Assembly: GCF_005860765.1 (NCBI RefSeq)
Contig: NZ_VCEI01000021.1
Location: 1,054,001 to 1,118,000 of the forward strand
DNA length: 64,000 bases
Reading direction: 5' to 3'
Source of the DNA: Dyadobacter sediminis
Lineage (GTDB): Bacteria; Bacteroidota; Bacteroidia; Cytophagales; Spirosomataceae
Each line of letters starts with the position of its first letter. Within the stretch, counting starts at the first letter, position 1. Both the position numbers and the translations under genes were made by a program. Of the stretch, positions 1-64,000 are shown one piece after another. The notes under the pieces were generated by a model, which worked only from the letters and a program-made list of their open reading frames with translations, was not told the DNA's origin and did not search any database.

Positions 1-1
1 G

Positions 2-862
2 CCGAATAAAGGTTCCGCAAAGGCATATCTCGCGGATGTATATTTGACAATGGCCGGATGGCCGCTGAAACAGACTGATAAATACGACCTTGCAGCCGCC
101 AAAGCCAAAGAAGTAATCGATAACAAAGCTGCATACGGATTTCAGCTGCTGCCGACTTTTGCTGCTGTCTTTGAAAATGATCCGGCCTCAACGGGAACAG
201 CCGAGGCCGTGTTCCAGATCAATGGTTTCACAAGCGGCGATTCCGGCAATTCCACGTACGGATTAACGACCATGCCCGGAGAAGAAGGCGGCTGGGACGA
301 TATGTATGCCGAGCTGAATTTCTTTAACAATTTTCCCGCAGGGCCAAGAAAAGATGCGACGTTCCGCACCGAGTTCGGACTTTCAGGTACTAAAATCCCG
401 TGGCAAAACAGTCTGACAAAACATCCTTATTATAAAAAATGGTATATCAAAGGCGATATTTCCACGTATCAGGCTTCGTTGCCGTCGGTGATGATGCGGT
501 ATGCGCATGTCCTGACGATCTATGCCGAAGCGAAAGCACGCGGAACGGGCGGCCCGGATCAGGCTGCGTATGATGCGCTGAACCAGATCCGGCTCAGAGG
601 CCGCGTCGCCGGAACCAAACCTTTGTCTGCCGCAGACGGACTTACTGCCGCCAGATTTGCCGATGAAGTGGTGCAGGAGCGTGCATGGGAATTTGCCTGT
701 GAAAGAACGCGCTGGTTTGATCTTGTGCGTCTGGAAAAAGTAGAAGAAGCCAACGCGAATAAAAGTCCGGACGATCTTCAGCCAATACGCGCCATTACCA
801 AAGCCAATTACTGGTTTCCGCTGCCTTATTCCGACACATCGCTAAACCCGAACCTGAATTGA
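2..862 (+). CDS. SusD/RagB-family outer-membrane glycan-binding lipoprotein, C-terminal part
   Basis: The reading frame is open from base 2, so the N-terminus with its lipoprotein signal lies outside the window; 286 residues are visible. The part seen has the typical C-terminal SusD order: a helical stretch with YAEAKAR, an NQIRLRGR segment, then the VVQERAWEFACERTRWFDL block that is diagnostic of the family. SusD proteins sit on the cell surface as the lid of a SusC TonB-dependent pore and bind oligosaccharides or other nutrients. The SusC partner is expected just upstream of the window. The genes downstream for sugar oxidation and keto-deoxy sugar acid breakdown suggest a carbohydrate ligand, but the ligand cannot be read from this sequence. 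Family assignment is firm; substrate unknown. Confidence 0.93.
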   Translation, partial: PNKGSAKAYLADVYLTMAGWPLKQTDKYDLAAAKAKEVIDNKAAYGFQLLPTFAAVFENDPASTGTAEAVFQINGFTSGDSGNSTYGLTTMPGEEGGWDDMYAELNFFNNFPAGPRKDATFRTEFGLSGTKIPWQNSLTKHPYYKKWYIKGDISTYQASLPSVMMRYAHVLTIYAEAKARGTGGPDQAAYDALNQIRLRGRVAGTKPLSAADGLTAARFADEVVQERAWEFACERTRWFDLVRLEKVEEANANKSPDDLQPIRAITKANYWFPLPYSDTSLNPNLN

Positions 863-870
863 TGAGCCTG

Positions 871-911
871 CGTTCCGGACGTTTTATGCTCTGCATAAAA
901 TGCCCGGAACG
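871..911 (+). terminator. Hairpin after the susD-like gene
   Basis: An inverted repeat begins nine bases after the susD stop. TTTTATGC (882-889) pairs with GCATAAAA (893-900) around a TCT loop, and an outer CGTTCCGG (871-878) pairs with CCGGAACG (904-911), with three poorly matched bases between the two stems. The run of T after it is short, so termination may be partial. It separates susD from the dehydrogenase gene at 996. Confidence 0.6.
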
Positions 912-995
912 TTGTATTTAATTGAAATATAGGTTTTTCACTTTCCGGATCGGTAAGGACTTTATTTTCATCAGCAAGATCCATTTACTTTTAAA

Positions 996-3206
996 ATGAT
1001 TTCTGAACCCTTGAAAAATATCTTTTACCTGTCGTTACTTTTCCTGATCTGCGCATGGACTTTCGCAAACAGGAAGCAAGAACTTTCCGGGCCGGATCAG
1101 GACTGGCCGGTTTACGGAGGCAATCAGGCTGGAAACCGTTACTCGTCTTTAACACAGATCAATAAAGAAAATGTTAAGAACCTGAAACTCGCCTGGACTT
1201 ACGATACCGGTGAAAACAGCAATGCCGATGAAAGAGGCATGGACATGCAATGCCAGCCCATTATTATTGACGGCATTCTATACGGCACCACACCGAAACT
1301 GAAAGTATTTGCCATTGAAGCAGCAACCGGCAAAGAACTGTGGAAATTCGATCCGTTTGAAGGCAAAAGGCCGAGGTTTCATCCGGTGCGCGGCGTTGTT
1401 TACTGGGCCGATGGAAATGACAAAAGAATTCTTTATACCGCCGGATCTTCTTTATTCGCTATAAATGCAAATACCGGAAAACGCGTTGAAAGTTTTGGTA
1501 AAAACGGCGAAGTCGATTTTCACGAAGGTCTTGGCGACAAGGAAACGTATGGTTACGACCTGAACAATTTCAACATCCGCAACACGACTCCCGGCGTTAT
1601 CTACAAAAATCTGCTGATTACAGGCTCGTCCGTTTCCGAAGGCGGCGATGCACTGCCGGGCCATATCCGCGCTTTTGATGTTCGTACGGGCAAGCTCGCC
1701 TGGATTTTCCGCACCATTCCGCTTCCCGGGGAATACGGGTATGAAACCTGGTCAGAAGATTCCTATAAAAAACTGGGCGGCGCCAATTGCTGGGCGGGAA
1801 TGGTTCTGGACGAAAAGCGCGGAACGGTGTTTCTGGGAACCGGCTCGCCTTCGGTGGATTTTTACGGAGGCGCCAGAAAAGGTGCCAACCTTTTTGCAAA
1901 CTGCGTCATTGCACTGAATGCGGAAACAGGAAAACGTAAATGGCATTTTCAGACTGTACATCACGACTTATGGGACCGCGATATTCCTTGTCCGCCCAAT
2001 CTGATCACCGTGAAGCATCATGGTAAAAGGATAGATGCCATAGCGCAGGCGACCAAAGACGGCTACATTTTTGTTTTTGACAGGGATACAGGCAAACCGT
2101 TATTTCCGGTCAAAGAAGTGGCGGCGCCTGTTGCCAACGCCTTGCCTGGTGAAAATCCATGGCCTACGCAGCCCGTTCCGTCCAGACCTGCGCCGTTTGC
2201 CAATCAGCAATTGACCGAAGCAGATATTACAACGCGTACGCCGGAAGCACACGCCTACGTACTGGACCGCTATACTAATAGCCGCAAAGGTCCGAAAAAT
2301 GAATTGCCCAGTCTGGAAGGAGGGCTGCTTTACGGCATCGGAGGCGGGGCAGAGTGGGGCGGTACAGCCGCTGATCCGAACGGGATTATGTATGTAAACG
2401 GCAACAACATGCTCTGGTGGCTGAAAATGCGCGACAGCAGGGAAAAAAACAATGGACAAACGCTGTCAAAAGGAGCGGTGCTTTTTAATACCAACTGTAC
2501 GGCTTGCCACGCTACAACGACCGGAAATGCAACGGCTTCGGCGGGTCCGCAGGCTTATCCTGTTTTGAAAGACATTGGCAAAAGATTGAGCCGGGAGCAG
2601 ATTGCGGCCATTCTGGAAACGGGACGCGGAAGAATGCCTTCTTTTCAGCATATTGCAAAGGACGACCGGAATGCTATTATCGATTTTTTGCTGAATATGG
2701 AAAGCAAGCCGGCAGCCAATGACGTTCACAGCCAGACTCCGGAAATTGCGGCGCAGAAAAGTGCGGATTTTCCTTATGCTCCGCCATTTGTCAACAACGG
2801 CAATGTCCAGTTTCGCGATCAGGATAATTATCCGGCCATCAAACCGCCGTGGGGAACGCTGAATGCCGTTGACCTGAACACGGGAGAATACCTCTGGAAA
2901 GTAACACTGGGCGAGTACCCCGAACTGACCGGCAAAGGAATTCCGCCGACCGGCACGGAAAATCACGGCGGCCCGATCGTAACAGCAGGCGGACTGCTGT
3001 TCATTGCGGCAACGTATGATGAAAAACTCAGGGCTTTTGATACCAGAACAGGAAAGGTCGTCTGGGAATACAAACTGCCTGCGGGCGGCTTTGCAACACC
3101 GGCCACGTACATGGTGAACGGAAAGCAGTATATTGTTATTGCTGCCGGCGGTACGCGGTATGGATTGAAGTCCGGTGGAAGCTATGTTGCTTTTGCGCTT
3201 CCTTAA
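996..3206 (+). CDS. PQQ-dependent glucose dehydrogenase-type quinoprotein with embedded cytochrome c domain
   Basis: 736 residues. An N-terminal hydrophobic stretch (residues 8-25) is a signal peptide or anchor, so the enzyme should act in the periplasm. From about residue 30 it has the eight-bladed propeller repeats of quinoprotein alcohol/glucose dehydrogenases, starting with DWPVYGGNQAGNRYS. A CTACH haem c motif lies at residues 501-505, followed by a possible Met ligand in GRGRMPS. After this roughly 90-residue cytochrome insert the propeller resumes and closes (TENHGGPIVTAGGLLFIAAT onward). Membrane glucose dehydrogenases (Gcd) share this propeller but lack the insert and instead have N-terminal membrane helices. 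Expected reaction: oxidation of an aldose to its aldonolactone, with electrons passed through the haem. No pqq biosynthesis genes are visible. The sugar-acid genes just downstream fit an aldonate-producing role; the exact sugar is unknown. Confidence 0.88.
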   Translation: MISEPLKNIFYLSLLFLICAWTFANRKQELSGPDQDWPVYGGNQAGNRYSSLTQINKENVKNLKLAWTYDTGENSNADERGMDMQCQPIIIDGILYGTTPKLKVFAIEAATGKELWKFDPFEGKRPRFHPVRGVVYWADGNDKRILYTAGSSLFAINANTGKRVESFGKNGEVDFHEGLGDKETYGYDLNNFNIRNTTPGVIYKNLLITGSSVSEGGDALPGHIRAFDVRTGKLAWIFRTIPLPGEYGYETWSEDSYKKLGGANCWAGMVLDEKRGTVFLGTGSPSVDFYGGARKGANLFANCVIALNAETGKRKWHFQTVHHDLWDRDIPCPPNLITVKHHGKRIDAIAQATKDGYIFVFDRDTGKPLFPVKEVAAPVANALPGENPWPTQPVPSRPAPFANQQLTEADITTRTPEAHAYVLDRYTNSRKGPKNELPSLEGGLLYGIGGGAEWGGTAADPNGIMYVNGNNMLWWLKMRDSREKNNGQTLSKGAVLFNTNCTACHATTTGNATASAGPQAYPVLKDIGKRLSREQIAAILETGRGRMPSFQHIAKDDRNAIIDFLLNMESKPAANDVHSQTPEIAAQKSADFPYAPPFVNNGNVQFRDQDNYPAIKPPWGTLNAVDLNTGEYLWKVTLGEYPELTGKGIPPTGTENHGGPIVTAGGLLFIAATYDEKLRAFDTRTGKVVWEYKLPAGGFATPATYMVNGKQYIVIAAGGTRYGLKSGGSYVAFALP

Positions 3207-3306
3207 TGGCGCCGGAATTCGTATACTGCGGGTCAGAAAACTGGATATATCAAAGCCTTTTATTTAAAATACGTGAAGTTTTGGCGGCATAACTCAACCT
3301 GATAAC

Positions 3307-4308
3307 ATGGAGAAATATTTGTTAAGCTGCGATTGGGGCACTACATCTTTCCGACTGCGGCTGGTAAACAGAACGGACAATTCGCTGATTGGCGAAGTGA
3401 TTTCGCAGAATGGAATCAGCTACACATACAGTTCATGGAAAGCATTGGATGGCATCCCGCGTGAAATTTATTTCAGGCAGCAACTGGCCGAACAGATCAG
3501 GATCTTGTCACAAAAACTTGCCATGAATCTCGATGGAGTTACGGTTATTTTGTCAGGCATGGCGTCTTCATCCATCGGTATGCAGGAAATTCCTTATGCG
3601 CAGCTTCCGTTTGCTTTGAACGGCAGCAGTATTCTGATGAAGCATTTTGGTGAACAGGAAGGTTTTAACAATGAAATCATGCTGTTATCCGGCGTAAGCA
3701 GCCATCATGATGTCATGCGCGGAGAAGAAACACAGCTCATCGGTGTAGCCGAACTTACCGATTTTCCATATCAGGAAAATGCCATATTCCTATTTCCGGG
3801 AACGCATTCCAAACATTTGTACGTGAAGCAAGGCGAGCTTACGCAGTTTAAAACGTTCATGACGGGTGAAGTTTTTAATCTGATGGCGGGTCAGAGTATA
3901 TTAAAAGATTCCGTGGAAGTTGAAAATCAGGTAAATCTTTCGCCTGAAATGCTGGAACCGTTCAAGGCCGGGATTGAAGAATCGGGTGTTGCCAGTATTT
4001 TAAATGCGCTTTTTACAGTAAGAACGAACCAGCTTTTTCATTTAATGAATAAAAAACAGAATGCCATGTTCCTGAGCGGACTGCTGATCGGGTCCGAGCT
4101 GCGGCACTTGCTAAAAGAAACGGAATGGAAACTGGTATTATGCAGCGGAAAAAATCTTTACGAATTATACAAAACCGCCATCGAAACATTGAACCTGCCG
4201 GACAGAACTATAATTGTACCTTCCGAAATCGTGGATAGGTCCGCAACAGCCGGTCAGATCAAGGTTTTTGAGCATCAGAAATTAACATTGAACAAACTGA
4301 ACTTATGA
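3307..4308 (+). CDS. dgoK: 2-dehydro-3-deoxygalactonokinase
   Basis: 333 residues, about the normal length for DgoK. The N-terminus (CDWGTTSFRLRL, residues 9-20) is the phosphate-binding strand-loop of this ASKHA-type sugar kinase, and an FPGTHSKH segment follows near the middle. The enzyme phosphorylates 2-keto-3-deoxygalactonate (KDGal) with ATP to KDPGal in the cytoplasm, a step of the De Ley-Doudoroff route for D-galactonate. The stop codon overlaps the aldolase start in an ATGA at 4305-4308, so the two are probably translationally coupled. A kinase acting on 2-keto-3-deoxygluconate instead is possible but would normally be of the PfkB fold, which this is not. Confidence 0.9.
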   Translation: MEKYLLSCDWGTTSFRLRLVNRTDNSLIGEVISQNGISYTYSSWKALDGIPREIYFRQQLAEQIRILSQKLAMNLDGVTVILSGMASSSIGMQEIPYAQLPFALNGSSILMKHFGEQEGFNNEIMLLSGVSSHHDVMRGEETQLIGVAELTDFPYQENAIFLFPGTHSKHLYVKQGELTQFKTFMTGEVFNLMAGQSILKDSVEVENQVNLSPEMLEPFKAGIEESGVASILNALFTVRTNQLFHLMNKKQNAMFLSGLLIGSELRHLLKETEWKLVLCSGKNLYELYKTAIETLNLPDRTIIVPSEIVDRSATAGQIKVFEHQKLTLNKLNL

Positions 4309-4937
4309 GTAAATTTTCCTGGGAGCTGTTCCAAAAGGCACCGCTTGTCGGCATTATCCGAAACGTTGCAATGGAAGACATGGTACGTATTCTTCCCGTT
4401 TTCCGCGAAGCCGGACTTACAACCGTTGAAATCACCATGAATACGCCCGACGCTTCCAAAATGATCCGGTATGCGCTGGAAAATGAAAGCGAAGGCCTGA
4501 ATATCGGTGCGGGAACGGTTTGTACCAAAGATGATCTGGAAGCGGCACTGGAAGCAGGTGCCCATTTTATCGTGACACCGGTCATTAATAAAAAAGTAAT
4601 CAAATCCTGCGTCAAAAAAAATATTCCCGTTTTTCCCGGCGCATTTACGCCTACGGAAATTTACAATGCCTGGACGCTGGGCGCCAGTATGGTGAAAATT
4701 TATCCGGCCACTTCGCTCGGGCCTGAGTACATTAAAGATCTGAAAGCGCCTATGAATCAGCTTAAACTGCTTCCGACCGGCGGCGTAAGCCTTGAAAACA
4801 TGTCTGCATTCCTGAAAGCCGGCGCCAATGGACTCGGCATCGGCGGACAGCTTTTTGACAAAAAACTGATTCAGGAAAAAAACTGGGATGCGCTGAAAAC
4901 GCATTTCCGGCAATTTCACAGCAAACTCTCCGTCTGA
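4305..4937 (+). CDS. 2-dehydro-3-deoxy-6-phosphogalactonate/-gluconate aldolase
   Basis: 210 residues, full length for a class I KDPG/KDPGal aldolase. It has the acid/base glutamate E42 in VEITMNTP, the IGAGTV phosphate-site loop near residue 70, the PGAFTPTE segment and the Schiff-base lysine K131 in MVKIYPAT. It cleaves the 6-phosphorylated 2-keto-3-deoxy sugar acid to pyruvate and glyceraldehyde 3-phosphate. Because it is coupled to dgoK, KDPGal (dgoA role) is the more likely substrate than KDPG (eda role), but the two families cannot be separated from the sequence alone. The stop overlaps the next start in TGATG. Confidence 0.92.
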   Translation: MSKFSWELFQKAPLVGIIRNVAMEDMVRILPVFREAGLTTVEITMNTPDASKMIRYALENESEGLNIGAGTVCTKDDLEAALEAGAHFIVTPVINKKVIKSCVKKNIPVFPGAFTPTEIYNAWTLGASMVKIYPATSLGPEYIKDLKAPMNQLKLLPTGGVSLENMSAFLKAGANGLGIGGQLFDKKLIQEKNWDALKTHFRQFHSKLSV

Positions 4938-6238
4938 TGCAAAATGTAACTTCCGGAAATTACCGCTGGATCATTGTGATCTTGCTTTTCACGGCCACGA
5001 CAATCAATTACCTCGACCGCCAGATTATCGGTTTGCTGAAACCCATTCTGGAAAAGGAATTTGTCTGGACGGAAACCGATTTTGCGCGGATTGTCATGGC
5101 TTTTACGGCGGCTTATGCCGTCGGTCTGCTGCTTTTCGGCTGGCTTATCGATAAAATCGGGACCAAAACGGGGTATTCCATTACGATCATTTTCTGGAGT
5201 GTTGCCGGTATGCTGCATGCGGTCGCCCGGAGCGCGTTCGGGTTTGGCATTGCGCGGGTTGGATTGGGGTTGGGCGAAGCCGGGAATTATCCGGCAGCTG
5301 TCAAAACGGTGGCAGAATGGTTTCCCAGAAAGGAGCGTGCGCTGGCAACGGGACTTTTTAACGCCGGAACGAGCATTGGCGTAGTCGTTGCGCTTTTACT
5401 GGTGCCCTGGATACTGAATTATTACGGTTGGCAGGAAGTGTTCTGGATTACGGGCGCGCTGGGATTTGTGTGGCTGGTTTTCTGGCTTATTTTTTACGAC
5501 ATTCCTTCAAAGCAGAAAAGGCTCAGCGCCGAAGAACTGCATTACATAACAAGCGGGCAGGATCAGGATGAAAATGAAGCTGAAAAGCAGCCGGTTCAAT
5601 GGATCAAGCTTTTTACATTCCCGCAAACATGGGCATATATAACCGGAAAAGGGCTTATTGATCCGATTTACTGGTTTTTCCTGTTCTGGCTGCCTTCCTA
5701 CTTTGCATCGACTTTCAATCTGGACCTTAAAAAACCGAGTCTGGAACTGATGCTGATTTATACCGCAACAACAGTCGGAAGTATCGGCGGAGGGTATTTG
5801 TCATCGTGGCTGATCAAAAAAGGCTGGCCGACTCTGAAAGCGCGGAAAACGGTTTTGCTTGCATTTGCATTTCTGGAATTGTCCGTCATTCTGATCCAGT
5901 TTGCCGGAAATGTCTGGGCCGCCGTCGGCTTGATCAGTCTGGCAGTGGCGTTGCATCAGGCGTGGGCTACAAATGTTTTTACCCTGCCGTCGGATCTGTT
6001 TCCCAAACAGGCGGTGAGTTCGGTAGTCGGTATCGGCGGCATGGCCGGTGCCGTAGGCGGTATTTTGTTTCCGATTCTGATCGGCAGTTTGCTGGATACC
6101 TACAAAGCCGCAGGAAACCTCGCCGGCGGCTACAACATCATTTTTACGATCTGCGGCTGCACTTATCTTGTTGCCTGGCTGATTATTCATTTGCTCACGA
6201 AAACGGCCAAGGTTGTGGAACTGGAAGAATTGCGTTAA
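4937..6238 (+). CDS. MFS sugar-acid transporter, ExuT/DgoT-like
   Basis: 433 residues with about 12 predicted membrane segments. NYLDRQIIGLLKP near residues 24-36 and the loop motif GWLIDKIGTKTG (MFS motif A) are typical of the anion:cation symporter branch that includes hexuronate (ExuT) and galactonate (DgoT) carriers. It should import a sugar acid by proton symport through the inner membrane. Its start overlaps the aldolase stop, which makes it the third gene of the dgoK-aldolase-transporter operon. Context favours aldonate (galactonate or gluconate) made in the periplasm by the upstream quinoprotein, but hexuronate uptake is also possible. Confidence 0.88.
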   Translation: MQNVTSGNYRWIIVILLFTATTINYLDRQIIGLLKPILEKEFVWTETDFARIVMAFTAAYAVGLLLFGWLIDKIGTKTGYSITIIFWSVAGMLHAVARSAFGFGIARVGLGLGEAGNYPAAVKTVAEWFPRKERALATGLFNAGTSIGVVVALLLVPWILNYYGWQEVFWITGALGFVWLVFWLIFYDIPSKQKRLSAEELHYITSGQDQDENEAEKQPVQWIKLFTFPQTWAYITGKGLIDPIYWFFLFWLPSYFASTFNLDLKKPSLELMLIYTATTVGSIGGGYLSSWLIKKGWPTLKARKTVLLAFAFLELSVILIQFAGNVWAAVGLISLAVALHQAWATNVFTLPSDLFPKQAVSSVVGIGGMAGAVGGILFPILIGSLLDTYKAAGNLAGGYNIIFTICGCTYLVAWLIIHLLTKTAKVVELEELR

Positions 6239-6371
6239 ACAGAGTCGGTTTGGGTTTGCTTTTTTAATCAAAAACCCGTTGATAAAAATTAAGCTTGAAA
6301 AAAATGTTGCTTAAATTAACGGCATTTTTAAGCTGTAAAATAGTTTGATCAACACACACATTCAATCAATC

Positions 6372-6830
6372 ATGATTATTCTAAAAAGAACCGATTCTGA
6401 CAATCCGGATTTTATTTCATTAGTAAAGTTGCTGGATGCATACCTTGCGGTAACGGACGGTGACGATCATTCGTTTTACTCGCAGTACAATAAAGTGGAC
6501 AAAATCAGGCATGTCGTACTGGCTTATGAAAATGAAAAGCCTGTGGGCTGCGGCGCTATCAAAGTGTTTGAGGACGAAGCCATGGAAGTGAAGCGCATGT
6601 ACGTTTCGCCGGAATGCAGGAATAAAGGAATTGCAGGGAAAATCCTGTCCGAACTGGAAAGCTGGGCCGGTGAAATGTCGTTTAAAAGATGCGTTCTCGA
6701 AACGGGAAAAAGACAGCCCGATGCCATTGCACTTTATAAAAAATGCGGTTACCGGCAAATTCCGAATTACGGCCAGTACATCAATGTAGAAAACAGCATA
6801 TGCTTTGAAAAGCTGTTAAGCAGGAGTTGA
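6372..6830 (+). CDS. GNAT-family N-acetyltransferase
   Basis: 152 residues from the ATG at 6372; the frame also opens at a TTG at 6345, but the ATG gives the usual GNAT beginning (MIILKRTDSDNPDF). The acetyl-CoA-binding region is clear: VKRMYVSPECRNKGIAG, with the R/Q-x-x-G-x-G/A loop as RNKGIAG, followed by LETGKRQPDAIALYKKCGY. The acceptor substrate cannot be told. The gene stands alone, 133 bases after the transporter and facing a lipoprotein gene on the other strand. Confidence 0.88.
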   Translation: MIILKRTDSDNPDFISLVKLLDAYLAVTDGDDHSFYSQYNKVDKIRHVVLAYENEKPVGCGAIKVFEDEAMEVKRMYVSPECRNKGIAGKILSELESWAGEMSFKRCVLETGKRQPDAIALYKKCGYRQIPNYGQYINVENSICFEKLLSRS

Positions 6831-6853
6831 TAAACCGGATTTTACAGCGTTGT

Positions 6854-7219
6854 TTATTGCTTTTTGATGGCAGTAATCTGGATGTAGTCAGGCAGCGCAA
6901 TCAGTGTTGGACCAAAGGAACAATTTGATTTCAGATTGCCGCTGATGATATAATCCGGAATTTTCAGATCAGCACTTTTTTGCCACGTTGAGTCCGCTTC
7001 GCAGGCAATCGTATAAATATTTCCTGATGAAGCTTCTTCCGCTATTGTAAAAGTTCCAAGTCCGTGATAAACGGCTTTTGCATTTTCCACTTTTTTGTAA
7101 GTTTTTCCGTCACAGCCGCAATCGGGCTTCGGATCTTCTTTTTGGCAGGACAAAGCAAATACCAGAACAGTTACTGCAAGAAATGATAGAAGCCTGCCTT
7201 TAAAATCCATGTTTTTCAT
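6854..7219 (-). CDS. Small predicted lipoprotein of unknown function
   Basis: 121 residues from the ATG at 7219. I chose this start because the longer frame (to 7273) adds an implausible leader, while MKNMDFKGRLLSF followed by VLVFALSC gives a clean type II signal peptide with lipobox ALSC and the lipidated Cys near residue 25. The mature part begins with charged and Cys-rich sequence (CQKEDPKPDCGCDGKTYKKV) reminiscent of short secreted Bacteroidota proteins that bear a Kazal-like CGCDGKTY pattern. Four further Cys residues could form disulfides. No family with a known function was recognised. Confidence 0.7.
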   Translation of the reverse strand: MKNMDFKGRLLSFLAVTVLVFALSCQKEDPKPDCGCDGKTYKKVENAKAVYHGLGTFTIAEEASSGNIYTIACEADSTWQKSADLKIPDYIISGNLKSNCSFGPTLIALPDYIQITAIKKQ

Positions 7220-7435
7220 GAGCGTAATGGTTGGAAATGAATGAAAGAAAATTCCGGAATAAAAACAGTGCAATAAAACAGGTCGATTTTTGAACCTGCC
7301 GGCTTAAAGTAGCAAGACCTGGCTGAACGGAAAATAGTTGGAAAGTTTTATTACAAACAGGTATGAATTTCAACAGTTACGGCAACATACCTTGTGATGA
7401 ATGAACATGTCGCTAAGCAGCATAGTAAAATTTGC

Positions 7436-7443
7436 TATGTTTG
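7436..7443 (+). promoter_or_regulatory. TAnnTTTG -7 element before the NUDIX gene
   Basis: TATGTTTG matches the Bacteroidota -7 consensus TAnnTTTG exactly. It lies 22 bases upstream of the ATG at 7466, placing a start of transcription near 7450. No clear TTG was found at the usual -33 distance. If real, it rules out the longer reading frame beginning at 7394. Confidence 0.4.
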
Positions 7444-7465
7444 CCGGAAAGAAAAAGCTTTTAGA

Positions 7466-7858
7466 ATGATTGATAAACTGGCCTTTATAAAGTTACAAGA
7501 TAAAAAAATCCTGGCTGCGCGCAGCAAAGGACGCGGGATCTATTACATTCCCGGCGGCAAGCGCGAACCCGGCGAAACGGATTCCGAAGCATTGGCAAGG
7601 GAAATTGAAGAAGAACTGACGCTGAAACTGGATCCGGCTTCTGTTCAATTTTACGGCGAATTTCGTGCACAGGCACATGGGCAGTCCGAAGGCATCATGG
7701 TGAATATGCGTTGCTACACCGCATCCGGAATTGGCGAAATCGTGCCATCTGCCGAAATTGAAGAAGTGATTTGGCTTTCCTACTCCGATCGGGAAAAAGT
7801 TTCGGATGTGGCCAAATTAATCTTCGATGATCTGAAGGTGAAAGGGTTACTGGAATGA
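7466..7858 (+). CDS. NUDIX hydrolase
   Basis: 130 residues from the ATG at 7466. A start at 7394 is open too, but its 24 extra residues contain a perfect -7 promoter element and resemble no family. The NUDIX box is present: GKREPGETDSEALAREIEEE, giving G-x5-E-x7-REIEEE, with Thr where Gly is usual near the end of the motif. These enzymes hydrolyse nucleoside diphosphates linked to another group and use Mg2+ held by the REUxEE glutamates. The substrate is not evident; the protein is of MutT/ADP-ribose-like size. The gene is a single transcription unit. Confidence 0.87.
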   Translation: MIDKLAFIKLQDKKILAARSKGRGIYYIPGGKREPGETDSEALAREIEEELTLKLDPASVQFYGEFRAQAHGQSEGIMVNMRCYTASGIGEIVPSAEIEEVIWLSYSDREKVSDVAKLIFDDLKVKGLLE

Positions 7859-8020
7859 TGTCAGGAGCATTTCAACGTATTCAGTTACATGTTGCTTTAT
7901 TTTCAATAGCCTCTTGTCCACGGATCGCATTAATGAAGAACTTTAATGCATAAGTAAAAAAAGGTTTTTGAGGTACTTTAATATGATGAACAGCAACACA
8001 ACCAGCATTTTACACCAGAT

Positions 8021-8479
8021 ATGATGAACCGTTATTCCGTTTTTAAAAGTGCTTTTATAACCTTTTTGTTTTTAGCATTGAATTTGTCCAATGCGTTTGC
8101 ACAAGGAAAAGAGGAGGCCGAAGTAGCCAATGCTGTAGAAGCGTTACGTGTGCAGCTTGTTGACCCGCAGGAAAATGAACTTTCAAAGCTGGTTTCCAGG
8201 GATCTTAGCTATGGACATTCCAACGGCCTCGTGGAAGATCAGGCAACTTTTACAGCTTCGTTGATGAGCGGAAAGTTCAATTTTCAGAAAATAAACCTGA
8301 CTGAACAAACAATCAAAATTACAGGCGATGCTGCCATTGTACGGCATGTTTTTACGGCTGAAACGCATGATGCCGGAAAATCGCCGGGATCGGCAAACCT
8401 GAAAGTTCTACAGGTATGGCACAAGCAGGGTGGAAAATGGATTCTGATTGCGAGGCAGGCTGTGAAGATTACAGTATAA
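8021..8479 (+). CDS. Secreted SnoaL/DUF4440-like protein (NTF2 fold)
   Basis: 152 residues. The N-terminus is a standard signal peptide ending at about residue 27 (NAFAQ), so the mature protein is exported to the periplasm. The rest, with ANAVEALRVQLVDPQ, a DLSYGHSNGLVED stretch and the closing LQVWHKQGGKWILIARQAVKI, follows the DUF4440/SnoaL-like pattern of NTF2-fold proteins. These are often of unknown activity; some are isomerases or ligand-binding. Two neighbouring ATGs (8021 and 8024) can serve as start. A strong hairpin follows at 8493. Confidence 0.75.
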   Translation: MMNRYSVFKSAFITFLFLALNLSNAFAQGKEEAEVANAVEALRVQLVDPQENELSKLVSRDLSYGHSNGLVEDQATFTASLMSGKFNFQKINLTEQTIKITGDAAIVRHVFTAETHDAGKSPGSANLKVLQVWHKQGGKWILIARQAVKITV

Positions 8480-8492
8480 TGCTTGAGAAACT

Positions 8493-8529
8493 AAAAAGTA
8501 AGAGGCTCTGTCAGAGCCTCTTACTTTTT
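8493..8529. terminator. Bidirectional terminator between convergent genes
   Basis: A perfect 18-base inverted repeat, AAAAAGTAAGAGGCTCTG (8493-8510) and its complement (8512-8529), separated by one T. The A-run on one side and T-run on the other make it a rho-independent terminator when read from either strand. It lies between the SnoaL-like gene (+) and the Hsp20 gene (-). Confidence 0.92.
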
Positions 8530-8532
8530 ATA

Positions 8533-8982
8533 TTAGGATATTTCAATTAATCTTGGTCCCTTTTGCCTGGCTTCTTCCTTCTTCGGAATCAACAGTTTCA
8601 AAAGTCCGTTTTCATATTGCGCGCTGATGCGGTCTTCATCGACTACGTCCTTTGGAAGGACAAATGTTCTCTGGAAAGACTGATAGCTGAATTCTTTTCT
8701 GGAATAATGCTCTTTATTTTCTTCCTGTTTATTTTCCTTCATCGAAGAGATCGTCAGCGTGTTGCCGTCCAGACGAATGTTGAAGTCTTTTTTGTCCATG
8801 CCCGGCGAAGCCATTTCAACTTCAAAGTTTTCTTCTGATTCGCGGATGTTTACGGCAGGAACCGTGGTGCTTGTGGATGAAAAGTTGGACTGGTTCCAGT
8901 CAAAAAGATCACGGCTTAAAAAGTCATCAAATAAAGCCGGAAATACGGGGAACATATCCCTGTTTTTTCTGATGAGTGACAT
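8533..8982 (-). CDS. Small heat-shock protein, Hsp20/alpha-crystallin family
   Basis: 149 residues. After a variable N-terminal part (FPALFDDFLSRDLFDW) comes the alpha-crystallin domain from about residue 42, with MDKKDFNIRLDGNTLTIS and the closing QYENGLLKLLIPKKE carrying the conserved GLL/I-x-I/L-P elements. It acts as an ATP-independent cytoplasmic holdase that forms oligomers and keeps unfolding proteins soluble. The ATG is preceded by AGGAGGT (8987-8993 on the complementary strand), an unusually perfect Shine-Dalgarno sequence for this phylum, consistent with a highly translated stress gene. A long non-coding region with a strong dyad lies upstream. Confidence 0.95.
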   Translation of the reverse strand: MSLIRKNRDMFPVFPALFDDFLSRDLFDWNQSNFSSTSTTVPAVNIRESEENFEVEMASPGMDKKDFNIRLDGNTLTISSMKENKQEENKEHYSRKEFSYQSFQRTFVLPKDVVDEDRISAQYENGLLKLLIPKKEEARQKGPRLIEIS

Positions 8983-8986
8983 AATT

Positions 8987-8993
8987 ACCTCCT
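8987..8993 (-). promoter_or_regulatory. Strong Shine-Dalgarno site of the hsp20 gene
   Basis: On the minus strand AGGAGGT ends four bases before the ATG at 8982. Most genes in this window have no recognisable Shine-Dalgarno sequence, so this perfect match stands out and fixes the start codon. Confidence 0.75.
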
Positions 8994-9090
8994 GTTTTAA
9001 TTGTTAAATAATAAATTATCTAATAAGTAAATGAAAGTATTAAACATTCATACAGCATAAACAGTAAATTTCATACCAGAAAATTCAAGG

Positions 9091-9124
9091 TGAAAAATTG
9101 ACATTTTGATCTGTCACATTTTCA
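9091..9124. promoter_or_regulatory. 34-bp imperfect dyad, candidate operator
   Basis: TGAAAAATTGACA (9091-9103) and TGTCACATTTTCA (9112-9124) are inverted copies that match at 11 of 13 positions around an 8-base spacer. The core is TGACA-N8-TGTCA. It sits about 110 bases upstream of hsp20 and 215 upstream of the LysR gene, between their divergent starts. LysR proteins bind dyads of roughly this spacing, so auto-regulation by the neighbouring regulator is one possibility; a heat-shock regulator is another. Confidence 0.45.
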
Positions 9125-9338
9125 GTTTATCATGCGTAAAATAGGCTTAGTTGATGTTTAAACAATGATTTATCTGGAAAAAATGTCATATTGTTTCCGG
9201 TTTCTACCTCAGTGTTTTCAATCTGTTTTCAGTACTTGCCGGCAAATGACAAGGTTTCAAACCGTAACATTGACATTCCATATAAAATGAATGCAAGATT
9301 TTTACTGAAGAATTTCGTCGAGTGTTTTAAAATATATA

Positions 9339-10232
9339 ATGGTTTTTGATTTTAGGTTACACGTTTTCCATACCGTTGCAAAACGCCTGAACTTCACAAA
9401 GGCGGCAGCGGAACTGTTTATAACGCAGCCTGCTGTTACCAAGCACATCCACGAACTGGAAAACCAGCTGAATACAAAGCTTTTTGACCGGAACGGCTCC
9501 CGGATCAAGCTGACCAGAGCAGGAGAAATCCTGATGCAGCATAGTGAGCAAATATTTGAGATTTACCGTAATCTTGAATTTGAAATCAACAGTTTGTCGC
9601 AGCGGCAGAGCGGCAAATTGAGGCTGGGTGCAAGCACAACGGCTGCACAGTATATCCTGCCGCCGATCCTGGCTGCTTTTCATAAGAAATTCCGGAATCT
9701 GGAAATTACGCTTACCATTAAAAACACAGAGGAAATAGAGCAGGCGCTGCAAAACAAGGAAATTGATCTCGGCGTGATTGAAGGATACTCCAAAAATGCA
9801 GCGATCAAATATACCGAGTTCCTGAAAGACGAAATCGTGCTGGTGGCGGCCATTAAAAATCCATTGGTAAAAGGAGCCGTTATCAAGCCTGAAAAGCTGA
9901 AACAGATTCCGCTGCTTTTGCGGGAACCGGGTTCGGGAACGCTGGAAGTTATTGCACATGCACTGCGGGAAATCGGGATCAGCATTGCCGACCTGAACAA
10001 TGAAATGCAGCTGGGCGGCAGTGAAAGCATGAAACTGTACATGCTGCATTCCGACAGCATGGCGTTCCTTTCGGTTCATGCCGTTCTGAAAGAGCTGCAT
10101 CACAAAGAATGCCGCATTGTGGATGTGGAAGGCCTGAATATCGAGCGGTATTTTTATTTTACCATATTGCACGGCCAGCACGAGGCACTGCCCGAGCTTT
10201 TTATGAAATTTGCCAAAATTCAGGTTCAATGA
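9339..10232 (+). CDS. LysR-family transcriptional regulator
   Basis: 297 residues, normal length. The winged helix-turn-helix occupies residues 1-60 (FHTVAKRLNFTKAAAELFIT, then QPAVTKHIHELENQLNTKLF). The rest is the periplasmic-binding-protein-like effector domain, beginning LRLGASTTAAQYILPPILA, a sequence type seen in the CysL/CbbR-like group of LysR proteins. It is expected to be a DNA-binding tetramer that responds to a small molecule. The target is unknown: upstream is the divergent hsp20 gene, and 126 bases downstream on the same strand is the large dehydrogenase-cytochrome gene at 10359. Confidence 0.93.
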   Translation: MVFDFRLHVFHTVAKRLNFTKAAAELFITQPAVTKHIHELENQLNTKLFDRNGSRIKLTRAGEILMQHSEQIFEIYRNLEFEINSLSQRQSGKLRLGASTTAAQYILPPILAAFHKKFRNLEITLTIKNTEEIEQALQNKEIDLGVIEGYSKNAAIKYTEFLKDEIVLVAAIKNPLVKGAVIKPEKLKQIPLLLREPGSGTLEVIAHALREIGISIADLNNEMQLGGSESMKLYMLHSDSMAFLSVHAVLKELHHKECRIVDVEGLNIERYFYFTILHGQHEALPELFMKFAKIQVQ

Positions 10233-10358
10233 CAGATTAAGTAAGTTTCAGCACATATATTTATAGGAGTAATTCAATTTGTACAATTTATAATCAAACG
10301 TTCCTTTTCTTAATTGCAGGCTATATGTCATGTATTGCCTTGTTAGTCCCATTCATTT

Positions 10359-13010
10359 ATGTTAAAAATTACATTAAGCTTGTTTGCCGCATTTTTGGTT
10401 TTTTTCTGGTCTGCGCCGATCAACAGACCGTCAGGAAATGCGGAAGAAAACAGAATGCTGCTGAAAACGGATTCCATGCGGAATGCCACCAGCTGGCCGG
10501 AAGAGATCAATATTACACCTTTTACAGGCCCGGACATTACGCCGAGCCCGGCTTGTCTGGCAGTGGCGCCTACGGGGGAAGTGTATGTGGGCGTGGACAT
10601 GATGGGGTCGCTCGGAAAAGAACCGGGTAAAGGAAGTATTGTCAAACTGGTGGACAGCAATAATGACGGAAAAATGGACAAGCACACCGTTTTTGCCAGC
10701 GTTGACAATCCACGCGGTATTATTTCGCAGGGCGACAAAGTATTTGTGCTGCATACGACATTTTCTGCGCAAACCGGCATTGCTTCCGGAATGGACCTCG
10801 TGGTTTTTGAGGATAAAAACCATGACGGCGTGGCCGACGGCCCTTCAAGCCCGCTGATCCAGAATATCAGTTCACCCAAATTTCTGCAAAGCCGAGGTAC
10901 GGACCATGCCACAAACGGTATCCGCATGGGAATTGACGGCTGGATTTACATTGCTGTCGGTGATTTCGGCTTTCACGATGCCGTAGACCGTTCCGGTAAA
11001 AAAATGACGCAGCTTGGCGGCGGGATTGTAAGAGTGAGGCCGGACGGCACCGAAATGGAAGTATACACACACGGTATGCGGAACATTTATGACGTGGCCA
11101 TTGATCCTTATATGAATATTTTTACAAGAGGAAATACCAATGACGGCGGAGGCTGGAACATCCGTTTCAGTAACCAGATACAGTCCGGAGAGTATGGTTA
11201 TCCGGTTTTGTTCCAGCATTTTACTGATGAAATCATTCCTGCTTTGGTTGATCTGGGCGGAGGTTCCGGAACCGGGGCTTTGTTTCTGGATGATCCGACT
11301 TGGCCTGCCAAATTCAACAAGGTGCCGATGATGGCGGATTGGGGAAGAAACCAGCTTTACATTCACCGGGTAACGCCGGACGGCCCGAGTTTCCAGCAGA
11401 AAGAAGAAGAATTTATAAAACTTGCGCAGATTACGGATCTGGATATCGATGCTTCGGGACGTGTTTATCTGTCGGCATGGGACGGTGCAGGTTATTCGGG
11501 AAATCCGGGTAAAGGATTTGTCGTAAGAGCTGTTCCCAAGAACTGGACATACAAAAAATTTGCGGATGTTAACAAAGCTTCTGTAAAGGAACTGGCGGCT
11601 ATGCTCAAATCGGAAAGCGCAGTAGCCCGGCTGGCTGCACAGCAGGAACTGATCGCACGCAACGCCAAAGATGCGGCAAAAGAAACCTGGAACATTGCAT
11701 CCAACAAAAGTAACCCGCTTTATGCACGTGTAGCCGGAATTTTTACCTATACCCAGCTTGCCGGAGCCGGTGGAAATGAAAACCTTGTAAAGCTGACTGC
11801 AGACAATGACGTCCGGGAATTCGCACTCCGTGCGCTGGCCGACCGAAAAACCGCTCTGAAAAATGTGCCGGTTGAGCCCTTTCTGAAAGGCCTTAATGAT
11901 CCTTCCGAGCGTGTAAGGATTGCTGCAGCGGTTGGTCTGGGCAGGCTTGGCCGCGCGGAGGCTGCAAAGGAATTGCTGAAGGTGAAAGTTCCGGCTTCTT
12001 TTATGGCGCCTGCACTGGGAACGGAAGGTCCGCACGCAACGCCGAATGCGGCTATTATTCCGGCCCATATCGCTGTAAGATCGCTTGTGAGCCTGAATGC
12101 AGTGGATGCTTGTGTAAGTGCGATCAATACTGAAAATGCAGCGATTGCATTGTGGGCATTGCGTTACATGCATGATCCGAAAGCAGTGAACGGACTGATT
12201 GCAGCGTATAAACAGTCAAAAGATGAAAAGCTGAAAGACCAGATTCTGGTTACCCTTTCCCGGCTTTACAAAAAAGAAGCGGACTATGACGGTTCGTGGT
12301 GGTGGAGCACAAGACCGGATACGCATGGTCCGTATTATAAAGCCATAACCTGGGAATCGTCCGACAGCATTAAAGATTTTCTGATGCAGGAATGGAAGCA
12401 GGCCAATGAAAAGGACAAGCAGCTTTTCGCCGACCTGAACAGCCGTCACCGCATGGAAATTGCTGAATTTGGCGGTGAAGAAAAAACGGTAGCAAAAGAG
12501 GAAGTAAAAATTGATCTTGAAAAAATCAGGAACAAAAAAGGTCAGGTTGGGGAATCTTCCATTGAAGACGTGATGCTGGCTATGGCAAAAATCAACGGAG
12601 ATCCTGCCATAGGTAAAACACTTTTTACCAAACAGGGATGCGTTGCCTGTCACAGTATCAGCAAAGGCGAAGTGATGAAAGGGCCGTTTATGGGACAAAT
12701 CGGTTCCATTATGACGCGCGAGCAAATTGCAGAGTCCATTCTGAAGCCCAATGCTTCTATTTCACAAGGCTTTGCAACCGTTATGGTTACAGCCAAAGGT
12801 GATAAAAATTACATGGGCTTTATTTCGGAAGAATCGGCTGACAAACTTGTCATGCGCGATATTACGGGACAGGTTTATACAATAAAGACGTCGGATATTG
12901 TTTCTCGCAAGGAAATGGAAACGTCCATGATGCCATCCGGCCTCGCCAACGAACTTTCATACGAGGAATTTGCTTCCCTGATTACTTTTCTTTCCAAACA
13001 GAAGAAATAG
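10359..13010 (+). CDS. Sorbosone dehydrogenase-like propeller / HEAT repeat / cytochrome c fusion protein
   Basis: 883 residues with a signal peptide (about residues 1-20). Residues 40-390 form a soluble glucose/sorbosone dehydrogenase-type propeller (VAPTGEVYVGVDMMGSLGK, NGIRMGIDGWIYIAVGDFG, GMRNIYDVAIDPYMNIFTR). Residues 410-640 are HEAT-like helical repeats (DPSERVRIAAAVGLGRLG). The C-terminus is a cytochrome c domain with haem motif CVACH at residues 761-765. This order is known from the PVC-type haem-binding proteins of Planctomycetes and Bacteroidota. It should sit in the periplasm and oxidise a sugar or polyol, passing electrons to its haem; the substrate is unknown and PQQ use is not certain for this propeller type. 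It is a single-gene unit behind lysR, ended by a hairpin. Confidence 0.85.
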   Translation: MLKITLSLFAAFLVFFWSAPINRPSGNAEENRMLLKTDSMRNATSWPEEINITPFTGPDITPSPACLAVAPTGEVYVGVDMMGSLGKEPGKGSIVKLVDSNNDGKMDKHTVFASVDNPRGIISQGDKVFVLHTTFSAQTGIASGMDLVVFEDKNHDGVADGPSSPLIQNISSPKFLQSRGTDHATNGIRMGIDGWIYIAVGDFGFHDAVDRSGKKMTQLGGGIVRVRPDGTEMEVYTHGMRNIYDVAIDPYMNIFTRGNTNDGGGWNIRFSNQIQSGEYGYPVLFQHFTDEIIPALVDLGGGSGTGALFLDDPTWPAKFNKVPMMADWGRNQLYIHRVTPDGPSFQQKEEEFIKLAQITDLDIDASGRVYLSAWDGAGYSGNPGKGFVVRAVPKNWTYKKFADVNKASVKELAAMLKSESAVARLAAQQELIARNAKDAAKETWNIASNKSNPLYARVAGIFTYTQLAGAGGNENLVKLTADNDVREFALRALADRKTALKNVPVEPFLKGLNDPSERVRIAAAVGLGRLGRAEAAKELLKVKVPASFMAPALGTEGPHATPNAAIIPAHIAVRSLVSLNAVDACVSAINTENAAIALWALRYMHDPKAVNGLIAAYKQSKDEKLKDQILVTLSRLYKKEADYDGSWWWSTRPDTHGPYYKAITWESSDSIKDFLMQEWKQANEKDKQLFADLNSRHRMEIAEFGGEEKTVAKEEVKIDLEKIRNKKGQVGESSIEDVMLAMAKINGDPAIGKTLFTKQGCVACHSISKGEVMKGPFMGQIGSIMTREQIAESILKPNASISQGFATVMVTAKGDKNYMGFISEESADKLVMRDITGQVYTIKTSDIVSRKEMETSMMPSGLANELSYEEFASLITFLSKQKK

Positions 13011-13029
13011 GAAATCCGGAAATTTGTAT

Positions 13030-13066
13030 AAAAGCCTGTATGTGACCTGCTCATGTGCAGGCTTTT
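13030..13066 (+). terminator. Hairpin after the dehydrogenase-cytochrome gene
   Basis: AAAAGCCTG (13030-13038) and CAGGCTTTT (13058-13066) are inverted copies around a 19-base loop, 20 bases past the stop codon. The trailing TTTTGTGTGTT is a modest T-rich tail. A rho-independent terminator is likely, although the loop is long. Confidence 0.6.
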
Positions 13067-13094
13067 GTGTGTTCGGAGGTATTGTAAATGTGAT

Positions 13095-13225
13095 GTTTGT
13101 GTCTTCACAAACAAATAACAAACGCCGTAAAACGTGAAATTTGTAGCTGTAAAATGCTTTATGCACGGTTTTGTGAAGACACAAAACCAGCAACATTCAC
13201 CGTTTTCGTTTGTGTCCTCACAAAC
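13095..13225. repeat. Three copies of a GTTTGTG-N4-CACAAAC palindrome
   Basis: Three near-identical dyads lie in 131 bases of non-coding DNA: 13095-13112 (spacer TCTT), 13167-13188 (arms extended to GGTTTTGTG/CACAAAACC, spacer AAGA) and 13208-13225 (spacer TCCT). Their centres are 74 and 39 bases apart. The middle copy is inverted relative to the others, since its spacer AAGA is the complement of TCTT. The first and third are followed by the same CAAA. They may be operator sites, hairpins in an RNA, or an interspersed short repeat of the genome. Confidence 0.8.
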
Positions 13226-13293
13226 AAAAAATCCCACGAAAAGAAGCCGGACAAGCCCTTAACATGGGAATTAAGAATAAGGAATGAGCTATT

Positions 13294-13674
13294 TCAACGC
13301 TGGTTTTTTCTCCTTTTGGTGTTGTCCGGCATTGTTGCCCTTTCGGAGCGCATGGTTTTTCTGGTTTTTTTTACCGAATAGGAAGACAATGTATCGGTAC
13401 CCGGTCTTCCGGTGCTGCTTCTGCTGCCATCAACCAGTCCGGTTGTACTGACATTTCCATTGTCGCTCAGGATCGGTCCGCTTTCGGCATTGGCTGAATC
13501 TTTCAGAATGGCAGTGACATCGGATGAATCCTTTCTCATGCTGGTTCTGGATGTTTTTTTCTGATAGGTTCTTTCACTTCCCGTTGTTCCGGAGGCATTG
13601 TTCCGGGACTGGGCAAATGAAACTGCGGGCGCAGCCATCAACGTGATGATAACCATGAATTTAAGGACTCTCAT
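13294..13674 (-). CDS. Small secreted Ser/Thr-rich protein of unknown function
   Basis: 126 residues from the ATG at 13674. The frame is open back to 13830, but MRVLKFMVIITLMAAPAVSFAQ is a clear signal peptide (cleavage after about residue 22), so the shorter form is chosen. The mature part is low in hydrophobic residues, rich in Ser, Thr, Arg, Lys and Asp, and ends in a very basic tail (TKRRKNQR), suggesting a disordered exported protein. I recognise no family. The gene faces the dehydrogenase gene across the palindrome-containing region and is divergent from the alcohol dehydrogenase at 13915. Confidence 0.6.
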   Translation of the reverse strand: MRVLKFMVIITLMAAPAVSFAQSRNNASGTTGSERTYQKKTSRTSMRKDSSDVTAILKDSANAESGPILSDNGNVSTTGLVDGSRSSTGRPGTDTLSSYSVKKTRKTMRSERATMPDNTKRRKNQR

Positions 13675-13902
13675 ATATTTTGATGATTTAAGGTTTTCGA
13701 ATCTGCAAGGATATTGAGCTGTTGTAAAATACCGTTCCAGAACATTCCTGCATAAAGCCGTGCAGCCGCAGTAATCAAAAAGCAGCATCAGAAAAGCGCA
13801 TGGCGATCCAACAGGATAAAACGTTAACATTGGAACGCTTTTTTAAGCATATACTGAATTCTTGTAAAAAGGTTATTCAGGAATAATGTCTTATCAAATC
13901 AG

Positions 13903-13908
13903 AAAGGA
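13903..13908 (+). promoter_or_regulatory. Shine-Dalgarno site of the alcohol dehydrogenase gene
   Basis: AAGGAG lies six bases before the ATG at 13915. It supports this start over the second ATG at 13924 and is one of only two strong Shine-Dalgarno matches noticed in the window. Confidence 0.6.
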
Positions 13909-13914
13909 GCATTT

Positions 13915-15069
13915 ATGTTAGCAATGAATTACCGCGGGCCATACAGAGTCCGGGCAGATCACAAGCCTTATCCGGAAATACTGCATCCGGAAGATGCGAT
14001 TGTTCGTGTAACCAGATCCTGTATCTGCGGATCGGATTTACATTTATATCACGGCCTGGTGCCGGATACCAGAGTTGGAATGACGTTTGGCCATGAATTC
14101 ATCGGCATTGTAGAGGAAATCGGACCTTCTGTACAAAACCTTAAAGTTGGAGATCATGTAATTGTTCCTTTTAACGTTGCTTGCGGAAAGTGCGTATTTT
14201 GCGAGCAGCAGATGTATGGAAACTGTCACGAATCCAATTCACAGGCAACAGCAGTCGGCGGTATCTTCGGTTATTCGCATACGGCTGGCGGCTACGATGG
14301 CGGACAGGCCGAGTACGTCCGTGTTCCTTATGCAGATGTAGGCCCTACGGTAATTCCTGCCGAAATGCATCCGGATGATGCTGTTTTACTGACGGACGTG
14401 GTTCCGACAGGCTATCAGGCAGCAGAAATGGGCGGTATAAAACCGGGCGATACCGTTGTGGTGTTCGGAGCAGGGCCGGTCGGCATTATGGCTGCCAAAT
14501 GCGCCTGGCTTTTCGGAGCAGGACGCGTGATTGTTATTGACCATATTGAATACCGTCTGGAATTTGTCAAAAATTACGCGCAGTGTGAAGCCTACAATTT
14601 CCGTTCATTGGAAGATCCGGTTTTGTTCATCAAGAAAACAACAGACTGGATCGGAGCAGACGTTTGCATCGACGCTGTAGGCTGTGAAGCCGCAGGAAGC
14701 GCATTGCAGACCATTACAGGAGTAAAACTCATGCTTCAGGCCGGAGCAGCCACTGCCCTGCACTGGGCGATCAACTCGGTAAAAAAAGGAGGGATTGTAT
14801 CCATTGTAGGTGTGTACGGCCCGACTGGCAACCTGATTCCGATAGGAAATGTCGTCAACAAAGGCATTACAATCCGTGCGAACCAGGCTTCTGTCAAAAG
14901 GTTGCTGCCCAGACTGATCGAGCACATCAAGGAAGGGCGTCTGGACCCGAAAGCCATTATTACGCACAGAGTTCCGCTGGAAGAAGTCGGAGATGCATAC
15001 CATATTTTCTCCGCCAAGCTTGATAATTGCATTAAAACCATTCTTATACCGCCATCTGCAGGAATTTAA
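13915..15069 (+). CDS. Zinc-dependent alcohol dehydrogenase (MDR family)
   Basis: 384 residues. The catalytic zinc ligands are C38 (CICGSDLH), H60 and E61 (GHEF). The structural zinc loop has C90, C93, C96 and C104. The NAD(P)-binding fold starts at GAGPVG (185-190). An insertion near residues 105-130 and the late LTDVVPTGYQAAE segment resemble the glutathione-independent formaldehyde dehydrogenase/threonine dehydrogenase-like branch. The protein should be a cytoplasmic NAD-dependent alcohol or aldehyde dehydrogenase; the substrate is not known. A second gene follows 11 bases downstream and is probably co-transcribed. Confidence 0.9.
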   Translation: MLAMNYRGPYRVRADHKPYPEILHPEDAIVRVTRSCICGSDLHLYHGLVPDTRVGMTFGHEFIGIVEEIGPSVQNLKVGDHVIVPFNVACGKCVFCEQQMYGNCHESNSQATAVGGIFGYSHTAGGYDGGQAEYVRVPYADVGPTVIPAEMHPDDAVLLTDVVPTGYQAAEMGGIKPGDTVVVFGAGPVGIMAAKCAWLFGAGRVIVIDHIEYRLEFVKNYAQCEAYNFRSLEDPVLFIKKTTDWIGADVCIDAVGCEAAGSALQTITGVKLMLQAGAATALHWAINSVKKGGIVSIVGVYGPTGNLIPIGNVVNKGITIRANQASVKRLLPRLIEHIKEGRLDPKAIITHRVPLEEVGDAYHIFSAKLDNCIKTILIPPSAGI

Positions 15070-15080
15070 AGGAAACAGAT

Positions 15081-15575
15081 ATGAAAAATACAGCCATTGA
15101 TCACAGCCATATCAAGGGATGGGGCGTTGACGCTGATCCGCTTGATGTTCCGGCTTATCCGATGAAAAGAAGGACCGAAAATGATAATAAAGGCATGTAC
15201 TGGGAACGTCCGGCACATCAGGTCCAGACCGTCGAAATACTAAAATCCAATGAAAGGCCGGATCTTACTGCCGTGTTCGGTACTTCCACGCCGCCGTCTG
15301 GTCTGAGCGGAAAAATCAGGCGGTTTGCATTCAAATACAGTGAAGCGAGCTTTGCGCACTGGCTGCCGCTTATCCTTGCCGACCGCATCAATATGCTCGA
15401 AGGCATCGCCGACGATTTCAAAAAAGGCCATATTCCCAATCTGATTGACGAACTTGGTGTAAAGTCGGAGTTAAAGCATAATCCCAAAGGGTTTGCAAAA
15501 AAAGTGCTTGTCGGTGTAGCCGTTACCGCGCTTTTTATAGCGTGGATGCGACGAGATGACCATGATGAAGATTAA
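15081..15575 (+). CDS. Conserved-type hypothetical protein with C-terminal membrane helix
   Basis: 164 residues, no family recognised. The N-terminal half is polar and rich in Pro and charged residues (WGVDADPLDVPAYPMKRR). The middle (SEASFAHWLPLILADRINML) is helical and amphipathic. One hydrophobic segment near residues 142-157 (VLVGVAVTALFIAWM) could cross the membrane, followed by a short acidic tail ending DDHDED. It starts 11 bases after the alcohol dehydrogenase, so the two form an operon, closed by the terminator at 15591. It may anchor or assist the dehydrogenase; that is inference from position only. Confidence 0.7.
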   Translation: MKNTAIDHSHIKGWGVDADPLDVPAYPMKRRTENDNKGMYWERPAHQVQTVEILKSNERPDLTAVFGTSTPPSGLSGKIRRFAFKYSEASFAHWLPLILADRINMLEGIADDFKKGHIPNLIDELGVKSELKHNPKGFAKKVLVGVAVTALFIAWMRRDDHDED

Positions 15576-15590
15576 TCGAAAGCAGCTATT

Positions 15591-15638
15591 CCGCATAAAA
15601 TTCCTTTTTCACAAAAGAGTTTTATGCGGTTTTGTTTT
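15591..15638 (+). terminator. Rho-independent terminator after the alcohol dehydrogenase operon
   Basis: CCGCATAAAA (15591-15600) pairs with TTTTATGCGG (15620-15629) across a 19-base loop, followed by TTTTGTTTT. The hairpin and T-tail fit rho-independent termination of the operon at 13915-15575. Confidence 0.8.
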
Positions 15639-15704
15639 ATATGGCAATGAGGAGTTCTGTTAAAAATTTCTATCTTGCCAGCATTGAATGACCCTGTAAT
15701 TGCA

Positions 15705-16502
15705 ATGGACCCGAATAATTCCCGGCTCAGGACTGTACATGTAACACGTTATGTAACGCCGCTGCGCGAGGGTGGATCCCTTCCGGCCATCGCAGAAGCG
15801 GATGACGATTTTCTTTATGTTCTTAAATTCCGCGGAGCCGGACAGGGACCGAAAGCATTGATTGCCGAACTCATCGGCGGCGAACTGGCCCGCTTTCTGG
15901 GGTTCAGGATTCCCGAAATTGTATTTGCCAATCTGGATGAAGCTTTTGGAAGAACCGAGCCGGATGAGGAAATCCAGGATCTGCTCAGGGCAAGTGCCGG
16001 ACTGAACCTCGCCATGCATTATTTGTCGGGTGCTGTCACTTTTGACCCCATAGTTACTGTTGTTGATCCGCAGCTTGCTTCCCGGATTGTTTGGCTAGAC
16101 AGCTTTCTTGCCAATGTGGACAGGACTGCACGCAATACCAATATGCTGATGTGGCATAAAGAGCTCTGGCTCATTGATCACGGCGCTTCGCTGTATTTTC
16201 ACCATTCCTGGCAAAACTGGGAAGAGCAGGCACAACGGCCTTTTGCACAGGTAAAAGATCACGTTCTGCTTCGCTATGCAACTGAGATGGACGAAGCGGA
16301 CACTGCTTTTAAAAAGATACTGAATGCGGATCAAATCAGGTCGGTCGTTGCGCTGATTCCGGATGAATGGCTGCTTGCTGATTCGCCTTTTGATTCCGCC
16401 GAAGCACATCGCAATGCCTATGCCCGCTTTCTGGAACTGCGGCTTTCTGTTTCTGAAATTTTTGTAAAAGGAGCGCAAAATGCACGAGAATCACTTATTT
16501 GA
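15705..16502 (+). CDS. HipA-like kinase-fold protein
   Basis: 265 residues from the ATG at 15705; a TTG at 15675 would add ten residues. It resembles the short HipA-family kinases that lack the N-terminal HipA domain. Features are a lysine strand (FLYVLKFRGAGQGPKALIAE), a catalytic-loop-like NVDRTARNTNM with Asp and Asn, and LIDHGASL in the place of the metal-binding DFG. HipA of E. coli phosphorylates glutamyl-tRNA synthetase; the target here is unknown. There is no HipB-like DNA-binding gene. Instead the 3' end overlaps a DUF3037 gene by 23 bases, a pairing I have seen in many genomes. This suggests a two-protein unit of undefined role. Confidence 0.78.
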   Translation: MDPNNSRLRTVHVTRYVTPLREGGSLPAIAEADDDFLYVLKFRGAGQGPKALIAELIGGELARFLGFRIPEIVFANLDEAFGRTEPDEEIQDLLRASAGLNLAMHYLSGAVTFDPIVTVVDPQLASRIVWLDSFLANVDRTARNTNMLMWHKELWLIDHGASLYFHHSWQNWEEQAQRPFAQVKDHVLLRYATEMDEADTAFKKILNADQIRSVVALIPDEWLLADSPFDSAEAHRNAYARFLELRLSVSEIFVKGAQNARESLI

Positions 16503-16863
16503 GTACGCCGTAATACGTGTTGTACCAAGGGTGGAGCGCGAGGAATTTATAAATGTCGGAGTCATTCTGTACTGTCCCGGAAAAAATTACCTTCAGTTTG
16601 TCTTTAACGTGAACGAAGCCCGTTTGCGTGCTCTTTCCGAAAACACCGATATAAAGGAAGTACTTGATTACCTTGACGCATTGAGGCGTATTTGCGAGGG
16701 CCGGAAAGCAGGAGGACCTATCGGAGCATTGCCGCTCTCATCACGCTTTCGCTGGCTCACGGCTACACGAAGCACCGTTGTACAATCGTCGAAAGTTCAT
16801 CCGGGCTTTTGTAAAGATCCGGATGAAACATTGCAGCGTTTGTTCAGACAGCAGGTTGGATAA
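16480..16863 (+). CDS. DUF3037 protein, partner of the HipA-like kinase
   Basis: 127 residues. The N-terminus (HLFEYAVIRVVPRVEREEFI, then NVGVILYCP) is the hallmark of DUF3037. The C-terminal part (LSSRFRWLTATRSTVVQSSK) is also typical. The gene begins inside the 3' end of the HipA-like gene and shares 23 bases with it, so translation is likely coupled. No biochemical function is established for the family as far as I know. The constant overlap with a HipA-like kinase suggests it is a substrate, inhibitor or cofactor of that kinase. It converges on the LytTR regulator gene with only three bases between stops. Confidence 0.82.
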   Translation: MHENHLFEYAVIRVVPRVEREEFINVGVILYCPGKNYLQFVFNVNEARLRALSENTDIKEVLDYLDALRRICEGRKAGGPIGALPLSSRFRWLTATRSTVVQSSKVHPGFCKDPDETLQRLFRQQVG

Positions 16864-16866
16864 CCG

Positions 16867-17622
16867 TCAGCGCAAGTTCAGATGTTGCTGGACTTCTTCC
16901 TTTTTACGTCTTGAAACCTCCACTTTTGATCCGTCGGAAAGCAGTACAAACTGGTTGTTATGTGTAACCTGCTTGATGTATTTGGGATTTACAAGATGCG
17001 ATTTGTGTGTCCGGATGAAGTTGAATTCACCGAGCATGTCATCAAAATGTTTGAGCGTTTTGCTGGAAATAAACGGCTTTTTTCCTACAAGGTGAATGGC
17101 CGTATAATTTTTATCAGCTTCCAGACGAAGAATTTCATCCAGTGTAAAAAAGAAAACTCCTTCGCTGGATGGTACCGCCAGCCTAAAATCCCGGATGTCT
17201 TTCTTCTCTATATTCTGGACAAGGTTATCATACAACTCCTGATTCAGTTCAATAGCCCGGAGACGTGCTTTTTCGATGTGCCTTTCTATGGCTGCCTGCA
17301 GTTCGTCGGGATCCACCGGTTTAAGCAGATAATCCAGTGCACTGAAACGGATGGCCTGAATAGCATACTGGTTGTAAGCCGTAGTGAACACAATATCGTA
17401 GGGCGGATCTTTTCGGGCACTGATGAATTCAAATCCGTTCTGAAAAGGCATTTCAACATCCAGAAATACAACGTCCGGAATGAAAGTCTCCAGTACCGTC
17501 AATGCTGACTGAACCGAATCCGCATCTCTGATCTCGAAACTTTCTTTTACAAGATTGTCTAAATAATGCCGGAGCACATTTCTGGCCTTTTGTTCATCAT
17601 CAATAATCAACGCTTTTATCAT
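16867..17622 (-). CDS. LytTR-family response regulator (orphan)
   Basis: 251 residues. The receiver domain (1-120) has acidic residues D8-D9 and phosphoacceptor D55 in VVFLDVEMP, then FTTAYNQYAIQAI and LLKPVD with the conserved Lys. The C-terminal LytTR DNA-binding domain (about 150-248) includes TLDEILRLEADKNYTAIHL and RTHKSHLVNPKYIKQV. Such regulators usually pair with a LytS/YehU-type membrane histidine kinase of the His_kinase family; none is adjacent, so the regulator is orphaned here. It probably controls transcription by binding paired LytTR boxes. Targets are unknown. Confidence 0.93.
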   Translation of the reverse strand: MIKALIIDDEQKARNVLRHYLDNLVKESFEIRDADSVQSALTVLETFIPDVVFLDVEMPFQNGFEFISARKDPPYDIVFTTAYNQYAIQAIRFSALDYLLKPVDPDELQAAIERHIEKARLRAIELNQELYDNLVQNIEKKDIRDFRLAVPSSEGVFFFTLDEILRLEADKNYTAIHLVGKKPFISSKTLKHFDDMLGEFNFIRTHKSHLVNPKYIKQVTHNNQFVLLSDGSKVEVSRRKKEEVQQHLNLR

Positions 17623-17976
17623 AACGCAAGTCTGATATAGTAGGAAATAAAATAATAAATGGTTGCTGCGTACTAATCCTCGTATCTGTTAGCGGCAATA
17701 ATTTATACTAATTTCACCCATATAGCAGGATTCATTTATTTGGTGGCTGATGCTGATTACTGTAAGGTAATTTACTTCTTGATACGGACAGGATCATCCG
17801 GATTGCCGCTCTTGCATTTTCGGTCGAAACCAGCAAGGCGGAACATTTTCTGTGAATAATAAAGATGCATGTGCGGGTTTGTAGCAACCGGACCAAAGTG
17901 CCCTTTTTCTGGCCAAGGTGCATAAAAAAATCCCGGAGAGGATGACTTCCGGGATTTTAATCAAATTCATTTATAA
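17623..17976. other. Intergenic region between two minus-strand genes
   Basis: 354 bases. It contains the terminator of the SDR operon at its right end (17924-17958) and should hold the promoter of the LytTR gene at its left end. A 63-residue minus-strand frame (17732-17923) has no family likeness, start signal or hydrophobic pattern and is not called. I see nothing else in it. Confidence 0.55.
17924..17958 (-). terminator. Rho-independent terminator of the glgE-treS-glgB-SDR operon
   Basis: Read on the minus strand, AAAATCCCGGA (from 17958) pairs with TCCGGGATTTT (ending 17927), with a ten-base loop, followed by a run of T complementary to the A7 at 17924-17930. It begins 18 bases after the SDR stop codon. 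Confidence 0.9.
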
Positions 17977-18774
17977 TCAGTCTTTGTCCACAGGCTTCTG
18001 CATTTCGTTCATGTTATGTGCTACAACCGTATCCGGTAAAATGTTGCTCATCCCGATCTGAACCTTGTTCTTGAACCCTGAAATAACCTTGTCCTTGCCG
18101 GACATCAGTGCATCGTAACCATCTTTGGCTACATCGGCAGGGTCGGCCATGGAACTTTCATCCTGAACTGCCTTGCTTTCCGTCATATCCGCTTTGTTGA
18201 AAAAGTCGGTATCCGTCACGCCCGGCATCAGCGCAGTCACGGTGATTTCATATTCCTTTACTTCTTCCCGGATCGACTCAGAAAAAGAGAGTACAAAAGC
18301 CTTCGTTCCATGATATACCGATTGCCATGGTCCCGGTGTTTTACTGGCAATGGAAGCGACATTCAGGATTTTACCGGAATTACGGCTGATCATGTCCCGT
18401 AAAAAGAACTTTGTTAAAATGATAACGGAAGCAATGTTCAGGTTTACAATATCCAGTTCTCTTTCAATTTCTGTATCCTTGAACAGTCCGTAAACACCTT
18501 GTCCGGCGTCATTGACAAGTACTTCAACTTCAATGCCCTGATTTCTTACTTCCTGACAAAGCGCAAAAGCTTCATCTTTTATAAAAAGATCTTTTGCGAT
18601 GGAAATTACATTGGCTCCATGTTGCCTGAACTCTTTCGCTCTGGTTTCCAGCTGCTGCTGGTCACGTGATACAATAACGAGGTTATACTGGTTTTTGGCA
18701 AACAGTAGAGCAAGTTCGTAACCAATGCCGCTGGTGGCACCGGTTATTAAAGCATATTTTTTATCTGCAGACAT
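17977..18774 (-). CDS. Short-chain dehydrogenase/reductase
   Basis: 265 residues. The cofactor loop TGATSGIG is at 11-18, NDAG at 88-91 and the catalytic set S141, Y154, K158 (YHGTK). The pattern VNDAG instead of NNAG and the MPGVTDTDFF segment fit the DltE/YqjQ-like classical SDR group. It is a cytoplasmic NAD(P)-dependent oxidoreductase of unknown substrate. It lies 32 bases after glgB on the same strand and before the shared terminator, so it is probably the last gene of the glucan operon, though no known step of that pathway needs an SDR. Confidence 0.88.
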   Translation of the reverse strand: MSADKKYALITGATSGIGYELALLFAKNQYNLVIVSRDQQQLETRAKEFRQHGANVISIAKDLFIKDEAFALCQEVRNQGIEVEVLVNDAGQGVYGLFKDTEIERELDIVNLNIASVIILTKFFLRDMISRNSGKILNVASIASKTPGPWQSVYHGTKAFVLSFSESIREEVKEYEITVTALMPGVTDTDFFNKADMTESKAVQDESSMADPADVAKDGYDALMSGKDKVISGFKNKVQIGMSNILPDTVVAHNMNEMQKPVDKD

Positions 18775-18806
18775 AACTTCTTAAGATTTAGGTGAAAACT
18801 ATTGGC

Positions 18807-20744
18807 TCAAAGCCATTCAAATTCCCGCACATACTTTAAAACAATAATGCCCAACGGCGGTAAGGTCAGCGGAATGGAATGTGTTTTTCCATGTTTGGGA
18901 ACGGGGTAGGTTTCCAGTTCGTCTTTATGAATCACATCAGCTCCGCCGTACTTCAGATTATCACTGTTGAATATCTCCTTGTAATACCCCGGTTTACCAG
19001 TCCCGACCCGGTAATTGTTCCGTACAACAGGGGTGAAGTTGGCCACAAAAATCAGGATGTCTGCTTCATTCCTGCCTTTGCGCATCCAGCTCATGACGCA
19101 ATTTGCTGCGTCCTGATTGTCAATCCATTCAAATCCTTCTGCCGAAAAATTATTCTCGTAAAGTGCCGGCTGTTCTTTATACAATGCATTCAGATCTTTC
19201 AGTACATGCTGAATGCCCGTATGCGCAGGATTGTTGTTTTCTGACCAGTCCAGACTGAAATCGTGACGCCATTCATGTCGCTGGGCAAAATCCGCACCCA
19301 TAAACAGCAGCTTTGCACCCGGATGACCGTACATGTAAGCATATAAAAGCCGCAGGTTGGCAAACTGCTGCCAGTGATCGCCCGGCATTTTGTTGATCAG
19401 TGAATGCTTGCCGTAGACGACTTCATCATGCGAAAGCGGCAATGTGAATTTTTCCGAAAATGCATAATGTATGCTGAAAGTAAGCTGTCCCTGATGATGC
19501 GTGCGGTGTACAGGATCAAGCTGGAAATAGGAGAGTGTATCGTGCATCCAGCCCATCATCCATTTCATATCAAAACCCAGTCCGCCCTGGTTGGTCGGGC
19601 TGGTAACGCCCGGCCAGGCTGTTGATTCTTCGGCAACCGTGAATACGTCCGGAAAATAGGTGTGGACAGCATCGTTGAAGGATCTGATGAAATCAATGGC
19701 TTCCAGGTTTTCCCTGCCGCCAAATTCATTTGGAATCCATTCTCCTTCATTTCTTGAGTAATCCAGATAAAGCATCGAAGCCACGGCGTCTACGCGCAGG
19801 GCGTCAATGTGAAATTTGTCCAGCCAGTAAATGGCGTTGGAAATCAGAAAAGATTTAACCTCGTTTCTGCCAAAATTGAAGATCGAACTTTTCCAGTCCG
19901 GGTGGAAACCTTTTCTGGGATCGGCATGCTCGTAAAGGTGCGTGCCGTCAAAATACCCCAATCCGTGTTCATCCGTAGGAAAATGGGAAGGAACCCAGTC
20001 AAGTATCACACCGATTCCCGCCTGATGCAGGGCATCTACCAGAAACATAAAATCCTGCGGTGTTCCAAAACGGCTGGAAGGTGCAAAGTAGCCTGTCAGC
20101 TGATAACCCCATGATCCGTAAAACGGGTGTTCCATGACGGGCATAAACTCCACATGTGTGAATCCCATATAATTACAGTATTCGGGAAGTTCAGCTGCGA
20201 GTTCACGGTAAGTCATAAACCGGCCATTTTCTTCATCCACGCGCCGCCATGATCCGATATGCATTTCATAAACCGAAATGGGTTTGTTCATGGCATGTTC
20301 CGCTTTCCGGCTTTGCATCCAGCTGCTGTCGTTCCAATCGTAGTTCAGGTCCCACGTTACCGTCGCGGTATGCGGAGGCGTTTCCCAATGGAAGGCATAC
20401 GGATCGCCTTTTTCTACTTCATACCCATTGTTCGAACGAATGAAATACTTGTAATATTCACCTTTTCCCATTTGCGGGATAAAGCCTTCCCAAATACCCG
20501 AATGATCGTTCCGAAGTTGAAGAGGCGCGCTTTCTCTTGTCCAGCCGTTGAAATTGCCGACAACCGAAACGTAAGCTGCATTGGGCGCCCAGACAGCAAA
20601 GCTTGTTCCTTTCACACCATTATGTTCGGTGATGTGCGAACCAAGTTTATTATATATACGGTAATGCGTACCTGATTGAAACAGGCTGATATCAAAGTCG
20701 GTCAGTAATGCCGGTAATTCCGTTTTATGATCTGTCATAGTCAA
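18807..20744 (-). CDS. glgB: 1,4-alpha-glucan branching enzyme (GH13)
   Basis: 645 residues. An N-terminal CBM48/isoamylase domain (FAVWAPNAAYVSVVGNFNGW, about 45-65) is followed by a GH13 barrel with nucleophile D319 (ALRVDAVASML), acid/base E372 (TVAEES) and the third acid in LPLSHDEVVYGK. These features mark GlgB: it cuts an alpha-1,4 chain and re-attaches it by an alpha-1,6 bond. In the GlgE route it branches the linear chains made from maltose-1-phosphate. It starts four bases after the treS-maltokinase stop, so all are one operon. The length is slightly short of the 730-residue E. coli form because one N-terminal domain is missing. Confidence 0.95.
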   Translation of the reverse strand: MTMTDHKTELPALLTDFDISLFQSGTHYRIYNKLGSHITEHNGVKGTSFAVWAPNAAYVSVVGNFNGWTRESAPLQLRNDHSGIWEGFIPQMGKGEYYKYFIRSNNGYEVEKGDPYAFHWETPPHTATVTWDLNYDWNDSSWMQSRKAEHAMNKPISVYEMHIGSWRRVDEENGRFMTYRELAAELPEYCNYMGFTHVEFMPVMEHPFYGSWGYQLTGYFAPSSRFGTPQDFMFLVDALHQAGIGVILDWVPSHFPTDEHGLGYFDGTHLYEHADPRKGFHPDWKSSIFNFGRNEVKSFLISNAIYWLDKFHIDALRVDAVASMLYLDYSRNEGEWIPNEFGGRENLEAIDFIRSFNDAVHTYFPDVFTVAEESTAWPGVTSPTNQGGLGFDMKWMMGWMHDTLSYFQLDPVHRTHHQGQLTFSIHYAFSEKFTLPLSHDEVVYGKHSLINKMPGDHWQQFANLRLLYAYMYGHPGAKLLFMGADFAQRHEWRHDFSLDWSENNNPAHTGIQHVLKDLNALYKEQPALYENNFSAEGFEWIDNQDAANCVMSWMRKGRNEADILIFVANFTPVVRNNYRVGTGKPGYYKEIFNSDNLKYGGADVIHKDELETYPVPKHGKTHSIPLTLPPLGIIVLKYVREFEWL

Positions 20745-20748
20745 AAGT

Positions 20749-23700
20749 TTATACAGTCGCAGGTTCTGCCTTTTTCATGATGGATTTAATTCCTCTCAGC
20801 GGGACCATAACCCAGGTCGGCCTGTTGTTTACCTCATAATTAAGTTCATAAATAGCTTTTTGCAGCAGGAATGTTTGCAGCAGGATGGCAAGGTCTTCCT
20901 TTTTCTGCGGAATGATCGGGCTGTCTTTCACCGTTTCAAGATACGATTTCATGAAAATTCCGCTCATGTAGTGGTACCATTGTTCTACATAAGGAATGAG
21001 CTTTTCAATATCTTCCGTACGAACCTGATTATCCAGATAAAGACTTCCGTAAGCCGCATAATGGAACGAGCGGAGCATACCCGCCACATCGCGCAGTGCC
21101 GAACGTTTCAGCCTTCTTTCACTGTAACTTCTTGCTGGCTCGCCTTCAAAATCAAGGATCACAAAGTCTTTTCCTGTAAACAGCACTTGTCCCAGATGGT
21201 AGTCGCCATGGATGCGGATTTTGGAAGTATCGATCTTGTGCGAATACACCTTTTTAAGTTCCGCCAGGATTTCTTCTTTCATCTGCATGATTTCATCGGC
21301 TTCCTTTTTAACTTCCGGTTCCAGTTTTTTACTGTTTCGGTTAAGGCTCTGGAAAGCAACGCGTACAAGCGACTGCAAAGAGGAATAAACCGACCGCTGA
21401 TAGTGAAGTGAGAATTCTTCCGGTTTAAAATCCGGCAGATGCGTTCCCGAAGCAAGTGCAAGGTGCATTTCAGCTGTTCTTACGCCCAGCAGCGAAATCT
21501 GCTCGGCAGTAGGAACGTCCAGCAGATCTTTCAGCACATCCGGAATATCCTCGTAACCCACCGGGTCGATCAAAGTTCCGACCAGCTCGGCCGGCAACTG
21601 AACATTGCTTCCCAAAAGTATTTTCTCATTGAAATCGTTGAGCCTGTCCAGCATATTTGCCCATGCGTCCGTACTGCTCGGAACCATTTCCTGCATCATG
21701 CCCAGTACCATGGAATCTTTGTTGTTTTTCCATTCAATGGCTCCCACAAAAGCCGGGATGTTCGGGAATTTGGCTTCGTGCGTCAGAAAATGCGTGATTT
21801 CCAGATCGGGGTTAATGGCACGATCCACCTTGCGGTACAGCTTGAAAAAGTACTTGCTGTCAAACGCCAGGGAAGTGTTGCTTTGTTCAGCAGACATCAC
21901 CCTCGGTTTGATCTTTTCAGTATCTTTAATGTGATTTTCCAGCTCCTCGTTTCCTGAGAAATGGATGTGGCCGTCTTTGGTTTCGACAGACTCCTGCACA
22001 GCCATATTGTTGATCAGGGCAAGCTGCAGTTCCTGTCCGTAAACACCGTCAAACAGTACTCCCTCTTCCTCTTCAATCTTGATCTGTGCGATAACAGCCT
22101 GTGGACAATCTTCTCTTACACGGAAAGAAAAAGGCTGTTTGCCAAAAGCAACGTGCAGCTGATACATTTCCGGAAGGTCATTCTGGTAAGTCGCTTCCAG
22201 CAAAAGGATGTAGCCCGGCAGGTTCTCGCCAAGCGGAATGGTTGCATGCGAAACAATGCGCAGACTGTCCAATCCTTTTCCTTTGCCGCCGAACCACCTC
22301 ATTTTCATCAGGTAAGCCGGCAATATTTTGTTTTCAAGATACTCGATAACACGCGGCTTCAGCAGATCTTCCCATGTTGCCAGTTCAATAAGCGGCAGTT
22401 CCTCGTTCTTGTCGATTTCCGGATGCGTTTGCTGCAATACAAAGCATTGGCATGCATAAGCTTCCAATGTAAAGAAATACGGTGTATTGTCCTTAATGGC
22501 GGGAAATTTGTTTTTGCTGAAAATCTCGACCGGCTGATAACCTTTATACTGATCAATATCCAGTTCTACCGGCTGCGGAAAGCGTGAAAGATTGGCAATG
22601 ACCAGCATGGTCTCATCTTCGAAAGTACGTGTAAAAGCAAGTACCTTGGCATTTTCCGAATTGATGAACTTGATGTCTCCGCGGCTGAATGCCTTGTACT
22701 TCTTACGCGTGTTGATTGCCCGTTTCATCCACCACAGCAGCGAAGACGAATTGCGTGTCTGCAGTTCCACGTTTACGGATTCGTAATGATATTGCGGATC
22801 AAGAATCAATGGCAGATAAAGGCGCTGCGGATTAGCTTGTGAAAATCCGGCATTACGGTCCGGGCTCCATTGCATCGGCGTTCTTACGCCGTCGCGGTCG
22901 CCAAGGTAAAAGTTATCGCCCATCCCGATTTCATCCCCGTAATAAATGATCGGTGTTCCCGGAAAAGTGAAAAGAAGTGAATTCAGCAGCTCGATTTTCT
23001 TGCGGTTATTCTCCATCAAAGGAGCAAGCCGGTGCCGGATGCCCAGATTTATCCTTGCCTTCGGATCTTTCACATATACTTTGTACATGTAATCGCGTTC
23101 TTCGTCCGTTACCATTTCCAGTGTCAGCTCGTCATGGTTACGCAGGAATATTCCCCACTGACAGTTTTCCGGGATTTCCGGAGTCTGGTCAAAAATGTCG
23201 GTGATCGGATAACGGTCTTCCATCTGCAGCGACATGAACATGCGCGGCATAATCGGAAAATGATAATTCATCTGACATTCGTCACCGTCGCCAAAGTAGG
23301 CTGCGGAGTCTTCCGGCCACATGTTGGCTTCCGCCAGAAGCAAAGTTCCGGGGTAACGCTCGTCTACATATTTTCTCAGTTTTTTGAGGTATTCATGCGT
23401 TTCCGGCAGGTTTTCGCAGTTTGTTCCGTCTCTTTCAAAAAGGTACGGAACAGCGTCCAGACGGAATCCGTCCACACCCATTTTACACCAGAAATTAAGA
23501 ATCTTGAATATTTCTTCCTGCACAAGCGGACTGTCGTAGTTTAAGTCCGGCTGGTGATGGAAGAACCGGTGCCAGTAATATTGTCCTGCTTCACTATCCC
23601 ACGTCCAGTTGGATTTTTCATAATCCTGAAAAATGATCCGCGCATCCTTGAACTGTTTCGGATCGTCCGTCCAGACATAATAATTACGGTAATCGGAACC

Positions 23701-24084
23701 TTTGGGCGCTTTTCTGGCACGCTGGAACCACGGGTGCTGATCAGAAGTGTGATTAATAACCAGCTCAGTAATTACTTTGAGACCGCGTTTATGGGCTTCT
23801 TTCAGGAAGGTTTTAAATTGCTGGATATCGCCGTAAGAAGGATTAATGGAGTAATAATCCGAAATATCGTATCCGTCGTCCCGCAGAGGCGAAGGGTAAA
23901 AAGGAAGCAGCCAGATCGCCGTTACGCCAAGATCCTGAAGATAGTCCAGCTGTTGCATCAAACCCTGGAAATCGCCTATTCCGTCGCAATTTCCGTCTTT
24001 GAATGCTTTTATATGCAATTCGTAAATAATGGCATCTTTGTACCATTGCAGATTTTTTTCGAGTACTCCATTCTTATTTTCCAT
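20749..24084 (-). CDS. treS: Trehalose synthase-maltokinase fusion
   Basis: 1111 residues, two enzymes in one chain. Residues 1-550 are a GH13 trehalose synthase with nucleophile D210 (GFRLDAVPYLF), acid/base E252 (LLLAEANMW) and D318 (FLRNHDEL); it interconverts trehalose and maltose. Residues from about 575 to the end are a maltokinase of the Pep2/Mak type with the phosphotransferase motifs RIHGDYHLGQV (near 955) and DFEGEPARSY. The kinase makes maltose-1-phosphate with ATP, the donor used by GlgE. Fusion of the two is known and channels maltose to the kinase. The start overlaps the glgE 3' end by 11 bases and glgB follows four bases after its stop. Confidence 0.95.
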   Translation of the reverse strand: MENKNGVLEKNLQWYKDAIIYELHIKAFKDGNCDGIGDFQGLMQQLDYLQDLGVTAIWLLPFYPSPLRDDGYDISDYYSINPSYGDIQQFKTFLKEAHKRGLKVITELVINHTSDQHPWFQRARKAPKGSDYRNYYVWTDDPKQFKDARIIFQDYEKSNWTWDSEAGQYYWHRFFHHQPDLNYDSPLVQEEIFKILNFWCKMGVDGFRLDAVPYLFERDGTNCENLPETHEYLKKLRKYVDERYPGTLLLAEANMWPEDSAAYFGDGDECQMNYHFPIMPRMFMSLQMEDRYPITDIFDQTPEIPENCQWGIFLRNHDELTLEMVTDEERDYMYKVYVKDPKARINLGIRHRLAPLMENNRKKIELLNSLLFTFPGTPIIYYGDEIGMGDNFYLGDRDGVRTPMQWSPDRNAGFSQANPQRLYLPLILDPQYHYESVNVELQTRNSSSLLWWMKRAINTRKKYKAFSRGDIKFINSENAKVLAFTRTFEDETMLVIANLSRFPQPVELDIDQYKGYQPVEIFSKNKFPAIKDNTPYFFTLEAYACQCFVLQQTHPEIDKNEELPLIELATWEDLLKPRVIEYLENKILPAYLMKMRWFGGKGKGLDSLRIVSHATIPLGENLPGYILLLEATYQNDLPEMYQLHVAFGKQPFSFRVREDCPQAVIAQIKIEEEEGVLFDGVYGQELQLALINNMAVQESVETKDGHIHFSGNEELENHIKDTEKIKPRVMSAEQSNTSLAFDSKYFFKLYRKVDRAINPDLEITHFLTHEAKFPNIPAFVGAIEWKNNKDSMVLGMMQEMVPSSTDAWANMLDRLNDFNEKILLGSNVQLPAELVGTLIDPVGYEDIPDVLKDLLDVPTAEQISLLGVRTAEMHLALASGTHLPDFKPEEFSLHYQRSVYSSLQSLVRVAFQSLNRNSKKLEPEVKKEADEIMQMKEEILAELKKVYSHKIDTSKIRIHGDYHLGQVLFTGKDFVILDFEGEPARSYSERRLKRSALRDVAGMLRSFHYAAYGSLYLDNQVRTEDIEKLIPYVEQWYHYMSGIFMKSYLETVKDSPIIPQKKEDLAILLQTFLLQKAIYELNYEVNNRPTWVMVPLRGIKSIMKKAEPATV

Positions 24085-26056
24085 GCGGGTATGTATTCAA
24101 TGGTTCAATTTTTAAAATGTGTGCAGGCATTTCGTACGGATTGAGCTGTACGTAATTGTACGCTCCCTGCCAGTTGTATTTTTCTCCGGAAAGCATGTCG
24201 CTGACTTTATACGGCTGATCATAATGTATCCCGAATTTCTCAATCGGTACTTTTATATGTGCGCCTTGTGTATTATAAAAGTCGAGGTTTACAGCAATCA
24301 GCAATGCATTGTTGCTGGCTTCATCAATTTTGGTATAGCACATGATCATGTCATTGTTTGTGTCCGCAAATTCAATGTTCCAGGTTGTCTGCAGTGCCGG
24401 ATTGTCTTTCCTGATTTTATTGACACGCGTTATGATTTCTGCCGTACGGCTGTAACGGTTCCAGTCCCAGTGCTTGATTTCGTATTTTTCATTGTCTGTG
24501 TATTCTTCCTTGCCGGGGTGCGGCGTATTGACACCGAATTCATAAACCGGGCCGTAAAGACCGTAATTGGAAGACAGCGTGGCAGCAAGTAAAAACCGGG
24601 TAATGTGCGCATTTTCTCCGCCGACGGCCAGATGGTGCGGCAGGATGTCGGGTGTGTTGGGCCAGAAATTAGGACGGAAATAGTATTGCTGATCTGTTTT
24701 GGTCAGTTCATGCATGTACTTTTCAATTTCGTATTTGCTGTTTCGCCACGTAAAGTAAGTATACGACTGATTGAAGCCGATCTTGGCAAGCCGTTCCATA
24801 ACCCTCGGTCTCGTAAATGCCTCGGCCAGAAACAAAACTTCCGGGTTTTTCTTCCTGACTTCACCGATCATCCATTCCCAGAAACCGAATGCCTTCGTAT
24901 GCGGGTTGTCGATACGGAATACGCGTACGCCTTTTTCAATCCAGAAGTCGATCACACTTTTCAGTTCATTCCACAGATTTTGCCAGTCTTCGGTTTCAAA
25001 ATCAAAAGGAAGAATGTCCTCGTATCTTTTGGGCGGGTTTTCTGCATACTGAACAGTGCCGTCGGGCCGCCATTTAAACCATTGCGGATGTTCTTTCACA
25101 TACGGATGGTCAGGTGCGCACTGGTACGCAATGTCCATCGCGATCTCGATACCGAGTTCTTTGGCTTGTAAAACCAGTTCCTCAAAATCTTCTAAAGTAC
25201 CCAGTTCCGGATGAACTGCCTTGTGCCCGCCAAGCCTGTTTCCGATTGCCCATGGAGAGCCCGGATCTGTTTCCGAAGGCGTTAATGAATTGTTTTTTCC
25301 CTTGCGCTTCATTTCGCCAATCGGATGAACCGGCGGGAAATAAAGCGTATCAAAGCCCATTCTGGCAACTCGGGGCAAAAGTTTTGCAACATCTTTAAAA
25401 GTGCCGTGTGTATCAGGCGTTGCGGATGCAGATCGTGGGAAAAGTTCATACCACGAACTGAATGCAGCTTTTTTCCTTTCTACCTCCAGCCGGAATGTTT
25501 TATCATAAACTGTGATCCGGTCTGTGAAACGGATTCCGTTCATGGCGTTGGCAACCTCGTCGCTGATGGCCAGATTTATTGCATGTACAACGTCTTTGTC
25601 TCCGGAGTTTCTCAGTTCACTGATCCACCGGGTAAAATCCGGCTTCTTTTCTGAGCTTACGAGTTCAGCTGCTTCTTCCAGCAGCTCGGCACCGATGAGG
25701 ATTTCGACGGAGACATCCTGGCCTGCATCATATTTCTTGACCAGACCTTTTTTCCAGGTGGTGAAATGATCGATCCAGCCTGTTACCCTGTACTCATAAA
25801 AACCGGTTTTTTCCGGTGTCCATGAAACTTCCCAGCAGTCATTAATGACATAGTTCATGGGAAGGTCACTCCAGTATTCGTCATTTTCATGTCTGAAAAT
25901 CACACTGGCAGCAACTACATCGTGTCCGTCTCCGAAAATGTCAGCAGAAACAAGGACATTTTCCCCGATTGCTCTTTTGGCCGGATACTTGCCGCCTTCA
26001 ACTTGTGGTGTAACGTTGGTGATAATTACGCGTCTTATTCCATCCTGAATACTCAT
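24074..26056 (-). CDS. glgE: Alpha-1,4-glucan:maltose-1-phosphate maltosyltransferase
   Basis: 660 residues, the usual GlgE length. An N-terminal beta domain (about 1-110, with WSDLPMNYVINDCWEVSW) precedes the GH13_3 catalytic barrel. The nucleophile is D383 (FRIDNPHTK) and the acid/base E412 (FLAEAFTRP). The NPPKRYEDILPFDFE and YEFGVNTPHPGKEEY segments are typical. It moves maltosyl units from maltose-1-phosphate to the non-reducing end of alpha-glucan without nucleotide sugars. It is the first gene of the operon glgE-treS/mak-glgB-SDR; the 3' end overlaps the next gene by 11 bases. A hairpin lies between it and the upstream sensor kinase gene. Confidence 0.95.
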   Translation of the reverse strand: MSIQDGIRRVIITNVTPQVEGGKYPAKRAIGENVLVSADIFGDGHDVVAASVIFRHENDEYWSDLPMNYVINDCWEVSWTPEKTGFYEYRVTGWIDHFTTWKKGLVKKYDAGQDVSVEILIGAELLEEAAELVSSEKKPDFTRWISELRNSGDKDVVHAINLAISDEVANAMNGIRFTDRITVYDKTFRLEVERKKAAFSSWYELFPRSASATPDTHGTFKDVAKLLPRVARMGFDTLYFPPVHPIGEMKRKGKNNSLTPSETDPGSPWAIGNRLGGHKAVHPELGTLEDFEELVLQAKELGIEIAMDIAYQCAPDHPYVKEHPQWFKWRPDGTVQYAENPPKRYEDILPFDFETEDWQNLWNELKSVIDFWIEKGVRVFRIDNPHTKAFGFWEWMIGEVRKKNPEVLFLAEAFTRPRVMERLAKIGFNQSYTYFTWRNSKYEIEKYMHELTKTDQQYYFRPNFWPNTPDILPHHLAVGGENAHITRFLLAATLSSNYGLYGPVYEFGVNTPHPGKEEYTDNEKYEIKHWDWNRYSRTAEIITRVNKIRKDNPALQTTWNIEFADTNNDMIMCYTKIDEASNNALLIAVNLDFYNTQGAHIKVPIEKFGIHYDQPYKVSDMLSGEKYNWQGAYNYVQLNPYEMPAHILKIEPLNTYPHGK

Positions 26057-26104
26057 CGATCCGATTTTTAAGTTTTCATTTCTCGAATGGATACTAGGAC
26101 AATC

Positions 26105-26130
26105 AAAATCATGCCTGCAGGCAGGCTTTG
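26105..26130. terminator. Hairpin between the hybrid kinase and glgE
   Basis: A perfect 12-base palindrome TGCCTGCAGGCA (26112-26123) lies inside a larger imperfect inverted repeat with CAAA at 26105 and TTTG at 26127. On the minus strand it is followed by ATTTTGATT. It may end transcription of the kinase gene or limit read-through into glgE. Confidence 0.35.
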
Positions 26131-26225
26131 ATCCTGTTCTACCGCTGTTTTTTATATAAAATCCGGATTATTTGAATGTCGGCGGAAAGCACGAAACGGA
26201 CAGCAGACCGCCATGCAGATGTAAA

Positions 26226-29200
26226 TTACTTGTACAAAGGCTTTTTCGTGTTAAAGGCACTTTGAAGGGATGCTTTGACGTCATCGTACCGCAGCGGCTT
26301 TGAAATGTAATCGTCCATTCCGGCATTGATGCAGATTTCACGGTCTTCAGGCATGGCATTGGCCGTAACCGCAACAATGAACGGTTGCTTGATTTCCAGT
26401 TTCCTGATCAGCGAAGCTGCTTCCAGTCCGTCCATTTCCGGCATTTGAACATCCATAAAAATCAGGTCAAAAGTTTGCCTTTGTACCGTTTCCAGCGCTT
26501 CCCGACCGTTATGCACAACCTGTGCTGTGTAGCCCAGCTTGCGCAGCACCGTTACAAACAGTTTTTCGTTGATGGGATTATCCTCGGCAATCAGAATGGT
26601 GAGTGGAAAATCTGCGGCAAAGTTGTTTGAAAGCTGGCTTTTGCTGGCAATGTCCGGCTGGATTGCACCAGAACGTTGTGAAAGTTCATTTCTGATTACC
26701 TTGACAAGTTTCTGGTGTTTGACGGGTTTTGTAAGTATGGAGCGGAAAATGTCCGAGTTGTTTTTGCGTACGACGTCACCAACCGAGCTGAGCAGCACGA
26801 TCGGAAGCTGGGGGAACCTGCTTTTGATCTTTTCGCCTAATTCGAGTCCGTTCATTTCAGGCATGTGCTGATCCGTAATGACCAGTTCAATGTTTTTGTA
26901 CTGATCCAGGCGGTCCAGCGCGGCCTGGCCCGATGCTGCCAGCACCGGCACCAGTTTCCAGTACCGGAGCTGCGACTCTATGATCCGGAGATTGGTTTTG
27001 TTGTCATCTACAACCAGCACGAGTTTTCCTTCGATGTCATGCGCTTCATTGTCGGCAGACTGCGGCAATTTCTGCTCACTGGCTCTGGTATGTATACTGA
27101 AATAAAAATCGGTTCCTTTTCCATCCCAGCTTTCTGCATGGATATGCCCGCCCATTAACTGAACAAGCCGCTGGCTGATTACCAAGCCAAGGCCGGTACC
27201 GCCGTACTTCCGGGTATGCGAAGAATCAACCTGTGAAAATGCCTTGAACAATAAGTCAAGCTTGTCCTGCGGAATGCCGATACCTGTATCCTGCACCAGA
27301 AATTTCAGTTCGATCATACCGTCATCTTTCATACCTGCATTCTGTACACTTACAAGAATTTCGCCCTGCTGTGTAAATTTCACTGCATTCCCGACCAGAT
27401 TGATCAGGACCTGCCGCAGACGCAGATTGTCACCGACGATCTGGCCGGGAACGTCCGGTGCAATCTGATAAACAAGGTCCAGCCCGAGATCGGAAGCCTT
27501 TCCCGAAAAGATGCCGAGCACTTCTTCAATGCACTCGTGCAGGTCGAATGGCTTGTTTTCCAGTTCCATATTGCCGGACTCGATTTTGGAAAAATCCAGA
27601 ATGTCGTTGATGACCGTCAGCAGGCCGTCACCGCAGCTCATGATGGTTTCGGCATATTCTTCCTGCTCCTCGTTCATGGCCGTTTGAGAAAGCAGCGCAG
27701 CCATGCCCAGTATACCGTTCATGGGCGTCCGAATTTCATGGCTCATCGTGGCCAGAAACACACTTTTAGCCTGGTTTGCGCGTTCCGCTTCCTCTCTGGC
27801 GAGCTGCTCTTCAATGTGTTTTTTCTGCAGGTCGCTGTTCAGCTTGTGCAGGTTTTCCGCCTGTTCTTCCAGTACCTGCTTTTGCCGGATCACTTCTTTT
27901 GTCCTTGCCTGAACCTGACTGAGCAGTTCGAGTTTCTGTTTTTTGACGCCCTCCATTCTGGAATGGTATATACCGATGATCAGCGCAGCGACCAGCAGCA
28001 GCATGACACCTTGGAACCACCAGGTTTGCCAGAAGGGCGGGATGATATGCAGCCTTACAGAAGTTCCGGTTTCGTTCCAGATGCCGTCATTGTTGGAGGC
28101 TTTTACCCGGAAAACATAGTCGCCCGGATCCAGATTCGTGTAAGTCGCACGGCGGGTAGTTCCGGGAAAAATCCAGTCTTTATCAAAACCTTCCAGTTTA
28201 TACGCATATTTATTTTTTCTGGATATGGTGTAGTTCAGCGCAGTAAATTCAAAGGAAAGCATGAGGTCCTTGTAGGAAACCGTAATTTCCTGGGTGGCCG
28301 TAATGTGCTTTTTCAGCGGAGACTCTGCGTCATGCAGTGTGACGGATTTATTGAAAATCTGAAAGTCTGTAATGTAAACAGGCGGAATGTAATTGTTGTA
28401 TGCAATGCTGTCGGGATGAAAAAAGTTGAAGCCGTTTTGACCGCCGAAAAAAATGTAACCTTCCTGATTTTTGTAAACCGACATTCTGTTGAACGAAGTA
28501 CCTTGTAGTCCGTCGCTGTTATCGAAGTTGCGGAATGTTCTTGTTCCGGGATTGAAGTTGGAAATGCCGTAATTGGTACTGATCCAGAGCGTTCCGCGCG
28601 AATCTTCCGTTATTCCCTGGATTACATTGTTTGGAAGGCCGTCTTTCTGCCGGTAACTTCTGAAATTTCCTGTTTTCGGATTAAAGAGATTCAGTCCGTT
28701 GCTCGTTCCGATCCACAGATTGCCTTTCTTATCCTCATAAATACAGTTAACCAGGTTATTGCTGATGGAATTTTCATCGTCTTCATTATTGGCATAATGC
28801 GTAAAAGTGTTCTGTTTTTCATTAAAGAGGTTCAGCCCGCCGCCTTCTGTCCCGATCCACAAATTCCCTTTCCGGTCAATGCAGAGCGATTTGATGATAT
28901 CATTGTTGATGTGTCCGTGTTTTACAGCATTACTGTTATAAACAATGTACGTTCTCGCTTTCTTGTCATACCGGATAAGTCCGGCGGAAGTGCCGATCCA
29001 GATGAATCCGTTGCTGCCCTCGATCATGGAATTAATGTTGGACGGAATGACGTCACGGATGCTGCTGTCTTCATTCAGGTTCAGGAAAGTGCCTTTTTCC
29101 CGGTTGAAAATACTCAGTCCGCCTTTGTAGTTGCCGATCCACATTTTTTTGTCCTTGTCTTCATAAAGCGACATAATGAAGTTGCTGGCAATACTTTCGG

Positions 29201-30437
29201 CTTGCAAGGGATTGTGAGTATAATGTGTAAACCGGTCGGTTTTCCTGTCCCAGACGTTAATTCCGCCACCGTCCGTTCCCAGCCAGAGTTTGCCGTCGCT
29301 GTCTTCGGTTACGGTGAGTATATTGTCATTGTTGAGGCCGTTCTTCCTGCTCGGATTGCTTCTGTAGAGGTTGAATTTCTGCGGTTCGTAATCCATTACA
29401 TTCACGCCCCCGCTGTACGTCCCGATCCACATGGTACCGATGTTGTCACAATGCAGCGAATAAATAGAGCCATTGTTCAGCCCGCTGCTGATTGCAGGGT
29501 CAAATGCATATTTTTTGAAAGTACCGTTTTTTTCCAGAATATTGATCCCGCCGTTCCGGGTACCGATCCATAATCTGCCTTTTTTATCCTGCGCAAGGGA
29601 AATGACGTCATTGTGCGAAATACTCTGCGGATCTGCTTCATCGTGCTGGTAAGCCGTAAACTTTCCTTCACTTCTGTTGAACAGATTCAGTCCGCCGCCT
29701 TCGGTAGCAATCCAGAAACGATGCTGGGCATCTTCATAAATACTGTTGATTTCATTTTTGCTCAACGATTTCGGATCGGCCGGATCGTACATGTAATGCG
29801 TAAAACGGCTGCCGTCGGAAGAAAGCATTTCCAGCCCCTTCTTTTTCATTGCTGCCCAAACTGCTCCGTCGCTGGTAACCAGTACATCGATAACAAAGTT
29901 GTCGCTCAGGCTCGACGGCTCCGATTCATGATGAATAAAATGCCTGAAAGTTCTTTTTTTAATGTCGAAATAATTCAGCCCGCCGCCGCCGGTACCAATC
30001 CACAGATTGCCGTTCTTGTCCTCGGCAATGGAAGTTACATTGTTATGGCTGATGCTTGCGTCGTCGCCGGGCTTGTGCGTGTAATTGGTAAAGCGGTCGG
30101 TTTCGGGATTGTACAGGCTCAGGCCGCCGTAATTGGTGCCGATCCAGAGCCTTCCTTTGCTGTCTTCAAAAATGGTATGTACGTAATTATGGCCGAGGCT
30201 TCCGGGATTGTGCGGCTCATTGCGGTACACAGTAAATTTGTAACCGTCATAAATATTCAGCCCGTCCTGTGTTCCGAACCACATAAAACCCCGGCGGTCT
30301 TTCTGGATGCTCGTCACATTGTTCTGCGACAGGCCCTGGTTTGTGGTGAGGTGCCGGAACGAACGGTTTTTTTCCTGTGCCTGTAAACAGTAACTTACAA
30401 CAAGAAAAAATAAAACGGCCCGCAGAGATACTTTCAT
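26226..30437 (-). CDS. Hybrid two-component sensor kinase with double Reg_prop propeller and two receivers
   Basis: 1403 residues. A signal peptide (1-20) leads to about 14 Reg_prop repeats of the form W-I-G-T-x-G-G-L (residues 30-700), enough for two seven-bladed propellers, then a Y_Y_Y domain ([14 protein letters not shown]). One membrane helix (about residue 800-822, [20 protein letters not shown]) separates this periplasmic sensor from a coiled-coil linker, HisKA with H900 ([11 protein letters not shown]), HATPase, and two receivers with D1189 and D1329. Bacteroides hybrid systems of this type sense glycan fragments and end in an AraC domain; here the AraC domain is absent, so output needs another protein. 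Position next to glgE-treS-glgB suggests an alpha-glucan or maltose signal (inference). Confidence 0.93.
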
Positions 30438-30627
30438 TATCCTTGATTGAATAAATATTACTTGTTGAGGCTGGAATTAAAAATTTGTTCTTATTAAAGA
30501 TAGAAATGAAATAAGAAGTATTTCTACTATTGGCAATAAATGTAGAAATAAAAATTATTTTTTAATAATTGATTGAACTTGATGGTCTTTGCAGATAGCT
30601 TTATAGAGAACTTTCCTTCCCGTGTAC

Positions 30628-31005
30628 ATGAAATTTCTTCTGATTGATGATAGCAGTTTTGATTTGTTTACTCAGGAGAAATTACTTTTGAGAAGCGGAT
30701 TGACGACAGAAGTCATCACATTTAGTTCGGCACAGCTTGCACTTGATTTTCTTGAAACACAACCCGCGGAAATGCCTGAGACTGTGATATTGCTGGATCT
30801 TCAGATGCCCGGGATCAACGGGTTCCAGTTTATCGCGAAGTACGCACATCTTGCGGACGAATTAAGGGCAAGGATCAAGGTTTTCATGATCTCTTCCACG
30901 GTGGACAGAACGGATATGGAAGAAGCTACTGCCAACCCGTTTATTATACAGCTGCTTTCCAAACCATTGGAAATCCCGGTTTTAAAATCCCTTCTGAATA
31001 TGTAA
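30628..31005 (+). CDS. Stand-alone receiver-domain protein (CheY-like)
   Basis: 125 residues from the ATG at 30628 (a GTG at 30622 would add two). It is a single receiver domain: acidic D7-D8, phosphoacceptor D57 in VILLDLQMPG, S89-S90 near the switch position and K112 in LLSKPLE. It has no output domain. It is divergent from the hybrid kinase gene (190 bases apart) and 79 bases before the treY-malQ fusion. It could receive phosphate from the hybrid kinase or act as a phosphate sink; this cannot be decided from sequence. Confidence 0.9.
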   Translation: MKFLLIDDSSFDLFTQEKLLLRSGLTTEVITFSSAQLALDFLETQPAEMPETVILLDLQMPGINGFQFIAKYAHLADELRARIKVFMISSTVDRTDMEEATANPFIIQLLSKPLEIPVLKSLLNM

Positions 31006-31084
31006 ATTCTTCATTTTCCTGCGCGGACCATTCTTGTACTGGCACAGTATTTAATATGCAAGCAAAGAATCATTCCGACTTATT

Positions 31085-34000
31085 ATGAATAATCTTACAG
31101 CTACTTACCGCATACAATTTCATAAAGCATTTTCTTTTACCGATTTCGAAAAATGGATTCCTTACTTCCAGAAGCTGGGAGTGGGAACCATTTACGCTTC
31201 ACCGATCCTGGAATCCACACCCGGCAGCACGCATGGCTACGACGGTGTGAATCCGTCCGTCATTGATCCTGAAATCGGAACCGAAGATCAGCTCCGGGAA
31301 CTCAGCAGCAGTCTTAAAAAACTGGAAATAAAATGGTTGCAGGACATCGTACCCAACCATATGGCATTTCATTTCACCAATCCGTGGCTGATGGATGTGC
31401 TTGAAAAAGGGAAGCAGTCCGTGTATGCCACTTATTTTGACATGCCGGGCAACAGCAAACTGTTTCGCGGAAAAATGATGGTGCCGTTTCTGGGCAAGGA
31501 ACTGGACGAAGTGATCGAGGATGGCAAACTGAAGACTGAATTTGTAGACGGCCGACTGGTGCTTACCTATGAAGGAACTTCTTTCCCGGTCAACCTGAAA
31601 TCGTACATCACCATTCTGAATGCAGGCGAAGAGGAGGGCCCGCAGACAATCGGGCAATTTATATCACAGCTGAACGAAATCCATGAAGTGGAAGATCCGA
31701 AAGTATTTTCCGAAAGATGGAACGAGCTGCTGCTTCAGCTTGCTTCGCTGATGAAAAACGATATGGTGAAAAACTATATCACGGCACGGCTGGAACAGAT
31801 CAGCGGCGACAAGGAAAAGCTGAAAGCACTTGCCGCACAGCAGGAATACAGGCTTTGCTACTGGAGGCATACGGAGGCGCAGATCAGTTTCAGAAGGTTT
31901 TTTACGGTAAACGGTCTGATTTGCCTTAATATCCAGGACGAAAATGTTTTTGAGCATTATCACCGTTATATCAAAACGCTGCTGGACGAAGGCATTTTTC
32001 AGGGCATCCGCATTGACCATATCGATGGCTTGTACGATCCGGCGGCATACCTTGAACAAATAAGAGCACTGACCGGTGAAGACACCTACATCGTTGCCGA
32101 AAAAATCCTTGAAAAGCACGAAGACCTTCCCGCTTCCTGGCCGATCGAAGGAACAACCGGATACGAATTTCTTGCTACTTTAAACAACCTGCTAACAAAC
32201 AGCCAGGCAGAACAGGTTTTCTCCGATTATTACAGCGAACTGACCGGCAACAAGGAATCCGTACGTTCCAATCTGCTGAACAAGAAATCCGATATCCTTT
32301 ACAACCATATGGGCGGTGAACTGGAAAACCTGTATCAGCTTTTTGTGGAGCTTCAGCTTGCAGATCAGGACACCATAGAAAGAATCGGAAAGGACAACCT
32401 TAAAAAGACAATCGGTGAATTTTTGATCCACTGCCCTGTTTACCGCTATTATGGAAACAACATGCCGCTGTCTGAAACGGAAACGCTGGAAATCCAGGCC
32501 ATTTTTGAAGACGTCCGCGAGCATCATGAAGACCTGACGGAAACCATTGCTTTTCTGGAAGAAAGTATCCTGAAAAAAACAGCTGGCGGGGATGAAGCAT
32601 ATCAGGCAAAGGCACTGGAATTCTACCAGAGGCTGATGCAGTTCTCCGGACCGCTGATGGCAAAAGGCGGAGAAGACACGCTGATGTATACATACAACCG
32701 CTTTATCGGACATAACGATGTCGGCGACTTTCCGGACCGTTTCGGTATGAGCATCAAGGATTTTCATCAAAGCATGCGTCAGCGCCAGAAAGACTGGCCG
32801 CTGGCACTGAATGCGACATCCACGCAAGATACAAAAAGAGGCGAGGACGTACGCGCAAGGCTTAATGTACTGACGGATATTGGTGAAGAATGGATTGCCA
32901 AGGTAAAGGAATGGACGGCGCTGAACGCTGATTTGAAAAAAGATCAGGCCGGGCCGACTGCGAACGATGAATACCTGATTTACCAGACGCTTGCAGGCGC
33001 TTATCCGATGCAGGGCGAAGATGAAGACAACTTTCAGCAAAGACTTGGAGAATACCTTCAGAAAGCACTTCGCGAAGCCAAGACGGAAACCAACTGGTCG
33101 GAGCCGAATGAAGCTTACGAAAGCAGCGTAATGAAGTTTGCGGATCAGCTGCTGAACAAGGAACACCCGTTCTTCGACAACTTCACGGCATTTAACGCGG
33201 AAATAGCGGATTACGGCATCATCAATTCACTGGTTCAGCTTGTGCTGAAATTTACATGTCCCGGCATCCCGGATGTTTATCAGGGCTGCGAACTCTGGGA
33301 TTTCAGTTTGGTAGATCCGGACAACCGCCGTCCGGTTGATTTTGCCAAAAGGGAACAATGGCTGAAAGAACTGGACGATTACGATGCAGACAGGCTGCTG
33401 GAAAAACTCTGGGACGACCGCAACAATGCACAGATCAAACTCTGGCTGACACAGCATTTGTTCAAGCTGCGCAGGGAAAACCCGCTTCTCTTTACTAAAG
33501 GAGATTATATCCCTCTGAAAATGCGAGGTGCGTACAAAGATCATATTCTGGCATTTGCGCGCAAGCAGAAGAAAGATTACTACATTGTGATCGTGCCGCT
33601 GCATGCCGCCGTTATATGCAGGGAACAGCAAAAAAGCTTCTTTGATATCGACTGGAAAGATACGCTGATCGTCATGCCGGACAACCTTTCACTGGAATGG
33701 GACAATGTTTTCAGCGAAGAAAAACTGGAATTCCAGGGCAAGATCAACATGAGCGACATTTTCAGGGAACTGCCATTTGCCGTACTGAAAGGAACAAAAC
33801 TGGACAATGAGCGCATGGCGGGTGTTTTGCTGCACATCAGTTCGCTGGCATCGCCTTTCGGAATTGGTGACATGGGACCGGAATCCTACGCGTTTGCCGA
33901 TTTCCTGGGCAGGAGCAATCAGAAGTTATGGCAAATGCTGCCGCTGAATCCGGTGGAAGCCGCACAGGCCAATTCTCCGTACAGCGCGCTTTCAAGCCGT

Positions 34001-35308
34001 GCAGGCAATCCGTTGCTGGTGAGTCCGGAGCTTTTGGCCGAAGACGGTTTGCTGGATCGTGAAAAATTGCAGGAATACCATTTACCCGATACCGGAGAAG
34101 CGGATTATGATCAGGCTGCCAAAATAAAAAACGAGCTGTTGCAGGAAGCATTCAACAAGTTCAACGAACTGCAGGATTCAGAAGAGGAAAAGCATTTCGA
34201 AGCCTTTTGTGAAAAAAATACAGAATGGCTGCATGATTTTGCCGTGTACATGGTACTGAAAGCCAAACATGAAACACAGCCCTGGTACGAATGGCCGGAT
34301 GAATACCGGAAGCGAGATCAGCCTGCACTGGACGAACTGGAAAAAACAGAAGCAGAACACATCCGGTTTGTGAAGTGGCAGCAGTACATTTTTGACAAGC
34401 AGTGGAAAAGCCTGCGCAAATACTGCAACGGCTTGAATATTCAGCTGCTGGGCGACATGCCTTTCTATGTCAGCTATGATTCGGCAGATGTATGGTCAAA
34501 TCCGGAATTCTTCTGTGTGGATGAAAATGGAAAAATAACCGGTATTGCGGGCGTTCCGCCGGATGCGTTTTCGGATGACGGCCAGCTTTGGGGAATGCCT
34601 GTGTTTAACTGGGGAGCACTCAAACAGCAGGGATACCAATGGTGGATCGAACGGCTGGCAAAAAACATCGAACTGTTCGATATCGTGCGGCTTGACCATT
34701 TCAGGGCTTTTGCAGATTACTGGGAAGTGCCGGGCGGTGAAAAGACGGCTGTAAAAGGAGAATGGAAACTCGGGCCTGATGAAGATTTCTTCAAGAAAAT
34801 AGAAGCAGCATTGGGCGGACTGCCGTTCATAGCGGAAGATCTTGGAGAAGTAAGCCCGGCAGTATTCAGGCTGCGCGACAAATTTGCGTTGCCCGGTATG
34901 AAAGTACTGCAGTTCGCTTTTGATGAAAATATGCCGCAGTCGGATCATATACCTCATAATTTCACGCCCAACTTTATAGTTTATACCGGAACGCACGACA
35001 ACAACACCATACGGGGATGGTTCCGGCAGGCGGTGGATGACGATATGAAAGCGCGTATTGAAAACTACATTTCAGCCTCGGTCAATGAAGAAAATTTTTA
35101 TGTCGCTATGGCGCGCATGGCTTATTCTTCAGTTGCCAAAGCAGCTATACTGCCGATGCAGGATGTTCTGAATCTGGACGAGTCCACCAAAATGAACAGT
35201 CCGGGATCAAGCGAAAACAACTGGGCATGGCGGTTGACACCGGGTCAGGTTACCAAGGATGCCGAAAAGTTTCTGGCAGACCTGACGGTTTTGTTCAACC
35301 GGGATTAA
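31085..35308 (+). CDS. Maltooligosyl-trehalose synthase / 4-alpha-glucanotransferase fusion
   Basis: 1407 residues. Residues 1 to about 900 are a TreY-type GH13 enzyme (TYRIQFHKAFSF at the start; D311 in GIRIDHIDGLY; E339 in YIVAEKIL; GHNDVGDFPDRFG). It isomerises the reducing-end alpha-1,4 bond of a maltooligosaccharide to a trehalose bond. From Met 911 (GVLLHISSLASPFGIGDMGP) to the end is a complete GH77 amylomaltase, with IVRLDHFRAFADYWEVPGG, FIAEDLGEVSP and TGTHDNNTIRGWF. MalQ rebuilds chain lengths, so the fusion could feed TreY with chains of the right size. TreZ, which would release trehalose, is not in the window. No frameshift was seen at the junction. Confidence 0.95.
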   Translation: MNNLTATYRIQFHKAFSFTDFEKWIPYFQKLGVGTIYASPILESTPGSTHGYDGVNPSVIDPEIGTEDQLRELSSSLKKLEIKWLQDIVPNHMAFHFTNPWLMDVLEKGKQSVYATYFDMPGNSKLFRGKMMVPFLGKELDEVIEDGKLKTEFVDGRLVLTYEGTSFPVNLKSYITILNAGEEEGPQTIGQFISQLNEIHEVEDPKVFSERWNELLLQLASLMKNDMVKNYITARLEQISGDKEKLKALAAQQEYRLCYWRHTEAQISFRRFFTVNGLICLNIQDENVFEHYHRYIKTLLDEGIFQGIRIDHIDGLYDPAAYLEQIRALTGEDTYIVAEKILEKHEDLPASWPIEGTTGYEFLATLNNLLTNSQAEQVFSDYYSELTGNKESVRSNLLNKKSDILYNHMGGELENLYQLFVELQLADQDTIERIGKDNLKKTIGEFLIHCPVYRYYGNNMPLSETETLEIQAIFEDVREHHEDLTETIAFLEESILKKTAGGDEAYQAKALEFYQRLMQFSGPLMAKGGEDTLMYTYNRFIGHNDVGDFPDRFGMSIKDFHQSMRQRQKDWPLALNATSTQDTKRGEDVRARLNVLTDIGEEWIAKVKEWTALNADLKKDQAGPTANDEYLIYQTLAGAYPMQGEDEDNFQQRLGEYLQKALREAKTETNWSEPNEAYESSVMKFADQLLNKEHPFFDNFTAFNAEIADYGIINSLVQLVLKFTCPGIPDVYQGCELWDFSLVDPDNRRPVDFAKREQWLKELDDYDADRLLEKLWDDRNNAQIKLWLTQHLFKLRRENPLLFTKGDYIPLKMRGAYKDHILAFARKQKKDYYIVIVPLHAAVICREQQKSFFDIDWKDTLIVMPDNLSLEWDNVFSEEKLEFQGKINMSDIFRELPFAVLKGTKLDNERMAGVLLHISSLASPFGIGDMGPESYAFADFLGRSNQKLWQMLPLNPVEAAQANSPYSALSSRAGNPLLVSPELLAEDGLLDREKLQEYHLPDTGEADYDQAAKIKNELLQEAFNKFNELQDSEEEKHFEAFCEKNTEWLHDFAVYMVLKAKHETQPWYEWPDEYRKRDQPALDELEKTEAEHIRFVKWQQYIFDKQWKSLRKYCNGLNIQLLGDMPFYVSYDSADVWSNPEFFCVDENGKITGIAGVPPDAFSDDGQLWGMPVFNWGALKQQGYQWWIERLAKNIELFDIVRLDHFRAFADYWEVPGGEKTAVKGEWKLGPDEDFFKKIEAALGGLPFIAEDLGEVSPAVFRLRDKFALPGMKVLQFAFDENMPQSDHIPHNFTPNFIVYTGTHDNNTIRGWFRQAVDDDMKARIENYISASVNEENFYVAMARMAYSSVAKAAILPMQDVLNLDESTKMNSPGSSENNWAWRLTPGQVTKDAEKFLADLTVLFNRD

Positions 35309-35370
35309 GTATGTAATGGCATGGAATTTTAGTTCATCACCCGTTTTATAACGCTTAAAAAAGGACTGTT

Positions 35371-35928
35371 ATGGAAAGTGTACATGTTAAATCGGAAAAA
35401 GTAACCGGCTTGTTTGAAACCCACAAAGATGCCGACCATATATTTACTACACTCCTTGAAAAAGGATATGACCGGGACGAAATCTCTGTAGTGATGGCCA
35501 GGCCGGAAAACAAATCTGAAGATGATCTCGAAGAACATCCGGCAGAAACACATGCAGCCGGTGATGCGAAGCGTGGCGCTATAGTAGGAGGCGCCGCCGG
35601 CGCCGTGCTCACCGTCATTGCTGCAATCGGTACAAACCTGGTATTGCCCGGCGTAGGGCTTGTTCTGGCCGGCCCGTTACTGGCCGGACTTACCGGAGCT
35701 GCTGCAGGCGGATTGGCAGGCGGAACCATCGGTGCCATCATTGGTTCCGGTTATCCGAAAGACGATGTGGATTATTATGAAGATAAAATCAAGCAGGGCG
35801 GTATCATCATCAGCGTGGAAGTTAAAAGTCACCTGAACAAGGAAAGCCTTGCCGAAGAATTCAGAAAATGCAATGGAACCAGGATTCTGGTTTCCGGTGA
35901 CAACAATAACAACAATGCATTCTTGTGA
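35371..35928 (+). CDS. General stress protein 17M-like protein with glycine-rich hydrophobic core
   Basis: 185 residues. The N-terminus (KVTGLFETHKDADHIFTTLL, then GYDRDEISVVMA) has the alpha/beta pattern of the general stress protein 17M/YflT-like family. The middle (residues 68-128) is rich in Gly and Ala with two hydrophobic stretches that look like glycine-zipper membrane segments. The C-terminus repeats an alpha/beta unit (YYEDKIKQGGIIISVEVKS) and ends with an Asn-rich tail. Such proteins are induced by general stress in many bacteria, but their molecular role is unknown. The gene has its own intergenic region downstream of the glucan fusion gene. Confidence 0.72.
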   Translation: MESVHVKSEKVTGLFETHKDADHIFTTLLEKGYDRDEISVVMARPENKSEDDLEEHPAETHAAGDAKRGAIVGGAAGAVLTVIAAIGTNLVLPGVGLVLAGPLLAGLTGAAAGGLAGGTIGAIIGSGYPKDDVDYYEDKIKQGGIIISVEVKSHLNKESLAEEFRKCNGTRILVSGDNNNNNAFL

Positions 35929-35948
35929 CGGACTTTCAATGATGTGAT

Positions 35949-35956
35949 TATATTTG
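35949..35956 (+). promoter_or_regulatory. TAnnTTTG -7 element before a lipoprotein gene
   Basis: TATATTTG matches the -7 consensus of Bacteroidota promoters. A TTG at 35923-35925 lies 23 bases upstream, at the long end of the accepted spacing. Transcription would start near 35963, so the coding start at 35980 is preferred over the longer frame at 35944. Confidence 0.55.
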
Positions 35957-35979
35957 TACAAACACGTATAATCTGGAAA

Positions 35980-36441
35980 ATGACCGTTCAAAGAAAATGC
36001 ATATTTCTGTTCCTGCTCACATTGTCCGCCTGCAGTCAGTCGGCGGACAATGTGCAGGAAGCAGCTTCCATATTAATGAACCAATCCCAATGGCGCATTG
36101 ACGAGATTTCTGTCAATGACGCCATTACTTTTAAAGAGGGTAAACTAACGCAGCAATTCGGCGGCATTGACTTTGAAAGGTATATGGAGACCGTAGAACT
36201 GAAAAAGGACGGCACGTTTTCAGGGGTTTTCAAAGGAGAATCAAAACCTTTTATCCTGAAATGGAAAGAAAACAAGGCCAATATCACCGTCGGAGCCGCA
36301 GATGCCCATGCGAAAAGTGGCGAATGGACCATTGAACCACACGATGTCAGCAGCAGTTCTTTTACAATGAAGACGCAAAGCACAGCCTACGATTATCCGC
36401 GCGTAACAAGAATTGCCCTGAAATTCAAGGCAGCAAAATAA
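35980..36441 (+). CDS. Small lipoprotein with a lipocalin-like pattern
   Basis: 153 residues from the ATG at 35980. The signal peptide (MTVQRKCIFLFLLTLSAC) ends in lipobox LSAC, so Cys18 is probably lipidated. The mature part has alternating polar/hydrophobic strands, with WRIDEISVNDAITFKEGKL, a VELKKDGTFSGVFKG hairpin and a closing RVTRIALKFKAAK. This fits the lipocalin-like small lipoproteins common in Bacteroidota, but similarity to a named family is not certain. It is followed 30 bases later by the DUF4202 gene. Confidence 0.68.
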   Translation: MTVQRKCIFLFLLTLSACSQSADNVQEAASILMNQSQWRIDEISVNDAITFKEGKLTQQFGGIDFERYMETVELKKDGTFSGVFKGESKPFILKWKENKANITVGAADAHAKSGEWTIEPHDVSSSSFTMKTQSTAYDYPRVTRIALKFKAAK

Positions 36442-36471
36442 CTTTAACCACAATGTATATACCGGCCATTC

Positions 36472-37053
36472 ATGGACAAACTTGCAAAAGCATTTGAACT
36501 TTTTGACGCATACAACCGGCAGTCGCCCGAGCATCTGCAATGGGAAAGCGAGGATTATCCGGCTGAATATTTTTATGCGGTAAAACGATATGAATGGATA
36601 AAAAAGCTTGATCCCGAAGCAAGCGAAAGCCTTTTGCTGGCATCCAGAAGCCAGCATATCGGCAGGTGGGAAATTGCCAGAGATTCATATCCGGACGGAA
36701 GGGCGGGTTATCTTAGATGGAGAAGCGATCTTGCGAAATTCCATGCGCACAAAGCAGAGGAAATACTGGCTTCGGTAGGTTATGACAAGGAAACAACCGA
36801 CCGCGTCCGGCAAATTATTCTCAAACAGAAAATAAAGGCAGATAGCGAAGTGCAGACCATGGAAAATGCATTGTGCCTGGTTTTTCTTCAGTACCAGTTT
36901 GATGACCTGATTGCAAAGGTAAGCGAGGAGAAAATGATTGACATACTGCGGAAAACGTGGGCGAAAATGAGCGATTCCGGCAGAGAAACGGCGCTGTCGC
37001 TGCAATACAGCAATGAAGGAAAACAACTGATTCATAAAGCCTTGAATGGCTGA
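36472..37053 (+). CDS. DUF4202 protein
   Basis: 193 residues, mostly helical. The sequence YFYAVKRYEWIKKLDPEASE, then LLLASRSQHIGRWEIAR with paired histidine/arginine and YLRWRSDLAKFHAHKAEEIL, matches DUF4202. The conserved His and acidic residues (SQHIGRW, FHAHKAEE, QTMENALCLVFL) resemble the HD-domain arrangement of metal-dependent phosphohydrolases, so a hydrolase role is possible but unproven. It is probably cytoplasmic. The gene follows the lipoprotein gene and faces the von Willebrand protein gene. Confidence 0.8.
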   Translation: MDKLAKAFELFDAYNRQSPEHLQWESEDYPAEYFYAVKRYEWIKKLDPEASESLLLASRSQHIGRWEIARDSYPDGRAGYLRWRSDLAKFHAHKAEEILASVGYDKETTDRVRQIILKQKIKADSEVQTMENALCLVFLQYQFDDLIAKVSEEKMIDILRKTWAKMSDSGRETALSLQYSNEGKQLIHKALNG

Positions 37054-37123
37054 AAAACATTTTCGCAGATAAGTAACTGCGGGCAATCCATCATTTGTAA
37101 ATACAGCTTCGTAAAAACAACAA

Positions 37124-37155
37124 TCTGTGCGGCAAAGTAAAATACGCCGCACAGA
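37124..37155. terminator. Hairpin between convergent genes
   Basis: TCTGTGCGGC (37124-37133) and GCCGCACAGA (37146-37155) form a perfect ten-base stem with a 12-base loop. It lies between the DUF4202 gene (+) and the vWA gene (-) and is suited to stop transcription from either side, though T-runs are weak. Confidence 0.6.
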
Positions 37156-37180
37156 CTGTTATGCATTGCAAAAGTGATTT

Positions 37181-39067
37181 TCATTCCTTGTTTTTCGAAA
37201 CCGTTTTTTGGTTGTTATCCAGCAATTCAGCGGTTTTTACCAGCTTTATAAATTCTGAACGATAACCTTCCTCGTCTTTTCCCAAAGCATTTTTGGCATT
37301 TTGGATTACAGTCCGATACGAAGCACTTCCTTTATATTCCGAATTCCGAAGCAGCAGGCCGAATTCTGCTACTGAAGCAGCAAAGCGAAGGTTTTCGGAA
37401 GCCGCAGCAAAGGGTGCGTTCAGGTTTTTTACAGGCAGGTCAAACAAGCGGCTTTTTTCATCATCCGGATTTTTGTACCTGATTTTCAACGTTAGCATTT
37501 CATCCGACTTTTCGGTTGCGGAAGGGTTTTTCTTCTGGTATTTCAACGCATCGGTTTGTGAAATGTAATCGCTCTTAAAGCCTGTGGGAATAATTTCGTA
37601 CAAAGCCGTTACCGTATGTCCGGCGCCCATTTCTCCGGCATCTTTTTTATCGTTGTTGAAATCTTCATTCTGTAAAGCGCGGTTTTCATAGCCGATCAGC
37701 CGGTAAGCCTGCACATGCTGCGGATTGAACTCGATCTGGAATTTTACATCTTTGGCAACTGTGAAAAGCGTTCCGCCAAATTCCTCTACAAATTCCTTTC
37801 GTGCTTCCTGAATGTTGTCGATGTAAGCATAATTTCCATTGCCTTTATCCGCGAGTGTTTCCATCTGGCTGTCTTTGTAATTGCCCATTCCGAAACCCAT
37901 GACACTCAGGAAAATGCCGTCTTTTCGTTTTTCCTCAATAAGTTTCTGCAGATCGCTTTCACTGGAAACCCCGACGTTGAAATCGCCGTCCGTAGCCAAA
38001 ATAACGCGGTTATTTCCCTTGGGCAGAAAATTTTCCTTTGCCAGCTTGTAAGCCAGTTCGATGCCTTCGCCGCCGGCTGTAGAGCCGCCGGCTTCCAGAT
38101 TTTCCAGTGCTTCCCGGATTTTCATGTTTTCATTTCCTGCAGTTGGCGGAAGAATGACGCCGGCGGCCCCGGCATAAGCGACGATGGAAATTTTATCCTG
38201 CGACCTCAGCTGATCGGTTAGCAGCTTGAACGCCTGCTGCAATAATGGAAGCTTGTTTTCATCCGACATGGAACCCGAAACGTCGATCAGGAAAACCAGA
38301 TTGGAAGCGGGCAGTTCTTTGGTCGAAACGGATTTGGCCTGAAGCCCGATGTGCAGCAATTTGAGACCGGGATTCCACGGAGAATCGGTCAGTTCGGTTT
38401 TGACAGACAATGGATGTTCGTCCTTTGGCTGCGCATACTCATACGCAAAGTAATTGATCATTTCCTCGATCCGGACAGCGTCAACTGGCGGCATTTGTCC
38501 CGAATTCAGGAAGCGGCGCACGTTGCTGTATGCCGCCCGGTCCACATCCGCTGAAAAAGTAGTCACCGGCTCGCGTTCTGCATATTGAAATCCTTTTTCA
38601 GTGATCGGACTGTAACTTTCCGTAGTGGTCCGCTGCTTCAACGATTGCGAACGCGGGGCATACATCGGACTTGCAGCCATGATGGTGGCGACATTTTCGG
38701 ATTTTTGATAATCTGCAACAGCGGTTTCTTCGATTTCCAGTTCTTCATGTATGACTTTAAACTGCTCCGGTCTCAGGACCATATTTTCTAAAATCACCTG
38801 CAACACGGAGCTGGAATCCAGTTTGATTTCCTGCGTAAAATAACCTTCCATGTTGAAGACCAGTACTTTTGCATAAACAGGAACCGTAATTTCGAATTTG
38901 CCCAGTGAATCGGTATTTGTGGAAACAGAAGTGCCTTTGGCCATTACCTGAACTTCCTTCATGGGTTCGAGTGCGGAGTTCAAAACGGTTCCCGTGATTT
39001 TTCGGGACGGAAGCAAGGCAAATGCGCAAAGGATCAAAGAGAATAGTGCAATCAGGTTTCTTTTCAT
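37181..39067 (-). CDS. von Willebrand factor A domain protein (YfbK-like) with carboxypeptidase-regulatory-like domain
   Basis: 628 residues from the ATG at 39067; a TTG two codons earlier is also open. A signal peptide (1-20) is followed by a CarboxypepD_reg-like beta domain (ITGTVLNSALEPMKEVQVMA). A YfbK N-terminal part (YSNVRRFLNSGQMPPVDAVR, then EEMINYF) leads into the vWA domain, with a full MIDAS motif: DVSGSMS, the Thr in GGSTAGGEG and the Asp in ATDGDFN. A DUF3520-like C-terminal part follows. The protein should be exported and bind a divalent metal. It is divergent from the sigma/anti-sigma pair, an arrangement found elsewhere in Bacteroidota, so it may be a target or a sensor of that system. 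Confidence 0.87.
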   Translation of the reverse strand: MKRNLIALFSLILCAFALLPSRKITGTVLNSALEPMKEVQVMAKGTSVSTNTDSLGKFEITVPVYAKVLVFNMEGYFTQEIKLDSSSVLQVILENMVLRPEQFKVIHEELEIEETAVADYQKSENVATIMAASPMYAPRSQSLKQRTTTESYSPITEKGFQYAEREPVTTFSADVDRAAYSNVRRFLNSGQMPPVDAVRIEEMINYFAYEYAQPKDEHPLSVKTELTDSPWNPGLKLLHIGLQAKSVSTKELPASNLVFLIDVSGSMSDENKLPLLQQAFKLLTDQLRSQDKISIVAYAGAAGVILPPTAGNENMKIREALENLEAGGSTAGGEGIELAYKLAKENFLPKGNNRVILATDGDFNVGVSSESDLQKLIEEKRKDGIFLSVMGFGMGNYKDSQMETLADKGNGNYAYIDNIQEARKEFVEEFGGTLFTVAKDVKFQIEFNPQHVQAYRLIGYENRALQNEDFNNDKKDAGEMGAGHTVTALYEIIPTGFKSDYISQTDALKYQKKNPSATEKSDEMLTLKIRYKNPDDEKSRLFDLPVKNLNAPFAAASENLRFAASVAEFGLLLRNSEYKGSASYRTVIQNAKNALGKDEEGYRSEFIKLVKTAELLDNNQKTVSKNKE

Positions 39068-39209
39068 GGCCAATCGTGATTTTGTTTACAGACAGGATGC
39101 ATGCCGGCTGCTAATTCCATACTTATTTCAAAAAAAATTTATGGAATTTTGGTGAAACTGCATCAATAAGCAGCAGGCAAATGGAAGTTGTTCTTTTAAG
39201 TACGCGCGT

Positions 39210-39794
39210 GTGAAGTTTTTAAAATGGTTTCAGGGCAGAAAGGATCCTTCGTTTTCAGAAGCGGAACAGCTTTCCTTGTATCGCCTTACCGGAGATATAC
39301 AGCTTTTAGGCGCTTTGTATCAGCCGTATATGGAAATGGTGTTCGCCGTTTGCTATAAATACCTGCGCGAAGAGGCCGAAAGCAAGGACGCTGTGATGCA
39401 GATTTTTGAAAAAATAATCACTGATCTGAAAACGCATGAAGTCGATCATTTCAGAAGCTGGCTCCATGCCGTTGCACGGAATTACTGCCTTATGCAGATC
39501 CGTGCAAAACGGGTTTTTGTAACAACCGAAGAACTGGATGAAAATCAGGCAGAAATTCCGGGTAACGCGTATGAAGCACACGAGAAAGCAGATGCGAAAT
39601 TTACGGTACTTGAGAGTTGCATGAACGCACTGGCAAAAGAACAAAGGACTGCGATTGAGAAGTTTTACATGCAGGAAAAATGTTACCGGGAAATCAGCGC
39701 GGAAACCGGTTTTGATCTGAACAAAGTGAAAAGCTGCATCCAGAACGGAAAGCGGAACCTTAAAATCTGCATGGAAAAAGATGAAAAAGCCTGA
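39210..39794 (+). CDS. ECF-type RNA polymerase sigma factor
   Basis: 194 residues, read from a GTG at 39210 because no ATG lies before the conserved region 2. Region 2 is recognised in YQPYMEMVFAVCYKYLREEA and DAVMQIFEKI, followed by FRSWLHAVARNYCLMQIRAK. Region 4 is in LAKEQRTAIEKFYMQEKCYR and GFDLNKVKSCIQNGKRNL. It should direct RNA polymerase to a stress or nutrient regulon. The 3' end overlaps the anti-sigma gene by 14 bases, which couples their production. Confidence 0.88.
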   Translation: MKFLKWFQGRKDPSFSEAEQLSLYRLTGDIQLLGALYQPYMEMVFAVCYKYLREEAESKDAVMQIFEKIITDLKTHEVDHFRSWLHAVARNYCLMQIRAKRVFVTTEELDENQAEIPGNAYEAHEKADAKFTVLESCMNALAKEQRTAIEKFYMQEKCYREISAETGFDLNKVKSCIQNGKRNLKICMEKDEKA

Positions 39795-40872
39795 TAAATT
39801 ACGTCCGTTCGGTTCAGAAGATTTTCGCCGGTATCAGCAGGGCGAAATGTCTTATGAAGAACAGCATGCGTTTGAGAAACAGTTACTTGAAGATGCTTTC
39901 TCCGCAGCAGCATATGCAGGATTTCTGGCACTGGAAGAAGATAAAATGGATTTACCGGCTGTTGGGCAGGAATTAAACCGGAAGCTGGAAAACCGGCTCG
40001 GTACTGCGCGTAAACGGTTTGTTCCGGTTTGGGCTTATGGCGCAGCGGCTTCCTTGTTTATCAGTATCGGTATCCTCTGGACGACTTTTCTGACTGGACC
40101 AAAAATGCAGAAAAATCCATCCGAAAAGCAGTTTTCCGCAAGGGAAGTGCCAGAATATCCAGATGCCAATGAACAGGAAGAACGGATTACCCCAGATGCC
40201 CCGCTAAGTTTGAAGAGTCCGTCGCCGCCAACGGAAAACAAACCGGAAACAGACCGCATAACAAATTCCTCCACAGTCGAAAACAGCATTGTAGCGGATC
40301 GCTACGAAAAAGAATCTCTTTTTGCGGAAACCGTGCCGCGTCAGCAGCAAATTTTAAAGGACGAAAGTAGCCGCATTGCATCCGCCGACAAAGCAGGATC
40401 GGAACACGGTTCAGTATCCGAAAGAATAATCAGCCGGCATCGGGAATCCGAAAAGCTTTCCGCTATTGTTCCGGCGGACGAAAACAGCGCATCGGATTCT
40501 GCGGATAATGCAAATATGGCAGACGCGGCCGGCGAACAGCAAAGGAGTGAAAATGAAATACAAGTTGCAGCCGCTCCGATGACTGCTGAAAAACAAGTTT
40601 CTTTCCGATCGTCAGACGGCGCCATGCCGGAAAAAGGCTGGAAAAATTATCAGGATTACCTTGAAAAAAATGCCGTTTCGGCCGGGATCAATGCGGTTGT
40701 GACCGTTACTTTCACAGTGCAGCCTGACGGCAAACTCACCCGGTTTTCTGCAATCGGCGACAGCACCTTGACCAATCGCGCCATCGGCCTGGTCCGGAAT
40801 GGTCCGGCCTGGCTTTCTGCCGGAAAAGGCGCCGGTCAGCGTGTTATTGTTATGATTCACTTCACGAAATAA
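39781..40872 (+). CDS. Membrane anti-sigma-like protein with TonB-C-like domain
   Basis: 363 residues. The N-terminal cytoplasmic part (FRRYQQGEMSYEEQHAFEKQ, LLEDAFSAAAYAGFL) is the start typical of Bacteroidota anti-sigma proteins. One membrane helix (about residues 83-103, WAYGAAASLFISIGILWTTF) is followed by a long Ser/Glu-rich, low-complexity periplasmic linker (110-275). The last 80 residues (GWKNYQDYLEKN, VTVTFTVQPDGKLTRF, GPAWLSAGKG) look like the C-terminal domain of TonB-type proteins, which contacts outer-membrane receptors. It should hold the overlapping sigma factor and release it on a periplasmic signal. A direct link to an outer-membrane receptor is inferred from the last domain. 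Confidence 0.78.
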   Translation: MKKPDKLRPFGSEDFRRYQQGEMSYEEQHAFEKQLLEDAFSAAAYAGFLALEEDKMDLPAVGQELNRKLENRLGTARKRFVPVWAYGAAASLFISIGILWTTFLTGPKMQKNPSEKQFSAREVPEYPDANEQEERITPDAPLSLKSPSPPTENKPETDRITNSSTVENSIVADRYEKESLFAETVPRQQQILKDESSRIASADKAGSEHGSVSERIISRHRESEKLSAIVPADENSASDSADNANMADAAGEQQRSENEIQVAAAPMTAEKQVSFRSSDGAMPEKGWKNYQDYLEKNAVSAGINAVVTVTFTVQPDGKLTRFSAIGDSTLTNRAIGLVRNGPAWLSAGKGAGQRVIVMIHFTK

Positions 40873-41291
40873 TACTTTTTAATCCGCACATTTCCGGTAA
40901 AAGGGCAGTTATCAAACTGTTATCTTTTACTTGTAGAAGTTATTTTAATTATTTTCCAATAATTCCGATTTTATTTTTGACTTGTTGTTACGAATAATTA
41001 ATTTTACTATTAACTTGTACTACTGAATACGGGCTGCAATCATCGTAATTTTATTATTTACAAATAAATCGAGTCAAGTTGTAACTTGAAACAAGGGAGC
41101 GGGCCATTCAGTTGAAAGCTCTTAAAATTAAAGAAGCGTAAAATAGCTATTGAGCATTCTTGTTATTAATTCTACGCAATGATCATTTTGTACCGGATAT
41201 TTTTCGGACATCACGCACTTGACTCATTTAATAAAACTTTGATTTAACCGGCATAAACGATCATCCGAATATCTGAAATATTTACAAACCC
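40873..41291. promoter_or_regulatory. Long AT-rich leader of the exopolysaccharide cluster
   Basis: 419 bases with no gene. TATTTTTG (40972-40979) matches the -7 consensus but lacks a -33 TTG and lies 310 bases before the next start. A short dyad CAAGTT-GT-AACTTG is at 41075-41088. The composition is much richer in A/T than the flanking genes, as expected of a regulatory region before a large operon. No other signal was identified. Confidence 0.5.
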
Positions 41292-41681
41292 ATGAGCGAT
41301 AAAAAAGATCTGTTGATTTTGGACGATGAACCCAGCATTACCAAAATTCTGGAACATTTTCTTAAAAAGGATTTTAATGTAGTGGTCAAAAATGATGGTT
41401 CGGAAGGAATGCTCTGGCTCGAACAGGGAAACCATACGGACCTCATCATCGCAGATTTGCACATGCCGAATCTTAGCGGCAAGGAATTCCTGAAAGTTGC
41501 GAAAGCCAGCAACCTGTATTCCGAGATTCCCATCATTATTCTTTCCGGATCGGACGAAAGCAGCGAACGCATTCAGTGCCTGAACCTTGGCGCGGATGAT
41601 TTTATGGTCAAACCGTTCAATCCAATGGAAGTACACGCAAAGATCAACGCGATCCTGCGCCGTAGTAAACGCTTTTCCTAA
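41292..41681 (+). CDS. Stand-alone response regulator receiver protein
   Basis: 129 residues, one receiver domain: acidic D11-D12, phosphoacceptor D55 (LIIADLHMP), S85 (IILSGSDESS) and K107 (FMVKPFNPME). No output domain. It is the first gene of the exopolysaccharide cluster, 13 bases before the sugar transferase gene, so it is probably co-transcribed with it. No kinase adjoins it; the HPt-ending hybrid kinase 10 kb downstream is the nearest possible phosphate source. It may act by protein contact with polysaccharide assembly proteins. Confidence 0.92.
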   Translation: MSDKKDLLILDDEPSITKILEHFLKKDFNVVVKNDGSEGMLWLEQGNHTDLIIADLHMPNLSGKEFLKVAKASNLYSEIPIIILSGSDESSERIQCLNLGADDFMVKPFNPMEVHAKINAILRRSKRFS

Positions 41682-41694
41682 TCATAAGAAAGTC

Positions 41695-42909
41695 ATGGAA
41701 TTAACAAGCACGTCCGAAGGAATGGTTGCTGAGCAAAGATCCTATGCATCTTCGTTCAGGGTCATTTACCTGAATTCGGACTGGGATCAGTATATCCGGT
41801 TTTCAGAGCAGTTTGAAGAAACGCTGCAGGTAGAATATTTTGATTCGCAGGAAGGTGTTCTGCAGGCCTTATACGAAAATTATCCTGCTGACGTCATTCT
41901 GGCGCATGTTGACAGCGGCGGCGTTGCGCTTTTGGAAACCATCCGCGGCAACTCGGGATTCGGTAATATTCCGTTTGTACTGATGGTGAACAAGCTCAGC
42001 CGGGAAGCGATAGACATGGCAAGAGCGAAACATGCAGATGATATTTATTCGGTGCGGTTCGACAATGGCGATCTGATCACGAGACTGAAATACTTTAAAA
42101 AGCGGCAGTGGTATGTTGCCAGCAAAGCATCGCAGAAAATAGGTTCAATGAACAGCCGGACACCATTCTGGAAAAGAGCCATTGATGTTGCAACAACCGG
42201 AACGGCACTGATCCTGCTTTTGCCTGTATTTCTGATTGTGGCGATCCTGATTAAAATAGATTCCAAAGGTCCTGTTTTTTACCTGTCGAAAAGGGTAGGG
42301 AGCGGGTACAAGATATTTGACCTGTACAAGTTCAGGACCATGCGGACCGATGCGGACCAGCTGATCCGGAAAATGGCTGCGCTGAGCATGTACAACAAAA
42401 GTCCCGAGCCGGTTCAGCAAATTGAAAGCAACGGACTCTGTGACGAGTGCAAGGCGCAGAATTACTGCAAAAGCCTGCTGTTCCATGACGGTAAGGAAAT
42501 ATGTGAAAAGCTGTACCAATACCAGAAAGATCAGAAAGCCGCTTTCATGAAATTCCAGAACGACCCGCGTATTACGCGTCTCGGCCAGTTTCTGCGGAAC
42601 AGCAGTCTGGACGAACTTCCGCAGCTTTTAAACATTCTGAAAGGCGATATGTCACTGGTAGGAAACCGTCCGCTTCCATTGTATGAAGCGGAAAAAATGA
42701 CAACGGACGATAAAATTCTCCGTTTTGCTGGCCCGGCCGGACTGACCGGTTTATGGCAGGTGACCAAGCGGGGAAAAGGAAAAGCAGATATGTCGGAAGA
42801 AGAAAGAACACAGCTGGACATTACCTACGCCAAAGAGTTCTCCTTTATGATGGACCTCAGAATTATTCTCAAAACGTTCCCGGCCCTGCTGCAATCCGAA
42901 AACGTCTGA
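41695..42909 (+). CDS. Polyprenyl-phosphate sugar-1-phosphate transferase with N-terminal pseudo-receiver
   Basis: 404 residues from the ATG at 41695 (an earlier frame start lies inside the preceding gene). Residues 22-135 have the receiver fold pattern, but the acceptor Asp is replaced (DVILAHVDSGG), so it is probably not phosphorylated. From about 155 it is a bacterial sugar transferase (PF02397-type): one hydrophobic hairpin (ATTGTALILLLPVFLIVAIL), KGPVFYLSKRVG, FDLYKFRTMRTDA, then RNSSLDELPQLLNILKGDMS and GLTGLWQV. It starts repeat-unit synthesis on undecaprenyl phosphate at the inner membrane. An insert at 230-280 carries four Cys (C249, C252, C258, C270) that could bind a metal. Confidence 0.9.
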   Translation: MELTSTSEGMVAEQRSYASSFRVIYLNSDWDQYIRFSEQFEETLQVEYFDSQEGVLQALYENYPADVILAHVDSGGVALLETIRGNSGFGNIPFVLMVNKLSREAIDMARAKHADDIYSVRFDNGDLITRLKYFKKRQWYVASKASQKIGSMNSRTPFWKRAIDVATTGTALILLLPVFLIVAILIKIDSKGPVFYLSKRVGSGYKIFDLYKFRTMRTDADQLIRKMAALSMYNKSPEPVQQIESNGLCDECKAQNYCKSLLFHDGKEICEKLYQYQKDQKAAFMKFQNDPRITRLGQFLRNSSLDELPQLLNILKGDMSLVGNRPLPLYEAEKMTTDDKILRFAGPAGLTGLWQVTKRGKGKADMSEEERTQLDITYAKEFSFMMDLRIILKTFPALLQSENV

Positions 42910-42981
42910 TTCCGGGTTATAATAAAGATACTTGGGCACGAAGCGCGGAGCGAATTATTTGAATATATTCTACTTCTTATG

Positions 42982-43599
42982 CTAGTATGTTTTAACCCAT
43001 TCCTTGCGGGTGTCATCATATTTTTTAATAATTCGCGAGGGATTCCCAACTGCAACCGAATACGGAGGTACGTTCTTGGTGACCACCGTGCCGGCAGCAA
43101 CAACCGCATGTTTTCCAATGGTGACGCCGGCCGTTATCACAGCATTGGAGCCTATCCAGCAATCATCTTCAATGACAATAGGCGCCATGCTTACGCCTTG
43201 CTTTTGAATAGGCTGCATCACATCATTGTAGTTATGATTCAGTCCGCTGGCGACAATGTTCTGGGCAAGAATGACATTATTTCCGATTTTTACCGGACCA
43301 ATAATCACGTTTCCAAGTCCCACAAGCGAGTTTTCTCCGATTATCACATCTCCGACGCCATTGTTTACCGTAGAAAAATCTTCAATCATGGAATGGTTTC
43401 CGATTGAGAAATGATTGAACGGCACAACGTCCATTCTGACCCGGCTCCGAATAATGACGCCTTTTCCCCGCTGATGATAAAACCGGTTCAGGATAAGCCT
43501 TACCCATAATCTGGGACGTGCCTGATTCGTGGGAATCAGGAGCCAATGGAAAAATTTCTTTAAACGGGGATTATTTTTGATTTGGTCAGATACTGACAT
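42982..43599 (-). CDS. Left-handed beta-helix O-acetyltransferase
   Basis: 205 residues from the ATG at 43599; the longer frame to 43788 is rejected because the N-terminal part is not family-like. Hexapeptide repeats (IGNHSMIEDFSTVNNGVGDV, IIGENSLVGLGNVIIGP) form the beta-helix, and the ending WIGSNAVITAGVTIGKHA, then SVAVGNPSRII is typical of LacA/CysE-like sugar acetyltransferases. It uses acetyl-CoA in the cytoplasm, most likely to acetylate a sugar of the polysaccharide. It is on the strand opposite to the surrounding cluster and divergent from the TolC-like gene. Confidence 0.9.
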   Translation of the reverse strand: MSVSDQIKNNPRLKKFFHWLLIPTNQARPRLWVRLILNRFYHQRGKGVIIRSRVRMDVVPFNHFSIGNHSMIEDFSTVNNGVGDVIIGENSLVGLGNVIIGPVKIGNNVILAQNIVASGLNHNYNDVMQPIQKQGVSMAPIVIEDDCWIGSNAVITAGVTIGKHAVVAAGTVVTKNVPPYSVAVGNPSRIIKKYDDTRKEWVKTY

Positions 43600-43708
43600 T
43601 TGTGTAGATTTAGTTAGTTGTAATAATATATTTAATATTACATCAAGATTTCTTTTATTTACAATTATATTAAAAGTAATTTTCAATAGTTTAATTTTTT
43701 CTAAATTA

Positions 43709-44383
43709 ATGCAAATGAAACACGCAGTGTTTTCGGCTTTTTTAATTCTCACAATGCATACGGGCAAGGCGCAGGAATCTTTAAGCAAAGATGTCTCTTA
43801 CGCGTATCTTGAAAAGCTGATCGCAGTATGCAAGGCTAATTACCCGAAGATCAAAATGTACGAAGCCAGGGTAAGTACTGCTGAAAACGGGATCAAAAGA
43901 GCCAAACTTTCCTACTTCGACATATTTTCATTTTCCTATCTGTACAGCCCGAACAACAACACCGCCACCATATCGCCCAATTTTCTGGGCGGGTACCAGT
44001 TTGGTTTTTTTGCCAACATCGGTTCCATCCTGCAAAAGCCCAGCCTGATCAAACAGGCCAAAGGCGAACTGGCAGCCGCGCAATATGACAAGGAAAGTTT
44101 TGACCTGAACATGGAAGCCGAGGTCAAAAAGCGGTATTTCACCTATGTCCAGAAAATTGCCGTGATGCGCGTAAGGTCAGGAGCCATGCTGGATGTGGAA
44201 AGTATGGCCTCCACGATCAGGCACCGGTTTGAGAGAGGAGAAGAATCGCTTGAAAATTACAATAAAGTGCTGATCATGATTGCCGATCATGCACAGAACA
44301 TACTCAATGCAGAAAGCGATGTGCTGGTGGCCAAAAGCAATCTGGAAGAACTGTTGGGACAAAAACTGGAAGACATAAAATGA
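43709..44383 (+). CDS. Half-length TolC-like outer-membrane protein
   Basis: 224 residues from the ATG at 43709; a signal peptide ends near residue 22 (GKAQ). The helical pattern (YLEKLIAVCKANYPKIKMYE, ARVSTAENGIKRAKLSYFD), a short strand region (GGYQFGFFANIGSILQKPS) and long C-terminal helices ending LVAKSNLEELLG resemble one of the two structural repeats of TolC, which usually has about 430 residues. It would thus need a higher-order assembly to form a tunnel. Its stop overlaps the co-polymerase start in ATGA (44380-44383). No Wza-type export protein is in the window, so this may be the outer-membrane exit (inference). Confidence 0.72.
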   Translation: MQMKHAVFSAFLILTMHTGKAQESLSKDVSYAYLEKLIAVCKANYPKIKMYEARVSTAENGIKRAKLSYFDIFSFSYLYSPNNNTATISPNFLGGYQFGFFANIGSILQKPSLIKQAKGELAAAQYDKESFDLNMEAEVKKRYFTYVQKIAVMRVRSGAMLDVESMASTIRHRFERGEESLENYNKVLIMIADHAQNILNAESDVLVAKSNLEELLGQKLEDIK

Positions 44384-46560
44384 CCGAATTCTTACAATTT
44401 CTGAGATTACTGCAGCGGAACAAGATAACACTGATCCTTGTCCCGCTGATCACTGTTATACTTTGCTTTTTCCTCGTCAGAAGACTCCCGGATACTTACG
44501 ATACCCGCGCGCGGATTGCAACGGGGCTGGTGGACAAAACCGATCAGGTGGTTACGAAGGCCAAAGACGAGCAGGATACGCAGATTGCCCGAAAATTCGA
44601 AAGCCTGATTCAGGTAATGAGGCTTAAAAGAACGCTTGATCAGGTTTCCTACCGCCTGCTGCTGAATCAGCTGAAAGGTTACGAGGATTCGACCTGGCGG
44701 GAACCTGTGAAGGAAATTGAAAACATGAGCAAGGCCGACAAAAGCAAGGCCATTGCGCTCCTTACCAAAAAATACAAGGCCAGAGAAGAGCTTTTTTTGT
44801 GGAAACCTTATGAAAACAGCCTGAATAAAATCATGGTCGATATGGGTTATGATGCCAATGCGCTGAGGGACAAACTCATTATATACCGCACCGGCGGCAG
44901 CGATTACATTGATATTGAATATGAAGCGGATGATCCCGAGCTTGCGGCTTATGTGGTCAACAGCCTTTGCCAGGAATTTATTTCAGACAATTCTTCGCGT
45001 GTGGTCGGGAACAATAAAAAGACCATTGATTTTCTCCAGCGCTTTATGCTTCAGAAACTGACTGCGCTTAATGAAAGGATGAACACGCTGAAAGATTACA
45101 AGATCAAGAACCGCGTACTGAACCTGAACGAGCAGGCTAAAAGCATTTACGGCCAGATGGCCGATTACGAAACCAAAAGGGAAATTGCGCAGAAAGATAT
45201 CATTGCTTACAGTGCTGCGATCAAAAACATTGACAAGAAATTTGATCCGGCGGACAGGAAATACTTTGAAAGCGCGCTGACGGGTATCAACCAGAAAATC
45301 ATTACGACCAAACGAAATCTCAAGGAGCTGAACGAAAAATACATCCTGAGCAATTTCGACGCCAAGGTAAAAGTCAGTCTGGATTCTCTGAAAACCCAGC
45401 TTTCAAACGAAATAGACGATGCATCGGACCGGTATGTATACAATCCCATGGCCCTGAAGCAGGATCTGGTGACTCAGAAACTGACGATGGAAATTTCGCT
45501 TGAACTGGCCCGGAACAGCGTTGCTTCGATTCAGGGCGAGCTGAACAGGCTAAACCGCAAGTTTGACGGTCTGGTGCCCAACGAAGCCAAAATCCAGGAG
45601 TACGAAACGGGGATCGACATTGCAAGCAAGGAATATATCGAAGCACTGCAGCGCTACAATGAAGCCAGTCTGGAATTCAGTTTCCCGATCTATCTCCGAC
45701 TGATCGAAAGGGCGATGCCGGGGCAGGTTCAGGCTTCCAAAAAAATGGTTCTGGTGATTCTTTCCGGCGTCATCAGCCTTACTTTCTGCGTATTTGTATT
45801 CTTTATTCTGTTTTACCTCGACAAGTCCATTCGCTACCCGCTTCAGCTTGCCAATGCCACGGAACGCCCGGTGCTTGGTTACCTCAATGCCTTGGGTTCG
45901 GATTCGAATGTCAACCTTGCCGGAACGGGTTCGTCGGATGAAAAACCTTTGCGGATGTACAAGAATCTGGTCCGGTCGATACGCTATGAACTGGATAATG
46001 AAATGGATGATCCCAAGATCATTGCCGTAACCAGTCTTTCGCACGACGTCGGGAAAACGTCGTTTGTACTGGCACTTGCGTGGGCTTTTTCCAAGATCAA
46101 CAAAACGGTTCTGATCATCGACGGTAATTTCGGGCAGTCGGATATTTCCAAGCTGAACCCGGATTCGGAGCTGTTCGAAAGTTTTGTAAAAAAGGATACG
46201 ATGAAAGAAGCCGTTCCGGGCCAGATCAGCGTATTGAGCAACAAAGGCGGCGATATTTCCCTGAAAGAACTGGCCGATGACCGGGTAATCCGTCAGCGGC
46301 TTTCGGTACTGAAAACGCAGTTTGACATTATTCTGGTGGAAACAGACCCGCTTACAGCCATGAACAAAGCCAAGGAATGGATCTCGTTCACCGACCTTGT
46401 TGTGGCCGTATTTGCCGCAGGAAACACGATTTCAGATGAAGATCAATCCAAGATTCAGTATCTGAACAACCTGGAAAACAAGTTTGCCGGCTGGGTGCTG
46501 ACCAATACTGAGGACATTCCGGAACAGGCAGGAAAAATCGGAAAACTGGTTGAAGTATGA
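44380..46560 (+). CDS. Wzc/GumC-like polysaccharide co-polymerase with degenerate ATPase domain
   Basis: 726 residues. A Wzz domain with two membrane helices (about 18-35 and 455-480) encloses a long coiled-coil periplasmic region. The C-terminal cytoplasmic domain is BY-kinase-like: a Walker A variant SHDVGKTSF (G558-K559-T560), a Walker A' variant VLIIDGNFGQSD in place of the usual LLIDxDxR, and no tyrosine cluster at the end (it closes KIGKLVEV). It probably controls chain length and export, perhaps without tyrosine kinase activity. The start and stop both overlap neighbours in ATGA, so it is tightly coupled to the TolC-like and glycosyltransferase genes. Confidence 0.88.
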   Translation: MTEFLQFLRLLQRNKITLILVPLITVILCFFLVRRLPDTYDTRARIATGLVDKTDQVVTKAKDEQDTQIARKFESLIQVMRLKRTLDQVSYRLLLNQLKGYEDSTWREPVKEIENMSKADKSKAIALLTKKYKAREELFLWKPYENSLNKIMVDMGYDANALRDKLIIYRTGGSDYIDIEYEADDPELAAYVVNSLCQEFISDNSSRVVGNNKKTIDFLQRFMLQKLTALNERMNTLKDYKIKNRVLNLNEQAKSIYGQMADYETKREIAQKDIIAYSAAIKNIDKKFDPADRKYFESALTGINQKIITTKRNLKELNEKYILSNFDAKVKVSLDSLKTQLSNEIDDASDRYVYNPMALKQDLVTQKLTMEISLELARNSVASIQGELNRLNRKFDGLVPNEAKIQEYETGIDIASKEYIEALQRYNEASLEFSFPIYLRLIERAMPGQVQASKKMVLVILSGVISLTFCVFVFFILFYLDKSIRYPLQLANATERPVLGYLNALGSDSNVNLAGTGSSDEKPLRMYKNLVRSIRYELDNEMDDPKIIAVTSLSHDVGKTSFVLALAWAFSKINKTVLIIDGNFGQSDISKLNPDSELFESFVKKDTMKEAVPGQISVLSNKGGDISLKELADDRVIRQRLSVLKTQFDIILVETDPLTAMNKAKEWISFTDLVVAVFAAGNTISDEDQSKIQYLNNLENKFAGWVLTNTEDIPEQAGKIGKLVEV

Positions 46561-47735
46561 AAATAATAGAACTGTTATGGCTGTTGCTGCAGCTGCTGAT
46601 CGGATATAACCTGATTTTTCCGGTCATGCTTCTGCTGATTTATAACCTGAGAAAACAATCGCACAGCCGTGTACAGAATCCGGCAGGAGTGCGGGTTCCG
46701 GATTACGGGATTATTGTTACGGCCTATGAACAGACGCAGCAATTGCCGGCGGTTGTCAATTCATTGCTGAATCTGAATTATGTTCATTATCATATATATG
46801 TCGTGGCTGATAAATGCGACATCAGCAATCTGCGTTTTCCGGCGGACCGCGTGCTTGTGCTGCGGCCGGAGCAAGTGCTTGCCAGTAACACACGTTCCCA
46901 TTTTTACGCCATACGGAATTTCATCCGCCCGCATTCCCATCTGACCATCATCGACAGTGACAACCTCACGCACCCGCAATACCTGAATGAACTGAATGTT
47001 TATTTCAATCAGGGATTTCAGGCGGTACAAGGCGTAAGAGATGCTAAAAACCTGGACACTACCTATGCCTGTCTGGACGCGGCACGGGATATCTACTATC
47101 ATTTTTATGACGGGAAAATTCTTTTCGGCGCAGGAACTTCGGCTACGCTGGCGGGTTCGGGAATGGCATTTACGACGGCGTTGTATAAAGAATGTCTGGA
47201 ACATCTGGATGTAACCGGTGCCGGGTTTGACAAAGTTCTTCAGGAAGGGATCGTCAGCCGCAAGTACCGGATCGCTTTTGCAGAAAACGCCATTGTGTAC
47301 GATGAAAAAACCAGCGGCACCGATCAGCTGGTGAAACAGCGAGCACGCTGGATTAATACCTGGTTCAAGTACTTCACGCTGGGTTTCAGGATCTTCTTTA
47401 AGGGAATTGCCGGTTTCAACTGGAACCAGCTTATTTTCGGCTTGGTCCTGCTGCGGCCGCCGCTGTTTATTTTCCTGATTCTTTCGGTCCTGTTTTTGCT
47501 TGTAAACCTGTTTATAGCTCCTTTCGTGGCGCTTGCATGGTTTGCCGGGCTGTGCACCTTTGTCGCAGGATTTTACCTGGCTCTGAAAAAATCAAAAACC
47601 GACCCGCGCATTTACCAGTCGCTTGTAAGTATTCCAAAGTTCATATCCTTTCAGCTTCTGGCGCTTTTCAACGCACGGAAAGCCAATCAGATTTCGGTGG
47701 CAACGCGGCACGGACATTCGGACCAGAAACAGTAA
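46557..47735 (+). CDS. Membrane glycosyltransferase, GT2 family
   Basis: 392 residues. One membrane helix near the start (LLWLLLQLLIGYNLIFPVML), then a GT-A fold with VTAYEQTQQLPAVVNSLL, the metal-binding DSD (TIIDSDNLTHPQYLNEL) and a QxxRW-like QRARWINTW near residue 258. Two or three membrane helices follow (about 285-345). The QxxRW element marks processive GT2 enzymes such as cellulose and hyaluronan synthases, so it may polymerise or transfer at the membrane face. The start overlaps the co-polymerase stop in ATGA. Donor and product are unknown. Confidence 0.87.
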   Translation: MKIIELLWLLLQLLIGYNLIFPVMLLLIYNLRKQSHSRVQNPAGVRVPDYGIIVTAYEQTQQLPAVVNSLLNLNYVHYHIYVVADKCDISNLRFPADRVLVLRPEQVLASNTRSHFYAIRNFIRPHSHLTIIDSDNLTHPQYLNELNVYFNQGFQAVQGVRDAKNLDTTYACLDAARDIYYHFYDGKILFGAGTSATLAGSGMAFTTALYKECLEHLDVTGAGFDKVLQEGIVSRKYRIAFAENAIVYDEKTSGTDQLVKQRARWINTWFKYFTLGFRIFFKGIAGFNWNQLIFGLVLLRPPLFIFLILSVLFLLVNLFIAPFVALAWFAGLCTFVAGFYLALKKSKTDPRIYQSLVSIPKFISFQLLALFNARKANQISVATRHGHSDQKQ

Positions 47736-47749
47736 CAGCTTTCCATCCT

Positions 47750-47896
47750 ATGAAAATATATCCGGAGAAAACCGAAAAAAAGAGAAAGGAGAGTTTTGAA
47801 CATCTGACGCCGCTTCAGAAGAAAACCCGTCAGGTTGCTTTGCTGCTGGTTCTGGTCAGTGTATTTATTTTTTTCTTTAAAATCCTGTTTTTCTAG
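47750..47896 (+). CDS. 48-residue single-helix membrane protein
   Basis: A short frame from the ATG at 47750 (MKIYPEKTEKKRKESF) gives a strongly basic N-terminal half and one membrane helix (VALLLVLVSVFIFFFKILFF) reaching the C-terminus. Positive-inside rules put the N-terminus in the cytoplasm. It lies 14 bases after the GT2 gene, and its stop TAG overlaps the GTG start of the ligase gene (TAGTG), which argues that it is a real, coupled gene. Function unknown; small proteins of this kind often assist membrane complexes. Confidence 0.62.
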   Translation: MKIYPEKTEKKRKESFEHLTPLQKKTRQVALLLVLVSVFIFFFKILFF

Positions 47897-49404
47897 TGAC
47901 AGACGATATTCAGCTATTGATGCAGAACAATGCTTCCGGTACAAGCCGCAGAAGCAGGCTGAAACATTTGTTCTGGGTTCAGAAACTGAGCAATACAACC
48001 GGACTTTTTATATTGCTCGCTGTTTCCCTTGTTTTGGGAACACTCGTTGCCTATCACGGGATTTTTGCCTTTGCAGCCATCATGGGACTGATAATCGGGC
48101 CGCTCATGATTTACGGAATTGTCGTATTTCCACTGTTCGGCATTTCAGTTCTGCTGATCATGGCATATCTGCTGTTTTTCATTATGCGGCTGGGAATCAA
48201 TTTTCCGCTTGGGACCGTTATGGACGGCATTCAGGTGCTGCTGATTCTCGGCTTTTTTATTTACCAGAAAAAATATCCCGACTGGACCGTTTTTCGCGGC
48301 CCGATCAGTTTCATGATCCTGGTCTGGATCGCTTACAACATCATTGAAGTTGCCAATCCGGTGGCGGAATCAAGGCTGGCGTGGGTTTACACGATCCGTT
48401 CGGTAGCCATTGTCATGCTGATGTACTTTGTCTTTATGTTCCAGATCAGGACGGTGAGTGCCATCCGGAACCTGCTTTACATGTGGCTCATCCTGTCCAT
48501 ATTTGCGGCATTGTATGCTTACAAGCAGGAATACATCGGTTTTTCAACAGCCGAAGACGAATGGCTGCATTCCGATCCGAACATTGCCAACCTGCTGTTT
48601 ATTGCCGGACGCTGGCGCAAGTTCTCCATTTTTTCCGATCCGGTTGCCTTTTCCTATAACATGGTTGTAAGCAGCATTCTCTGCATTGCGCTGCTGACAA
48701 TTGTGAAGAAATTCTGGAAGAAAGTAGTGCTGGCCATTCTGATCGCGCTGTTCTTTTCTGCCATGCTTTTTTCAGGAACGCGCGGTGCCTATGTGCTTCT
48801 GCCGGCAGCCATGGTACTCTTTATGATCCTGAGGTTCAGCCGCCAGGTGCTGGTGGGAACGGCCATTGCCGGTGTATTCATCCTGTTCCTGATTTTTGTG
48901 CCAACGGCCGATCCTAACATAGTACGTTTCCAGACGGCTTTCAAGCCATCGGATGACGAGTCTTTCAAGCTGCGTACTGCCAATCAGAAAAGGATCCAGC
49001 CATACATATGGACGCACCCGATGGGCGGCGGACTGGGTGCTACAGGTGCATGGGGGCAAAGGTTTGCACCGAATTCCTTTCTGGCCAATTTTCCTCCCGA
49101 CAGCGGATATGTCCGTATTGCAGTGGAACTGGGCTGGATCGGGCTGCTGCTGTTTTGTATCCTGATGTACTTTATCCTGCGCGAAGGCGTCAACAACTAT
49201 TATCTGATCGAAAACAAAGAGCTGAAAACATACTGCATGGCCATGCTGCTGATCGTTTTTGCGTATAACATCGGCAATTATCCGCAGGAAGCCCTGGTGC
49301 AGTTTCCATCCAACATTTATTTCTATGTTGCTGTTGCCCTTATCAATATAACCAAACGGATCAATGACCGGGAAGTGGCTTTAAAAGAGAAAATCACCTT
49401 ATGA
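47896..49404 (+). CDS. O-antigen ligase/polymerase-family membrane protein (Wzy-like)
   Basis: 502 residues from a GTG at 47896, which overlaps the previous stop. About 12 membrane helices and a large periplasmic loop with the conserved pattern of the Wzy_C/WaaL family (SGTRGAYVLLPAAM, then WTHPMGGGLGATGAW, the PDSGYVRIAVELGWIG segment). It should polymerise repeat units or ligate glycan on the periplasmic face. Given the Wzx flippase and Wzc-like gene in the cluster, the polymerase role is the more likely one. Its stop overlaps the next start in ATGA. Confidence 0.88.
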   Translation: MTDDIQLLMQNNASGTSRRSRLKHLFWVQKLSNTTGLFILLAVSLVLGTLVAYHGIFAFAAIMGLIIGPLMIYGIVVFPLFGISVLLIMAYLLFFIMRLGINFPLGTVMDGIQVLLILGFFIYQKKYPDWTVFRGPISFMILVWIAYNIIEVANPVAESRLAWVYTIRSVAIVMLMYFVFMFQIRTVSAIRNLLYMWLILSIFAALYAYKQEYIGFSTAEDEWLHSDPNIANLLFIAGRWRKFSIFSDPVAFSYNMVVSSILCIALLTIVKKFWKKVVLAILIALFFSAMLFSGTRGAYVLLPAAMVLFMILRFSRQVLVGTAIAGVFILFLIFVPTADPNIVRFQTAFKPSDDESFKLRTANQKRIQPYIWTHPMGGGLGATGAWGQRFAPNSFLANFPPDSGYVRIAVELGWIGLLLFCILMYFILREGVNNYYLIENKELKTYCMAMLLIVFAYNIGNYPQEALVQFPSNIYFYVAVALINITKRINDREVALKEKITL

Positions 49405-50252
49405 AAATAGCACATCTCATACTGGCCCATTCGCAACCCGCGCAGCTGGAAAGGCTTATTGACAGCCTTCAGCACGAAAATGCCTATTTTTTCATACATA
49501 TTGATCAAAAAGCAACGGAAAGTAATTTCGACTTTCTGGCAGCCAGGGATCGTGTTTTCCTGATCAGTAACCGTGAAAAAGTGTTCTGGGGCGCTTACAG
49601 CATGGTGCAGGCAACGCTGAACGGCTTTCTGGCCATTGCCAGATCCGGTCTTCAGATTGACCTTGTTAATCTGCTCAGCGGATCGGATTACCCGTTAAAA
49701 AGTGCTGAGGAAATCCATGATTTTTTTGAAAAGAACCCGGACAAGAATTTTATGGAGTACAAGTTTATCCCGGAAGAATGGAGAGAAGCCGAAACCCGCT
49801 TTACCGAGTACCATCTTACAAACTACCGGTTTCGTGGAAAAACCATGCTTCAGAGATGGATGAACAAGTTTTTGCCGGTCCGAAAAATGCCTGATCTGCT
49901 GGTACCTGTCGGCAAGTCGCAATGGCTCAGCATTACCATGGAAGCAGTTCAGTTCATCATCACCTATCTGGACGAGCATCCCGAAGTTGTACGTTTCTTC
50001 AAACTGACCTGGGCACCGGATGAAATGATTTTTCAGACCATATTATACAATTCCACTTTCCGGAGTAAACTGATCAATAACAATCTGAGATACATTGACT
50101 GGTCGGCTGGAAACGCAAGTCCCAAAACACTGGATTACGAAGATGTGGGCAAGCTGCTGGCATCTCCTGCGCTTTTTGCCAGAAAATTTGATCTGGTTAA
50201 ATATCCGGAAATACTGGATATGCTGGATAAACGGATTCACAGCCATTTATGA
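49401..50252 (+). CDS. GT14-family beta-N-acetylglucosaminyltransferase-like enzyme
   Basis: 283 residues. The N-terminal MKIAHLILAHSQPAQLERLI, the FFIHIDQKATESNF strand, the LVNLLSGSDYPLKS block and WAPDEMIFQTIL are typical of the core-2/I-branching enzyme family (GT14). These transfer GlcNAc or xylose in beta-1,6 or related bonds; bacterial members occur in polysaccharide clusters. The donor is not certain. It is cytoplasmic or membrane-associated and coupled by ATGA to the polymerase gene. Confidence 0.9.
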   Translation: MKIAHLILAHSQPAQLERLIDSLQHENAYFFIHIDQKATESNFDFLAARDRVFLISNREKVFWGAYSMVQATLNGFLAIARSGLQIDLVNLLSGSDYPLKSAEEIHDFFEKNPDKNFMEYKFIPEEWREAETRFTEYHLTNYRFRGKTMLQRWMNKFLPVRKMPDLLVPVGKSQWLSITMEAVQFIITYLDEHPEVVRFFKLTWAPDEMIFQTILYNSTFRSKLINNNLRYIDWSAGNASPKTLDYEDVGKLLASPALFARKFDLVKYPEILDMLDKRIHSHL

Positions 50253-50313
50253 CTTTTTTGCACAAGCATTTTTAAACAGAAACTGAATTTTTTTACCTGT
50301 AAGCAGATTGAAA

Positions 50314-51525
50314 ATGGATATTGTCATCACCGGGCAGCAGGCATGGGACGTGGAAATCGGCAGCAACTGCAAGAATATTGCTCTTGAATTCAGCAGGCAG
50401 CACAGAGTGCTGTACGTCAATTCACCGTTGGACCGGATCAGTCTGCTGAAAAAAAGTGCCGATCCCAAAATCATCAGGCGCCGCGAAGTCATCGACAGGA
50501 AACTGAACAGCATAGAAAAGATCAACAGGAACCTATGGGTACTGTATCCCGACCGGATGATCGAATCCATTAACTGGATACCTTCGCAATTTATTTTTAA
50601 CCGGCTCAATAAAAGGAATAACCGGATTTTTGCCTCGTCTATTGAACGTGCCGTAAAAAGTCTCGGGTTCAGCGATTTCATTCATTTCAATGACAATGAC
50701 ATGTTCCGGAGCTTTTACCTTAAGGATTTCCTGCAGCCGAAACTGTCCATTTATTATTCCCGCGATTTCATGCTGGCAGTGGATTACTGGAAAAAACACG
50801 GTACTTCACTGGAACCGCAGCTTATTGCAAAAAGTGACCTTTGCGTTGCCAATTCCACTTACCTGGCCGATTACTGCAGAAAGTATAACCGGCATTCGTA
50901 TTACGTGGGCCAGGGCTGCGACCTGCAGTTGTTCATGGAAGGAGTTGGCAGCGATGAACCCGCTGATATCAGCCGCATCGCCAGGCCAAGAATCGGCTAT
51001 GTAGGCGCGCTGCAGAGCATCCGGCTGGACATGGAACTGCTTCATTACATAGCAGTAACACGTCCGGACTGGAACCTTGTGCTGGTGGGGCCCGAGGATA
51101 ACGAGTTCCTTCAGAGCAGTCTGCATCAGCTGCCGAACGTGACGTTTACCGGTTCCAGAAACATAGATCAGCTGCCGGCCTACATCAATTCGTTTGACGT
51201 ATGCATCAATCCGCAATTGCTGAACGAAGTTACCATCGGGAATTATCCCAGAAAAATTGACGAATATCTGGCCATGGGAAAACCGACCGTAGCGACCAGA
51301 ACAGATGCCATGAGCGTTTTTGCAGAGTACGTTTATCTCGGTAAAACCAAAGAAGATTACGTTTCACTGATCGAAAAGGCACTGGATGAAAACTCGGATT
51401 CCAGGATGGAAGCACGCCGTGCTTTTGCCGCTTCGCATACCTGGGAAAACAGTGTAGGTGATATTTACAAGGCAATCAATGAACTGCCTGCAAATACCAC
51501 TCTGAATTTAACTCAGCATTTTTAG
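50314..51525 (+). CDS. Glycosyltransferase, GT4/GT1 type (GT-B fold)
   Basis: 403 residues from the ATG at 50314; a TTG two codons earlier is also open. The N-terminal half has DIVITGQQAWDVEIGSNCKN and RVLYVNSPLDR. The C-terminal half has the GT-B donor site: RIGYVGALQSIRLDMELLHY, LVLVGPEDNEF, VTFTGSRNIDQLPAYINSFD and NPQLLNEVTIGNYPRKIDEY with LAMGKPTVAT. It transfers an unknown sugar to the growing repeat unit. The last 18 bases overlap the 3' end of the hybrid kinase gene on the other strand. Confidence 0.9.
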   Translation: MDIVITGQQAWDVEIGSNCKNIALEFSRQHRVLYVNSPLDRISLLKKSADPKIIRRREVIDRKLNSIEKINRNLWVLYPDRMIESINWIPSQFIFNRLNKRNNRIFASSIERAVKSLGFSDFIHFNDNDMFRSFYLKDFLQPKLSIYYSRDFMLAVDYWKKHGTSLEPQLIAKSDLCVANSTYLADYCRKYNRHSYYVGQGCDLQLFMEGVGSDEPADISRIARPRIGYVGALQSIRLDMELLHYIAVTRPDWNLVLVGPEDNEFLQSSLHQLPNVTFTGSRNIDQLPAYINSFDVCINPQLLNEVTIGNYPRKIDEYLAMGKPTVATRTDAMSVFAEYVYLGKTKEDYVSLIEKALDENSDSRMEARRAFAASHTWENSVGDIYKAINELPANTTLNLTQHF

Positions 51526-54114
51526 CTGCTGAAGGCCCAGTTCCGACTCTGCCTTCAGTTCTTCCAGTTTCTGGTTCAGGGAAGATTCCCATTTTCCCTG
51601 TTTCAGGATGGCTTCCAGTTCTTTATACTGATTGGCTGTGGAAAGCATTCCGACCGAAAACAGCGAGGAGCGGAATTTGTGAACAGCCTGCCGCATCTGT
51701 TCCTGATTCATGGTGTGCGATGCTTCTTCTATGGCACTCAGCTGCGTTTTACTGTCTTTTTCATAAAGTGCAATAAGTTCTTCCCGCAACTCTTCATCGC
51801 CTCCTGTAATTTCATTCAGATATTCAAGATTGATAATGGAGTCAGTCATGGTATTTTGATTTTGATTAGTGGATTGGTTATGAGGCGTTACTATATTCTC
51901 TTTGTTTCCCAGATGTGCAATGGTATACAGCAGTTCACTCTCTTTGAACGGCTTGGATATATAACTGTTGGCACCTATGCTCAGGCATTCTTCTTTTTCT
52001 CCGATCATGGCATGCGCGGTCATGGTGATAATCGGGATGGTTTTTGAAATCGAACTTCTTATTTTCCGGATAGCGGTATAGCCATCCATCACCGGCATCT
52101 GAATATCCATCAGTACAATATCAAACGATTCGGCCTGAAGTTTCTCGATGGCTTCCTGGCCGTTGTTTACTATTGTCAAAGGTATGTCCAATCTTTCAAA
52201 AATGGCTTTAAGAAGTTTCTGGTTAAGCGTATTGTCCTCAGCAGCAAGTATTTTTAACGACGTGATGGAGCCATTGAAGTCAATTGTTCTTTCCAGATCT
52301 TCCTGTAAAACAGCGTCCGTCATGATCCTGACCGGAATATCTATCGTGAAAGCACTGCCTTTGCCGACTTCGCTTTTCAGGTTCAGTGTTCCGTTAAAGA
52401 GTTGTACCAGCGACTTTACAATACTCAGTCCGAGCCCTGTTCCGCCAAAAACCCGCGTTGTGCTTTCCGTGGCCTGCACAAAACGGTTGAATACTTCGTC
52501 AATTTTGTCCTGAGCAATTCCGATTCCGGTGTCGCGCACTTCAAAGCGGATGTTCTGAACGCCGCTGACCGGCTCGCCGATGGGTTCTACCAGCAATTTT
52601 ACACTGCCTTTTTCGGTGAACTTTACGGCATTTCCGCAGACATTCAGCAATATCTGTGTGAGGCGCAGTTTGTCGATTTCGATGATTTCCGGCAGTCCGG
52701 CGGATAAAACGGATTGGTAAACAATGCCTTTTTCAGCGGCCCGCTGGTTAATAATCACTGAAACGGAGTTGACAAGCTCGGTAATGGAAACCGCCATTTT
52801 TTCAAGATGCACCTGTCCGGCTTCTATTTTCGAAAAGTCCAGAATATCGTTGATCAGTTCGAGCAGGTTTTTACTGGCATACTGAATGTATCCCACGTAC
52901 TCGATGCTTTTCCTGTCCTTTACTTCTCCGATAAGCAGGTTTGTGAAACCGATAATGGCATTCAGCGGCGTACGGATTTCATGGCTTACATTGGACAGGA
53001 ATATGTCTTTTACCCTCACCGATTTTTCGGCCAGCGTCCGGGCTTTTTCCAGCGTAGCTTCGTAATTGGCTCTTTCGGTAATGTCGCGGAAAACCGTAAT
53101 GGCGCTTGTAATTTCACCTTCCAGTCCGATTACGGGCTGTACATTGGTTTCGAGATGATACAAACGGTTTTCCTTAACAAGGTCAATTTTATTGCCGATG
53201 AGTTTTTCACCGCGCAAAGCGCGTGATACCGGCAGTGTTTCACGGGTAAAAGCAATGTGATAACGTGTCGGATCAAGCAGTTTCACCGTATTCAGTTCTT
53301 CATTAAGCGCTTCCAGGTTGGTGGACCGGACACCCAGGATTTCACGGCCTGACTGGTTCAGCAGCACAATTTCATTTTCCTTGTTGATCACCAGTACACC
53401 GTCCGGAATGGCTTCCAGATACTGGTTTACAACTCTTTCTTTTTCATTTATTTCCTTTTGCATACGTCTGAGCTTTCGCTTGTCGCGGTTCAGGAGTACG
53501 ATTGAAAGAAGAGAAAGCAGAAATCCGGCCGCCCCGGTGACGAAGATAAAGAGCACCGAGTTTTTTTGCGTACTGGCCACAAGCCTTCTCCGTTCGTTCA
53601 GATTGCTGTTTGCTTCACTGTTGATTTCATTGATTTTGTCCGTCAGTAAATTGTTCAGACGGATTCCTTCACCTTCCTGCAGCAGATGAAAAGCAGCTTC
53701 TTCGCCCTGTGTACGGTACACGGTAATGACATTCTGCGTGTAGAAAACGATTTTGCCCGAAATTTTTAACAGTTCCTGAACACGCCGCGTCTGCGCTGCA
53801 TCCGATCTGACAAGGTTGAAAAGCGTGTCCGTAATACCGACCAGCTGGATTTTTTTATTGTAATTGTCCGAAAGAAGTTCACTGTTTTTGGTTATAAGGT
53901 AACCGCGCATGTTGGACTGGAAATCTTTGGTAACCAGCCCGAAATTGGCAATCTGGTTCAGTACGCCTACGGTCACGTTCAGCCTTGTGTTGTTCAGCGA
54001 AAGATCCCTTACGTTTTTATAGGTAAAATACTGCGATCCGAAAATCAGGACAAGCCCGAGGTAAATGCTGGCATAATACCATTTGAATGAATTGTTTCTT
54101 GTAGTACCGGGCAT
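51508..54114 (-). CDS. Hybrid histidine kinase: CHASE3-PAS-HisKA-HATPase-REC-HPt
   Basis: 868 residues. Two membrane helices (about 12-30 and 185-207) enclose a CHASE3 sensor region (TKDFQSNMRGYLITKNSELL). A PAS domain (about 232-345, with AIPDGVLVINKENEIVLLNQ) is followed by HisKA with H378 (SNVSHEIRTPLNAII), a HATPase domain, a receiver with D670 (VLMDIQMPVMDG) and an HPt domain with H812 (AVHKFRSS). The full His-Asp-His chain means phosphate can pass on to a separate receiver; D55 of the regulator at 41292 is a candidate. It lies within the exopolysaccharide cluster, which suggests control of the surface polymer. Its 3' end overlaps the glycosyltransferase gene at 50314-51525. Confidence 0.93.
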   Translation of the reverse strand: MPGTTRNNSFKWYYASIYLGLVLIFGSQYFTYKNVRDLSLNNTRLNVTVGVLNQIANFGLVTKDFQSNMRGYLITKNSELLSDNYNKKIQLVGITDTLFNLVRSDAAQTRRVQELLKISGKIVFYTQNVITVYRTQGEEAAFHLLQEGEGIRLNNLLTDKINEINSEANSNLNERRRLVASTQKNSVLFIFVTGAAGFLLSLLSIVLLNRDKRKLRRMQKEINEKERVVNQYLEAIPDGVLVINKENEIVLLNQSGREILGVRSTNLEALNEELNTVKLLDPTRYHIAFTRETLPVSRALRGEKLIGNKIDLVKENRLYHLETNVQPVIGLEGEITSAITVFRDITERANYEATLEKARTLAEKSVRVKDIFLSNVSHEIRTPLNAIIGFTNLLIGEVKDRKSIEYVGYIQYASKNLLELINDILDFSKIEAGQVHLEKMAVSITELVNSVSVIINQRAAEKGIVYQSVLSAGLPEIIEIDKLRLTQILLNVCGNAVKFTEKGSVKLLVEPIGEPVSGVQNIRFEVRDTGIGIAQDKIDEVFNRFVQATESTTRVFGGTGLGLSIVKSLVQLFNGTLNLKSEVGKGSAFTIDIPVRIMTDAVLQEDLERTIDFNGSITSLKILAAEDNTLNQKLLKAIFERLDIPLTIVNNGQEAIEKLQAESFDIVLMDIQMPVMDGYTAIRKIRSSISKTIPIITMTAHAMIGEKEECLSIGANSYISKPFKESELLYTIAHLGNKENIVTPHNQSTNQNQNTMTDSIINLEYLNEITGGDEELREELIALYEKDSKTQLSAIEEASHTMNQEQMRQAVHKFRSSLFSVGMLSTANQYKELEAILKQGKWESSLNQKLEELKAESELGLQQLKMLS

Positions 54115-54176
54115 AAACCTGTAAATGATTGAGCTGTAACTGTAGACCTGACTGGATTTGCATGGATGCTGCGGAA

Positions 54177-54944
54177 TCAGACCAAATAATCAAAGTTGAA
54201 TTTCAAGTGCCTGTAAAGATGCCTTGCCTGCGTCAGGAAAAAATTATCACTTTCCCGCCATACATTCCGCTTCATCGTGCTGGGTTCGGCTTCGGAGTTC
54301 TTCTGCAGAAACAGGTCTTTAAAGTCTTTGTAAAACACGGCTTTCCCGTTATTTTTCAGAAACGACATCATCATGCCGTATTCCGTAACATCACCCTTCT
54401 GACCTTCCATATACCTTCCGAATTTGTTGAAAAAGCTGCTGCGGCGCAGATGCGGATGATCGCTGTAAACGTAAAACTTTTTATAACCCGGTTTCAGCAC
54501 ATGAAAGGCCATTTCGTAATAGTTGTTCTCCGGATTTTTCAGATAAGGATAAAGAAAATACGCATAAAACCGCACCATATCAATTTCCGGCCTGCCGTTG
54601 ATGATGTTCAATGCATGTGTGAAACTTTCCGGAAAAATGGCGGCAGGCGTAAAATCTTCCTGCACATACAATGTAAGCGGCGTTTTTACGGCATCCTGTC
54701 CTTTGTTGATGTTGTTGCCAAGCCCTCTGTTTACCGGCGTGGTAATCAGCCTGAACCCGTATTGCGGCTGTAATGTCCGGAGGTATTCCTGGTGTTCCGG
54801 CTTGCTGCCGTCATCCGAAACCACAATGTCTTCAAACCGGCAGCCAAGCTGTACAAAGGATTTCAGAAGCTGTTCCAGTGACTGGCTTCGGTTGTAATGT
54901 GTGATCAGAAGCGTCACATCCTTAAAAAAATAGTCTTTTTTCAT
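54177..54944 (-). CDS. Glycosyltransferase GT2 family, copy A of a tandem pair
   Basis: 255 residues, GT-A fold. TLLITHYNRSQSLEQLLKSF, DIVVSDDGSKPEHQEYL and the metal-binding region LYVQEDFTP are seen; the GLGNNINKGQDAVKTP loop follows the nucleotide site. It is a paralogue of the next gene upstream (258 residues): the two share long identical stretches, including that loop, and the same ending pattern (FLQKNSEAEPSTM / FYQKNSSDEPSTM). A recent tandem duplication is likely. Sugar specificity is unknown. The gene precedes the hybrid kinase by 62 bases on the same strand. Confidence 0.9.
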   Translation of the reverse strand: MKKDYFFKDVTLLITHYNRSQSLEQLLKSFVQLGCRFEDIVVSDDGSKPEHQEYLRTLQPQYGFRLITTPVNRGLGNNINKGQDAVKTPLTLYVQEDFTPAAIFPESFTHALNIINGRPEIDMVRFYAYFLYPYLKNPENNYYEMAFHVLKPGYKKFYVYSDHPHLRRSSFFNKFGRYMEGQKGDVTEYGMMMSFLKNNGKAVFYKDFKDLFLQKNSEAEPSTMKRNVWRESDNFFLTQARHLYRHLKFNFDYLV

Positions 54945-54963
54945 AATAGTCAGTCGGCGCTGT

Positions 54964-55740
54964 TCACTTCATAAATACCAGATCAAGGGAATTTTTCAGC
55001 CAGCGGTAACGCAGATACAGCAGGCGTGATAATTTGATGAGCGGATTGCTGCTCAGTCTCCAGTTCGGCCTTTCCATGGTACTTGGTTCGTCGGAGGAAT
55101 TCTTCTGGTAAAACAGTTTGGTAAAATCATTAAAGAACAGTCCTTTGCCTTTTTTCTGAAGAAAGCTGACGGCCATTTTGTATTCCGTCAGGTCGCCTTT
55201 GATTCCTTCCGGGTACCTTCCGAATTTTTCCAGAAAATGACTGCGCCGCAAATGCGGATGATCGCTGTAATAATAAAATTTCAAATGATTCATATCCCAG
55301 AAAGTATAAACCATTTCTGAAAAACCTTTTTTGAACGGCCTCAGTGTAGGATAGGAGAAGTAAGCATAAAACCGGACAATATCCCAGGCCGGATCTTCCC
55401 GCATGAAGCCAAGCGCATCCTGAAAATGGCCCGGAAAAATATCGGATGGTTGAAAATCTTCCTGTACGTACAGGGTATAAGGCGTTTTTACCGCATCCTG
55501 GCCTTTGTTGATGTTATTGCCGAGGCCTTTGTTGACAGGCGTGGTAATCAGCCGGAACGCGTACCGGTTTTCCATGGCTTTTAATTTGTCGAGATGCTCC
55601 GGCCTGCTTCCGTCGTCAGAAACGACAATGTCGCCGAACCGGCATCCGAGACTTTCAAAAGTAGCCAGCAGCCGTTCCAGCGAACCGCTCCGGTTGTAAT
55701 GCGTAATGAGTAAAGTAGTATCAGGGAAATGATAATCCAT
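54964..55740 (-). CDS. Glycosyltransferase GT2 family, copy B of a tandem pair
   Basis: 258 residues, with TLLITHYNRSGSLERLLATF, DIVVSDDGSRPEHLDKL, the GLGNNINKGQDAVKTP loop and LYVQEDFQPSDIFP. It differs from copy A mainly in the middle (WDMNHLKFYYYSDHPHLRRS against GYKKFYVYSDHPHLRRS in A) and in a longer C-terminal tail, where an acceptor site could lie. It is 19 bases upstream of copy A and four bases downstream of another GT2 gene, so all three are one operon. Confidence 0.9.
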   Translation of the reverse strand: MDYHFPDTTLLITHYNRSGSLERLLATFESLGCRFGDIVVSDDGSRPEHLDKLKAMENRYAFRLITTPVNKGLGNNINKGQDAVKTPYTLYVQEDFQPSDIFPGHFQDALGFMREDPAWDIVRFYAYFSYPTLRPFKKGFSEMVYTFWDMNHLKFYYYSDHPHLRRSHFLEKFGRYPEGIKGDLTEYKMAVSFLQKKGKGLFFNDFTKLFYQKNSSDEPSTMERPNWRLSSNPLIKLSRLLYLRYRWLKNSLDLVFMK

Positions 55741-55743
55741 AAC

Positions 55744-56619
55744 TTAATTGGAAAGAGAGAGATAATCGCGCATGCCTTTCAGCTGTCTTCCGGCCCGGTT
55801 GAAAAAAGCATGGGCAATGCTCCCGTCATCCAGCAGCCGGCGCGGAGACGTGTAAACGGTTGCACTGGAAGAAGTCACCATTTTCAGTTTTCCTGCTTTT
55901 TTGAGGTTCAGCGCCATGCGTCCGTCTTCGGCTTCATTCTCGTAATCGCTTCCGACAATGTTGGCATAAATTCTGGAACCGCTGACCTTGAAACCGCCGG
56001 TATCGCGTCCGATCTGCGTTACAAATCCCATATTGAACCCGTAAACGTTCAGGTATTCACGGTTTCTTTTGCGGATCCGGATCATCATGCCGGCAAAAAG
56101 CTCGTACAGCCATAACCCGAACCTTCCCTGGTTTTCGGGCGGTATAAAGGAGTAATTCCCGTAAACACCTGTAATGTTGGAATCCTTTACCATGGGCGCC
56201 ACCATCTGGTCAATCCAGTCGGGCGGATAAAAAGTGTCCGAGTCTGCACATAAATGGTATTTGCCGCGCGCCAGTTCAAGACCCATTTGCCGGGCAAAAG
56301 GCGTTCCCTGAACAGGCTGCATGTAATTGCGAACGCCCAGCGTATCAAGCACATTTTGTGTTCCGTCAGTGGAATTATTGTTGATCACGACAATTTCCAC
56401 CATGTATTTGGTACGGCTGTTGGAAAGCGAAGAAAGTGTCCTGTAAATGTTGTTTTCTTCGTTCCATGCAGGGATAACGACCGAAACATCCGGTTTTTCA
56501 GCCCTGAAGCGGCTGATTGTCCTTCTAAGATTTTCAATTTCGGAACCCGTAAGGTCTTTGAATTTCTTGTTCTTGAACAGGTGCGGCTGGATCCATTTTG
56601 GTAAACCAAATAAACTCAT
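55744..56619 (-). CDS. Glycosyltransferase GT2 family
   Basis: 291 residues. The GT-A fold shows VSVVIPAWNEENNIYRTLSS, VEIVVINNNSTDGTQNVL, and CADSDTFYPPDWIDQMV with the DSD metal site, then YGNYSFIPPENQGRFGLWL. A hydrophobic helix near residues 160-180 suggests membrane association. It resembles enzymes adding single sugars from nucleotide donors. The stop precedes copy B by three bases. Specificity is unknown. Confidence 0.9.
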   Translation of the reverse strand: MSLFGLPKWIQPHLFKNKKFKDLTGSEIENLRRTISRFRAEKPDVSVVIPAWNEENNIYRTLSSLSNSRTKYMVEIVVINNNSTDGTQNVLDTLGVRNYMQPVQGTPFARQMGLELARGKYHLCADSDTFYPPDWIDQMVAPMVKDSNITGVYGNYSFIPPENQGRFGLWLYELFAGMMIRIRKRNREYLNVYGFNMGFVTQIGRDTGGFKVSGSRIYANIVGSDYENEAEDGRMALNLKKAGKLKMVTSSSATVYTSPRRLLDDGSIAHAFFNRAGRQLKGMRDYLSLSN

Positions 56620-56667
56620 GTTTCAACATTAAAAGGTTTTAACGATAATTTCAGGGCAACTTCCGGC

Positions 56668-58320
56668 TCACTGCACAGAAAGTTCGAACAGACAGACTTT
56701 GACATCGTCGGTCGTTTTTCCGGACGGGAATACTTCCTGTAAAGTGCCCATTTTGGAAATATGTCCCAGTACTTTTCCGACGGCGTCAACATTGCGGTAG
56801 TACCATTGCGGCTCGTTTTCAATATCGCCAAGTTTCAGTCCGTTATAGGGCTTGTATATGTACCAAAGCCTTTCATGACCCTGGAATTTTTGAAAATCGC
56901 CCGACATGTTTTTTAAATAGCTGTTGAAATTGCTGGAAGTTTTCCGCTCGTCGCTGCCGTAAATGGTGTTGAACCTGAAATTGTAGGCTTCCTCGTAATA
57001 ACGGTACGATGGCAGGTCGTTCCAGTATACATACACGATATCGTTTTCGCGGTACTGGCTTTGGATGTTCTGCATGACTTCGCGCTGCATGGATTTTTTG
57101 TAACTGCCAAACAGGCTTGTGTTCCAGATCTGCAATACGGAATTCATAAGCGGGGCCGCCAGCAGAATGGCGACGATCCACGTTTTTGCATTGGAGGAAA
57201 TCTTTAAAGCATCAATCCTTTCCACGCCTTTTGCCATGACCAGAATAAAGATCGGCGCAAGGAACAGGGTTAGTCTTTCCCTTAAAGGGTAAAATTCCAG
57301 CGAAGAGGCTGCCAGCGCAAGTATAACCGGCAATGAAAACAGAAGCAGGTGCCGCTTCTGACGAAAATACAAGGTAGCCAGCCCGACAGTGCCGACGACA
57401 ATCGGAAGGAACGGAATCCTTGCCAGAATCCGGGTCACCTGGCTGTAATCATGCTCGTAATCAAGGTCAAACCATGAAAGACCGATCGGATACCGGACGA
57501 GAGAATAAATCTGGTTGAAATGCCAGAGCACATCGTGCAGCGAGCGCGGCGGGAACGGCATAAAAGCTTCCCTGTTGCGCCAGAACTGCACAAGCCATTC
57601 TTCTTCCGGAAACCGGCTGATAAAAAATACATACTGAATGACAAAGCTGAAGAGCCACAGTGAAAACGGAACGAGGTATAAAAAGAACATTCGCCAGTCT
57701 TTCCGGATTATACAGGTGAGTGCAACGGCCCCGCCTATCCCTGCCAGAACGAACAGGGACGAAAACGAAAACCAGAGTATGGCAGCTCCGCCCAATCCCC
57801 AAAGTACCAGATTTTTTACATCGGTTTTTCCGATGTGATTGATGTACAGGAGCAGGCAGAGCACCGTTGCCAGAAACTCCGTTCCATACTGTTTTACTTC
57901 CACGGCATGATAAACCAGCGGTGGCGCGAATGCTGCAATGAACACTGCTGCCACGATGCTGCGGCCCGAACGCAAGAAATGCCTGGCAACCGGAACAAAA
58001 AGAAGTAAAGATGCAATGCCGCATAAAAACGGAAAAAGCCGTAACGCCAGTTCCTTCTTTCCAAAGAGCACCACACCCAGGCGCGAAAGCCAGAGAAAGC
58101 CGACCGGCGCCCTTTGCTGATATTCCAGCGGCAGGGTTGCAAGCTGCAAAAAATCCATATGAATAAGACTGGAAGCCAGGAAAACTTCATCTTCCCATAA
58201 GGAACGGTTATCAAAATAATGGAACACACGCAGGAAAATTCCTGAAAGCAGGATAGCAGACAGCAATATCGTATGACTCTTTTGGGAATTTTTAACCGGT
58301 GTAAAAGTTTTGGTCATCAT
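56668..58320 (-). CDS. GT-C membrane glycosyltransferase (ArnT/GT39-like)
   Basis: 550 residues with about 10-12 membrane helices in the first 380 residues. An N-terminal periplasmic loop carries the acidic GT-C motif (RSLWEDEVFLASSLI), followed by EYQQRAPVGFLWL. The C-terminal part is a soluble domain (VYVYWNDLPSYRYYEEA onward). Such enzymes use polyprenyl-phosphate sugars and act on the periplasmic side, for example to decorate a polymer. The gene is first in the minus-strand set with the three GT2 genes and is divergent from the flippase gene. Confidence 0.85.
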   Translation of the reverse strand: MMTKTFTPVKNSQKSHTILLSAILLSGIFLRVFHYFDNRSLWEDEVFLASSLIHMDFLQLATLPLEYQQRAPVGFLWLSRLGVVLFGKKELALRLFPFLCGIASLLLFVPVARHFLRSGRSIVAAVFIAAFAPPLVYHAVEVKQYGTEFLATVLCLLLYINHIGKTDVKNLVLWGLGGAAILWFSFSSLFVLAGIGGAVALTCIIRKDWRMFFLYLVPFSLWLFSFVIQYVFFISRFPEEEWLVQFWRNREAFMPFPPRSLHDVLWHFNQIYSLVRYPIGLSWFDLDYEHDYSQVTRILARIPFLPIVVGTVGLATLYFRQKRHLLLFSLPVILALAASSLEFYPLRERLTLFLAPIFILVMAKGVERIDALKISSNAKTWIVAILLAAPLMNSVLQIWNTSLFGSYKKSMQREVMQNIQSQYRENDIVYVYWNDLPSYRYYEEAYNFRFNTIYGSDERKTSSNFNSYLKNMSGDFQKFQGHERLWYIYKPYNGLKLGDIENEPQWYYRNVDAVGKVLGHISKMGTLQEVFPSGKTTDDVKVCLFELSVQ

Positions 58321-58488
58321 AGAGCGCCAATGTATTATTTTGGAACGTAGCTAGGAATCTATTCGTTAGGCAAATTAATTAAATTATTTGTGGAAATAAT
58401 TCGCAGCGTCAATAATATCTCATTAAAAAAAATTACATATTTGTGCTGCCCCGTCAAATGAAATACTAACTGTCACATTCAGCGTTAC

Positions 58489-59829
58489 ATGGCAATGCAA
58501 CTTTTACAGAAGTTCAGGAACAAACATTTTCTTTCGCTGGCCGGAAACGGCATCATGTCGGTACTGGGAATGCTTAACATGATTATCCTGTACCGTGCGC
58601 TTCCGGTTGCCAGTATCGGAATGTGGGTGTTTTTCCTGTCTATTCTGCTGCTCGTGGATACCTTTCGCTCGGGCTTTCTTACGACAGCCTTTATCAAGTT
58701 TTATGCAGGTGCCGCTACGTCCAGAAAAGCGGAAGTGGTTGGTTCGGCATGGTTTATAGGCGGTTCCATCACGCTGGTGCTGGTGATCCTGAATGTTCCT
58801 GCCTATCTGTTTTCTTCCTATTTCAAAAATCCGTCGCTGGTTTTGTTTGTAGAATGGTTCGGGATTATTTATGTAGCGTCGCTTCCTTCATTCATTGCTT
58901 CCTGCGTCGTACAGGCCGAGCAGCGTTTCGATCATTTGCTCTGCATCCGTTTTCTGAGCCAGGGCGTGTTCATACTGTTTGTGATTATCATGGCATTGAC
59001 CAAAACGGCCAATCTGCAGAATATCATTTATGCTTATCTGGGCGGTGCGGCCATGACGAGCCTTTTTACCATACTCATGGGCTGGTCGCGGATTGCCATG
59101 TTCAAAGACCGGACGTGGACAACGATCCGTGAGATTTTTCATTTTGGCAAATACAGTGTCGGGACCACGCTCAGCTCCAACCTCTTCGGAACTTCCAACA
59201 CCATGATCATCAACTTCATGCTCGGGCCTGCCGCGCTGGCTGTTTTTAATCTCGGCCAACGGCTCATGGAAATCATTGAAATTCCGCTCAGAAGTTTTGC
59301 CGCCACGGGAATGCCCGAGTTATCCGCAGCCTACAATGAAGGCAACAAGGCAAAGGTGATTGAAACCATGAAAAGATATACGGGCCTGATTACGGTGGCT
59401 CTGCTTCCGGCTTGCCTGGGTGCTGTGGCGCTTGCCGACGTTGCCATCAGCATCATCGGCGGAAGCAAGTATGTGCACAGTGAAGCCGCTAACATCATGC
59501 GGTTGTTTATGACCTTTGCACTGCTTTATCCGCTCGACCGGTTTTTTGCCCTTACGCTGGATGTCATCCATCAGCCCAAGATCAATTTTGTAAAAGTACT
59601 GTTAATGCTCGCGGGAAGCGTCTCGGCCTCCTTTGCCGGAATTTACCTGACAGGAAATGTATACGGCGTGGCCATTGCAGGAATTGTGCCGACGCTGATC
59701 GGCGTGGGAATCGGATACTGGGGATTGAACCGGTTTGAGCCTTTCAGCATCATGAGCGTATTCACAACGGGCTATTCGGAAGCGGTAAACCTCGTTAAAA
59801 CTTACTGGCTGAAACTTGCGAAAAACTGA
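58489..59829 (+). CDS. Lipopolysaccharide/exopolysaccharide flippase (Wzx-like, MOP superfamily)
   Basis: 446 residues with about 12 to 14 membrane helices. The start (NKHFLSLAGNGIMSVLGMLN) and the repeated bundle of the MOP fold (FGKYSVGTTLSSNLFGTSNT, then GPAALAVFNLGQRLMEIIEI) are typical of PF01943/PF13440 polysaccharide transporters. It should move lipid-linked repeat units across the inner membrane for the Wzy-like polymerase. It stands alone on the + strand between two minus-strand operons; a near-match to the -7 element, CATATTTG, lies at 58436-58443. Only nine bases separate its stop from the acyltransferase stop. Confidence 0.88.
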   Translation: MAMQLLQKFRNKHFLSLAGNGIMSVLGMLNMIILYRALPVASIGMWVFFLSILLLVDTFRSGFLTTAFIKFYAGAATSRKAEVVGSAWFIGGSITLVLVILNVPAYLFSSYFKNPSLVLFVEWFGIIYVASLPSFIASCVVQAEQRFDHLLCIRFLSQGVFILFVIIMALTKTANLQNIIYAYLGGAAMTSLFTILMGWSRIAMFKDRTWTTIREIFHFGKYSVGTTLSSNLFGTSNTMIINFMLGPAALAVFNLGQRLMEIIEIPLRSFAATGMPELSAAYNEGNKAKVIETMKRYTGLITVALLPACLGAVALADVAISIIGGSKYVHSEAANIMRLFMTFALLYPLDRFFALTLDVIHQPKINFVKVLLMLAGSVSASFAGIYLTGNVYGVAIAGIVPTLIGVGIGYWGLNRFEPFSIMSVFTTGYSEAVNLVKTYWLKLAKN

Positions 59830-59838
59830 TTGCAGGCG

Positions 59839-60951
59839 TTATGCTGCATCCGTTTGCTTTGCAGGAACTTTGGTCTTCTTGTATTGAAAACGCATTTCAA
59901 TATTCTTGTAAGTCCAGGAAGAAACCAGATAAATCAGCGCAAAATTCAGGATGAAAAGATAAGAATACGCAGTGGGTGGAAATTTGAGAATGCGGATGAA
60001 AAACACATTGAAAAGGCTGATCATCAAGGCATGCGTCATGTAAATAGAGTAGGAGTACTTTCCAAGGTTATGCAGTAAGCCGGCTCTTTTCAGCATGGCG
60101 GAAATAAAGCCTTTTTCAAATGAAAAAGTGTAAATGCAGACAAAGAACAACACTTCAAAAACAGCGCCGAGCGGCTTCATAATTTCTCCGTAACAGATAC
60201 AAACCGTAATCAGCACAAGCGTGGTCAGTTCCGCAGCAGAAAACAAGAACGAAGGCCAGGTACGTACATGATGATGCGTAGCACTGAACAGGTTGAAACA
60301 GATTGCGCCGGTAAAAAAGCCGAGTATGCCGCGCAGAAAACCGTAATCAAAACTGTAATTGATCTGTAAACTTCCTGAAACTGCAGACAATCCTGCCAGA
60401 CAAACGAGAATAATCAATGCATAATAGAAATTCCTGTGGCTGAACTGGCGCGTGCCATGAATGAAAACCAGCAGACTTCCGAAAACAAGATAAGCCATCA
60501 TTTCTGCACTAATCGACCAGCTCGGAATATTCCAGCTCACGTCGTGTACACCCGGAACCGGAGTGGAGTTAACGAGAAAAAAGGAAGTAAAAAAGGTCGT
60601 GATATTATTGGCCGGGTTAACAAGGTTGTTAACCTTGACATAAGGGTTCAGCAGATTTTTGGCTACTTCCATTCCTACAAACGCCAGAAGCATGAACAAA
60701 TGCAGCGGGTAAATCCTGTAAATGCGTTTGGTGATAAAAAGCCTGAACTGCTGCCAGTCGGAAAGGGATTGGTAGCTGTAAGCAATCACAAATCCGCTCA
60801 GCACAAAGAAGAAATCGACAAACATGTCGGAATTTTCCACAAAGCTGTTGTTCAGCACGGGAGTTTCTGCAAACGGGCCGAGGTGAAACATAAAAACCAG
60901 CGTTGCAAACAGGCCGCGAAAAATATCAAGTACTTCAAACCTATGCTTCAT
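59839..60951 (-). CDS. OafA-like acyltransferase (acyltransferase 3 family)
   Basis: 370 residues with about ten membrane helices. The family motifs FRGLFATLVFMFHLGPFA (with the conserved His) and DFFFVLSGFVIAYSYQSL are in place. It should move an acyl group, usually acetyl, to a sugar in the membrane or periplasm. It overlaps the 3' end of the HATPase gene upstream by 11 bases and so belongs to the partner-switching operon. It is the only enzyme in that operon and is thus a candidate for its output. Confidence 0.88.
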   Translation of the reverse strand: MKHRFEVLDIFRGLFATLVFMFHLGPFAETPVLNNSFVENSDMFVDFFFVLSGFVIAYSYQSLSDWQQFRLFITKRIYRIYPLHLFMLLAFVGMEVAKNLLNPYVKVNNLVNPANNITTFFTSFFLVNSTPVPGVHDVSWNIPSWSISAEMMAYLVFGSLLVFIHGTRQFSHRNFYYALIILVCLAGLSAVSGSLQINYSFDYGFLRGILGFFTGAICFNLFSATHHHVRTWPSFLFSAAELTTLVLITVCICYGEIMKPLGAVFEVLFFVCIYTFSFEKGFISAMLKRAGLLHNLGKYSYSIYMTHALMISLFNVFFIRILKFPPTAYSYLFILNFALIYLVSSWTYKNIEMRFQYKKTKVPAKQTDAA

Positions 60952-61525
60952 GTTCGTTGCTATTCAGATAAATGGTGCTTCTGAACCGGTTGATTTTTAG
61001 TATGGGATCGTATGTATAGGTAAATTCATCAGATGCTTTGGTCATAATGAGCAGCCCGAAGTGCTCGCTTGTATCAATAAGCAGTCCGGGCATTTCCACG
61101 TCATCCAGCTGTTCAACAAAAAAAGCTGCGCAGTCAGGTTCTGTGCTCCGTACCCGGAGTGAATCCGTTCCGTTGTGGTAAATCTGGAATTCGAGGGGTT
61201 CGGCCAAGGGAGGCAGCGGCCAGGTTATAACTTGGCCGCTGTTGTTTTCAAACAGCATCAGCGGTTTTCCCGTATCTTCCTTTTCCAGGACAAGCTGTTC
61301 GGTATCATGCTCGAAAGTCAGCATGCATTCGTTCATGCCCGAATGCTTTACTGCGTTGGTGAGTAGTTCGGTTATAATCCATTTCAGCTTTGCAAGGGTT
61401 AACATACCTACAGGCTTGACGTGTGTTTCTTTCCTGATATGATCAAGGCACAGGTTTACAATTCCGGGAATTTCTTCCCGGTCACATTTAAAAGCAATAT
61501 TAATCTTACCTGATTCCTCTTTCAT
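60941..61525 (-). CDS. HATPase-domain anti-sigma-factor-type switch protein
   Basis: 194 residues. The N-box is at residues 53-61 (ELLTNAVKHSG) and the G1-type element EDTGKP at 83-88 (D84, G86), as in RsbW/SpoIIAB kinases, though this protein is longer by about 40 residues at the C-terminus. It probably phosphorylates the STAS protein encoded just upstream, or binds another target. No sigma factor gene is near. It starts three bases after the STAS stop and shares 11 bases with the acyltransferase gene. Confidence 0.82.
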   Translation of the reverse strand: MKEESGKINIAFKCDREEIPGIVNLCLDHIRKETHVKPVGMLTLAKLKWIITELLTNAVKHSGMNECMLTFEHDTEQLVLEKEDTGKPLMLFENNSGQVITWPLPPLAEPLEFQIYHNGTDSLRVRSTEPDCAAFFVEQLDDVEMPGLLIDTSEHFGLLIMTKASDEFTYTYDPILKINRFRSTIYLNSNEHEA

Positions 61526-61528
61526 AAT

Positions 61529-61867
61529 CTAGTTTATTGTTTCCATAGCCTGCTTGTAGTCTTTGAAAATCTTGAAGACTTTATCCATTCTGATCAGGGT
61601 CAGCAGATTTTTGACATCCGGTTTCAGGGCAACAAGGTAGATATCCACTTTCCGCGGCATGGCATATTTCAGAGCCACAACGAGGCTTCCCAGAAAGGAA
61701 CTGTCGATATAATTCACATTCTCGAAACTCAGGATGATCAGCTTCGTTCCTCCGGCTATGAGTGTGATCATTTCTTCTTTGAACATGTCTGCATTTGACA
61801 AACTGGCTTCTTCCGGCAAAATCGTTGCCTGTACTACATCTGAAAGGTCATTAACTTGAAGTACCAT
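61529..61867 (-). CDS. STAS-domain anti-sigma-factor antagonist
   Basis: 112 residues, the normal size of SpoIIAA/RsbV. The phosphorylation loop VNYIDSSFLGSLVVAL has D55 and the acceptor S56 (DSS), matching the DSxGL pattern with F in place of G. The protein should be released from its HATPase partner when the Ser is dephosphorylated by the phosphatase encoded upstream. It is eight bases from the phosphatase stop and three from the HATPase start. Confidence 0.9.
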   Translation of the reverse strand: MVLQVNDLSDVVQATILPEEASLSNADMFKEEMITLIAGGTKLIILSFENVNYIDSSFLGSLVVALKYAMPRKVDIYLVALKPDVKNLLTLIRMDKVFKIFKDYKQAMETIN

Positions 61868-61875
61868 AGGGTATA

Positions 61876-63033
61876 TTATTGTTTTTCGATAAAAATAATG
61901 CTTGCGTCGTCCATCTGGTTACCGTCGTTGATCGTCCCCAGAACCTCTTTTTTAATCAGTTCAAAACTGTCAGTCCTGCCGAGATAAGGGCTGATCTTGT
62001 CTACAAAAAAAGGATAATCGCTTTTTTTGGAACCATCCGAAGGGATATCGATCATGCCGTCTGTAAAAAGCACAATCTGGTCTCCGGATTTCATTTTTAT
62101 GACCTGTTTGTCGTACATGCCTTCTTCCATCAGTCCGAGCAGCAGGCCGGAAGACATAATGGTTGAAGTTCTGTCGAGCGAAGGTTCAAAATTTACGAGC
62201 GGAAGGTCACCTGCTCCGGAGTAATGCACCTCTCCGGTATGGCTGTCGAGCAGAAGCAGCGACAGGCTGGATAGGATACTTTCCAGGCTGTCATCCAGAT
62301 AAATCAGCTTATTGATCTTCTGCATGATGGTATCAATGGCATAATCGTTATCCAGCACGCAGAAGCGGATAGCTGCCCGGATGTAGCTTAAAAACCCGAA
62401 TGTAAAAAACCATGCTTTCCATTTTTTTCCCATGATATCGCCCAGAAAAGCAAAGCAGAAACGTTCATCGACCTGCACGAAATCAATGAAATCGCCGCCC
62501 GGATATCCCCGAAACCCTTTGTGCCAGAAATGGACACGGAAACCTGCAACTTTGGGGTCCTGTACCGGCATGGATTTGACATTCAGCGTTTCAGCGGCAA
62601 TTTTAAGTTCGTGTACAGATCTTACGTGTTCGTTCTGAAGCGATGTAATGATGTTGTTGAGCTTAGAAATAATAACCGCCATCGGCGTTTCCTTGTTGAT
62701 AAAATCCAGCGCATACATGTTCAGCCCTTCCAGCATCAGCGAATCGTCGGTAATGGAAGTCAGGAATACAAACGGGATATCTTTCAGGTTCGGATTGTGC
62801 AGAACGGCCTGCCGGAAATCAAATCCGTTCATTTCAGGCATGTCATAATCGGAAAGAATCAGATCCGGCATTTCATCCGCAAGCAATTCCAGCGCTTCCG
62901 TTGCAGACTCGCAGAGCACGCAGTTGTAGCCTGCTTTCAGCAAGGATGCTTCTATAACCTTACGGAACAGCAGATTGTCTTCTACCAGCAGGATCTTTTT
63001 TACGGCCGCAGGAGGATCCGGGAAACTGATCAT
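61876..63033 (-). CDS. Receiver-SpoIIE-type PP2C phosphatase (RsbU-like)
   Basis: 385 residues. Residues 10-130 are a receiver with D19 and phosphoacceptor D62 (LILSDYDMPEMNG). Residues 160-385 are a PP2C phosphatase of the SpoIIE/RsbU type with metal-binding D181 (GGDFIDF), D199 (LGDIMGKKWKAW) and D325 (FTDGMID). It should dephosphorylate the STAS protein once its receiver is phosphorylated. The usual DVxGHG is changed to DIMGKKW, as in several Bacteroidota members, so activity needs testing. The start overlaps the stop of the membrane protein gene in ATGA. Confidence 0.9.
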   Translation of the reverse strand: MISFPDPPAAVKKILLVEDNLLFRKVIEASLLKAGYNCVLCESATEALELLADEMPDLILSDYDMPEMNGFDFRQAVLHNPNLKDIPFVFLTSITDDSLMLEGLNMYALDFINKETPMAVIISKLNNIITSLQNEHVRSVHELKIAAETLNVKSMPVQDPKVAGFRVHFWHKGFRGYPGGDFIDFVQVDERFCFAFLGDIMGKKWKAWFFTFGFLSYIRAAIRFCVLDNDYAIDTIMQKINKLIYLDDSLESILSSLSLLLLDSHTGEVHYSGAGDLPLVNFEPSLDRTSTIMSSGLLLGLMEEGMYDKQVIKMKSGDQIVLFTDGMIDIPSDGSKKSDYPFFVDKISPYLGRTDSFELIKKEVLGTINDGNQMDDASIIFIEKQ

Positions 63034-63581
63034 TTTTTGTTGAAGTTTAAAACAAACAATAGGACGCCGCCAAATATGATGAGCAACGAAACCAAGTCCA
63101 TGATCGTAACGCCGTCATTCGGAGTAAAGTAAAAAACAGTAAATATTTCAAAACTGGGCGGTGCAGGCATGATGATCATGGCAAATCCGAATACGATCAG
63201 CAATATGGCCAGAATAAACATAATGCCTTTTTGAAATGCATTTTTTTTAAGATAATTGCTACTGATCTTGCTGTCAATTTTGGTTTCGGAAAGCAGTTTT
63301 TCCAGACCTTCCAGCAATTCTTCCCTCGAAAGGTTGTTGTCCTGATCCAGCTGCTCAAACGATGCGATCTGAGCTTCTGCTGTTCCCGATTTTGCGAAAG
63401 CTTCTGCGATCTGCTGCTGATAAAGTCTCGCACTTTCACTGTCTATCACGGAGCGCTCGATAATTTCGATCAGCTCGCTTAATTTCTGTTCAAGCAAAGT
63501 ATTACCGGTTTCCGACTGCGGCAAACGGGCACTTTGTACTTCAGAATCTTTCCGGATATTAAGCAAGCGATTAATTTTCAC
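63030..63581 (-). CDS. Predicted membrane protein at the head of the partner-switching operon
   Basis: 183 residues, no family recognised. The N-terminal 110 residues are helical and probably coiled coil (LEQKLSELIEIIERSVIDSE, LDQDNNLSREELLEGLEKLL). Two membrane helices follow, about residues 116-138 (GIMFILAILLIVFGFAMIIM) and 158-178 (IMDLVSLLIIFGGVLLFVLN), with a short loop between. The gene overlaps the phosphatase gene by four bases. It may give the membrane input to the phosphatase; that is inference from order. Confidence 0.78.
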   Translation of the reverse strand: MKINRLLNIRKDSEVQSARLPQSETGNTLLEQKLSELIEIIERSVIDSESARLYQQQIAEAFAKSGTAEAQIASFEQLDQDNNLSREELLEGLEKLLSETKIDSKISSNYLKKNAFQKGIMFILAILLIVFGFAMIIMPAPPSFEIFTVFYFTPNDGVTIMDLVSLLIIFGGVLLFVLNFNKK

Positions 63582-63723
63582 TATTTAAATATTTTATAAG
63601 ATTTAAACTGCTTTAACGGACATGTGATTTACAATTCCAATAAAATATTTTCTTAAAACCCAGCAACTATTTGAAGCTATAATTTTATTACTAATTTTGA
63701 AATAATTCTACAAATCAACAAAA

Positions 63724-63731
63724 TATATTTG
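63724..63731 (+). promoter_or_regulatory. TAnnTTTG -7 element before the last glycosyltransferase gene
   Basis: TATATTTG matches the -7 consensus. A TTTG at 63696-63699 is 24 bases upstream, slightly beyond the usual spacing. Transcription would start near 63738, some 27 bases before the ATG at 63765. Confidence 0.5.
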
Positions 63732-63764
63732 TTATTTCAGAACAATTTCAGAAATCACATGATC

Positions 63765-64000
63765 ATGAAAAGGGTTTCCATTGTTACGGTAAATTTTAAC
63801 CAGCCGTTGGTTACGGAAGATTTGCTGAGATCACTTGCGGAAGTAAATGCCTATCCCGATCTGGAAATAATCGTTGTTGACAATGGGAGCAAGGTCAATG
63901 TGGTGCCGGAATGGCAGTTGCGGTACAAAGACATTCGATTCATCCGTTCCGAAATCAACACCGGATTTGCCGGAGGGAACAACATCGGCATTCAGCATGC
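63765..64000 (+). CDS. Glycosyltransferase GT2 family, N-terminal part
   Basis: Only the first 78 residues lie in the window. The start MKRVSIVTVNFNQPLVTEDL, the strand LEIIVVDNGSKVNV and the GFAGGNNIGIQHA nucleotide-site loop are the first half of a GT2 domain, similar to rhamnosyltransferase-like enzymes. An ATG two codons earlier (63759) is also possible. It continues the exopolysaccharide cluster to the right. Confidence 0.85.
   Translation, partial: MKRVSIVTVNFNQPLVTEDLLRSLAEVNAYPDLEIIVVDNGSKVNVVPEWQLRYKDIRFIRSEINTGFAGGNNIGIQH

Follow-up and report, generated by a model that had tools for sequence, protein, structure and literature searches.

A putative partner-switching module without a sigma factor, encoded beside a glycosyltransferase pair in Dyadobacter sediminis

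Description

Here, we describe an operon of Dyadobacter, a soil bacterium, that may encode a glycan-dedicated, sigma-free partner switch whose output reaches two glycosyltransferases through a membrane protein; from comparison of sequences we hold the chances of this reading to be roughly even. Switches of this kind usually free a transcription factor. The narrower proposal, that a new family of membrane proteins with two helices forms the output and directly gates the glycosyltransferase pair, post-translationally and sigma-free in several Bacteroidota lineages, is put forward tentatively, at somewhat under even chances. A literature search, in which few subscription journals and no preprints were covered, found nothing relevant on this module in Bacteroidota.

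Results

The window, a stretch of 64,000 nucleotides of the Dyadobacter sediminis genome (contig NZ_VCEI01000021.1, positions 1,054,001 to 1,118,000), carries the operon on its minus strand. The first gene (63030-63581, GTG start) encodes a membrane protein of 183 aa and overlaps by 4 bp the gene for a receiver-SpoIIE (PP2C) phosphatase of 385 aa (61876-63033), which is followed after 8 bp by the gene for a STAS protein of 112 aa (61529-61867) and, 3 bp further, by that for a GHKL (HATPase) kinase of 194 aa with a predicted RsbW/SpoIIAB fold (60941-61525). An OafA-like acyltransferase gene (59839-60951, minus strand), an accessory and inconstant neighbour, overlaps the HATPase gene by 11 bp. 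The operon of the preliminary description is confirmed. On the plus strand begins the gene for GT317, a divergent GT2 glycosyltransferase (63729-64000, start only, cut at the window edge), and a second GT2 glycosyltransferase, GT391, follows it beyond the window (L089:7686-8861).

Relatives were gathered in two surveys, the counts of which are reported apart and not added because the surveys overlap in part (records L041 and L047 are identical to L215 and L216, and L160 of genome G379 is in both). The first kept the best 80 of 515 confirmed relatives, and its 38-locus set consequently leans to Dyadobacter (30/38); in the second, loci were chosen by a match to the membrane-protein profile, so that it covers modules with this protein. 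Phylum matches numbered 9/395, two of them marginal (G176 and G393). Picking of open reading frames missed the STAS or HATPase gene in some loci where another search found it. The order membrane protein, phosphatase, STAS, HATPase is intact in 38 fetched loci (from the best 80 of 515 relatives), which argues that the arrangement is not due to chance.

The switch enzymes were identified by Pfam matches for the phosphatase (Response_reg, 1e-18; SpoIIE, PF07228, 2.3e-20) and the STAS protein (STAS, PF01740, 1e-12), and by predicted fold for the HATPase, which stays under both Pfam cut-offs (20.4 and 19.0 bits vs 26.4 and 27.4) and has an enlarged stretch between its D-x-G and H-x-G motifs. Its model (pLDDT 85.5) matches RsbW (6m37, E 1.6e-5) and SpoIIAB (1tid, E 2.1e-5) best in the PDB. 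Among 100 distinct sequences, all keep phosphatase residues D62, K114, D181, D199 and D325, the STAS pair D55-S56, and HATPase E53 and N57; the metal-binding phosphatase aspartate D376 is kept in 99/100, and HATPase D84 and G86 in 93/100 and 94/100. The metal-binding aspartates of SpoIIE/PP2C enzymes (D181, D199, D325 and D376) are thus present, and D55-S56 occupies what we take to be the position of the serine that is phosphorylated in SpoIIAA. By domains and residues the phosphatase, the STAS protein and the RsbW-fold kinase qualify as putative partner-switching parts of the Rsb/SpoIIA type, with phosphorylation predicted at S56. Matches of the phosphatase and STAS protein to RssB- and RssC-type NCBIfam models fell far under the cut-off.

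The constant company of the module is the glycosyltransferase pair. GT317 and GT391 are divergent and stand beside the membrane-protein gene in 39/39 loci from the best 80 of 515 relatives, and the second survey found the pair in 63 of its 64 complete modules; GT317 lies divergently upstream in 72 of 74 loci there, and in a 73rd, L229, the pair runs in the same direction. As in Syp-type switches, the module is therefore encoded with polysaccharide genes. In two distant lineages (G302 and Balneolia-type loci), the phosphatase, STAS protein and membrane protein also occur among polysaccharide genes; a search around these loci turned up no such kinase, so the switch is incomplete there or another kinase serves. 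Control of polysaccharide by a switch without a sigma factor of its own, as the preliminary description had suggested, gains support from all these loci. Its placement of the module inside an exopolysaccharide cluster holds in Dyadobacter and fails in 21 of the 64 second-survey modules, which have no further polysaccharide gene of the sought types within ~8 kb, as labelled by similarity to window genes, a procedure that misses other sugar genes such as the GT8 gene after the kinase in L261. It had also held that modules in related genomes standing apart from any polysaccharide gene would speak against it: one such module (L286) was found among the 64, and the other 63 have the pair. The pair does not need the switch, since three Dyadobacter genomes (G503, G533 and G575) and other genera have the pair but not the module. 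One genome, G827, has a complete switch away from the pair, and the pair's cluster there has no membrane protein.

The membrane protein, to which the preliminary description gave no role, looks like the most informative part. Besides a helical N-terminal part it has a hairpin of two helices, in which the motif GFAMIIMPAPPxFExFTxFYFxxxDGVTxMDL is conserved. It matched no Pfam family above cut-off (matches below it look like chance) and no NCBIfam model, and its profile, run against PDB sequences, yielded no match under E 0.06; the weak predicted model (pLDDT 62.4, pTM 0.32) is unfit for a fold search. In eight loci (L161, L277, L278, L279, L281, L282, L283 and L284) the protein adjoins the pair with no switch behind it, as judged at the locus (a check of the remaining genome covered G363); the L278 contig is too short to show GT391. 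For comparison of the hairpin, 111 sequences were merged to 108 after removal of identical ones (98 with and 8 without the switch, with L286 and L229 set apart, and L285 excluded since its contig ends inside the gene). The eight switchless proteins keep 156/176 conserved cells in the hairpin and 42/64 in the cytoplasmic part, a contrast that may simply reflect faster evolution of the cytoplasmic part. In L286, the sole complete module of the second survey that lacks the pair, the conserved hairpin of the membrane protein is lost, with 3 of its 22 conserved columns remaining. In L229 the membrane protein and STAS protein stand beside the pair, and the phosphatase and kinase are absent there, which fits the STAS protein as the output.

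An alternative is that the membrane protein is a sensor of the envelope or polymer that sets the phosphatase, and that the output is something else. Its gene is first in the operon and overlaps that of the phosphatase, and the inferred topology would allow the conserved interhelical loop to face the periplasm. Against this, the protein stands beside the glycosyltransferases in the eight loci with no switch behind it, the receiver of the phosphatase already provides an input, and in G302 the membrane protein is far from the phosphatase and comes after the glycosyltransferases of the run. We regard a sensor role of this kind as rather improbable.

In a classical switch, the HATPase would serve as anti-sigma factor against RpoD or against some ECF factor from another locus, with the polysaccharide genes as regulon. 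The RsbW/SpoIIAB fold of the kinase would agree with this. The available text of two papers describes such targets, with the Rsb network of Chlamydia acting on the primary sigma factor (PMC8256260) and HsbR-HsbA of Pseudomonas acting on RpoS (PMC6482189). Sigma70_r2 matches in the genome number 37, the open frames being 86-287 aa long, and include an ECF-type gene (window 39210-39794) ~21 kb from the module. On the other side, a whole-genome search gave one SpoIIE protein and one Sigma70_r3 match, by inference RpoD, and no sigma-B/F-class factor was found by the Sigma70_r3 search, leaving no evident target of the sigma-B/F type; hence the module is not filed here as a sigma-controlling Rsb system. 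The absence of a sigma factor noted in the preliminary description holds for the operon, with those 37 region-2 matches and the single region-3 match elsewhere in the genome. Moreover, the constant genomic company is the glycosyltransferase pair and not a sigma gene, and L229 retains the STAS protein where the kinase is gone. Taken together, we judge a classical switch to be unlikely.

A direct action of the kinase or STAS protein on the acyltransferase (Acyl_transf_3, 4.2e-20), by which the switch would set polymer acylation as suggested, beside assembly, in the preliminary description, appears very improbable. The acyltransferase gene does follow the kinase gene in 25 of 39 loci from the best 80 of 515 relatives (Filimonas and G379 among them, outside Dyadobacter), and in 7 of the 64 complete second-survey modules it comes next in the same direction, G379 being counted in both surveys. 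It also lies after the STAS gene in L229 and directly after the membrane-protein gene in the switchless L279, so the association recurs. However, no acyltransferase gene was found behind the kinase gene at 14 of the 39 loci, 7 of the 30 Dyadobacter loci among them (one of the 14, L040, ends 41 bp past the kinase, too soon to tell; L262 also ends right after it), and the gene occurs without the module in G575 and G403. Since each occurs without the other, the acyltransferase was rejected as an obligate partner, recurrent neighbour as it is. The acyltransferase profile misses distant members (the L279 copy was found by Pfam); for unlabelled downstream genes the first 60 residues were inspected, with Pfam used for two, and none looked acyltransferase-like. 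Nor is the 11-bp overlap conserved: in 24 of the 25 acyltransferase loci (from the best 80 of 515) the two genes overlap by up to 17 bp or stand up to 91 bp apart, with L013 left out because its called reading frame is over-extended. The gene comes and goes like the flippase gene of the surrounding polysaccharide cluster (58489-59829, plus strand), itself rejected as a constant partner: a close copy (at least 74% identity) is present in 17 of 34 Dyadobacter genomes, and the best match in the rest is 22-26%.

Two candidate inputs were also considered. A hybrid histidine kinase (CHASE3-PAS-HisKA-HATPase-receiver; 51508-54114, minus strand) is a possible input, present in 10 of 38 loci (in the stretches read, from the best 80 of 515), and an Hpt gene lies near GT391 (PF01627, 9.2e-7) and is kept in the module-less Dyadobacter genomes G503, G533 and G575. 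Neither is supported as a module-specific input.

Discussion

In the mechanism that we propose, a histidine kinase, possibly via an Hpt protein, would phosphorylate the receiver, and the SpoIIE domain would then reverse the phosphorylation of STAS S56 by the GHKL kinase. STAS in its unphosphorylated form is the likely output. Either this form or the kinase engaged by it would act on the membrane protein's cytoplasmic part, and the hairpin would then switch GT391 and GT317, on or off. Polymer output would thus be set after translation, with no sigma factor freed.

The three switch proteins share their folds and catalytic residues with RsbU/RsbV/RsbW and SpoIIE/SpoIIAA/SpoIIAB of Bacillus, but no sigma factor of such a class was found in the D. 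sediminis genome, there is a fourth, membrane gene, and the kinase is longer. The HptB-HsbR-HsbA system of Pseudomonas aeruginosa, with Hpt upstream, is similar in using a response regulator and a STAS protein to control sessile life, and differs in that HsbR unites kinase and phosphatase in one protein. It also differs in acting on RpoS and FlgM, according to the portion of the source available (PMC6482189). SiaABC of P. aeruginosa is likewise a partner switch that controls biofilm formation, and its system includes the diguanylate cyclase SiaD in place of a sigma factor; SiaC, however, is phosphorylated on threonine, and the accessible part of that paper does not mention a glycosyltransferase pair (PMC7647112). 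Similar in setting is SypE/SypA of Vibrio fischeri, in which receiver-controlled kinase and phosphatase activities target a STAS protein whose gene lies in a polysaccharide locus and unphosphorylated STAS is active on an unknown target, as described in excerpts of PMC8256260 and PMC4517449. SypE combines both activities in one multi-domain response regulator (partial texts of PMC4517449 and PMC3610818), whereas Dyadobacter divides them between two proteins from separate genes (60941-61525 and 61876-63033) and adds to them a membrane protein as well as a fixed pair of glycosyltransferases. HmpU/HmpV/HmpW of Nostoc punctiforme, a cyanobacterial system likened here apart from gene order and domains, ties a partner switch to motility and polysaccharide, with the STAS protein HmpV acting on an undefined effector in the portions available (PMC8256260, PMC6495340).

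In these published polysaccharide-linked switches, SypA and HmpV, the downstream target is thus described as unknown or undefined, within the available text of PMC8256260, PMC4517449 and PMC6495340. If our reading is true, the Dyadobacter module would offer a candidate answer to the question of which target SypA-like STAS outputs contact: comparative genomics supplies a concrete candidate chain from STAS protein to membrane hairpin to two glycosyltransferases, in which natural losses separate the parts. The question of the target could then be tested in soil bacteria, Dyadobacter among them, and a first role is suggested for a family of membrane proteins unnamed in Pfam or NCBIfam.

Results and Discussion

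The preliminary description of five tightly packed minus-strand genes that end in an acyltransferase overlapping by 11 bp is confirmed by ORF coordinates together with Pfam and fold matches. The genes encode a membrane protein (63030-63581), a receiver-SpoIIE phosphatase (61876-63033; both domains found by Pfam), a STAS protein (61529-61867; Pfam STAS), a HATPase (60941-61525; under Pfam cut-offs) and the acyltransferase (59839-60951; Pfam Acyl_transf_3). Membrane-protein and phosphatase genes share 4 bp, phosphatase and STAS genes are separated by 8 bp and STAS and HATPase genes by 3 bp, and the 11-bp overlap joins HATPase and acyltransferase. An AlphaFold model of the HATPase (pLDDT 85.5) has RsbW and SpoIIAB as its best PDB matches. 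Residue conservation was counted over 100 distinct sequences, the window's own included: receiver D62 and K114, phosphatase D181, D199 and D325, the STAS D55-S56 pair, and HATPase E53, N57 and G157 are present in all 100, phosphatase D376 in 99, and HATPase D84 and G86 in 93 and 94, respectively. The phosphatase also carries a conserved GDxMGKKWxAW motif, at a site where the glycine motif typical of SpoIIE proteins is usually shorter. The module is almost certainly a working partner switch. Its HATPase diverges much faster than the neighboring genes, with 35-57% identity versus 72-80% for the phosphatase in Dyadobacter other than D. flavalbus.

The phosphatase was searched against the genome collection, and the best 80 of 515 relatives were kept; the best match to this 6.2 Mb genome is in Dyadobacter flavalbus (locus L009, 99% identity of the phosphatase). 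Among these 80, the four-gene order is intact in 38 loci, from Dyadobacter (30), Mucilaginibacter (5), Taibaiella, Filimonas and an unclassified Bacteroidetes (1 each), which with locus L160 of genome G379 form a set of 39. All 39 have two GT2 glycosyltransferase genes, GT317 and GT391, divergent beside the membrane protein, with one intervening gene in L035. That position in L035 (8401-9231) holds a protein similar by eye to a ~275-aa protein that adjoins GT317 in module-less Dyadobacter genome G575 (L177:9676-10503; no Pfam match).

GT317 lies upstream and divergent of the module, starting at the window edge. In L089, the stretch of the same genome beyond that edge, it is followed by GT391, an Hpt protein and Mla operon genes (the last read by eye). 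The nearest named models, both far under cut-offs, are a rhamnosyltransferase for GT317 and PgaC/IcaA for GT391. Three Dyadobacter genomes without the module retain the GT317-GT391 pair, so the pair needs no module. The Hpt gene (L089:9021-9389, window-equivalent 66021-66389), located between GT391 and the Mla-type operon in Dyadobacter, is also retained in these three genomes.

A second survey, selected by the membrane-protein profile (A1), found this protein in 9 of 395 genomes sampled across the phylum (2 of them marginal), in 31 of the 200 genomes searched from the window's family (each of them among the 34 from the window's genus), and in 74 of 251 genomes of the family of genome G363, probably Sphingobacteriaceae. 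Surroundings were read for all 74 of the latter loci: GT317 is divergent upstream in 72, L229 carries the pair in codirectional orientation, and the module is complete in 64. The GT317-GT391 pair accompanies 63 of these 64, and 21 of the 64, including the exception L286, have no further polysaccharide genes of the types sought within ~8 kb; the fixed company of the module is therefore the pair and not a full polysaccharide cluster. GT8-type glycosyltransferase genes, which fall outside the labels used in the survey, follow the kinase in L261 (Pfam) and in L263, L267, L272, L275 and L280 (by eye, from first residues).

The suggestion that the switch acts on polymer acylation or assembly is partly supported: the pair backs its link to sugar polymers, but the acyltransferase as the target finds no support. 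An acyltransferase lies 3' of the kinase in only 25 of the 39 first-survey loci (drawn from the best 80 of 515, plus L160), namely in 23 of the 30 Dyadobacter loci, in Filimonas and in G379, with L040 uninformative at a contig end, so the overlap seen in the window is confined to part of the lineages; its length is variable. In the second survey it is the next codirectional gene in 7 of 64 complete modules, L262 among the other 57 ending at the kinase.

In eight loci (L161, L282 and six of genus g30) the membrane protein adjoins GT317 but is not followed by a switch, two being weaker cases (the contig of L278 is cut, too short to show GT391, and L279 extends only 3.5 kb after the membrane-protein gene). 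Another g30 genome has the complete module (L223), and a whole-genome phosphatase search of G363, which carries L161, gave receiver-type matches only. In L229 the membrane protein and STAS are present, and phosphatase and kinase are absent beside them. In genome G827 a complete switch (L286) lies apart from the pair, and the membrane protein of this switch retains 3 of 22 conserved columns of the two-helix hairpin; the pair is in a polysaccharide cluster on a different contig, with no membrane protein found in the stretch read there. The eight switchless membrane proteins keep 156 of 176 conserved cells in the hairpin versus 42 of 64 in the cytoplasmic part, R86 being kept in one. Since the cytoplasmic part evolves faster anyway, this contrast only hints that it may face the switch and the hairpin the glycosyltransferases. 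Gene order indicates that the constant group is membrane protein, GT317 and GT391, to which the switch appears to be an addition. In g30, a very large protein follows the membrane-protein gene in L277, L278, L281, L283 and L284; the one in L283 combines cadherin-like and CshA repeats with a type IX secretion signal, and the gene after it is a PorP/SprF gene. An Acyl_transf_3 gene missed by our in-house profile lies directly 3' of the switchless membrane protein in L279 (8630-9721).

Among distant lineages, genome G302 has phosphatase, a GT391 relative, STAS, sugar transferase, outer-membrane factor and a Wzc-like protein in order, with the membrane protein further along the same polysaccharide gene run. 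Balneolia-type loci L163, L164, L165 and L051 hold membrane protein, STAS, phosphatase and polysaccharide genes within a few kb, and in G112 polysaccharide genes extend to a GT391 relative 22 kb off. L052 has membrane protein, STAS and phosphatase on a short contig free of polysaccharide genes. The kinase profile (A2) had no match in the stretches read of any of these. STAS-phosphatase pairs also occur in L045, L046, L048, L049, L053, L183 and L184, after NtrC-like regulators where read gene by gene; no polysaccharide genes were seen nearby in the parts read, so the phosphatase-STAS pair alone has no fixed link to glycans. These seven have neither the membrane protein nor an A2-type kinase, and their arrangement is histidine kinase, NtrC-like regulator, STAS and a receiver-SpoIIE protein with the GKKWxAW motif.

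One alternative is release of a sigma factor. SpoIIAB-type anti-sigma factors target sigma-B/F-class factors, which have region 3. Genome-wide searches of the Dyadobacter sediminis genome gave 1 SpoIIE and 3 STAS matches, and 37 Sigma70_r2 matches with a single Sigma70_r3 match, which we take to be RpoD; no sigma-B/F-class factor was found by the Sigma70_r3 search. Action on ECF factors, RpoN or RpoD is possible; on balance, the switch probably frees no sigma factor. An ECF-type sigma gene lies in the window at 39210-39794, ~21 kb from the module, and overlaps a gene whose 363-aa product matches TonB_C weakly.

STAS persists where the kinase is missing, in L229 and, within the stretches read, in the distant loci, and no kinase without STAS was seen among loci read; this therefore favors STAS as the output over an anti-sigma role of the kinase. 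Such an output would resemble SypA and HmpV, for which STAS is reported as the output (PMC8256260, PMC4517449, PMC6495340). In the most likely chain, a signal would reach the receiver and turn on the SpoIIE phosphatase, which would dephosphorylate STAS; STAS would then act on the membrane protein, switching the glycosyltransferases on or off. Control of glycan synthesis by the module is very likely, and an output that reaches the glycosyltransferases by way of the membrane protein is proposed tentatively. This putative route from membrane protein to glycosyltransferases would offer a concrete, testable candidate for the missing target of the partner switch.
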